Part shown: piece after piece, positions 1-33,003 of the stretch
How the letters are laid out: the number at the start of each line of letters is the position of its first letter
Position numbering within the stretch: position 1 is the stretch's first letter
Source: Clostridia bacterium
GTDB taxonomy: Bacteria; Bacillota; Clostridia; Oscillospirales; QAMX01
Assembly: GCA_017414715.1 (NCBI GenBank)
Contig: JAFQKV010000071.1
Coordinates: 1 to 33,003 of the forward strand
Direction of reading: 5' to 3'
Length of the DNA: 33,003 nucleotides
Program-made: the position numbers and the translations under genes
Notes under the pieces: generated by a model
Told to the model about the DNA's origin: nothing
The model's input: the letters and a program-made list of their open reading frames with translations, nothing else
Databases searched by the model: none

Positions 1-544
1 AATCGTCGGTAAAGAGGGTGAGGGCAAGATCCTTCAGGGTGACGGAGGGGACGAAGCTGCTTTTTTCGGCAGAGCGGAGGATCTCGGAAAGGTGGGTGCC
101 GATGCTGTCTGCGGGGGAGTCGGCATTATAGATGTCTTCGGTACGCCCTTTCGTTATGGCGACATTTGCGCTGAGACGGGTCTGCGGGCCTCGGAAATTG
201 ATATCCACGTATTCTCGGATGCTCTCCCTTGCAAGTGCGGAGCCGAAAAGCACCGACCGGAGCGTACCGTACATGATCTCATCGGGCATGGTCAGAGAGC
301 GGTCGTAGCGGGATTCTCCGAGGGAATTGCCCTCGGAGGCGAGAATGAGATCGGAGGCTTTTCCGTCCTCCTGAAAGGCGGAGGACACCCCGGTCACATG
401 CAGGGAGACCTTGCCGTCGGACAGATCATAGCCCTCTGAGGAGTAAATGGACAGATCGGCGATATCGCGGGAATCCCAGAAGCCGCCGAGAATGAACATG
501 CCGATGCCGCAAAAGAGGAGGATCAATGGCTTGAGCCGTGTCAT
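1..544 (-). CDS. gerAC: Ger(x)C family spore germination protein, N-terminal part (3' end outside window)
   Basis: Third subunit of a GerA-type nutrient germinant receptor, which sits in the spore inner membrane and triggers germination. About 181 residues are visible; the rest lies left of the window. The start ATG (542-544) overlaps the gerAB stop as ATGA and has an AAGGTG ribosome site 7 nt upstream. A hydrophobic N-terminus is followed by the family hallmark WDSRDIADLSI (residues 23-33) and then by typical GerC N-domain sequence. Family members normally carry a lipobox Cys directly before this Trp-Asp; here it is Phe22 (codon TTC at 479-481), and the upstream Cys12 sits in a poor lipobox (Leu-Leu-Phe-Cys). 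The family call rests on position in the operon and the WD motif. Lipidation is doubtful. Confidence 0.9.
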   Translation of the reverse strand, partial: MTRLKPLILLFCGIGMFILGGFWDSRDIADLSIYSSEGYDLSDGKVSLHVTGVSSAFQEDGKASDLILASEGNSLGESRYDRSLTMPDEIMYGTLRSVLFGSALARESIREYVDINFRGPQTRLSANVAITKGRTEDIYNADSPADSIGTHLSEILRSAEKSSFVPSVTLKDLALTLFTDD

Positions 545-1626
545 GCGGACACCTTCTTTCGGGAAAGGATCAGAAGAAGCGCAGGAAATACGATGCCGAG
601 GAAAAGAAAGACGTAGCCGAGCCAGTGCAGGATGCGGATGGTACCGACAATGTCGGTCTGCAGAAGCATGGATGCAAAAAGGAACAGACCGATACCTGCG
701 GAGAGCCACCGCCGGGGGAGCCGGTTTTTAAGCAGGCAGTCGGAAAGCTGTCCGGCGGCCAGGGCAAAATTCAGGCAGGGCCGCACGGCAAGTACGGTCC
801 ACAGCGTCAGAAAAAAGAGGTCAAGCCGCTCAATGACGGGGACGGAGACCGATTTGTAGATGGTGATGACGGGAAAGAGCATATGCGCCGACGTATCCGC
901 GCCGAGAACGCAGACAGAGGTCAGCGTGATCAGGGAAAAGGCTGTGACCACGAAGCAGAGCGTCGGCCAGGTATGCTTTGCGGCTCTCGATCGGTCATCC
1001 GTCAACGGCAGAAAGAGCGGAATGAGAAGGCTGATACCAAAAGAATAGCAGGCCATGGGAATGGCGGTGAGGAGCGCCGTTGGTTTTGCGGTGAGCATGG
1101 GTGCCAGATTCGTCATGCGGCCTTCCCGCAGAGAGGGTAAAAGCAGCAAAAAGCCAAAGAGAAGCACAAAACCCGTCAATTCGTTGAATCGGCCCGCTCC
1201 GCGCAGGCCGCCGGACAGCGTATACCCAACAAACAGGCTGTAGACCAGTGCCACGGCCCAAAGAGGGGTGTTCGGGAGCAGATAGAGAAGCGTGATTTCG
1301 GCGACGATACGGATGGATGAGGCGGCGACGGTGAGAAAATATGCCAGATAGAGAAGAACCGCAGTGTTTGCAAGCGGAAGCGGCAGCAGCTCCTGCATCA
1401 GGTGCGGAAGTGTCATTCCCGGAAACCGGCGGCACAACCGCAGAAAACACAGGGCGGACAGGCACATGGTTCCTCCTGCAAGCAGCGGAATGACCCAGGC
1501 ATCCTGACCGGCGGCGGCACATAGATAGCGGGGGAGCGTCAGTATCCCGGCACCGAAGGCGGAACCGGCAAGCAGAGCGGTGTATTGCCGGGATGTAAGC
1601 CGTTCCCGGGCGGATATTTCGGACAT
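541..1626 (-). CDS. gerAB: GerAB-type spore germination permease
   Basis: Germinant receptor B subunit, an APC-superfamily integral membrane protein thought to bind the nutrient. It has 361 residues, close to the family length, with about ten hydrophobic segments. The opening SEISARERLTSRQYTALL is the family N-terminus and is followed by GSAFGAGILTLPR, the broken first helix typical of this superfamily. ATG at 1624-1626 was chosen because AAAGGAG lies 6 nt upstream; the longer open frame runs back into gerAA without a ribosome site. It starts 10 bp after the gerAA stop and overlaps gerAC by 4 bp, so the three genes form one tightly coupled operon. Expression is expected in the forespore, but I found no convincing sigma-G promoter. 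Confidence 0.95.
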   Translation of the reverse strand: MSEISARERLTSRQYTALLAGSAFGAGILTLPRYLCAAAGQDAWVIPLLAGGTMCLSALCFLRLCRRFPGMTLPHLMQELLPLPLANTAVLLYLAYFLTVAASSIRIVAEITLLYLLPNTPLWAVALVYSLFVGYTLSGGLRGAGRFNELTGFVLLFGFLLLLPSLREGRMTNLAPMLTAKPTALLTAIPMACYSFGISLLIPLFLPLTDDRSRAAKHTWPTLCFVVTAFSLITLTSVCVLGADTSAHMLFPVITIYKSVSVPVIERLDLFFLTLWTVLAVRPCLNFALAAGQLSDCLLKNRLPRRWLSAGIGLFLFASMLLQTDIVGTIRILHWLGYVFLFLGIVFPALLLILSRKKVSA

Positions 1627-1636
1627 GTTGTCTCCT

Positions 1637-3100
1637 TTACGGCCTTTGCCGTCGCGTGTTTCTGTTACCGATGGATTTTGGACGGCGTATGAAGCTTTGC
1701 AGCGGGGCGCGCAGGGCGGCATCCTTGTGATCGGAGGGGATATGGGGAGAGAAGGGGGCGAGATAGGCAACACCCATGCTGTCAAGGCTCTGCATGTGAA
1801 CCAGCAGGAACATCCATGCCAGTGAAAAGCCAAAGATGCCAAAGGTGGCTGCGGGGAAAATCATGCACAGGCGAAGGATCCGTACGGTGACGGACAGGGA
1901 AAAGCTCGGGATACAAAAGGTACAGATGTTGGCAAGGGCCACAACGATGAGCACCATGGGTGTGGCAAGGCTTGCGGAAATAATTGCCTGTCCGACGATG
2001 ATGCCGGAGACCACGCCGATGGTCTGTCCGAGGGGTTCGGGGAGCCGCAGCGAGGATTCGATGATGGCCTGCACGGCAAACTCGATGAAAAGCGTTTCCC
2101 AGATGACGGGAAAGGGCACCTGACTTCGCAGGCTTGCGATGGTCACAAGCAGGTCGTAGGGGAGGATCTCCGGCCGGAAGCTGACCAGCGCAACATACAG
2201 TGCGGGCAGAGACACGGCAAGAAAGAAGCAGGCCCACCGAAGAAGCCGTGCGAAGGTGCCGGCCACAGGCTTTTCATAGTAATCCTCCGCGGCCTGCAGA
2301 AGCTCGGCAAAGACCGTGGGAAAGGAGAGCGCCAGCGGAGAGTGATCGCAGATGACTACAATGCGGCCCTCCAGCAGAGCCGCTACGGCAATATCCGGCC
2401 GCTCGATCTCGCGGTAGGTGGGGAATACGGAGGTCCCGGGCGCTTCTGTCAGCTGCGCAATATAACCGGAAGCGAGGATCCCGTCAATGTCGATGGAGGA
2501 GAGCCGCCGTTCCACCTCGCGGACGGTGTCCGGCAGAGCGATGTCATCCATATAAAGCAGTGCGATATTGGTACGTGTTCGCCGCCCGATGACCGTTTTT
2601 TTGACGCGGAGCCGGGGATCGGCAAGCTTTTTTCGCACAAGCCCAATATTTCCGGGCAGACTTTCGGTGAAGCTGTCCCGGGGGCCAGATACCGTTCTGT
2701 CATTCAGGGGAGCGCCCGGAGAACGGCGCATGAATCCGTCCAATCGCAAAAGGATCGCCCCGCGCATACCGGCACAGATGACAACCACAGCGCCGGTATA
2801 GAGCTCCTTTTCAATACCTGTACTGTCGGATACATCCTTGATCTCGCTGACGCAGAGAAAGCGCCGCAGCAGGTTTTCACGGATGTCCGGCAACGGATCG
2901 TCCACGCAGTAGGGCTCGGGCTGCAGAATGGGGGAGAGCACCTGCGCGTGGAGAAGCTCCTTGTTGACAACGCCGTCAAGAAAAGCAACGGTGCAGGGAA
3001 CGGAGTTGGGCGGCAGACTGACACTTCGCAGAATGATATCATCATCCCGTGCCCGGATATCATGAAGCAGTCTGCGCAGAACCGCGTAATCATCGGCCAC
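1637..3100 (-). CDS. gerAA: GerAA-type spore germination protein
   Basis: A subunit of the germinant receptor: a cytoplasmic N-terminal domain (about residues 1-240) followed by four or five membrane helices (about 245-440). The diagnostic stretch LPEPLGQTIGVVSGIIVGQA and the following membrane region match the family closely. Length is 487 residues, normal for GerAA. The start is a GTG at 3098-3100, chosen because AAAAGGAGGGA lies just upstream; the open frame extends 60 codons further but would cross the divergent promoter of the neighbouring gene. It is first in the gerAA-gerAB-gerAC operon and is transcribed away from the transglutaminase gene. Confidence 0.95.
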   Translation of the reverse strand: MADDYAVLRRLLHDIRARDDDIILRSVSLPPNSVPCTVAFLDGVVNKELLHAQVLSPILQPEPYCVDDPLPDIRENLLRRFLCVSEIKDVSDSTGIEKELYTGAVVVICAGMRGAILLRLDGFMRRSPGAPLNDRTVSGPRDSFTESLPGNIGLVRKKLADPRLRVKKTVIGRRTRTNIALLYMDDIALPDTVREVERRLSSIDIDGILASGYIAQLTEAPGTSVFPTYREIERPDIAVAALLEGRIVVICDHSPLALSFPTVFAELLQAAEDYYEKPVAGTFARLLRWACFFLAVSLPALYVALVSFRPEILPYDLLVTIASLRSQVPFPVIWETLFIEFAVQAIIESSLRLPEPLGQTIGVVSGIIVGQAIISASLATPMVLIVVALANICTFCIPSFSLSVTVRILRLCMIFPAATFGIFGFSLAWMFLLVHMQSLDSMGVAYLAPFSPHIPSDHKDAALRAPLQSFIRRPKSIGNRNTRRQRP

Positions 3101-3210
3101 AGTGCTCCCTCCTTTTGCGCGTTTTTGGTATTGTCTGCCGGGCTGCGGGGAAATATACACAAACGGCGGCGACGGCAGAAAAAAATAATAAAACAGACAT
3201 AAGTTTTTCC

Positions 3211-3239
3211 TTGACCCCCGGCATGGGAAAGCATATAAT
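3211..3239 (+). promoter_or_regulatory. Sigma-A-type promoter for the transglutaminase gene
   Basis: TTGACC (3211-3216), 17-nt spacer, TATAAT (3234-3239). An 8-bp AT-rich inverted repeat, AATTTAAT/ATTAAATT (3237-3244 and 3252-3259, 7-nt spacer), overlaps the end of the -10 box and the expected start site. Confidence 0.8.
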
Positions 3240-3297
3240 TTAATGTATATAATTAAATTGGGGTAGTTTGTGCTTCGCAAAAAAGGAGGGGAAGAAT

Positions 3298-5709
3298 ATG
3301 CGTCGTATAAAAACGGTATTCATGTTCGCAGCGGTGCTGATTCTTGCCCTCGTTTTTTCGTCGCCCGCGCTGGCGCAGAAACCGGAAGAAGCCTACGGCT
3401 ACAGCACTCTTGCGACCTCCGCAAACGCCGTCGGCGAGCAGGGGCTTTACCGTGAGATTTACATGCAGACGGAGCGGTTTGCCGCTGGCGGTCTGGATGC
3501 AGCAGAGACGGAAGCGTATTCATTTGCCGCGCTGGACTACGGTGCTTTCGGCCTGGATGCTTACCGCGCCGTGGAGATCTGGAAGATATTCTTTGCCGAC
3601 CATCCGGAGTATTACTGGATGGAAAACCGTACGACCGTCTTTGAAGGCAGGCTGTATCTCTACGTATATGCGGAGTATGCCGATGCCGAGGTCCGCAAAA
3701 ATACCGATCGGACGGTACAGGCGGGCAAACAGCTCATCCTTAGCGCCGCAAACGGGCTGGAAGACGATACCGCCCGTGCACTTGCCATCCATGACCGGCT
3801 GATGGAGGTGGCAGCCTATGCCTATGAGGCGGACGGGAAAACCCCGTCCAACGCACCTTCTGCGCACAATATCGTCGGTGTTCTCTCGGGACTTGGCGGC
3901 GTGTGCGACGGCTATGCAAAGGTCTATGCGCTGCTTCTTCGGGAGATCGGTATCGACTGTATTTTTGTGGATGGTAAGGCCGAGGGTGTCAATCATGCAT
4001 GGAATCTTCTGCGTATCGGTGAAGAATGGTTCTGGGTGGATGTGACCTGGAACGATATGCAGGCTTTAAACCGACATCGCTATTTCGGAACGGAAAACGA
4101 AGCCTTTTTACGGAATCACACGCCCAATACCCCGGAAGGGCTCGGCGCAGCATATCTCTACGAGCTGCCGCGAACTGCGACAAAGGCGCTATCGCTGACA
4201 AAGCTTTCCCGGGACGGAGAAACGCTCGGATACTTCGCAAGCCCGGCCGCGGCGATCGCCGCGATCCCCGCAGGAATGGGCGGCGAACTGGAACTGCAGA
4301 TGTTTGCAAACGACGGGGCGGAGCGTACTTACAGCCTGCCTGCGATGCATCTGCCGGAAAATGTGGCAATGACCTTTTCCTCAAATGCAGGGGATGCCCC
4401 TCTGATTCTGCGTCTGGAGGGTGATGTTATCGCCGGAGGAGATATCTGTTTTGACAATATCCGCCTTGTTCCATCGGAAGAACGGCAGACAGACGTGATC
4501 CTCGATATGGCGGGCTGCGCACTGACCCTTTCCGGAAAGGAGTGCGGCGCGGCTGCGGTCTACGATGACGAAGAGGTGCGCATATCCTCCGTATGGCTTG
4601 AAAATACCTACGGTGAGGTCTACGTCAAGACCGAGGAAGCTTTCTTCTGGGACGGCGTGCTGCGGACTGGCATTCTGACGGTCGAGGGAGGTACGGCGAG
4701 CATCGGAGCGGGACGGCACAGCATTGGCACGCTGCGAATTCTGTCTGACAAAACCTCCTTTGTTTTCTCCGATGATGCGACAACGCCGGTGACGCTGGAG
4801 CTGGGCAGTATCCGGCTTGCAGCCTCCTGTTCCGTAATGCTCCGTGTGAGCCGTCCGGGAAATGTTCTCGCGGTGGAACACGTATCCGGCGGACATCGGA
4901 TGGCGCTTGCCGTGCATCTGGATAACGTGGTTAATTATCCCGATCTGCAGCTTGGGGAGATTCTGGACACCGCGCTTGATCTGACCGTTCGTACCTACAG
5001 CGAGGATACCTACTACGATCCTTCGACGGGGGAGATGGTGACCAACCGGCGGTCGGCGGATCTATCCGGCTTCAATGGAAACCTTTGCCGCGTAACGGAA
5101 ATCGATATCTCGCACTGTTCCGTATATTTCATCCTTGCCGACCGCACGGTGAATATGACAGAGGATGCGAAGCTCTCGGCGGGATGGCTTACGGTCCCTG
5201 TGACGGAAAAACTTGTCGGTACCCCGGAAGTCCCGGAAACTCCGGCGGAGCATGAGTTCGGCGCGGAAATCGTACTGCGGGCTGCTACCTGCAGCCACTC
5301 CGGCGAAGCCTGCCGGGTCTGCAGCCTGTGCGGGTATGCGGAGTACCGGACGGTCCCTATGACCGAACATGAATTCGGCGATTTTGAGATCCTGCAGGAG
5401 CCTTCCGCTGCGGCACCCGGTGTCAGACGGCAGACCTGTGCCGTTTGCTCACACAGCCGGACAGAGGAGATCCCGCAACTGACTCCGACGGACAAACCCG
5501 GGAAGGAACCGGGAACGAAGCCGACTGCGACTCCCGGAGCACCGGAATTATCCCCCGGTGTTGCAGCCACACCGTCGGTCAAACCGCCGCTCACGGGTGA
5601 CGGGAAGCGCCGCCGCGCATGGCCGTGGATTTTGATGACGGCAGGGATTCTTGCGGCGGGCGTGCTGCTGTATCCGGACATTCGTCACCGCATTATACGC
5701 AAAAAATAA
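3298..5709 (+). CDS. Secreted transglutaminase-like surface protein with C-terminal anchor
   Basis: Exported protein of 803 residues with a transglutaminase-like (papain-fold) domain. Residues 1-26 are a signal peptide (Arg-Arg start, hydrophobic core, ending SSPALA). The catalytic triad is readable: Cys203 in GGVCDGYAK, His233 in NHAWN, Asp248 in VDVTWND. The middle (about 300-620) is beta-rich with no family I recognise. Residues about 650-720 hold two CxxC-type repeats (CRVCSLCG, CAVC) of a kind common in clostridial surface proteins. A Pro/Thr-rich linker, the sequence PPLTGD, one membrane helix and a basic tail resemble a wall or membrane anchor, though PPLTGD is not a true LPxTG. ATG 3298 was chosen for its AAAGGAGG site. 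Likely role is cell-surface cross-linking or proteolysis; the substrate is unknown. Confidence 0.85.
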   Translation: MRRIKTVFMFAAVLILALVFSSPALAQKPEEAYGYSTLATSANAVGEQGLYREIYMQTERFAAGGLDAAETEAYSFAALDYGAFGLDAYRAVEIWKIFFADHPEYYWMENRTTVFEGRLYLYVYAEYADAEVRKNTDRTVQAGKQLILSAANGLEDDTARALAIHDRLMEVAAYAYEADGKTPSNAPSAHNIVGVLSGLGGVCDGYAKVYALLLREIGIDCIFVDGKAEGVNHAWNLLRIGEEWFWVDVTWNDMQALNRHRYFGTENEAFLRNHTPNTPEGLGAAYLYELPRTATKALSLTKLSRDGETLGYFASPAAAIAAIPAGMGGELELQMFANDGAERTYSLPAMHLPENVAMTFSSNAGDAPLILRLEGDVIAGGDICFDNIRLVPSEERQTDVILDMAGCALTLSGKECGAAAVYDDEEVRISSVWLENTYGEVYVKTEEAFFWDGVLRTGILTVEGGTASIGAGRHSIGTLRILSDKTSFVFSDDATTPVTLELGSIRLAASCSVMLRVSRPGNVLAVEHVSGGHRMALAVHLDNVVNYPDLQLGEILDTALDLTVRTYSEDTYYDPSTGEMVTNRRSADLSGFNGNLCRVTEIDISHCSVYFILADRTVNMTEDAKLSAGWLTVPVTEKLVGTPEVPETPAEHEFGAEIVLRAATCSHSGEACRVCSLCGYAEYRTVPMTEHEFGDFEILQEPSAAAPGVRRQTCAVCSHSRTEEIPQLTPTDKPGKEPGTKPTATPGAPELSPGVAATPSVKPPLTGDGKRRRAWPWILMTAGILAAGVLLYPDIRHRIIRKK

Positions 5710-5733
5710 GAGCACCTGTTTTCGGGTGCTCTT
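5708..5733. terminator. Bidirectional terminator between the transglutaminase gene and murC
   Basis: 9-bp perfect stem AAGAGCACC/GGTGCTCTT with an 8-nt loop, overlapping the stop codon of the plus-strand gene. On the minus strand the stem is followed by ATTTTTT, a good U-tract, so it fits murC best; the plus-strand tail (GCTTTT) is weaker. Confidence 0.85.
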
Positions 5734-5751
5734 GCTTTTGGGTGAGCGTGC

Positions 5752-7104
5752 TCACAATAAATCGTAGAGACCTACGATATCGCCCGCGCCGACGGCGAGG
5801 ATGATATCTCCCGGCTTCGCGATCTCACCGAGGCGGGATGCGGCCTCAGCAAGGCTCTGCACGGCGTGTGCGCCGGGGATTCGGGCGGCAAGCTGTGCGG
5901 AGGAGGTGACACCGTCGTCCGGCTCGCGGGCGGCATAGATGGGGGGGAGTATGACCTCGTCGGCAAGCTTTAGGCTGCGCACGAAGTCGGGCATGAGGGT
6001 GCGGGTGCGGGTGTAGGTATGGGGCTGGAAAACGCAGACCACACGGCCCTCTGTCATGGTTTTTGCCGTGCGCAGAGCAACGGCAAGCTCGGAGGGATGG
6101 TGGGCATAGTCATCGTAGAAGGGAATGCCGCGGAACTCGCCGCGCAGCTCCATGCGGCGGCCGGCACCGTGAAAATCCGAAAGGGCTGCGGCGATGACCT
6201 CGGGAGCAATGCCATAGTTGAGGGCGGCGGCCGATGCGGCGAGGGCGTTTTTGACGTTGAAATCGCCGGGAACGCCGAGCCGGATCCGACAGAGGGTATC
6301 ACCCCGGAAAACCAGATCAAATTCACCGTGACCGCGCACAAACGTGACCCGTTCCGCACGGATATCACCGCCCTCACCAAAGGCGATCACGCGGCGGGGA
6401 AGATCTGCCAGCGCCTTGCGGCAGTTTTCGTCGTCGGCGTTACAGATCACACAGCCCGTCTCCGGTGTGCGCAGGGCAAAGCGGCGGAAGGAGTCGCGGA
6501 TCTGTTCGATCCCGCTGAAGTAATCCAGGTGGTCTTCCTCGATATTCAGGATTACAGCCGTCTCCGGAAAGAAGGAGAGAAAGGCATCGCAGTATTCGCA
6601 GGCCTCGGCCACCAACACGGGAGAATTGCCCAGACGGTAGGTGCCGCCGATGGGCGCATAATTTGCACCGATGAAGATGGTGGGATCAAGACCGGCGGCG
6701 AGGGTGATGGCGGAGAGCATGGAGGAAACGGTGGATTTTCCGTGGGTCCCGGCAACGCAGATGCATTTCTCGTGCTCCCGCATCAGGGCGCCGAGCACCT
6801 GCGGGCGCTCGAAGACCGGGATGCCGAGACGTCGGGCTTCGGCAACGTCGGGAGAGTCATCATGGATGGCGGCATTGCGGACGACAGCATCCGCGCCGTG
6901 AACGTATTCTGCCGCATGCCCGACGGATACGGGAATACCGGACTTGCGCAGACGGTCGGCAACGGGGCCGTCGCTGCGGTCGTTGCCGGTGACGCTGCAG
7001 CCGCGGGCATGCAGCGCCTGCGCCAGCGCGTTCATGGAAACGCCGCCGATGCCGATGAAGTGCACGCGCCGTCCGGCGCGGTAATCCTTCAGATCAAAAT
7101 CCAT
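5752..7104 (-). CDS. murC: UDP-N-acetylmuramate--L-alanine ligase
   Basis: Cytoplasmic ATP-dependent ligase that adds L-Ala to UDP-MurNAc, the first peptide step of peptidoglycan precursor synthesis. Length 450, normal. The Rossmann-like start HFIGIGGVSMNALA binds the UDP-sugar. The Mur ligase ATP loop AGTHGKST lies at residues 118-125. EEDHLDYF, HNxxNA-like VKNALAA and DDYAHHPSEL, the C-terminal signature, are all present. The ATG at 7102-7104 has only a modest GAGG site about 9 nt upstream. It is transcribed alone, diverging from cca and ending at the shared hairpin at 5708-5733. I found no convincing promoter in the 100 bp upstream. Confidence 0.97.
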   Translation of the reverse strand: MDFDLKDYRAGRRVHFIGIGGVSMNALAQALHARGCSVTGNDRSDGPVADRLRKSGIPVSVGHAAEYVHGADAVVRNAAIHDDSPDVAEARRLGIPVFERPQVLGALMREHEKCICVAGTHGKSTVSSMLSAITLAAGLDPTIFIGANYAPIGGTYRLGNSPVLVAEACEYCDAFLSFFPETAVILNIEEDHLDYFSGIEQIRDSFRRFALRTPETGCVICNADDENCRKALADLPRRVIAFGEGGDIRAERVTFVRGHGEFDLVFRGDTLCRIRLGVPGDFNVKNALAASAAALNYGIAPEVIAAALSDFHGAGRRMELRGEFRGIPFYDDYAHHPSELAVALRTAKTMTEGRVVCVFQPHTYTRTRTLMPDFVRSLKLADEVILPPIYAAREPDDGVTSSAQLAARIPGAHAVQSLAEAASRLGEIAKPGDIILAVGAGDIVGLYDLL

Positions 7105-7156
7105 AACTTGAGCCTCGCTTGGAAAATAAGTTTTCAGAAGAAATGATGCTGCTTTC

Positions 7157-7185
7157 TTGCGAAATATGATAAAAGTGTGTAAAAT
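7157..7185 (+). promoter_or_regulatory. Promoter for cca
   Basis: TTGCGA (7157-7162), 17-nt spacer, TAAAAT (7180-7185), ending about 23 bp before the GTG start. A TATGAT at 7165-7170 is an alternative -10 but lacks a matched -35. Confidence 0.6.
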
Positions 7186-7208
7186 ATAAGAAAAAGGAGG
7201 TGAACGGA

Positions 7209-8411
7209 GTGGAGAAGCTGGATGTTTCCGTTCTGCCCGGCTATGCGCGGGCGGTGATGGACGGACTCTGCCGTGCGGGGTATACGGCTTATTATGCCGG
7301 GGGATGCGTACGGGATATTCTGCTGGGCGTTGCGCCCGTGGACGTGGATATCGCCACCTCGGCGATGCCGGAGGAGGTCATGCGTATCTTTCCCCATTCC
7401 GTTCCCACGGGTATCCGCCACGGTACGGTGACGGTGTGCGAAGCAGGCGGCACGGTGGAGGTCACCGCATTCCGGGGAGAAGGAAATTATTCCGATCTGC
7501 GGCATCCGGATGCCGTGACCTTCGGTGTTTCGCCGGAGGAGGACGTGCAGCGGCGGGATTTTACGCTAAACGCGCTGCTTTGCGATGCGCACGGAAATGT
7601 GTATGACTACGTCGGCGGCTGTGCCGATCTTTCTGCGGGGATCATCCGCGCCGTCGGCGATGCACGTCGGCGTTTTTCGGAGGATGCGCTGCGGATGCTG
7701 CGCGCCCTGCGATTCAGGGCAAAAACCGGTTTTGAGATTGAAAAGGAAACGGAGGCAGCTCTCCGGGCGCTGGCACCTCTGGCGGAGAATCTGGCCGTGG
7801 AGCGTGTCTACGACGAAATTCGAAAAACACTTGCCACCGATCGCCCGGCGGCGGTGTCCGAAATGCTTGGTTACGGATTGATCCCGGCATTTGGGGCGAA
7901 ACGCCTGTCTTCTTCCGCGGAGTCGGTGCTTGCAGCGGCACGGAAAGAGGTGCTGTGTGCGATGCTCTGTGCTCTTCTTGTCCGTGAGGGAAGAATATCG
8001 GCACCGGCGGACTTTGCCGCGCACATGAAGTGTGAGCGGCAGACGGTTGTGCTTGCGGAAGGTATTCTTGCTGCTGCGGAGGTTGGGAGCGGAAATGCGG
8101 AGGTTGGGAGCGGAAATGCGGAGGCTGCGCGGCGCATGCTTTCTGCCGCCGGACCGGAAGGGGCGAGGGCGGCAGCTCTGCTCTGTGAGAGACCGGATGA
8201 CGTGCTCACACACATAGAGGGGGTTTTGCAACGGGGGGAGGCCTGGAGAGCGGATATGCTTGCCCTTCGCGGCGGAGAGATTGCCGCACTGCTTCGCGAT
8301 GCGACACAAACGGCGGAGATCCGCCGACGGCTTCTCGATCGCGTGCTTATCCGTCCGGAGGAAAATACGGCGGAGCGGCTTGCTGCCGCTGCGAAAGAAT
8401 TGGAAAAATAA
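7209..8411 (+). CDS. cca: CCA tRNA nucleotidyltransferase
   Basis: Adds or repairs the 3'-CCA end of tRNAs without a template. Class II features are visible: GGCVRD at residues 31-36, catalytic carboxylates Asp45 and Asp47 in VDVDIA, RRDFTLNALL for nucleotide recognition, and ERVYDEIRKTL matching the ERxxxE motif. About 400 residues, slightly short for the family because the C-terminal body is compact. I chose GTG at 7209 because the GGAGG at 7196-7200 is 8 nt upstream; a GTG at 7200 would overlap that site. A 21-bp direct tandem duplication (8076-8117) inserts a repeated EVGSGNA unit in the C-terminal part. It is transcribed alone from a promoter at 7157-7185. Confidence 0.95.
   Translation: MEKLDVSVLPGYARAVMDGLCRAGYTAYYAGGCVRDILLGVAPVDVDIATSAMPEEVMRIFPHSVPTGIRHGTVTVCEAGGTVEVTAFRGEGNYSDLRHPDAVTFGVSPEEDVQRRDFTLNALLCDAHGNVYDYVGGCADLSAGIIRAVGDARRRFSEDALRMLRALRFRAKTGFEIEKETEAALRALAPLAENLAVERVYDEIRKTLATDRPAAVSEMLGYGLIPAFGAKRLSSSAESVLAAARKEVLCAMLCALLVREGRISAPADFAAHMKCERQTVVLAEGILAAAEVGSGNAEVGSGNAEAARRMLSAAGPEGARAAALLCERPDDVLTHIEGVLQRGEAWRADMLALRGGEIAALLRDATQTAEIRRRLLDRVLIRPEENTAERLAAAAKELEK
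8076..8124 (+). repeat. 21-bp in-frame tandem repeat inside cca
   Basis: Two identical 21-bp copies (8076-8096 and 8097-8117) plus the first 7 bp of a third. Each copy encodes seven residues, so the frame is kept. The perfect identity suggests a recent slippage duplication. Confidence 0.95.
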
Positions 8412-8413
8412 AG

Positions 8414-8457
8414 AGAAAGCACTTATGTCGATAAACATAACGAATAAGTGCTTTTCT
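8414..8457. terminator. Bidirectional terminator between cca and the mreB-like gene
   Basis: 11-bp stem AAAGCACTTAT/ATAAGTGCTTT with a 17-nt loop. Followed by T-rich sequence on the plus strand and, in the other direction, by TCTCTTTATTTTTC. The loop contains a competing 6-bp hairpin, TTATGT/ACATAA. Confidence 0.8.
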
Positions 8458-8462
8458 GCTTA

Positions 8463-9485
8463 TTAGAGATAAACCTTGCGGCTTGTACGCATCACGCCGG
8501 TCTGCAGATTTGCAATATCGTCCAGGGATTTTCCGGTACCGACGGCCACACAGGTGACGGGATCCTCCGCAAGACGGGCATAGATGCCTGTGCGGGCGCA
8601 GATAAGCTTGTCAAAGCCGTAGAGCAGGCTTCCGCCGCCGGTGAGCACGATGCCGTTCTGGGAAATGTCGCCGACAAGCTCGGGCGGGGTGCGCTCAAGC
8701 ACGCTGTGGACCTCCTCGACGATGGCGGAGGAGACCTCTTCAAAGGCCTCCAGCACCTCGGAGGAGGTGATGGTAAAGGTTTTGGGAAGGCCGGTGATAA
8801 GACAGCGGCCCTTGGCCTCCTCCTCGCGCTCCTCCTTCATGGGATAGACACCGCCGATCCTGATCTTGAGCTCCTCCGCGGTGCGGTCACCGATGAGGAT
8901 CTTGTGCTTTACCTTGACGTATTTGATAAGAGCCTCGTCAAATTCGCTGCCGGCGATCTTCAGAGAGGTGGATTCCACGATGCCGTTTAAGGAAATAACG
9001 GCGATGTCCGTGGTGCCGCCGCCGATATCCACCACCATGTTGCCGCTGGGACGATAAATGTCCAGTCCGGCACCGATAGCAGCGGCGAGAGGTTCCTCGA
9101 TGAGATAGACATTGCGGGCTCCGGCCTGCATGCCGGCATCAAATACGGCACGCTCCTCCACCTCGGTGATATCGCAGGGGACACAGACCACCAGGCGGGG
9201 CTTGCGGAAACGGAAACCGCTGACCTTGTCGATATATTCCTTGATCATGCGCATGGTGACGCCGTAATCGGAGATGACGCCGTCCCGCAGAGGGCGCACG
9301 GCGATGATGTTTGCGGGGGTGCGGCCGATCATATTCTGGGCTTCGGTGCCGAAGGCCAGTGCCTTGCCGGTATTCTTGTCAATGGCGACGACGGAGGGCT
9401 CGCGAAGGACGATCCCCTTGCCCTTGACGTAGACGAGAACGCTTGCGGTACCGAGATCAAGACCGATATCGTAATTTGCGAACAT
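8463..9485 (-). CDS. mreB: Rod-shape-determining actin homologue (MreB/Mbl family)
   Basis: Membrane-associated actin-like ATPase that organises lateral wall synthesis. Length 340, typical. Actin-fold phosphate and nucleotide motifs are clear: DLGTASVLVYVKGKG near the N-terminus, VDIGGGTTDIAVIS in the middle, and LTGGGSLLYG near the C-terminus. ATG at 9483-9485 was chosen for its GTGAGGT site; an in-frame start 5 codons upstream lacks one. The gene stands alone without mreC or mreD, which is more like Mbl or MreBH than the canonical mreBCD operon, so the exact paralogue is open. A consensus promoter lies at 9543-9571. Confidence 0.93.
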   Translation of the reverse strand: MFANYDIGLDLGTASVLVYVKGKGIVLREPSVVAIDKNTGKALAFGTEAQNMIGRTPANIIAVRPLRDGVISDYGVTMRMIKEYIDKVSGFRFRKPRLVVCVPCDITEVEERAVFDAGMQAGARNVYLIEEPLAAAIGAGLDIYRPSGNMVVDIGGGTTDIAVISLNGIVESTSLKIAGSEFDEALIKYVKVKHKILIGDRTAEELKIRIGGVYPMKEEREEEAKGRCLITGLPKTFTITSSEVLEAFEEVSSAIVEEVHSVLERTPPELVGDISQNGIVLTGGGSLLYGFDKLICARTGIYARLAEDPVTCVAVGTGKSLDDIANLQTGVMRTSRKVYL

Positions 9486-9542
9486 GTATTCAAACCTCAC
9501 TTACTGTCGAAAAAACCCTTACGGATGAGACTTCGTGCATCT

Positions 9543-9571
9543 ATTATAATACACTGCAGAAAATAATGCAA
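9543..9571 (-). promoter_or_regulatory. Promoter for the mreB-like gene
   Basis: On the minus strand: TTGCAT (9571-9566), 17-nt spacer, perfect TATAAT (9548-9543). It is back to back with the rimP operon promoter, with only 28 bp between the two -35 boxes. Confidence 0.85.
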
Positions 9572-9599
9572 TGAGAATCCCGAAAAACGAAAAAAAGCC

Positions 9600-9628
9600 T
9601 TGCATATTATGATGTATTATGTTATAAT
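9600..9628 (+). promoter_or_regulatory. Promoter of the rimP-nusA-infB operon
   Basis: TTGCAT (9600-9605), 17-nt spacer, perfect TATAAT (9623-9628). The same -35 hexamer drives the divergent mreB-like gene. The resulting transcript has a leader of about 95 nt. Confidence 0.85.
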
Positions 9629-9656
9629 TCCCATTGTAATAGTTTGACAGTTAAGG

Positions 9657-9676
9657 AGAGTGGGGCGACCCGCTCT
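9657..9676 (+). promoter_or_regulatory. Hairpin with GNRA-type tetraloop in the rimP leader
   Basis: AGAGTGGG/CCCGCTCT stem (one G-T pair) closed by the tetraloop GCGA, followed by TTG. A second weaker hairpin, GGACCGG/CCGGCC with one bulged A, follows around 9690-9710. Function unknown; it could stabilise the message or attenuate it. Confidence 0.45.
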
Positions 9677-9731
9677 TTGTTCATGTTACGGACCGGGACC
9701 AAACCGGCCAGAAAGTACGGAGGTAAGTACC

Positions 9732-10220
9732 ATGGCAGGACAGGGAAAAGGCCGCATCGCCGCCACAGTGCATGCGTTGGCACAGCCCGTCGCGGAGGAG
9801 CTGGGGCTCCTTGTATGGGATGTGGAGTTCGTCAAAGAGGGCGGCACTTCCTATTTGCGTATCTTTATCGATTCGCCGGAAGGCATCACCGTGGAGGACA
9901 CCGAGCGGATGTTCCGGCGGATGGATACGGTGCTTGACGAGGCGGATCCCATTTCCGAGAGCTACTGTCTGGAGGTATCTTCTCCCGGCGTGGAGCGGGA
10001 GATCCGCACGGATGCCCATCTCGATGCCTTTATCGGTGAGGCTGTCCGTCTGCGCCTTTTCCGTGCGCTGGACGGAACCAAGGAGCTTGTCGGTATTCTT
10101 GAGGGATACGATGCGGACAATCTGCGGATCGGTCTTGACGAAACCCGGGAGATCCCCCGCAGCGCGATTTCCCGCATCAACGCCTATTACGATTATTCCG
10201 CACCGGCGGATGAAGAATAA
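9732..10220 (+). CDS. rimP: Ribosome maturation factor RimP
   Basis: Assists late assembly of the 30S subunit. Length 162, normal. It has the two-domain RimP pattern: GLLVWDVEFVKEGGTSYLRIFID in the N-domain, the conserved LEVSSPGVEREI near residues 83-94, and a C-terminal Sm-like domain ending in IPRSAISRINAYYDY. The open frame extends 24 codons upstream, but GGAGG sits 8 nt before the ATG at 9732, which sets the start. It is first in a ten-gene operon; placement before nusA is conserved across bacteria. Confidence 0.95.
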   Translation: MAGQGKGRIAATVHALAQPVAEELGLLVWDVEFVKEGGTSYLRIFIDSPEGITVEDTERMFRRMDTVLDEADPISESYCLEVSSPGVEREIRTDAHLDAFIGEAVRLRLFRALDGTKELVGILEGYDADNLRIGLDETREIPRSAISRINAYYDYSAPADEE

Positions 10221-10275
10221 ACTTGTGTAGAATTAAATTATCATATATCGGAATTGCAGGAGGAAAACGCAGAAA

Positions 10276-11325
10276 ATGAATGCAGAGTTTTTCAGAGCCC
10301 TTGACGATCTGGAACGTGAAAAGGGCATACCCAAGGAATACATGCTGGAACGAATCGAGCAGGCACTGCTCACCGCCTACCGCCGAAACTGCGGCACCGA
10401 GGAGGAAAATGCGGAGGTGCTCGTTGACCGCGAGAAGAAGACCATCAAGCTGGTACAGGTCAAGACCGTCGTGGAGACCGTTGAGAATCCTCTCTCCGAG
10501 ATCTCCGTGGAGGAGGCCCGCAAGACCAGCAAGAAGGCGGTCGTCGGCGATGTCGTGAAGCTGGAGCTCAACACCAAGCAGTTTGGCCGTATTGCTGCCC
10601 AGACCGCAAAGCAGGTCATCATCCAGGGCATCCGGGAGTCCGGACGCGGCCAGATGTTTGATGAGCTGGCCTCCAAGGAGCACGAGATTGTCAACGGTGC
10701 CGTCACCCGTGTGGACAGCCGCGGCAACATTTTCGTGGAGCTCACCGGCCGCAACGATCAGGCCGAGGCCTTCCTGCCCGTCAGTGAGCAGATCTCCTCT
10801 GAGGTCTATTACCCCGGAGACAAGATCAAGGTCTACCTCGTCGAAGTCAAGAAGGGGCTGCGCGGCATGCAGATCCTTGTTTCCCGCACCCACCCCGGTC
10901 TTGTCAAGCGCATGTTTGAGCTGGAAGTACCGGAGATCTACGACGGCGCTGTGGAGATCAAGGCTATCGCCCGTGAGGCCGGCAGCCGTACCAAGATCGC
11001 CGTGTGGAGCGAAAATAAGGATCTCGATCCCATCGGTGCCTGTGTCGGTCCCCGCGGTGCCCGCGTTAACGCCATCGTATCCGAGCTGATGGGCGAGAAG
11101 ATCGACATCCTGCCCTGGTCTGAAGATACCGTCGCTTTCGTTTCCGCCGCCATTGCGCCGGCAAGCGTTGTCAGCGTTGAGATGCTGCCGGAAGGCAAGT
11201 CCTGCCGCATGGTGGTGGCCGACGATCAGCTTTCCCTTGCCATCGGCCGTGAAGGACAAAACGTTCGCCTTGCCGCGAAGCTGACCGGCTGCAAGATCGA
11301 TATCAAGCCGCAGTCGCAGGCCTGA
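10276..11325 (+). CDS. nusA: Transcription termination/antitermination factor NusA
   Basis: Binds RNA polymerase and nascent RNA to modulate pausing, termination and antitermination. Domain order: N-terminal polymerase-binding domain (1-130), S1 RNA-binding domain (about 133-200, including VDSRGNIFVEL), then KH1 and KH2 (GACVGPRGARVNAIVSEL and LAIGREGQNVRLAAKLTG). Length 349; there is no acidic C-terminal repeat domain, as is usual outside proteobacteria. An AGGAGG site lies 12 nt before the ATG. It follows rimP after 55 bp of AT-rich spacer. Confidence 0.97.
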   Translation: MNAEFFRALDDLEREKGIPKEYMLERIEQALLTAYRRNCGTEEENAEVLVDREKKTIKLVQVKTVVETVENPLSEISVEEARKTSKKAVVGDVVKLELNTKQFGRIAAQTAKQVIIQGIRESGRGQMFDELASKEHEIVNGAVTRVDSRGNIFVELTGRNDQAEAFLPVSEQISSEVYYPGDKIKVYLVEVKKGLRGMQILVSRTHPGLVKRMFELEVPEIYDGAVEIKAIAREAGSRTKIAVWSENKDLDPIGACVGPRGARVNAIVSELMGEKIDILPWSEDTVAFVSAAIAPASVVSVEMLPEGKSCRMVVADDQLSLAIGREGQNVRLAAKLTGCKIDIKPQSQA

Positions 11326-11363
11326 GAGGGACTTTTTGCTGAGAAATATTAGGGAGGCGCGGT

Positions 11364-11651
11364 ATGAAAACGAAAAAAACACCCTTACGTATGTGTCTTG
11401 GGTGCCGGGAAATGATCCCGAAGAAGGAAATGATCCGTGTTGTGCGTGCCCCGGAGGATATGGGCGGAGAAATTTCCCTGGATCCCTCGCTGCGCAAGCC
11501 CGGACGGGGCGCATATCTCTGCGGCAAGCCGGAATGCTTTGAAAAGGCCAAGAAGATCAACGCCTTTGCCAAGGCGTTCTCCTGCCAGGTCGCGCCGGCC
11601 GTATACGATGAGCTGGCAGCGGCCCTCGGCAAGACGAAAACGGCGGAATGA
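11364..11651 (+). CDS. rnpM: RNase P modulator RnpM (YlxR family)
   Basis: Small RNA-binding protein of the YlxR/DUF448 family, reported in Bacillus to modulate RNase P. Length 95, normal. Signature residues are present: the N-terminal CLGCREMIPKKEMIRVVR and the central KPGRGAYLCGKPECFEKA. It has a GGGAGG site 8-9 nt upstream of ATG. The usual next gene, the L7Ae-like ylxQ, is absent: only 42 bp separate this gene from infB. Confidence 0.93.
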   Translation: MKTKKTPLRMCLGCREMIPKKEMIRVVRAPEDMGGEISLDPSLRKPGRGAYLCGKPECFEKAKKINAFAKAFSCQVAPAVYDELAAALGKTKTAE

Positions 11652-11693
11652 CAGCCCCCGGCAGATCGGGACATATTTTGGAGGTGGCTTACA

Positions 11694-14063
11694 TTGAGTA
11701 ATATGATCAAATACAGAGTTCATGAGGTCGCAAAGGATTTTGAACGTACCTCAAAGCAGATATCGGAGATCCTCGGCGAGTTCGGCATGGCACCCAAGAA
11801 CAATCAGAAGGTGCTGGAGGAACAGGAACTGGATATTATCTTTGCGGCGCTGACCCAGCGCAATCAGGTGGAAGATCTGGGGGTTGCCGTTGCGGCGACC
11901 CGCAGGGAGGAGCCTGCGCCGGTGGCGGAGGAGAAGCCCGCAGATGCCCCTGCCGCGGCTGCGCCCGAGGCGGCGGCACCGGCGGCTCCCGCGGCACCTG
12001 CGGAAACTGCCGCCACACCCGAAACCCCCGCTGCGGCGGCTCCCGCACCGGAAAAGAAGCCCAAGGAGCACGTGCCCCGTCAGCAGCCCCAGAAGCGTGT
12101 GGTGAATACCCGCGTTTCCAATGTTGATCTGCGCAAGTATGACGAGCGCATCGATGAACTGGTGCCCGAGCGTGCCTTTAACGCAAATTCCAAGGAAAAG
12201 ATCAAAAAGCAGAACCAGAACGACCGCCGTCCCGCGCCCGGAAGCAAGCGCCGCAACGCTGAGGCAGAAAAGCTTGCCCGCCTGCGCCAGCAGGAGGCCG
12301 CAAAGAAGGCCGTTCTGAAGGTTTCCATTCCCGATGAGATCACCGTCGCGGAGCTTGCCTCCCGCCTGAAGAAGACCGGCGCTGAGGTCGTGAAAAAGCT
12401 TGTCCGCAACGGCATCATGGCCTCTCTCGGTGATGTGATCGACTTTGACACCGCATCTCTTATCGCGATGGAATACGATGCGAAAATCGAGAAGGAGGTA
12501 CATCTCACCATTGAGGAGCGCCTCATTGATGTGGCGGAGGATGCTCCCGAGCAGTTGGAGCCCCGTGCCCCCGTTGTCGTCGTTATGGGTCATGTTGACC
12601 ACGGTAAGACCTCTATCCTCGATGCCATCAAGAAGACCCAGGTTGCTGCCGGTGAGGCCGGCGGTATCACCCAGCACATCGGTGCTTATCGCGTTGAATG
12701 GGACGGTAAGCCCATCACCTTCCTCGACACCCCCGGCCACGAGGCCTTTACTGCCATGCGTGCCCGCGGTGCTTCCATTACCGATATCGCCATTCTCGTC
12801 GTTGCCGCCGATGACGGTATCATGCCCCAGACTGTGGAGGCCATCAACCATGCCAAGGCCGCGAAGATGCCCATCATCGTTGCCGTCAATAAAATGGATA
12901 AGCCCGAGGCAAACCCCGACCGTGTCATGCAGCAGCTGACCGAGTATGAGCTGCTGCCCGAGGAGTGGGGCGGCGATACCATTGTCTGTAAGGTTTCTGC
13001 CCACACCGGCGAAGGCCTGCCGAACCTTTTGGAGATGCTGCTTCTCACCGCGGAGATGCAGGAACTTAAGGCCAATCCCAACCGTGCCGCTTCCGGTACC
13101 GTTGTTGAGGCCCGCCTTGACAAGGGCCGTGGTCCCATTGCCACCCTGCTTGTGCAGAACGGCACCCTGCATGCCGGTGATATCGTCATTGCCGGTAAGA
13201 GTGTCGGCCGTGTCCGTGCTATGAAGGATGATAAAGGCAAGACCCAGAAGGAAGCCGGTCCCTCCGTGCCTGTGGAGATCATCGGTATGGCCGAGGTTCC
13301 CGGTGCCGGTGACGTTTTCAACGTCGTTTCCGATGAGCGTATGGCCCGTGAGCTTGCCGAGCAGCGTAAGGAAGAGGAGAAGGCTGCTGCCAACGCCCCT
13401 GTGGTCAAGGGCGCAAGCCTCGACGATATTTTCTCCCAGATTCAGGAGGGTATCGCAAAGAGCCTCAACCTTATTGTCAAGGCCGACGTGCAGGGCTCTC
13501 TGGAGGCCGTCCGTGCCTCTCTGGAGAAGCTCTCCAACGAGGAAGTCAAGGTCAAGGTCATCCACGGCGGTGTCGGCGGTATCACCGAGAGCGATGTTAT
13601 GCTTGCCAAGGCTAGCAATGCAGTTGTCATCGGCTTTAACGTCCGTCCCGATTCCGGTGCCCGCGATTCTGCGGCGCAGAGCGGCGTTGAGATCCGTACT
13701 TACCGCATCATCTACGAGTGCGTGGAGGAGATGGAAGCGGCCATCAAGGGTATGCTTGCTCCCAAGTATCGCGAAAACATTCTCGGCCATGCCGAGGTCC
13801 GTCAGACCTTCCATGTCAGTGGCGTTGGAACTATCGCCGGCTGCATGGTGCGCGAAGGTAAGATCACCCGTTCCTCCAGGGCACGCATCGTCCGTGACGG
13901 TGTGGTGATCTATGAGGCGGAGATCGCTTCCCTCAAGCGCTTCAAGGACGATGCCCGTGAGGTGGCTCAGGGCTATGAGTGTGGTATCGGTGTTGAGAAA
14001 TTCAACGACATCAAGGAAGGCGATATCATCGAGTCCTTCGTTATGGAAGAGATCAAGGATTAA
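11694..14063 (+). CDS. infB: Translation initiation factor IF-2
   Basis: GTPase that brings initiator fMet-tRNA to the ribosome and promotes subunit joining. Length 789. It has an N-terminal IF2_N motif, an Ala/Pro/Glu-rich linker (about 65-130), a second IF2_N motif (about 205-260), then the G domain with GHVDHGKT at 299-306, DTPGH from Asp345 and NKMD at 399-402, followed by domains II, III and IV. The start is TTG at 11694: GGAGGT at 11680-11685 is 8 nt away, whereas the in-frame ATG at 11703 is 17 nt away. Codon choice appears strongly biased, as expected for a highly expressed gene. Confidence 0.97.
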
Positions 14064-14068
14064 AACAG

Positions 14069-14419
14069 ATGGCTGGTTATCGTATCGATCGTATCAATGA
14101 AGAGATCGCAAGGGCACTGTCCGAGCTGATCCGCGGGCTGAAGGACCCCCGTATTTCCGGCCTGGTGAGCATCACCAGGGTGGACACAGCGCGGGATCTC
14201 GGCTGTGCAAAGGTATATATCAGCTGCTTTGGCGAGGCAGGAGAGACCATCAGGGGACTGAAGTCCGCCGCGGGCTATCTGCGGCGGGAGCTTTCCCGGG
14301 CGGTGGATCTCCGTGCCGTGCCGGAGCTGCGTTTCCTGAAGGACGATTCTCTGGACGAGGGAAGCCGCATCCTTTCGGTCATGAATGACCTTTCTTCATC
14401 GGAGAATGACCATGAATGA
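14069..14419 (+). CDS. rbfA: Ribosome-binding factor A
   Basis: Single KH-like domain protein for 16S rRNA 5'-end maturation and cold adaptation of 30S subunits. Length 116. Family features: RIDRINEEIARALSELI at the N-terminus, LKDPRISGLVSITRVDTARDL, and the C-terminal PELRFLKDDSLDEGSRI. It starts 5 bp after the infB stop, so its translation is probably coupled to infB, and it overlaps nrnA by 8 bp. Confidence 0.95.
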   Translation: MAGYRIDRINEEIARALSELIRGLKDPRISGLVSITRVDTARDLGCAKVYISCFGEAGETIRGLKSAAGYLRRELSRAVDLRAVPELRFLKDDSLDEGSRILSVMNDLSSSENDHE

Positions 14420-15350
14420 GAGGGCCTGCGCCGAACTTCTGCTTGCAGCAGACGGCTATCTTATTCTCTGTCACCGCAACCCCGACGGAGATACGGTGGG
14501 CAGCGCTGCGGCCCTTTGCCGCGGTTTGCGAAAAGCCGGGCGGCGTGCATATGTGCGCGAGTGTGCTGCCTTTACGCCGCGTCAGCGTGAGCTGCTCTCC
14601 GATCTGTTGACCGAGGCTTCGGAGGGACTTCTGCCTGTGTTTGTGGACGTTGCGGCGGCAGATATGATTTGCGACGAGGGGCGCGGTCTCTCGGCATATC
14701 TGGTCATCGACCACCACATCGCAAATCGGGTGGAATGTGGCAGAAAACTCGTGGAGCCGGAGGCGGCCGCCACCGGCGAGATCGTTTTCCGCCTGCTTGC
14801 GGAGCTTGGAGCCGACCTTGACGCGGAGATCGCCAAGGCACTCTATATTGCCGTCTCTACCGATACCGGTTGTTTCCGTTTTGACAACACCACCTCTGAG
14901 ACCCACCGCATCGCCGCGGAGCTTCTGCGGTATGATTTTGGACTCGGTGCCGTCAATCGGACCTATTTTGAAGAGAAGACACCTGCGGCCATGCGCCTGC
15001 AGGGAGAACTGCTTGCCGGGCTTCGCCTGCTTGCCGGGGATCGCATCGCTGCGATCTGCGTCAGCCGGGAGCTTCGGTCAAGACTTGGGATCACGGAGGA
15101 CGATCTGGAGGATGTTTCCTCGCTGCCCCGCAGCATTGCGGGTGTTGAGGCGGGCATCACCCTGAAGGAGCTTCCCGATCCCGGCGGCTGGAAGGTCAGC
15201 CTTCGTACCTCCGCGGCGGTGGATGCGGCAGAGGTCTGCGCCCTCTTTGGAGGCGGCGGACATGCCCGTGCCGCCGGATGCACCCTGTACGGCACGGCGG
15301 ATGCGGTGATAAAGCTGCTTGCCGAAGCAATCGAAACCAAACTGAAGTGA
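14412..15350 (+). CDS. nrnA: DHH-family phosphoesterase, NrnA-type oligoribonuclease/pAp phosphatase
   Basis: Degrades nanoRNA oligonucleotides and dephosphorylates pAp in Firmicutes. Length 312. Metal-binding motifs of the DHH domain are intact: HRNPDGDTVGS near residues 20-30, the VIDHH motif near 98-102, and Asp in STDTGCFRF. The DHHA1 substrate-binding motif GGGHARAAGC lies near the C-terminus. I chose ATG 14412 because GGAG at 14401-14404 is 7 nt upstream; the ATG at 14406 is too close to it. The gene overlaps rbfA by 8 bp, the conserved position for nrnA in this operon. Confidence 0.93.
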   Translation: MNERACAELLLAADGYLILCHRNPDGDTVGSAAALCRGLRKAGRRAYVRECAAFTPRQRELLSDLLTEASEGLLPVFVDVAAADMICDEGRGLSAYLVIDHHIANRVECGRKLVEPEAAATGEIVFRLLAELGADLDAEIAKALYIAVSTDTGCFRFDNTTSETHRIAAELLRYDFGLGAVNRTYFEEKTPAAMRLQGELLAGLRLLAGDRIAAICVSRELRSRLGITEDDLEDVSSLPRSIAGVEAGITLKELPDPGGWKVSLRTSAAVDAAEVCALFGGGGHARAAGCTLYGTADAVIKLLAEAIETKLK

Positions 15351-15365
15351 GGAAAAGCAAAGCCC

Positions 15366-16265
15366 ATGTTATCCGGAATCCTGCCTGTGGACAAGCCCCA
15401 GGGAATGACCTCGCACACGGTGATCTCCGTGCTGCGGCGGCTGACCGGTATCCGAAAGATCGGCCATTCCGGCACCCTTGACCCCATGGCCACCGGTGTG
15501 CTGCCCCTTTGCGTGGGGCGTGCCACCCGTGCCGCGGATTTTGTGGCGGATTCTCCGAAGCAGTATATGGCCGAGCTGACCCTTGGAATGGAGACGGATA
15601 CTGAGGATACCACGGGAAATATCCTGCGCACCTCGGAGGTTTCCGTAACCGAGGCGCAGCTGCGTGAGGTGCTCACCCGTTACGTGGGCGATATCGAGCA
15701 GATCCCGCCCATGTATTCTGCCCTGCAGAAGGACGGACGGCGGCTCTACGATTTTGCCCGGGCGGGTATTGTTGTGGAGCGAAAGCCGCGTCCCGTGAGT
15801 ATTTACGGACTGGAGCTTGTGCGTTCCACGGGTGAAAACCGATGGGAATTGAAGATCGACTGCTCCAAAGGAACCTATGTGCGTACCCTTTGTGCGGATA
15901 TCGGCCGTGAGCTTGGCTGCGGCGGCGTGATGAGCGCCCTGCGGCGTACCTATTGCGGCGGTTATTCCGCAGAGGATGCATACACATTGGATGAGCTTCG
16001 TGAGATCTGTGAGAGCGGACGCTTTGCGGAGATCCTTCGTCCCACGGAGACCGCGTTCCCCGACCTTCCGGATTTCCGGATCCGTGGCATTGCGGAGGAA
16101 CGCTTCCGTCACGGAGCACCGGTTTACCGTCGTCATCTTCCGGAAATGCCGGAGGAGGGCATACAGATGCGCATCTTTGGCGAAAACGATTTTCTCGGTC
16201 TTGGCCGGGTGAAAAACGGTGAGCTTTGGTGCGAGAAAAGTTTTTGTGAAATTGATGAGGCGTAA
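15366..16265 (+). CDS. truB: tRNA pseudouridine(55) synthase
   Basis: Makes pseudouridine 55 in the T-loop of tRNAs. Length 299. Motifs: GILPVDKPQGMTSHTVI at the N-terminus; GHSGTLDPMATGVLPLCVG containing the catalytic Asp39; YMAELTLGMETDTED; and KGTYVRTLCADIG. A C-terminal extension resembles the PUA-like region. The ribosome site is GAGG about 12 nt upstream. It sits 15 bp after nrnA and 5 bp before ribF, a standard order. Confidence 0.96.
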   Translation: MLSGILPVDKPQGMTSHTVISVLRRLTGIRKIGHSGTLDPMATGVLPLCVGRATRAADFVADSPKQYMAELTLGMETDTEDTTGNILRTSEVSVTEAQLREVLTRYVGDIEQIPPMYSALQKDGRRLYDFARAGIVVERKPRPVSIYGLELVRSTGENRWELKIDCSKGTYVRTLCADIGRELGCGGVMSALRRTYCGGYSAEDAYTLDELREICESGRFAEILRPTETAFPDLPDFRIRGIAEERFRHGAPVYRRHLPEMPEEGIQMRIFGENDFLGLGRVKNGELWCEKSFCEIDEA

Positions 16266-16270
16266 GGCCT

Positions 16271-17194
16271 ATGTATACCGTTTTACGGGGTGAAAGCCCC
16301 CTGCCGCAGAGACTGTGTCTCGCGCTTGGTTTTTTTGACGGCGTTCATCGCGGCCATGCGGCGCTGCTTCAGCGGGTGAAAGCCCAGGCGGCGGAACTCG
16401 GGGCCGAAGCGGCGGCCATCACCTTTGACCGGCATCCCGCCGCCTTTATCGGACAGGTCCCGCCCCCCATTCTTTCCGCCCCGCAGGACAGGGCGTTTCT
16501 TGCAGAGAAGATCTGCGGGATCGATCGGATGCTCTGCCTTCCCTTTGACCATTCCGTTGCGGCCATGTCGCCGGAGAACTTTGTAGACCGCGTTCTGCGT
16601 AATGAGCTTCATGCCGTCGGCGTGACGGTGGGCGCAAACTATACCTTCGGTGCCGGCGGACGGGGTAACGCGGAGACCATGCAATCGTTGTGCGAGGCCA
16701 GGGGTATGGCTTTTTCCATGGTGGAGCCGGTGCTTGAGAGAAGTGAGCCGGTGAGTTCCACCCGCGTACGCGCCGCGCTTGCCCAAGGGGACATGGAGCT
16801 TGCGGAGCGGCTTCTTGGACATCCGCATATGATGACCGGCCTTGTGGGCCACGGTCAGCGGGTAGGACGCCGCATGCACTTCCCGACGGCAAACCTGCGG
16901 CTGGATGATAAGATCGCCCTGCCGAGAGCCGGCGTGTATGTGAGCCGTACAGAGCTTCCCGATGGACGCAGTATTCCCTCGGTCACCAATATCGGTACCC
17001 GGCCCACAGTGGATGAACGGGATGAGGTGACCATCGAAACACATCTTATCGATGTAAATGAGGAACTTTACGGCTCGGAGATCCGCATCTGGTTCCGAAA
17101 ATATCTGCGTCCTGTGATAAAATTTGCATCCCTTTCCGAGCTTGCGGCACGCATCTCGGAGGATGTGGAGACGGCGCGTCGTCTTGAGGCGTGA
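16271..17194 (+). CDS. ribF: Bifunctional riboflavin kinase/FAD synthetase
   Basis: Converts riboflavin to FMN and FMN to FAD. Length 307. The N-terminal nucleotidyltransferase domain shows GFFDGVHRGH (residues 20-29), GANYTFGAGGRGN and SSTRVRAAL. The C-terminal kinase domain shows GHGQRVGRRMHFPTANL, AGVYVS, TNIGTRPTV and ETHLID. The usual Gly before FPTAN is His here, a mild deviation. It follows truB by 5 bp. No FMN riboswitch precedes it, so it is probably expressed constitutively with the translation genes. Confidence 0.95.
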   Translation: MYTVLRGESPLPQRLCLALGFFDGVHRGHAALLQRVKAQAAELGAEAAAITFDRHPAAFIGQVPPPILSAPQDRAFLAEKICGIDRMLCLPFDHSVAAMSPENFVDRVLRNELHAVGVTVGANYTFGAGGRGNAETMQSLCEARGMAFSMVEPVLERSEPVSSTRVRAALAQGDMELAERLLGHPHMMTGLVGHGQRVGRRMHFPTANLRLDDKIALPRAGVYVSRTELPDGRSIPSVTNIGTRPTVDERDEVTIETHLIDVNEELYGSEIRIWFRKYLRPVIKFASLSELAARISEDVETARRLEA

Positions 17195-17219
17195 TAAGAA
17201 CGAAGGGAGGCAGCTGCGG

Positions 17220-18074
17220 ATGACCCACGGAAGGCTTTGCCGGGAGGCAGAGCAGCAACTCGCGGCAGCAGGGATCTCCGGTGCGGGCGTTGAGGCCCGC
17301 GCAATGCTGTGTGCCGCTCTTTGTGCGAAATATGACGATTATTACCGGCTGTGCGAGCATACGGCATCGCCGGAAACGGCGCAAAGCTACCGACAGATGA
17401 TCCAACGACGGCTTTTGGGCTGCCCGGCAGCATATATCTGCGGTACTTGGGAGTTTTTCGGGCTGGAGCTTTACGTGACGGAGTCGGTACTCATCCCAAG
17501 ATCGGATACCGAGACTCTGGTGGAGCAGGCGCTGCACCTTGCAGAGGGACGGCGTGGTCTGAAACTTCTCGACCTATGCTGCGGAAGCGGCTGCATCGGT
17601 ATTGCAGTGGCTAAAAACCTGCCGGAAGCAACGCTTACGTTGTCGGATATTTCAGAAGAGGCGCTCACTGTTGCGAAAAAAAACGCACGGATGCACCTTG
17701 CGGAAGGATCCTTTGAGACAGAGCTTCGGGATGCCCGTTCGGATCGTGCGCCGGAGCCTAAGTACGATCTGGTTTTCTGTAACCCACCCTATGTGACGGA
17801 GTTGGAATGGCGTGAGCTGGATGTCTCTGTCCGGGATTATGAACCCCGACTTGCTCTGGTCGGGGAAGAGGAGGGACTGGAGTTTTACCGGCGTGTCCCT
17901 TCGGCGGTCCGTCCGGCTCTGGAGCCGGAGGGCTGGCTGCTCTTTGAGTGCGGTGCCGGTCAGGCGGCGGATGTCGCCGGGATCCTTGCCGGTGACGGCT
18001 GGCAGGATATCAGATGCATACAGGATCCTGCGGGCATCGACCGGGTCGTTTGTGCCCGAATGCCGCAGGACTGA
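17220..18074 (+). CDS. prmC: Release factor N5-glutamine methyltransferase PrmC
   Basis: SAM-dependent methylation of the GGQ glutamine of peptide release factors. Length 284. An N-terminal helical domain is followed by the linker segment GTWEFFGLELYVTESVLIPRSDTETLVE, SAM motif I (LDLCCGSGCIGIAVA) and the catalytic NPPYV motif. The open frame extends 32 codons upstream into ribF, but AAGGGAGG at 17203-17210 sets the start at ATG 17220. There is no adjacent prfA, its frequent partner; instead metK, which makes the methyl donor SAM, follows after 35 bp. Confidence 0.94.
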   Translation: MTHGRLCREAEQQLAAAGISGAGVEARAMLCAALCAKYDDYYRLCEHTASPETAQSYRQMIQRRLLGCPAAYICGTWEFFGLELYVTESVLIPRSDTETLVEQALHLAEGRRGLKLLDLCCGSGCIGIAVAKNLPEATLTLSDISEEALTVAKKNARMHLAEGSFETELRDARSDRAPEPKYDLVFCNPPYVTELEWRELDVSVRDYEPRLALVGEEEGLEFYRRVPSAVRPALEPEGWLLFECGAGQAADVAGILAGDGWQDIRCIQDPAGIDRVVCARMPQD

Positions 18075-18109
18075 TATATTGACACTTTAGGAAAAGGAAG
18101 GATATAAAA

Positions 18110-19294
18110 ATGGCAAGAAAGCTCTTTACATCCGAGTCTGTGACCGAAGGGCATCCCGATAAGATCTGTGACCAGATTTCCGATGCCGTTCTTGATGCGA
18201 TCCTCGAGAAGGATCCCTTTGCCCGTGTGGCCTGCGAGACCACCTGTACCACCGGTCTGATCAATATTATGGGTGAGATCACGGCTGACTGTTATGTGGA
18301 TATTCCCTCCATTGCCCGTTCTGTGGTACTGGATATTGGTTATGACCGTGCAAAATACGGCTTTGACGGCCACACCTGCGCTGTTATCACCTCCATCGAT
18401 GAGCAGTCCGGTGATATTGCCATGGGTGTTAACCGCGCCATGGAACATAAGGAAGGCGACGAGGATTATTATAACTCCATCGGTGCCGGCGACCAGGGTA
18501 TGATGTTTGGCTATGCCTGCGATGAGACCCGCGAGCTGATGCCGCTTCCCATCGCACTGGCACAGAAGATGGCCATGAAGCTGACCGAGGTCCGTAAGAA
18601 CGGTAAGCTGCCTTATCTGCGTCCCGATGGAAAGACTCAGGTGACCATTGCCTATGAGGACGGAGTGCCTGTGGCTGTGGATACCGTAGTCGTTTCCAGC
18701 CAGCATGCCGCCGACGTTTCCCTTGCGACCATCCGCGAGGATATCATTCGCGAGGTCATTATGCCGACCCTGCCCGCCCTGCTGTCCCGCGAAGGTATGA
18801 AGATCTACGTCAACCCCACCGGTCGCTTTGTTATCGGCGGTCCTCAGGGCGACAGCGGTCTTACCGGCCGCAAGATCATCGTCGACACCTACGGCGGCTA
18901 TGCCCGTCACGGCGGCGGTGCCTTCTCCGGCAAGGATCCCACAAAGGTGGATCGCAGTGCGTCCTACGCGGCCCGTTACGTTGCAAAGAACGTAGTTGCC
19001 GCGGGTCTTGCATCCCGCTGCGAGATCCAGATCGCCTATGCCATCGGCGTTGCAAAGCCCGTTTCTGTTATGGCGGATACCTTCGGTACCGGCAAGGTCT
19101 CCGATGAGGAGCTTTCCGCAGCCATTGAAAAGGTCTTTGAACTGCGCCCTGCGGGCATTATCGATACCCTTGAGCTGCGCCGTCCCATCTACCGCAAACT
19201 CGCCGCCTACGGTCATATGGGCCGCGAGGATCTGGCGACTCCCTGGGAAAAAACCGACAAGGTGGATGCCCTGCGTGCCGCACTGAACATGTAA
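18110..19294 (+). CDS. metK: S-adenosylmethionine synthase
   Basis: Makes SAM from methionine and ATP. Length 394. Signatures: [23 protein letters not shown] (N-terminal ATP site), [12 protein letters not shown] (hexapeptide region), and [27 protein letters not shown] (C-terminal signature). The ribosome site is AAGGAAGG. The 35-bp gap before it is far too short for a SAM riboswitch, so it is probably co-transcribed with the rimP operon. A strong terminator follows. Confidence 0.97.
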
Positions 19295-19301
19295 ATATCC
19301 G

Positions 19302-19337
19302 AAAATCCCCGTTCAAATCAGAACGGGGATTTTTGTA
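19302..19337 (+). terminator. Rho-independent terminator of the rimP-metK operon
   Basis: 13-bp stem AAAATCCCCGTTC/GAACGGGGATTTT, loop AAATCA, T-run inside and after the 3' arm. It begins 8 bp after the metK stop. Confidence 0.92.
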
Positions 19338-19380
19338 TAGGCAAAACAACGGAAAGTAATAGCGGGAACTGTGCTTGCTT

Positions 19381-19414
19381 TGTGCAGATTGCACATTTCT
19401 ATTTTTGCAAAAAT
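19381..19414. repeat. Two adjacent dyads upstream of the ABC exporter
   Basis: TGTGCA-GAT-TGCACA (19381-19395, perfect) and the self-complementary ATTTTTGCAAAAAT (19401-19414). They lie 47-80 bp before the first exporter gene, where a promoter or operator is expected. I could not place a convincing -35/-10 pair here. They are possible repressor sites; no regulator gene is adjacent. Confidence 0.5.
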
Positions 19415-19460
19415 CCGTCATAATACGCAAAAAGAAACCGATAGAAAGGATGGGCCGCAT

Positions 19461-21206
19461 ATGTTCCAGTTGAAATGGATTTTTGATACTGTGGACAAAA
19501 AGTATAAGCCCTGGCTTTATCTCGGACTTGCATTGAGCTTCCTAACCAGCTTGATGATGCTCATCAATCCGAAATTCTCGGCGCGGCTTGTGGATGAGGT
19601 CATCGTTGCACAGAATCCGAAGCCCCTTATCGGGATCCTTGCGATGATGTTCTGTGCAGAGCAGCTTCGCCAGAGCCTGCGTTACTTTATGGCCATGTCG
19701 CTGGAATATGCCTCGCAGAGCTCACTGAATCATCTGCGTACATATCTGTATGACAAGCTGCAGTATCTGGATGCGGACTTCTTCCGCCACAACAGAACCG
19801 GCGATATCATGACCCGCATGTCTCCCGATCTGGACATGTGCCGTCATTTTATTGCTTATCTGACCTATACGACCATTGACAGCATCACGCTCTTTGCAGC
19901 GACGCTCTTCCTGTTTTTCTCCACAAACTGGAAGCTGACGCTCTGTCTGCTTGCGCTCCTTCCGGCGCTGCTTCTTGTGACCGGTTTCTATTCCAAGCGT
20001 GTCGGCCCGAAATTTATCCAGGCCCGCGACAAGCAGGCGAATATGAATACGGCGGCGCAGGAGAATATTTCCGGCAATCGCGTGGTCAAGGCCTTTGCCC
20101 GCGAGGAATATGAAAAGGATCGCTTTGAGGCGTGCAACATCGAGTTCCGTGATATCAATATGGATATCAACCGAACCTGGCTGCGCTTCTATCCCGTCAT
20201 TGAGGGCGTAGCAAGCTTCCTCGGCATCACCACCATTTCTCTCGGTGCCATCTTTGTTATCCTTGGCGAGATCACTGCCGGTGAGATGACCATTTTTACA
20301 GGCATGTCCTGGGCGCTGGCAAACCCCATGCGCAATCTCGGCACCATGATCAACGATCTGCAGCGCTTCGGTACCTCCGCCAACAAGATCATGGAGATCT
20401 ACTATGCCAATTCCAATATCAAGGATGCGGAGGATGCTGTGGATCATGAGAAAATGATCGGCAACATTGAGTTCCGCAACGTTGGCTTCTCCTATGACGG
20501 CCATGAGATCGTCAAGGATCTGAATTTCAAGCTTGAGCCGGGCAAGACCCTTGCGATCATGGGTCCCACCGGCTGCGGCAAGACCACCGTCATCAATCTG
20601 CTCGGCCGTTTCCTCGATGCAAAGGAGGGCGCGGTATATGTGGATGGATGTGACGTCAGAAAATGGAAGCTGGAGCAGCTTCGCCGCGGCATTGGCTGTG
20701 CAACGCAGGATGTGTTCCTCTTCTCGGATACCGTTGAAGGCAATATCGCCTTCGGCAATACGGCCCTGACGGAGGAAGAGGTCTACGACTTTGCCCGCCG
20801 TGCGGGTGCGGATGCCTTTATCCGCAAACTGCCGGAGGGATATGATACCATCATCGGTGAGCGCGGTGTCGGCCTTTCCGGCGGTCAGAAGCAGCGCATC
20901 GCCCTTGCCCGTGCACTCGCCGTGCGGCCGGCGATCCTTGTGCTGGACGACACAACCTCCGCTCTGGACATGGAGACGGAGTTCTACATCCAGCAGCAGC
21001 TGCGGGAGCTTCCCTTTGAATGTGCAAAGATCATCATCGGTCAGCGTATTTCCTCTGTGCGGGATGCCGATGAGATCATCATCCTGGAGGAAGGGCGCAT
21101 CACCGAGCGCGGTACCCATGATGAGCTTCTCCGCAACCGTGGCTACTATTATGAAACCTACTGCCTGCAGCAAGGCATCACCGACGCGGAAGGAGGTGAG
21201 GCGTAA
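19461..21206 (+). CDS. ABC exporter half-transporter with degenerate ATP site (heterodimer subunit A)
   Basis: Type IV ABC exporter half: six-helix membrane domain (residues 1-320) plus nucleotide-binding domain (about 340-575). Length 581. Walker A GPTGCGKTT at 368-376 and signature LSGGQ at 472-476 are intact. Walker B ends Asp496-Asp497, where the catalytic residue should be Glu, and the H-loop His is Gln528 (IIIGQRIS). Such changes mark the degenerate half of heterodimeric exporters of the BmrCD/LmrCD/TM287-288 kind. ATG 19461 follows an AGAAAGGATG site; the longer open frame lacks support. It overlaps the next gene by 1 bp (TAATG). The substrate, probably a drug, lipid or peptide, cannot be told from sequence. 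Confidence 0.92.
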   Translation: MFQLKWIFDTVDKKYKPWLYLGLALSFLTSLMMLINPKFSARLVDEVIVAQNPKPLIGILAMMFCAEQLRQSLRYFMAMSLEYASQSSLNHLRTYLYDKLQYLDADFFRHNRTGDIMTRMSPDLDMCRHFIAYLTYTTIDSITLFAATLFLFFSTNWKLTLCLLALLPALLLVTGFYSKRVGPKFIQARDKQANMNTAAQENISGNRVVKAFAREEYEKDRFEACNIEFRDINMDINRTWLRFYPVIEGVASFLGITTISLGAIFVILGEITAGEMTIFTGMSWALANPMRNLGTMINDLQRFGTSANKIMEIYYANSNIKDAEDAVDHEKMIGNIEFRNVGFSYDGHEIVKDLNFKLEPGKTLAIMGPTGCGKTTVINLLGRFLDAKEGAVYVDGCDVRKWKLEQLRRGIGCATQDVFLFSDTVEGNIAFGNTALTEEEVYDFARRAGADAFIRKLPEGYDTIIGERGVGLSGGQKQRIALARALAVRPAILVLDDTTSALDMETEFYIQQQLRELPFECAKIIIGQRISSVRDADEIIILEEGRITERGTHDELLRNRGYYYETYCLQQGITDAEGGEA

Positions 21207-22996
21207 TGGCACGCAACAAATTTGATGTTGATGAAGAATTGGAAGCCCCATTTCAACTCTCACATTTAAAGCGCGTTCTCGTTTATGTCAAGCCCTATGC
21301 ATGGAAGATGGTCATTGCCCTCATCATCAGTGCCGTGACCTGGTGCCTGAGCCTTCTTGGCACCAAAATCTTTCAGTGGACACTGGATATTGCGATTCCG
21401 AATAAGGATATCCGCATGGTGCTCCAGCTTGCGCTGCTCAATATCATCGCAACGGCTCTCATTCTCGGTCTTGTGGTGGTGCGCGGACGCCTGATGGCCC
21501 ATGTATCCAACTACATCATCTGTGATATCCGCCGCGATCTCTTTGCACATCTGCAGAAGCTGCCCTTTGCCTATTATGACAGCCGCCCTGCGGGCAAGAT
21601 CCTCGTGCGCGTCATTAACTACGTCAACTCCGTGTCCAATATCCTGACCAACGGCATCGTCAACACCATCATCGAGCTGATCGGTCTGGTGCTCATCGCC
21701 ATTTTCATGTTTATGACCAATGTCCGGCTTTCGCTGGTCATTGTGGCAGGTCTGCCGGTCTTCCTCTTTTTTGTCTTTCTCATCAAGCCGATGCAGCGAA
21801 AGGCATGGCAGCGCTGCTCAAACAAGAGCGCCAATTACAACGCTTTCCTTGCTGAGTCCATCGACGGCGTGCGTGTTTCCCAGCTCTTCTCCCGTCAGGA
21901 GGAGAACAAGAGCATCATGGAGCGCCTCTCCCAGGCCTGCCGTCATGAGTGGCTGCGAGCCCTGTACATTTCCCATTCCGTGTGGTTCTCTTCCCAGTTT
22001 GTCACGCAGACCGTTTTCTGTTTCCTCTATGTGACGGGTGTGTATTGGCTGTCCGGTTCCATGGTCTCCTTCGGTGTCATCATGGCCATGGGCGACTACG
22101 TCAACCGCTTCTGGGGTCCCATCACCAACCTTGCCAATATCTACAACGACTTTGTCAACAACCTGGCCTATCTTGAGCGTATCATGGAGACCATGGATGA
22201 GCCCGTTGACATTGACGACGCCCCGGATGCCGTTGAACTTCCCAAGATCACCGGTGAGCTGAGCTTTAATCATGTGACCTTCGGCTACGAGCCGGGGATC
22301 CATATTCTGGAGGATTTCAATCTCCATGTCAAGCCGGGCGAGAGCATTGCACTGGTCGGTGAAACGGGTGCCGGCAAGACCACCGTCGTTAATCTCATCA
22401 GCCGTTTCTATGACATCGAAAGCGGCTCCATCGATCTCTATGCCGATGACGGCAGCGGTGTCAGGCCCTACGGCGTTTCTGCGGTCACACTCAACAGTCT
22501 CCGACGCCAGCTGGGTATCATGATGCAGGATTCCTTCATCTTCTCCGGTACCATACTGGATAACATCCGCTACGGTCGGCTGGATGCCACGGAGGAGGAA
22601 ATCGTTGCGGCTGCCAAGGCCGTCTGTGCCCACGACTTTATTTCCAAAATGCCCAACGGTTATTATACCGAGGTCAGTGAGCGCGGCGGAAGCCTCTCGC
22701 AGGGACAGAGACAGATGATCTCCTTTGCCCGTACTCTTCTGTCCGATCCCGCAATCCTGATTCTGGATGAGGCGACCTCTTCCATCGACACCAAGACGGA
22801 ACGGCTGCTGCAGCAGGGCATTGCAAAGCTTCTGGAGGGCCGTACCTCCTTCATTATCGCCCACCGTCTTTCCACCATCAAAAACTGTGACCAGATCCTC
22901 GTTATCGGCAACAAGGGTATCCTTGAATCCGGCACACACGACGAGCTGATGGAGCGCAAAGGTGCCTACTATCAGCTGTCCACGGCGCAGAAGTAA
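21206..22996 (+). CDS. ABC exporter half-transporter with catalytic Glu (heterodimer subunit B)
   Basis: Partner of the preceding gene, with the same membrane-plus-ATPase layout; 596 residues. Walker A GETGAGKTT at 385-393, Walker B ILILDEATS with catalytic Glu522, and switch His553 (IIAHRLSTI) are all canonical. The signature motif is LSQGQ (497-501) instead of LSGGQ. Combined with subunit A's altered Walker B and H-loop, every deviation falls in the same composite site, leaving the second site fully consensus. Translation is coupled through TAATG with a strong GGAAGGAGGTG site inside the end of the upstream gene. A terminator follows at 23009. Confidence 0.93.
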   Translation: MARNKFDVDEELEAPFQLSHLKRVLVYVKPYAWKMVIALIISAVTWCLSLLGTKIFQWTLDIAIPNKDIRMVLQLALLNIIATALILGLVVVRGRLMAHVSNYIICDIRRDLFAHLQKLPFAYYDSRPAGKILVRVINYVNSVSNILTNGIVNTIIELIGLVLIAIFMFMTNVRLSLVIVAGLPVFLFFVFLIKPMQRKAWQRCSNKSANYNAFLAESIDGVRVSQLFSRQEENKSIMERLSQACRHEWLRALYISHSVWFSSQFVTQTVFCFLYVTGVYWLSGSMVSFGVIMAMGDYVNRFWGPITNLANIYNDFVNNLAYLERIMETMDEPVDIDDAPDAVELPKITGELSFNHVTFGYEPGIHILEDFNLHVKPGESIALVGETGAGKTTVVNLISRFYDIESGSIDLYADDGSGVRPYGVSAVTLNSLRRQLGIMMQDSFIFSGTILDNIRYGRLDATEEEIVAAAKAVCAHDFISKMPNGYYTEVSERGGSLSQGQRQMISFARTLLSDPAILILDEATSSIDTKTERLLQQGIAKLLEGRTSFIIAHRLSTIKNCDQILVIGNKGILESGTHDELMERKGAYYQLSTAQK

Positions 22997-23008
22997 TCAG
23001 GCTGCAAT

Positions 23009-23047
23009 CCCCGGAGTGCAAATGTGTACTCCGGGGTTTTCTCTTTT
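23009..23047 (+). terminator. Terminator after the ABC exporter pair
   Basis: 9-bp GC-rich stem CCCCGGAGT/ACTCCGGGG (23009-23017 and 23028-23036), then TTTTCTCTTTT. Confidence 0.9.
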
Positions 23048-23099
23048 GCATTTTGTCGGACTTTCGGGGGCAGACTAATGTCTGATGCGTTGTACCCCA

Positions 23100-23128
23100 T
23101 TGACAAAACTTTCCGTTTGCGGTACAAT
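23100..23128 (+). promoter_or_regulatory. Promoter of the riboswitch-ATPase transcript
   Basis: Perfect TTGACA (23100-23105), 17-nt spacer, TACAAT (23123-23128). A small dyad CAGAC-TAAT-GTCTG lies just upstream at 23071-23084. The 323-bp gap between genes is filled by the exporter terminator, this promoter, the riboswitch and its terminator. Confidence 0.88.
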
Positions 23129-23134
23129 AAGTTT

Positions 23135-23300
23135 ACTTAAGGGAGTAGTTCGCCGCGTAACGGTATGGACGGATCAACATCCTGACAGTCACTGCTGTCT
23201 GGTCTGTCCGATATAAGAACGAGACTTAGGTATGGTTTTTGCTGTACCTCTGTCCGGACATAGGGTTGGGGTATAGCAGTCGGATGCTATGCCTTTTTTT
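23135..23300 (+). promoter_or_regulatory. yybP-ykoY (Mn2+) riboswitch with transcription-terminator platform
   Basis: Aptamer 23135-23231. P1 pairs ACTTAAG (23135-23141) with CTTAGGT (23225-23231). The two conserved Mn-site loops follow and precede it: GGAGTAG (23142-23148) and ACGAGA (23219-23224). Expression platform: the terminator GGTATAGCA/TGCTATGCC (23270-23278 and 23285-23293, one wobble) is followed by seven T. TGCTGTACC (23240-23248) can pair with GGTATAGCA over 9 bp as an antiterminator, and AGGTA (23228-23232) can pair with TACCT (23245-23249) when P1 is open. Ligand binding closes P1, frees the antiterminator strand and turns transcription on, matching the known logic of this class. 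Family call from memory of the consensus. Confidence 0.85.
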
Positions 23301-23319
23301 ATTTGAAACGGAGGAAAAC

Positions 23320-26094
23320 ATGGAACTGAATTTACATCAGGATTTCGAAGCGCTCACGGCCAGGTCTGCCGCCGAGCAGCTTGGAACTGACCCTGTGCGG
23401 GGTCTTTCAACCGATGAGGCGCGGGCAAGACTGGAAAAATACGGTCCAAACAAGCTTGCAGAAAAGAAAAAGAAGGGGTTCTGGCGGCTCTTTTTCGAAC
23501 AGATGAACAACCCGATGATCTTTGTGCTCTTTGCAGCCATCGCCGTCACGGTGGGCATTTCGGTCTACGAGACGATCATGGCAGCAAAAAACAACTGGAT
23601 CGTCGCGGGGGAGACCATCACCAATCCCTTCCTTGATGTGGGCGACTGGCCGGATGTGGTCATCATCCTCGCGGTCATTATTCTCAATGCGGTTATCGGT
23701 GCCGTGCAGGAGCTGCGTGCACAGACCTCTCTTGAGGCGTTGAAAAATCTGTCCTCGCCGGAATCCACCGTTGTCCGCGACGGCCAGCGCATGAAGGTCA
23801 AATCCTCCGAGCTGGTCGTGGGCGATATTGTCGTGCTGGAAGAAGGCGATACCATCGGCGCGGATCTCCGTCTCGTGGAGGCGGTCAATCTGAAGGCCAA
23901 CGAATCCAGCCTGACGGGTGAGAGCGTTCCCGTGGATAAGGATGCCTCTGTCACCTTCTCTGAGCGCGTTGGCATCGGTGACCGCTGCAACATGGCGTAT
24001 ATGTCCACCCCCGTGGCCTACGGCCGCGGCACGGGCATCGTGTGCGGCACCGGCATGAACACCGAGATCGGCAAGATCGCCACGGCGCTTGACGAGGAAA
24101 AAGAGGAGCAGACCCCGCTGCAGAAGGTGCTGGCCCGCCTTTCCAAATTCCTTGGTTTTCTTACCCTCGGTGTTGTTGTCACTGTGCTTGCTGCCGATAT
24201 CATCTGGCTCTTTGTCGACGGACACGGCGGTGAGGTGGAGGCATGGCTTGAGGCCGCGCTTTCTGCTATTGCGCTTGCGGTGGCTGCCATCCCCGAGGGA
24301 CTGGCCGCGGTAGTGACCATCGTTCTTTCCATCGGCGTGCAGCGCATGGTCAGGGTCAATACCGTTGTGCGGAAGCTTCCCAGCGTTGAGACCCTCGGTG
24401 CGGTGAGCGTCGTCTGCTCGGATAAGACGGGCACTCTCACCCAAAACCGAATGACCGTGCTGGAGGCGTGGGTAGACGGAAAAAACTACGTGCGCAGCGA
24501 CTTTTCAGCCGATTCTCCCGATGCGCTGAAGCTGCTTGGCCGCGGTATGTCCCTTTGCTCCAATGCCACGGTGGATGAGGGCCTTTACGGCGATCCCACC
24601 GAAATCGCGCTGGTGGTTTTTGCCAACGAAATGGATATGCACAAGGCGGAGCTTGAATCGCGTTTCCCGCGCACAAGCGAGCTTCCCTTTGACAGCGTTC
24701 GCAAGATGATGTCCACCCAGCACACCGTGGGAGATGCGAAGATCTCCTTTACCAAGGGCGCGCTGGACAGCATTCTGAAATACAGCACGAAGATTCTCGA
24801 CAACGGCACCGAGCGCGCCATTTGCGAGGCGGATATTGCACGCATTTATGAGCAAAACTCTGCCTTCAGCGCAAAGGCGCTGCGTGTGCTTGCGCTGGCC
24901 TACAGCCGCTCGGATGAGCTTCGCGAGGAGGAACTGATCTTTGTCGGTCTCGTTGCAATGATCGATCCGCCGAGACCTGAGGCCGCCGCTGCGGTGCGGA
25001 GCTTTAAGGGTGCCGGCATTACCACCGTGATGATCACCGGAGATCATAAGGAGACCGCCTTTGCCATCGCAAAGGAGCTGGGGATCGCCGAGACTCCCGA
25101 CCAGTGTGTGATGGGCGGTGAGATCGACGGCATGTCCCTTCCGGAGCTGCAGATACTCTGCGAGCGGGTGCGCGTTTTTGCCCGCGTTTCTCCGGAGAAT
25201 AAGGTACAGATCGTTAAAGCCTTTAAGGCAAACGGCCACATCTGTGCCATGACCGGCGACGGCGTCAACGATGCACCCTCCCTGAAGGGTGCCGATATCG
25301 GTATCGCCATGGGCATCACCGGCACAGATGTTGCCAAAAGCGCGGCGGATATGGTACTGACCGACGATAATTTTGCCTCCATCGAAAAGGCTGTGGAGGA
25401 GGGAAGATCCATCTATGCGAATATCAAAAAGACGGTCATCTTCCTGCTTTCCTCCAATATTGCGGAAGTCCTTGCCATGTTCTTTATCATTTGCATCGGC
25501 TTCCCGGCACCGCTTATCGCCATCCACCTTCTGTGGGTCAACCTGATCACAGATTCCCTTCCCGCCATCGCCCTCGGCATGGATCCCAAGGACGAAGGTA
25601 TCATGAAGGAAAAACCCCGTGATCCGTCGGAGGGCATCTTTGCCGGCGGCGGACTTGTGAACACCGTTCTCTACGGTGCGATCATCACCCTTGCGGTGCT
25701 GCTGTCCTACTTCTCCTGTGCGTGGATCCACGGTGCCTTCGGTTTTTCCGAAATGAGAGCACTCTTCTCCGAAAATGAGGATATCCTTCATCAGGCGCAG
25801 ACCATGGCGTTTACCACTCTGGCCTTCTGCGAGCTCTTCCACATGGCAGGCATGAGCAACCTCAAGCGCTCTGTGCTGCATACTTTCAAAAACCGCAATA
25901 CGATGATGGCTCTGGCCTTTGCCCTCGGCATTCTTCTGCAGATCTTTGTGGTGGAAACTCCGGTTGTGCAGGATGTGTTCTCCACCTATAATCTTAGCGG
26001 TAAGGAATGGCTCATTACGGCGCTGCTCTCACTGGTGCCCCTGCTGTTCCATGAGATCATGGTGCTTGTGCACCGGATCCGGGGAGAAAAATAA
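23320..26094 (+). CDS. P2A-type cation-transporting ATPase (Ca2+/Mn2+), riboswitch-controlled
   Basis: Membrane pump exporting divalent cations. Length 924. An N-terminal cation-ATPase domain (LSTDEARARLEKYGPNKL) is followed by the actuator motif LTGES, phosphorylation site DKTGTLT with Asp368, the nucleotide domain, and MTGDGVNDAPSLKGADIGIAMG. Ion-site residues match SERCA-like pumps: Glu326 in PEGL (M4), Asn713 and Glu716 in SNIAE (M5), Asn741, Thr744 and Asp745 in NLITD (M6). The start ATG has ACGGAGG 5 nt upstream; the open frame reaches back into the riboswitch terminator and was rejected. With a Mn2+ riboswitch upstream, Mn2+ export is the likely main role, with Ca2+ possible. Confidence 0.93.
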   Translation: MELNLHQDFEALTARSAAEQLGTDPVRGLSTDEARARLEKYGPNKLAEKKKKGFWRLFFEQMNNPMIFVLFAAIAVTVGISVYETIMAAKNNWIVAGETITNPFLDVGDWPDVVIILAVIILNAVIGAVQELRAQTSLEALKNLSSPESTVVRDGQRMKVKSSELVVGDIVVLEEGDTIGADLRLVEAVNLKANESSLTGESVPVDKDASVTFSERVGIGDRCNMAYMSTPVAYGRGTGIVCGTGMNTEIGKIATALDEEKEEQTPLQKVLARLSKFLGFLTLGVVVTVLAADIIWLFVDGHGGEVEAWLEAALSAIALAVAAIPEGLAAVVTIVLSIGVQRMVRVNTVVRKLPSVETLGAVSVVCSDKTGTLTQNRMTVLEAWVDGKNYVRSDFSADSPDALKLLGRGMSLCSNATVDEGLYGDPTEIALVVFANEMDMHKAELESRFPRTSELPFDSVRKMMSTQHTVGDAKISFTKGALDSILKYSTKILDNGTERAICEADIARIYEQNSAFSAKALRVLALAYSRSDELREEELIFVGLVAMIDPPRPEAAAAVRSFKGAGITTVMITGDHKETAFAIAKELGIAETPDQCVMGGEIDGMSLPELQILCERVRVFARVSPENKVQIVKAFKANGHICAMTGDGVNDAPSLKGADIGIAMGITGTDVAKSAADMVLTDDNFASIEKAVEEGRSIYANIKKTVIFLLSSNIAEVLAMFFIICIGFPAPLIAIHLLWVNLITDSLPAIALGMDPKDEGIMKEKPRDPSEGIFAGGGLVNTVLYGAIITLAVLLSYFSCAWIHGAFGFSEMRALFSENEDILHQAQTMAFTTLAFCELFHMAGMSNLKRSVLHTFKNRNTMMALAFALGILLQIFVVETPVVQDVFSTYNLSGKEWLITALLSLVPLLFHEIMVLVHRIRGEK

Positions 26095-26105
26095 AACAAA
26101 ATGTA

Positions 26106-26132
26106 AAGGGTGCCGCAACCTGCGGCACCCTT
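26106..26132. terminator. Bidirectional terminator between the cation ATPase and the M56 sensor gene
   Basis: 12-bp stem AAGGGTGCCGCA/TGCGGCACCCTT with a 3-nt loop. Plus-strand tail is TTCTTG; on the minus strand TTTACATTTTG follows. Confidence 0.85.
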
Positions 26133-26154
26133 CTTGCGCTGTGTGAAGGTTGGT

Positions 26155-27810
26155 TTACGTGCGCCCGTAGAGCTGGGTGAAGTGGATCGAAGTGTAATGG
26201 GTTTTCCGGCCGTTCCCCTCGCCAACGGAAAACGGAATCTTCAGGCGATAGATCCCGCCCTCTGACAGATCAAATTTCTCAGAGGAATAGGATCTGTTGA
26301 GCTCGCGGTTTGGATGTAACACATGTCCGATATTGTCGTAATGAATGCTTTCGGAGGCGGTATCGATCCATTCGTATCCGTCGAGCCTCTCGAAACGGTA
26401 CTGGTCTCCGAACACGATCTCCTGATCCGTTTGATTGTGCCATACAACGTTAAACACAAGATGCCCGCCCGGATCGGTATCAATGGACTTCAGGGTCACG
26501 TATACGCCGGCGTAATCCGTGTGGATCTCGCCGGATGCGGAGGGATTCGTCGGTTCGGCGGGTCGGAAGATCAGAGCCTGCGGGAAGGAGCCGGAAGGAT
26601 CCTCCTCGACCTCGAAAATCAGGGTTCCGTCTTCTGCACGGAACTTGCCCTTAAGCAACGGCTCCTCTACGGCGGCCTGTGCATATTCCCAATCGACGCG
26701 GAAGATCTCGGCAACGGCGATTTTGCCGCCGTAGCGATAGCCGATGCTGACCGTTCCGCTGTATCCGGGGGCGTTCAGCTCTCCCTCGGCCGCGTAGTCG
26801 GAGGATACGCGGAAGGTAAGATCGCAGTTTTCGCATACCCAGGCGGTGTTGGGGATGAGGGTTTCACGGACCGATTGCCGTGGGCTTGTCAGTAAACAGA
26901 GTGCCGCCGCGATGCACACCAGAACGGCTGCTGCAACGATCCATAGGGCAGGCCTCCGATAGCGGAATACGGACTTGATCCGGCGTTTTACCCCAACCTC
27001 GCCAAAGGCGAGGGGGCAGGCCGTAAAAGCGTGCCGGTTCGAGCTGAAGGTGAGAAGCGCCTGGGAATAATCGGCTCTCGCATCGCGGTCAAGTTCCCGT
27101 ATGACCCTTTCATCGCAGGCAAGCTCAATATCCCTGCAAAGCAGCGCATAGCCAAGCCATATCAGCGGATTGAACCAGTGCAGCGTAAGCAGCAGAAAGC
27201 CCAGCGGCTTCCACAGGTGATCTTTGCGGCGGATGTGTGCCGTTTCGTGGGCAAGGATATGCACTGCGTCCTGCTCGCTTGTGTGAAAGGGGATATATAT
27301 TTTTGGCCGGATGATGCCGAGAACAAAGGGGGCCACGGCGTTTTCACTCCGGTAGATGTTATCCTTTAACAGAACGGCGGTGGCGACCCTTCTGCGGATG
27401 CGGATATAACTGATAAGCGCATAGGTAAAAAGAAGAATCGCTCCAAGGAGCCATACCGTAGTGAAGATCGGGATGAGGATCTGCAGGGGATTTGCGCTGT
27501 CTCCCGGATTGGGGGAAAAGGATTGCCCGAGAACGGGGTTGATCACATCGTTGAGCATCGGGATACCCAGATCAACGGAGGGGGAGCTGTCGGTCATGAT
27601 GGTAGGGCTGACTGGCTCGGTGGCCGGCAGTATGCCGAAGGGGCTTTCAAGGGAGAAGGGACAGATGAGACGGAAGGCAACGATACCCCACAAAACCATC
27701 GGGATCCATTTGGGCGCTTTTCGCAAAAGCAAACGGAGCAGAAGCACGGAAAGCAGGACGTAGCTTGCGGAAATGCTCATGCTGACGATTCGTAAGAATA
27801 CCGATGACAT
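26155..27810 (-). CDS. BlaR1/MecR1-type M56 zinc metalloprotease sensor with non-penicillin-binding C-terminal domain
   Basis: Membrane antirepressor that cleaves or inactivates its partner BlaI-type repressor after sensing a signal. Length 551. Membrane helices lie near 5-28, 35-52 and 110-137, then the cytoplasmic zinc site HETAH at 188-192 with third ligand Glu229 (DIELACDE), then a fourth helix near 290. The extracytoplasmic C-terminal 260 residues lack the SxxK transpeptidase-like motif of true BlaR1 and look beta-rich, resembling the Ig-like tails common on clostridial M56 proteins, so the signal need not be a beta-lactam. I prefer the ATG at 27810 because AGGAG is 7 nt upstream; an ATG at 27816 overlaps the repressor stop (ATGA) but sits 1 nt from the site. 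Confidence 0.9.
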   Translation of the reverse strand: MSSVFLRIVSMSISASYVLLSVLLLRLLLRKAPKWIPMVLWGIVAFRLICPFSLESPFGILPATEPVSPTIMTDSSPSVDLGIPMLNDVINPVLGQSFSPNPGDSANPLQILIPIFTTVWLLGAILLFTYALISYIRIRRRVATAVLLKDNIYRSENAVAPFVLGIIRPKIYIPFHTSEQDAVHILAHETAHIRRKDHLWKPLGFLLLTLHWFNPLIWLGYALLCRDIELACDERVIRELDRDARADYSQALLTFSSNRHAFTACPLAFGEVGVKRRIKSVFRYRRPALWIVAAAVLVCIAAALCLLTSPRQSVRETLIPNTAWVCENCDLTFRVSSDYAAEGELNAPGYSGTVSIGYRYGGKIAVAEIFRVDWEYAQAAVEEPLLKGKFRAEDGTLIFEVEEDPSGSFPQALIFRPAEPTNPSASGEIHTDYAGVYVTLKSIDTDPGGHLVFNVVWHNQTDQEIVFGDQYRFERLDGYEWIDTASESIHYDNIGHVLHPNRELNRSYSSEKFDLSEGGIYRLKIPFSVGEGNGRKTHYTSIHFTQLYGRT

Positions 27811-27812
27811 GG

Positions 27813-28178
27813 TCATTCTCCTTTCCGATAGCGATCGATCATGGCCTGAAGGGCATCCAACTGCTCGTCGCTGATCTTCTGATGCCGGGTGAAGGCAGCG
27901 ATGAAGGCGGGGAGAGACCCCTCAAACGTTTTCTCAACCATTTCACTGATCTCGGCTGCCTGGACCTCATCCTTTGTGACCAGGGCGGACACGACGGAGT
28001 TTTCGTTTTTCAGCACACCCCGCTCGGAAAGACGCTTGATGACTGTGTAGGTCGTAGTATGCTTCCAGCCGAGCTGCTCCCGGCACAGTCGGACAAGCTC
28101 ACCGCTTTTTATCGGTTCATGTTCCCACAGGATCAGACAGAACCGGTATTCACTTTCGAAAACTTTTGGAACAGACAT
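27813..28178 (-). CDS. BlaI/MecI/CopY-family transcriptional repressor
   Basis: Dimeric winged-helix repressor, 121 residues, the family length. Recognition-helix region: ESEYRFCLILWEHEPIKSGELV and TTTYTVIKRLSERGVL. The C-terminal half is the helical dimerisation domain containing the cleavage region expected for an M56 partner. A near-perfect ACAGGAGGTC site precedes ATG 28178. It is followed directly by the M56 sensor, the standard repressor-protease pairing. Two perfect palindromes in its own promoter region (28219-28234 and 28194-28207) are probable operators, so autoregulation is likely. No beta-lactamase gene is in the window. Confidence 0.93.
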   Translation of the reverse strand: MSVPKVFESEYRFCLILWEHEPIKSGELVRLCREQLGWKHTTTYTVIKRLSERGVLKNENSVVSALVTKDEVQAAEISEMVEKTFEGSLPAFIAAFTRHQKISDEQLDALQAMIDRYRKGE

Positions 28179-28193
28179 GTTGATGACCTCCTG

Positions 28194-28207
28194 TCTAATG
28201 GATTAGA
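28194..28207. promoter_or_regulatory. Probable BlaI-family operator 2
   Basis: Perfect palindrome TCTAAT-GG-ATTAGA, between the predicted transcription start and the ribosome site of the repressor gene. It shares the TCTAA core with operator 1; the two centres are 26 bp apart. Confidence 0.7.
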
Positions 28208-28217
28208 GCACAAATAA

Positions 28218-28246
28218 AGTCTAACACATTAGACAGAAATTGTCAA
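28218..28246 (-). promoter_or_regulatory. Promoter of the repressor-sensor operon
   Basis: On the minus strand: perfect TTGACA (28246-28241), 17-nt spacer, TAGACT (28223-28218). Operator 1 fills the spacer end and the -10 box. Confidence 0.75.
28219..28234. promoter_or_regulatory. Probable BlaI-family operator 1
   Basis: Perfect palindrome GTCTAA-CACA-TTAGAC overlapping the -10 box of the operon promoter, so binding would block polymerase. Confidence 0.75.
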
Positions 28247-28269
28247 GCACATGAAGAGATTTTGGCAGA

Positions 28270-28297
28270 AAAAAAGAAGCCCGGAGGCTTCTTTTTT
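28270..28297 (-). terminator. Terminator of the DUF975 gene
   Basis: 12-bp stem AAAAAAGAAGCC/GGCTTCTTTTTT with a 4-nt loop, placed just after the DUF975 stop and followed on the minus strand by a T-run. Confidence 0.88.
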
Positions 28298-28301
28298 CGA
28301 T

Positions 28302-29093
28302 TTAATCATCGAACAAGTTGTTGATGTCCGGCGGCGGGGCGTTGGGCGCGGCGCTAGTCTCACCGGGAAGATCGGCACCGAGACCGAGACAATCCAGAGC
28401 AAAGGCGGCCTCTGCGGTCTGGGTATAGGGTGCGAGGAATATGTAGCCGATGCCGCAGGTGAACAGACAGAGGAAGGACCAGCCGATGAAGGAGAGCTGC
28501 AGAATGAAAAGCTCCATCTTTTTACCGCGCATCAGCTCCTTGGACATGCGGATGGCGGCCGTGGGGGAAAGGGAGGGATCCTTGGCCATCAGGTAGGGAG
28601 CCATAGAATAACTGTAGGCGGCGATGATGCCGGGAATGATGAAAAGAAGGGTCCAGAGGAAGATGAAAATGTTCATCAGCAGTCGGAGAACAAAGGCGTT
28701 TCCAAGGTGACGGAAGTAATGAAAAAGCACACCGAGATCGGATCTTTCGCCGTGGACAAGACGGACGAAGAATTTACAGCGGCCAAGATCCATGGCACTG
28801 CCGATAACGGCAACTACAATAGCAATTACGGCAAAAATGGCCAGAAGTCCAAGCAGAACGACAAACACGCCGGACAGTGCGGGGATGGATAAACTCTCGT
28901 CCAACGAGAAATGCGGCAGATATTCGGACTGGGAAAAGATTTCGGTAAGGGATGAAAAATCAAAGCTCGGAACGGGTACGGACGAACCTCCTGCGCCGAG
29001 AAGCCCGGCGATAAGAGATGCCGCGACGGCAATGCCCCAGTTACCCGAAAGGCGGGCGCGGGCAATACGGCGGTATTCACTGGCAGAACGCAC
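28302..29093 (-). CDS. DUF975-family integral membrane protein
   Basis: Polytopic membrane protein of 263 residues; family function unknown. The N-terminus SASEYRRIARARLSGNWG is the family signature (basic amphipathic segment ending in W). About five hydrophobic segments follow: near 19-36, 78-106, 140-160, 162-180 and 205-235. GKKMELFILQLSFIGW and the C-terminal FLAPYTQTAEAAF are also typical. The start is GTG at 29091-29093, set by AAGGAGG 8 nt upstream; an ATG further upstream lies before the ribosome site and across the promoter. It is monocistronic, with its own promoter and terminator. Confidence 0.85.
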   Translation of the reverse strand: MRSASEYRRIARARLSGNWGIAVAASLIAGLLGAGGSSVPVPSFDFSSLTEIFSQSEYLPHFSLDESLSIPALSGVFVVLLGLLAIFAVIAIVVAVIGSAMDLGRCKFFVRLVHGERSDLGVLFHYFRHLGNAFVLRLLMNIFIFLWTLLFIIPGIIAAYSYSMAPYLMAKDPSLSPTAAIRMSKELMRGKKMELFILQLSFIGWSFLCLFTCGIGYIFLAPYTQTAEAAFALDCLGLGADLPGETSAAPNAPPPDINNLFDD

Positions 29094-29128
29094 GGCAGTT
29101 GCCTCCTTATATACATGTTCTTGAAATA

Positions 29129-29157
29129 AGTATAGTGCAAATGAAATGAAAATGCAA
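29129..29157 (-). promoter_or_regulatory. Promoter of the DUF975 gene
   Basis: On the minus strand: TTGCAT (29157-29152), 17-nt spacer, TATACT (29134-29129). Its -35 box lies 7 bp from the -35 box of the divergent promoter. Confidence 0.8.
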
Positions 29158-29164
29158 GACGGGA

Positions 29165-29193
29165 TTGCAAAAGCCGGTCCGAATTGGTACAAT
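29165..29193 (+). promoter_or_regulatory. Promoter of the Thr/Pro-repeat protein gene
   Basis: TTGCAA (29165-29170), 17-nt spacer, TACAAT (29188-29193), 34 bp before the ATG. Confidence 0.8.
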
Positions 29194-29227
29194 GTAGAAA
29201 AATGTCGAAGGGAAAGGGGCGAGGATC

Positions 29228-29869
29228 ATGCTCGGCGGATTGATCTGCGTGCTCGGCGCGGCGGCAATCATCGCAGCGCTGCTTTTTGAGCCGAAGGCCG
29301 CGTGGCTGAAACGCCTGCTTTTGGGCGCGTCTGTTCTGACGGTGGCGGCGGGACTGCTCCTTGGCGGGCTTTCCCTGACAAAACACGGTTCGGATACACC
29401 CGCGCCAACACCCGCGCCGTCCCCGACGCAGTTGCTTCCCTCTCCGACGCAGATAATGTCCCCGACGGCAGTGCCGACACCCACGGCAGTGCCGACACCC
29501 ACGGCAGTGCCGACACCCACGGCAGCGCCGACACCAACGGCAGCGCCGATCCCGACGGCAACGCCTATCTCTGTGGTGTCTCCTGTCCTGACGGCTACTC
29601 CCGTCCCCACGGTGACACCTGCCCTCACCGCGACACCCGTACCGACAGCAACCGTAATGCCAACGGAGACCGCTGCGCCTACAGAAGCACCTCCCGCGAA
29701 GACAGACACGGTTACGGAAACGACTGTTGTATATGTGTCCAATTCCGGCATTATGCATCTGAAGCCCAACTGTTCCGGCATGAAGAATTACCGGGAAATG
29801 ACCCTTGGCAGCGCGGCGGCGGAGGGATTGACGCGGCGGTGCAAAAATTGCTTCCGCACCGTCGAATAA
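29228..29869 (+). CDS. Membrane-anchored Thr/Pro-repeat protein with Cys-rich C-terminal motif
   Basis: Protein of 213 residues with no family I can name. Two hydrophobic segments at the N-terminus (about 2-18 and 26-46) would anchor it. Residues about 57-155 are a Pro-Thr-Ala linker built from short repeats, probably spanning the cell wall. The last 45 residues form a compact domain with one His and three Cys (HLKPNCSGM and RRCKNCF), a pattern I associate with small C-terminal domains following nuclease or surface modules in clostridia, and possibly zinc-binding. ATG 29228 has a GGCGAGG site. It has its own promoter. The function is unknown; the linker suggests a surface-displayed domain. 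Confidence 0.75.
   Translation: MLGGLICVLGAAAIIAALLFEPKAAWLKRLLLGASVLTVAAGLLLGGLSLTKHGSDTPAPTPAPSPTQLLPSPTQIMSPTAVPTPTAVPTPTAVPTPTAAPTPTAAPIPTATPISVVSPVLTATPVPTVTPALTATPVPTATVMPTETAAPTEAPPAKTDTVTETTVVYVSNSGIMHLKPNCSGMKNYREMTLGSAAAEGLTRRCKNCFRTVE
29465..29554 (+). repeat. 18-bp tandem repeats encoding a Pro-Thr linker
   Basis: Three perfect 18-bp copies (29465-29482, 29483-29500, 29501-29518) followed by two degenerate copies. Each encodes a six-residue Thr-Ala-Val-Pro-Thr-Pro unit. Copy number is likely to vary between strains. Confidence 0.92.
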
Positions 29870-29880
29870 AAAACAGAAAA

Positions 29881-29912
29881 TGTCAGGAAAAAATTTAATA
29901 TTTTTCTTGACA
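29881..29912. repeat. Inverted repeat covering the -35 box of the T-box operon promoter
   Basis: TGTCAGGAAAAA (29881-29892) and TTTTTCTTGACA (29901-29912) are complementary at 11 of 12 positions across an 8-nt AT spacer. The right arm contains the perfect TTGACA -35 box. It could be a repressor site, or serve as a weak terminator for the gene ending at 29869. Confidence 0.5.
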
Positions 29913-29935
29913 TGTGCGGAATAATTATGTATAAT
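29907..29935 (+). promoter_or_regulatory. Consensus promoter of the T-box operon
   Basis: Perfect TTGACA (29907-29912), 17-nt spacer, perfect TATAAT (29930-29935). It is the strongest promoter in the window by match to consensus. It begins the 407-bp gene-free stretch, whose remainder is the T-box leader. Confidence 0.93.
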
Positions 29936-29941
29936 AAGCAA

Positions 29942-30250
29942 CAATATTTCAAAAGCGTTGATGGAATTACGCCTTTCCCGATCTGCTTCAGAGAGTCGGC
30001 GGCCGGTGCGAGCCGATGCGAGAAGGTCATGGCGGTCTCATTCCGGAGCTGCGTTCCCTAAATGCCCCGGCGGCACGCGTAAGGAACGACGGTTTGCCCC
30101 GTTACCATGGCTATGGGCTTGCATACGAGCCCGAAGGAGCGGTCGCAGTATCCGAAAAGTTCGGTGTGCGGCAACCAGGGTGGTACCGCGAATTTGTTTT
30201 GAATTCGTCCCTGAAGCAGTCAAAATCTGCTTCAGGGATTTTTTTAGTTT
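29942..30250 (+). promoter_or_regulatory. T-box leader, probably tRNA-Leu(GAG)-responsive
   Basis: Full-length T-box. Stem I starts around CAGAGAG; the specifier loop reads GGT-CTC-ATTCCGGAGCTG, giving CTC (Leu) at 30037-30039 followed by the usual A. The T-box motif AGGGTGGTACCGCG is at 30177-30190. The antiterminator pairs AGGG (30177-30180) with CCCT (30209-30212) and GCGAATT (30188-30194) with AATTCGT (30202-30208, one wobble), leaving the 7-nt bulge TGGTACC. TGGT would pair with a tRNA 3' end ACCA, fitting the A discriminator of tRNA-Leu. The competing terminator is the stem TCCCTGAAGCAG/CTGCTTCAGGGA (30208-30219 and 30227-30238) plus seven T. Uncharged tRNA-Leu should switch on the two downstream genes. 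Confidence 0.93.
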
Positions 30251-30276
30251 ATTTTCATGACAGGAGAGATATTTGC

Positions 30277-31686
30277 ATGAAAGACATTCGTATTATTGAC
30301 ATGACGCTGAAGGAGTCTGCCTTCCGGGCAGACAGTACGCTGAGCTTCAAGGAAAAGCTGGCGGTTGCCCGTCAGCTTGACCGGCTGGGCGTTGCCTGCA
30401 TCGAGTGCCCGCAGCTTGCGGATGCAAAGACCGACGGTCTGCTCGTCCGTACCCTTGCCACCATGCTCAAGGATTGCGAGCTTTCCATTCCTGTCGGACT
30501 TTCCGCCGAGAGTGCAAAGGAGGCCTATGCCGCCGTGTCCTCTGCGAAGACGCCCCGTCTGGTGGTGAGTGTTCCCACCTCTGCGGCGCAGATGGAATAC
30601 CTGAGCCACGTCAAGCCTGCGGCGATGCTCAGGCTCATCGGTGAACTCACCGCCTTCTGCCGCACCCTTTGCCCCCGGGTCGAGTTCTCCGCCGAGGATG
30701 CCACCCGTGCCGAGCGCGCTTATCTCATTTCCGCCATCCGTGCGGCAGTCGAGGCCGGCGCAACTTCCGTAAATATCTGTGATTCCGCCGGCGTGATGCT
30801 GCCCACCGAGTTTTCGGCTCTCATTGCGGAGCTGTATGCCGAAATCCCCGCCCTGGCGGAGATCGAGGTCACCGTACAGTGCGCAAATGAGATGAACATG
30901 GCGGTTGCCAACTCCTTTGCTGCGGCTGCCTGCGGTGCCGTGGGTATCAAGACCTCCGTCAGCGGTGCCGTTTATCCCCGGCTGGATGCCGTGGCACAGG
31001 TGCTTCGCCTGCGCGGTGAGGTCATGGGCATGACCAGCCGCCTTTCCATGACGGAATTCAAGCGCGCCATGAAGCAGCTTTGGTTTGCCGATTCCCAGGC
31101 TGCCCGGGCATCCGATGTCCGCACCGCAGTACCGGGAGAGGAGAAGCCCGCGGTTTCTCTCGGTGCCATGAGCACTCCCGCCGATGTTGTTGAGGCGGTC
31201 AAGGCTCTTGGCTATGACCTTTCCGAAGAGGATGCTGCGAAGGTCCACGAAGAGGTCGTCCGTGCGGCGAAGGGAAGAGGCATCAATGAAAATGAGCTGG
31301 ATGCCATCGTTGCCACCGTGGCGCTGGCCGTTCCCCCTACCTATAAGCTGGTGGACTATGTGATCAACAGCGGCAACGTCATTACCCCGACGGCAAATAT
31401 CCGTCTGGAGCGCCGCGGAGAGATCCTGCAGGGGCTTTCCTCCGGTGACGGACCTGTGGATGCTGCTTTCCGTGCGGTGGAGCGCGTGACCGGCCATCAT
31501 TACGAGCTGGATGATTTCCAGATCCAGTCGGTGACCGAGGGGCGCGAGGCTATGGGTAACGCTCTCGTCCGCCTGCGCAGCAACGGAAAGCTCTATTCCG
31601 GCAAGGGCGTTTCCACCGATATCATCGGTGCCAGCATCCGCGCCTATGTGGCTGCCCTCAACAAGATCGTGTATGAAGAACGATAA
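30277..31686 (+). CDS. 2-isopropylmalate synthase-like protein with degenerate catalytic site
   Basis: Resembles LeuA: an HMGL-like TIM barrel (about 1-270), a helical linker, and a C-terminal LeuA regulatory (leucine-binding) domain (about 345-465) with SGDGPVDAAFRAV, VTEGREAMGNALVRL and DIIGASIRAYVAALN. Length 469, shorter than the usual 510-ish LeuA. Catalytic motifs are altered: the canonical DxTLRDG is DMTLKES (residues 8-14), and the metal-binding HxHND is QCANE (201-205), so both His ligands are gone. Condensation activity is therefore doubtful, and a regulatory or new role is possible. The start at ATG 30277 is set by AGGAGA 9 nt upstream. It is under the Leu T-box and followed after 33 bp by the TIM barrel-ligase fusion gene. 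Confidence 0.85.
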   Translation: MKDIRIIDMTLKESAFRADSTLSFKEKLAVARQLDRLGVACIECPQLADAKTDGLLVRTLATMLKDCELSIPVGLSAESAKEAYAAVSSAKTPRLVVSVPTSAAQMEYLSHVKPAAMLRLIGELTAFCRTLCPRVEFSAEDATRAERAYLISAIRAAVEAGATSVNICDSAGVMLPTEFSALIAELYAEIPALAEIEVTVQCANEMNMAVANSFAAAACGAVGIKTSVSGAVYPRLDAVAQVLRLRGEVMGMTSRLSMTEFKRAMKQLWFADSQAARASDVRTAVPGEEKPAVSLGAMSTPADVVEAVKALGYDLSEEDAAKVHEEVVRAAKGRGINENELDAIVATVALAVPPTYKLVDYVINSGNVITPTANIRLERRGEILQGLSSGDGPVDAAFRAVERVTGHHYELDDFQIQSVTEGREAMGNALVRLRSNGKLYSGKGVSTDIIGASIRAYVAALNKIVYEER

Positions 31687-31719
31687 CTCTTTCAACGCAT
31701 ATAAGGACGGTATCAGACC

Positions 31720-33003
31720 ATGAAACTTGCTTTTTCCACCAAAGGGTGGCATGATTTTACCTTTACGGATTTTCTCAATACGGCTGAGGAGCTGCGTTTC
31801 TCCGGCATTGAGATCCATAATCTTTCCGGTGCCGTGTTTGCCGAAAACGGCGGCGTTTTTGCCCCGGCTGAGATCGCAAATACCGCCCGCAGACTTGCGG
31901 ACCGCGAACTTTGCATCCCCTGCATCGACTCCCTGCAGGATATCACCTCTGCAGAGCCGGGCGAGGTAGCCGGAGAGGTGCGTGTGTGTATTGAGACGGC
32001 TGCGGCGCTGGGCGTTGAGAATGTCCGCGTGCGTGTCGGAAGCGATACGGTGGCGGAAGCGGCCGATGCGGTCATTGCCCGCGCGATGCGTTGCCTCGAT
32101 GTCATCGTTCCCATTGCCGAAAAGGCGGGGGTGACGCTGCTTCTGGAGACCATCGGTATCTTTGCGGACACCGGCCGTCTGCGTGAGGTGCTCGATCATT
32201 ATGCCTCCGATGCGCTGGCCGCCCTCTGGGACATCCATCACTCCGTGCGCACCGGCGGAGAGAAGCCTGCCACCACCATCTTTAACCTCGGCGCGTATGT
32301 GCGCCATGTGCACATCAAGGATTCCGCCCCCGTGGGCGACGGCTTTGAATACCGTCTCGTCGGCGAGGGTGATCTGCCCATCCGCGAGTTTATGATGGCG
32401 CTGCGCTCCATCAACTACGACGGATATATTTCCCTGGAGCTCGACCCCGCCTGGGTGGAGGAGCTGGGCGACGCGGACATCGTGTTCCCCCATTTTGCCG
32501 CCGCCATGAGCCGGTATGAGAATCCCTCCCGTATGCAGTCTACCCTCTTTTCCAACCGTACCGGTACCGGAAAGATGGTCTGGAAGAAGGAGACCCTCAT
32601 CGAAAAGACCTTCTCCCAGGTGCTGGATAAGATGGTGGAGGAGTTCCCCGACCAGTATTGCTTCAAATACACCACCCTGGATTATACCCGCACCTATGCG
32701 GAATTCCGCGACGATGTGGATACCTTTGCCCGGGCTCTGGTGGCTTTGGGCGTAGGCCCCGGCACCCATGTTTCCGTTTGGGCCACCAATATCCCGGAGT
32801 GGTACATCGCCTTCTGGGCAACCACCAAGATCGGCGCCGTTCTTGTGACGGTCAATACCGATTATAAGATCCACGAGGCGGAATATCTGCTGCGCCAGTC
32901 GGATACCCATACCCTCATTATGATCGACCGCTCGCTGGATTCCAACTATGCCGCCATCATGCAGGAGCTCTGCCCGGAGCTCAAGGACAATGCCCCCGGC
33001 GAG
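31720..33003 (+). CDS. TIM-barrel (AP endonuclease 2/xylose isomerase-like)-acyl-CoA synthetase fusion, 3' end outside window
   Basis: 428 residues are visible in one open frame to the window edge. Residues 1-270 form a sugar-isomerase/epimerase-like TIM barrel: KLAFSTKGWHDF, then the expected metal ligands Glu143 (LLLET), Asp171 and His173 or His174 (WDIHH), His198 (HVHIKD) and Glu240 (SLELD). From about 287 an AMP-forming ligase (ANL) domain starts: FARALVALGVGPGTHVSVWATNIPEWYIAFWATTKIGAVLVTVN is typical of acyl-CoA synthetases. The AMP-loop and catalytic Lys lie beyond the window. Start ATG 31720 follows AAGGA by 12 nt. No stop or frameshift separates the two domains. It is probably co-transcribed with the LeuA-like gene under the Leu T-box; the substrate is unknown. 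Confidence 0.88.
   Translation, partial: MKLAFSTKGWHDFTFTDFLNTAEELRFSGIEIHNLSGAVFAENGGVFAPAEIANTARRLADRELCIPCIDSLQDITSAEPGEVAGEVRVCIETAAALGVENVRVRVGSDTVAEAADAVIARAMRCLDVIVPIAEKAGVTLLLETIGIFADTGRLREVLDHYASDALAALWDIHHSVRTGGEKPATTIFNLGAYVRHVHIKDSAPVGDGFEYRLVGEGDLPIREFMMALRSINYDGYISLELDPAWVEELGDADIVFPHFAAAMSRYENPSRMQSTLFSNRTGTGKMVWKKETLIEKTFSQVLDKMVEEFPDQYCFKYTTLDYTRTYAEFRDDVDTFARALVALGVGPGTHVSVWATNIPEWYIAFWATTKIGAVLVTVNTDYKIHEAEYLLRQSDTHTLIMIDRSLDSNYAAIMQELCPELKDNAPGE

Follow-up and report, generated by a model that had tools for sequence, protein, structure and literature searches.

Rumen bacteria have been known since about 1960 to use branched-chain volatile acids as growth factors, and these acids are also known precursors of the amino acids leucine, isoleucine and valine. 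PMC7356843 cites work by Allison and colleagues from 1962 and 1966 for the conversion of isovalerate into leucine by ruminococci and in the rumen. Activation of such acids is documented for S. aureus MbcS, which acts on 2-methylbutyrate and isobutyrate but hardly on isovalerate (PMC10026030). T-box leaders, in turn, control amino-acid operons, canonical leuA of Geobacter among them, and the T-box specificity agreed with the gene function wherever it was verified (Wels et al., PMC2494555).

The locus described here lies at the end of a 33,003-nt stretch (the window), which is an entire contig (C42) of a 1.8-Mb draft genome estimated to be 92% complete. The features at positions 29907-33003 are, in order, a promoter of consensus sequence, a T-box for Leu together with its terminator, a homologue of LeuA that has lost the active site (pseudo-LeuA, hereafter pLeuA) and a TIM-barrel/acyl-CoA-ligase fusion (Table 1). 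Our analysis strongly favors an operon that would make leucine from isovalerate in an anaerobe devoid of the classical leucine pathway, the enzyme activities being inferred from genomics. The predicted chemistry, in which the acid is activated to its acyl-CoA, reductively carboxylated and transaminated, is that of the rumen isovalerate carboxylation, and the habitat is the same, with several operon carriers being named Ruminococcus. The rumen reaction is known as physiology, whereas the open-licence full texts searched contained no account of the operon, of its control by a T-box or of pLeuA, description elsewhere not being excluded. The novelty relative to this literature lies in the operon, in pLeuA and in the three-way T-box code of the ligases; the pathway, the T-box and the enzyme families are of known kinds.

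Table 1. Features of the pLeuA-fusion locus; positions are those of the window unless another contig is named.
Feature	Position	Strand	Support
Sigma-70 type promoter: TTGACA 29907-29912, 17-nt spacer, TATAAT 29930-29935	29907..29935	+	sequence
T-box leader (RF00230), Leu-specific	29949..30215	+	cmscan 97.1 bits (gathering score 93), E 2.1e-20
Specifier CUC (Leu); next come A 30040 and the UUCC helix of lower Stem I	30037..30039	+	Rfam Stem I alignment
Conserved T-box sequence of the antiterminator, AGGGTGGTACCGCG	30177..30190	+	Rfam match, sequence
Intrinsic terminator, CCCTGAAGCAG..CTGCTTCAGGG-A-T7; 5' arm overlaps the 3' arm of the antiterminator	30209..30245	+	folding, hairpin -17.4 kcal/mol
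Ribosome-binding site of pLeuA, AGGAGA	30262..30267	+	sequence
pLeuA, 469 aa, start ATG at 30277, stop ending at 31686; dead HMGL-like barrel (residues ~4-270) and intact LeuA_dimer leucine-binding domain (336-464)	30277..31686	+	domain search, alignment
Ribosome-binding site of the fusion, AAGGA	31703..31707	+	sequence
Fusion, 5' part of 428 codons, starting with ATG 31720 and running off the contig	31720..33003	+	domain search
Xylose-isomerase-like barrel of the fusion	about 31720-32560	+	domain search
AMP-forming acyl-CoA ligase (AMP-binding domain) of the fusion	from about 32584	+	domain search
Remainder of the fusion, same genome (L107)	C38:3-1223		contig match

The leader has the same Stem I, specifier, T-box sequence and terminator as the T-boxes of known amino-acid operons, but here it precedes an acyl-CoA ligase/VOR route and a dead LeuA. 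Its antiterminator (30177-30216) and terminator hairpin (30209-30237, followed by T7) are mutually competing folds which have a CCCT segment in common, as in transcription-controlling T-boxes. The leader is thus of the kind that lets transcription proceed when tRNA-Leu is uncharged, although antitermination itself is inferred from the sequence. Leaders of the relatives also match the Rfam T-box model above the gathering score, with CTC or CTG at the specifier position in nearly all that are readable. The preliminary description had read these 3 kb as a consensus promoter, a Leu T-box, a LeuA-like protein with a broken active site and an intact regulatory domain, and a two-domain acyl-activating enzyme. 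All 4 assignments are upheld: the leader by the Rfam score and the CUC specifier, the LeuA-like protein by its motif losses and PF08502 match, and the enzyme by the presence of both a barrel and an AMP-binding domain. The further suspicion that more genes follow also proved correct.

Because the window ends where the contig does, inside the fusion gene, downstream genes had to be sought on contig C38 and in relatives. Contig C38 opens with the remainder of the fusion, with approximately 8 codons missing between the 2 contigs, and carries the corresponding operon genes at 89% DNA identity to a sister genome (G010). In the latter, the operon is whole and comprises pLeuA, the fusion (843 aa), IlvE, a P-loop ATPase, VorB, VorA, VorC, XRE-cupin and a second ligase. 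VorB of the sister genome scores 533.7 bits against a cut-off of 399 with the 3-methyl-2-oxobutanoate:ferredoxin oxidoreductase model, and IlvE of the operon is likewise above its curated cut-off. The genome under study has a VorB of 533 bits with one in-frame TAG as well as a split second ligase, reflecting either assembly error or decay.

With the barrel as a query, 84,980 species genomes yielded 275 relatives, of which the best 80 were examined. pLeuA lies directly upstream of the fusion in all 80 of these loci. In an independent test, 40 loci were picked solely for their pLeuA among 245 genomes of the same order, and every one had the fusion downstream. Hence, the refutation proposed in the preliminary description, that the 2 genes rarely co-occur, failed. 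The gene order was found again with the same specifier in about a hundred loci, so the arrangement is not due to chance. Among the 80 barrel-selected loci, vor genes are present on the examined stretch in 42 and an amidohydrolase gene in 48, many loci being cut by contig ends. Most carriers belong to uncultured gut Clostridia, Oscillospiraceae and Ruminococcus, and many come from ruminants.

The specifier codons, read by a strict Stem I rule that left a few leaders unread, allowed the T-box specificities to be compared across loci. A T-box motif is located close to the pLeuA start in 67 of the 80 barrel-selected loci; several of the remaining 13 are cut by contig ends and in 4 the motif stands before the first gene of a longer operon. 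The readable pLeuA leaders of this set, the window included, all specify Leu (CTC in 59 and CTG in 2), and a CTC T-box heads the arrangement ATPase-VorBAC-IlvE-pLeuA-fusion in 4 further operons. T-boxes of the XRE-cupin ligases, by contrast, specify Val (GTA, 17 leaders) or Ile (ATC, 3 leaders, with more in the pLeuA-selected set); the strict rule gave a wrong reading for the Ile leader of locus L099, which an earlier, looser one had read as ATC. Tandem Leu, Ile and Val arms occur in loci L127, L130, L132 and L136, where, as in other loci, the T-boxes are confirmed by Rfam. In the tree of XRE-cupin ligases, all 17 Val-T-box enzymes fall into one clade (SH-aLRT 99) devoid of Ile-T-box ligases, and a single change separates the 2 T-box states. 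Thus, the specifier codon tracks the enzyme branch and is a fair predictor of the ligase substrate.

The second, XRE-cupin ligase of the operon is closest to MbcS. These sister ligases match the MbcS model (NF047394), which represents enzymes acting on branched short-chain acids, better than any other, but at 428 bits they remain below its equivalog cut-off of 850 and, unlike MbcS, come with XRE-cupin domains and a T-box for Val or Ile. The ligase of the fusion belongs to a different, PRK12583-like branch (682 bits against a cut-off of 832). The substrate split of MbcS is what would be expected if MbcS-like ligases served the isoleucine and valine branches and another ligase, the fusion, served leucine. 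Isovalerate as the substrate of the fusion is, accordingly, a prediction from the T-box and the pathway, and the activity is inferred. The adenylation motifs and the C-terminal catalytic lysine motif are invariant over 74-80 fusions and, in the present genome, lie on contig C38. The metal quartet E/D/H/E of the barrel (PF01261) is kept in the window and in 43 of 81 sequences but lost in 38, and an active sugar isomerase was therefore rejected as a reading for the barrel family as a whole; a function common to all fusions can hardly be isomerization. A role as a docking or scaffold part is a guess, and the structure model of the fusion (pLDDT 77) is too weak to place the barrel relative to the ligase.

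pLeuA shares with LeuA (TIGR00973; M. tuberculosis 3FIG) the architecture of an HMGL-like barrel followed by a LeuA_dimer domain and the GxGPxDA loop, but differs from it by the loss of metal ligands, catalytic loop residues and the HQHG loop. Compared to solved LeuA structures, RDGEQ is replaced by KESAF and HCHND by QCANE in the window protein, which does not reach the cut-off of the LeuA model (258 bits for the whole protein and 146 for the best stretch, against 598.7). The LeuA_dimer domain (PF08502), conversely, scores 111.8 bits against a gathering score of 24.9, with the leucine loop present as GDGPVDA. The window protein and nearly all of 79 relatives have lost the catalytic Arg and the metal site (RD, HxH, N): the 2 His are kept in only 1 and 2 of the 79, and the Asn in none. 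None of the 79 retains the GIGER or the HQHG loop, deletions which, together with the replaced metal and catalytic positions, point to one ancestral loss. The positions of the leucine loop, by contrast, are kept in 76-79 of the 79 proteins. The pLeuA proteins share 48% identity over their catalytic part and 71% over the regulatory one, whereas canonical LeuA displays the opposite constraint (62% and 58%, respectively).

That pLeuA no longer is catalytic is an inference, and a less certain one. Given that the metal ligands are gone in nearly all members and the leucine loop is retained, the protein is most likely a feedback subunit, and its position next to one and the same ligase in 120 of 120 loci, with the sensor half being the most conserved, implicates the isovalerate ligase as its partner. 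We consider this assignment somewhat more likely than not, with leucine binding and contact with the fusion both being inferred. A precedent exists in HisZ-HisG, where a dead histidyl-tRNA synthetase is the regulatory subunit of HisG; the idea of a dead enzyme as a regulatory subunit is the same, but the proteins are unrelated and a pLeuA complex is only inferred.

Carriers of pLeuA largely lack the classical pathway. Profile searches of the genome under study found no canonical LeuA, IlvC or LeuC above the cut-off, and among 52 pLeuA genomes only 1 encodes canonical LeuA, 6 IlvC and 3 LeuC above the cut-off. In the order sample (245 genomes; counts taken by hand from the listed scores), pLeuA is present in approximately 52 genomes and canonical LeuA in 77, with an overlap of one genome where 16 would be expected (1 of 52 pLeuA genomes versus 76 of 193 others, p = 6.7e-9). 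VorB was detected in 20 of 21 pLeuA genomes but in only 4 of 16 LeuA-only genomes (p = 1e-5). IlvC is absent from 18 of the same 21 pLeuA genomes, 19 of which are at least 94% complete, so incompleteness does not explain the absence. A few genomes (G036 and G274) have both routes, and G056 and G061 encode LeuC and IlvC. A missing leucine pathway would, however, also be expected of a plain leucine auxotroph.

In the pathway that we propose, shortage of leucine would allow uncharged tRNA-Leu to stabilize the antiterminator and thereby switch the operon on. The fusion ligase would then convert isovalerate, presumably released by amino-acid-fermenting neighbours, into isovaleryl-CoA, which VorBAC would carboxylate reductively, with CO2 and reduced ferredoxin, to 2-oxoisocaproate for transamination to leucine by IlvE. 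Sister ligases with Ile and Val T-boxes would feed 2-methylbutyrate and isobutyrate into the same route. Once leucine is plentiful, the terminator would form and leucine-bound pLeuA would inhibit the ligase, perhaps while docked on the fusion's barrel; feedback at the protein level would then stand beside the RNA-level control of the T-box. The combination of an isovalerate-to-leucine operon with pLeuA as its feedback subunit is likely in our judgement, the substrates of the ligase and VOR being inferred. Only slightly better than even is the evolutionary extension of this model, in which the dead first enzyme of one leucine pathway was retained for its leucine-sensing domain and turned into an indispensable feedback subunit of another, docking on the fusion and inhibiting isovalerate activation under plentiful leucine; with comparably narrow support, the pathway would have been swapped and the old sensor taken along in more than 10 families of gut Clostridia.

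The same operon could operate with a pLeuA whose main task is not sensing but a newly acquired catalytic function, for example, with an altered barrel that binds or hands over an acyl-CoA or 2-oxoacid. Residues K113, D141, R144 and D169 of the barrel are invariant in 62 diverse sequences, which seems more than a mere scaffold needs, and the fold is retained, as judged from an AlphaFold model (pLDDT 90) and Foldseek matches to LeuA and MAM synthases, including the leucine-bound M. tuberculosis LeuA. Nevertheless, a family in which metal ligands and catalytic loops are gone from nearly all 79 members, and the catalytic half of which is far more variable than the regulatory half, is an unlikely candidate for such a role.

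Other explanations concern the pathway itself. VOR enzymes can also run oxidatively, which counts against leucine synthesis and would suit an operon serving mainly 2-oxoacid oxidation. Supply of branched-chain acyl-CoA to membrane lipids is a related option, considering that MbcS of S. aureus provides branched-chain lipid primers (PMC10026030). Both are improbable in the light of cognate Leu, Val and Ile T-boxes, which switch the genes on at amino-acid shortage, the presence of IlvE in the operon and carriers without IlvC, LeuC and LeuA; one would not expect a breakdown route, in particular, to be switched on when its own substrate runs short. The preliminary description had left the choice between a salvage or synthesis route for a branched-chain or hydroxy acid and production of an acyl-linked metabolite. 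The analysis supports the former and makes it more specific, as a branched-chain-acid route predicted to be induced at scarcity of charged tRNA-Leu, with pLeuA inferred to sense leucine, isovalerate as the most likely substrate and leucine, by way of VorBAC and IlvE, as the product. The ligase domain does resemble adenylating enzymes in its fold, but so does its entire superfamily, and the conserved neighbours are VorBAC, IlvE and MbcS-like ligases, with no conserved carrier protein, condensation, tailoring or export gene in the operon, making a secondary metabolite very hard to sustain.

For the long-known use of branched-chain acids, isovalerate-to-leucine synthesis by this operon would supply testable genes and predicted substrates for 3 ligase types, read from their own T-boxes. 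The operon also offers a genomic marker for gut bacteria dependent on branched-chain acids of others, of relevance to cross-feeding and isoacid feed additives, and pLeuA clearly illustrates how a biosynthetic enzyme, though dead, can be retained for its sensor domain, the sensor role being inferred.

Searches for LeuC additionally returned LeuC-like proteins which fell below the LeuC cut-off and were rejected, most being 580-800 aa long, the size of aconitase. Their genes often adjoin a gene for a 460-500 aa HMGL-like protein, possibly Re-citrate synthase.

In the barrel domain of the fusion, as compared between the window and the relatives' loci L023-L102, the metal quartet E/D/H/E has been lost in 38 of the 81 cases. 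The D and E of the quartet mostly vanish jointly, giving N..V and H..I patterns, and the remainder of the barrel is still conserved where the quartet is lost.

Two further genes recur in the operon neighbourhood. An amidohydrolase-like gene (~270 aa) is present in 48 of the 80 loci, the best 80 of 275 barrel relatives, downstream of the pseudo-LeuA-fusion pair or, in a few loci, upstream of it; an NCBIfam search at 1e-20 returned no match. The P-loop ATPase (~221 aa), likewise without a match in NCBIfam, adjoins the vor genes in relatives and usually lies immediately 5' of VorB. Immediately 5' of the operon promoter, the window encodes a putative membrane-anchored protein, in which a long Thr/Pro/Ala repeat is accompanied by the Cys motif NCSGMKNY..CKNC at the C-terminal end.

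On C38, the contig carrying the later operon genes of the same genome, VorB contains a single in-frame TAG and the second, MbcS-like ligase is broken up over two reading frames. Neither gene is interrupted in the sister genome G010; the defects could reflect either assembly error or decay. Another sequence resembling part of the MbcS-like ligase (69% DNA identity) lies near the start of contig C69.

The genome also encodes a second HMGL-like protein (460-500 aa, ~100 bits to LeuA), with equivalents elsewhere (e.g., G022:C19, G031:C44 and G041:C53). An aconitase-sized gene often adjoins it, and the pair possibly represents Re-citrate synthase and aconitase. Among other RNA elements in the relatives' loci, T-boxes with a TTC (Phe) specifier lie ~4.5 kb 5' of pseudo-LeuA in two loci, and 2 TPP riboswitches occur in tandem in another.

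Coordinates of the features in the window, the same genome (G000) and relatives' loci
Feature	Sequence	Position	Strand
Putative membrane-anchored protein	window	29228-29869	+
Fusion barrel	window	31720-32560	
VorB with TAG	L107 (C38)	3331-4377	
Second ligase, two frames	L107 (C38)	6293-7986	
Partial MbcS-like sequence	G000:C69	328-1270	
Second HMGL-like protein	G000:C85	1977-2996	
Amidohydrolase-like gene (example)	L019	3390-4205	
P-loop ATPase	L018	9550-10215	
T-box (Phe)	L035	3941	
T-box (Phe)	L043	3938	
Tandem TPP riboswitches	L066	15432-15693	-
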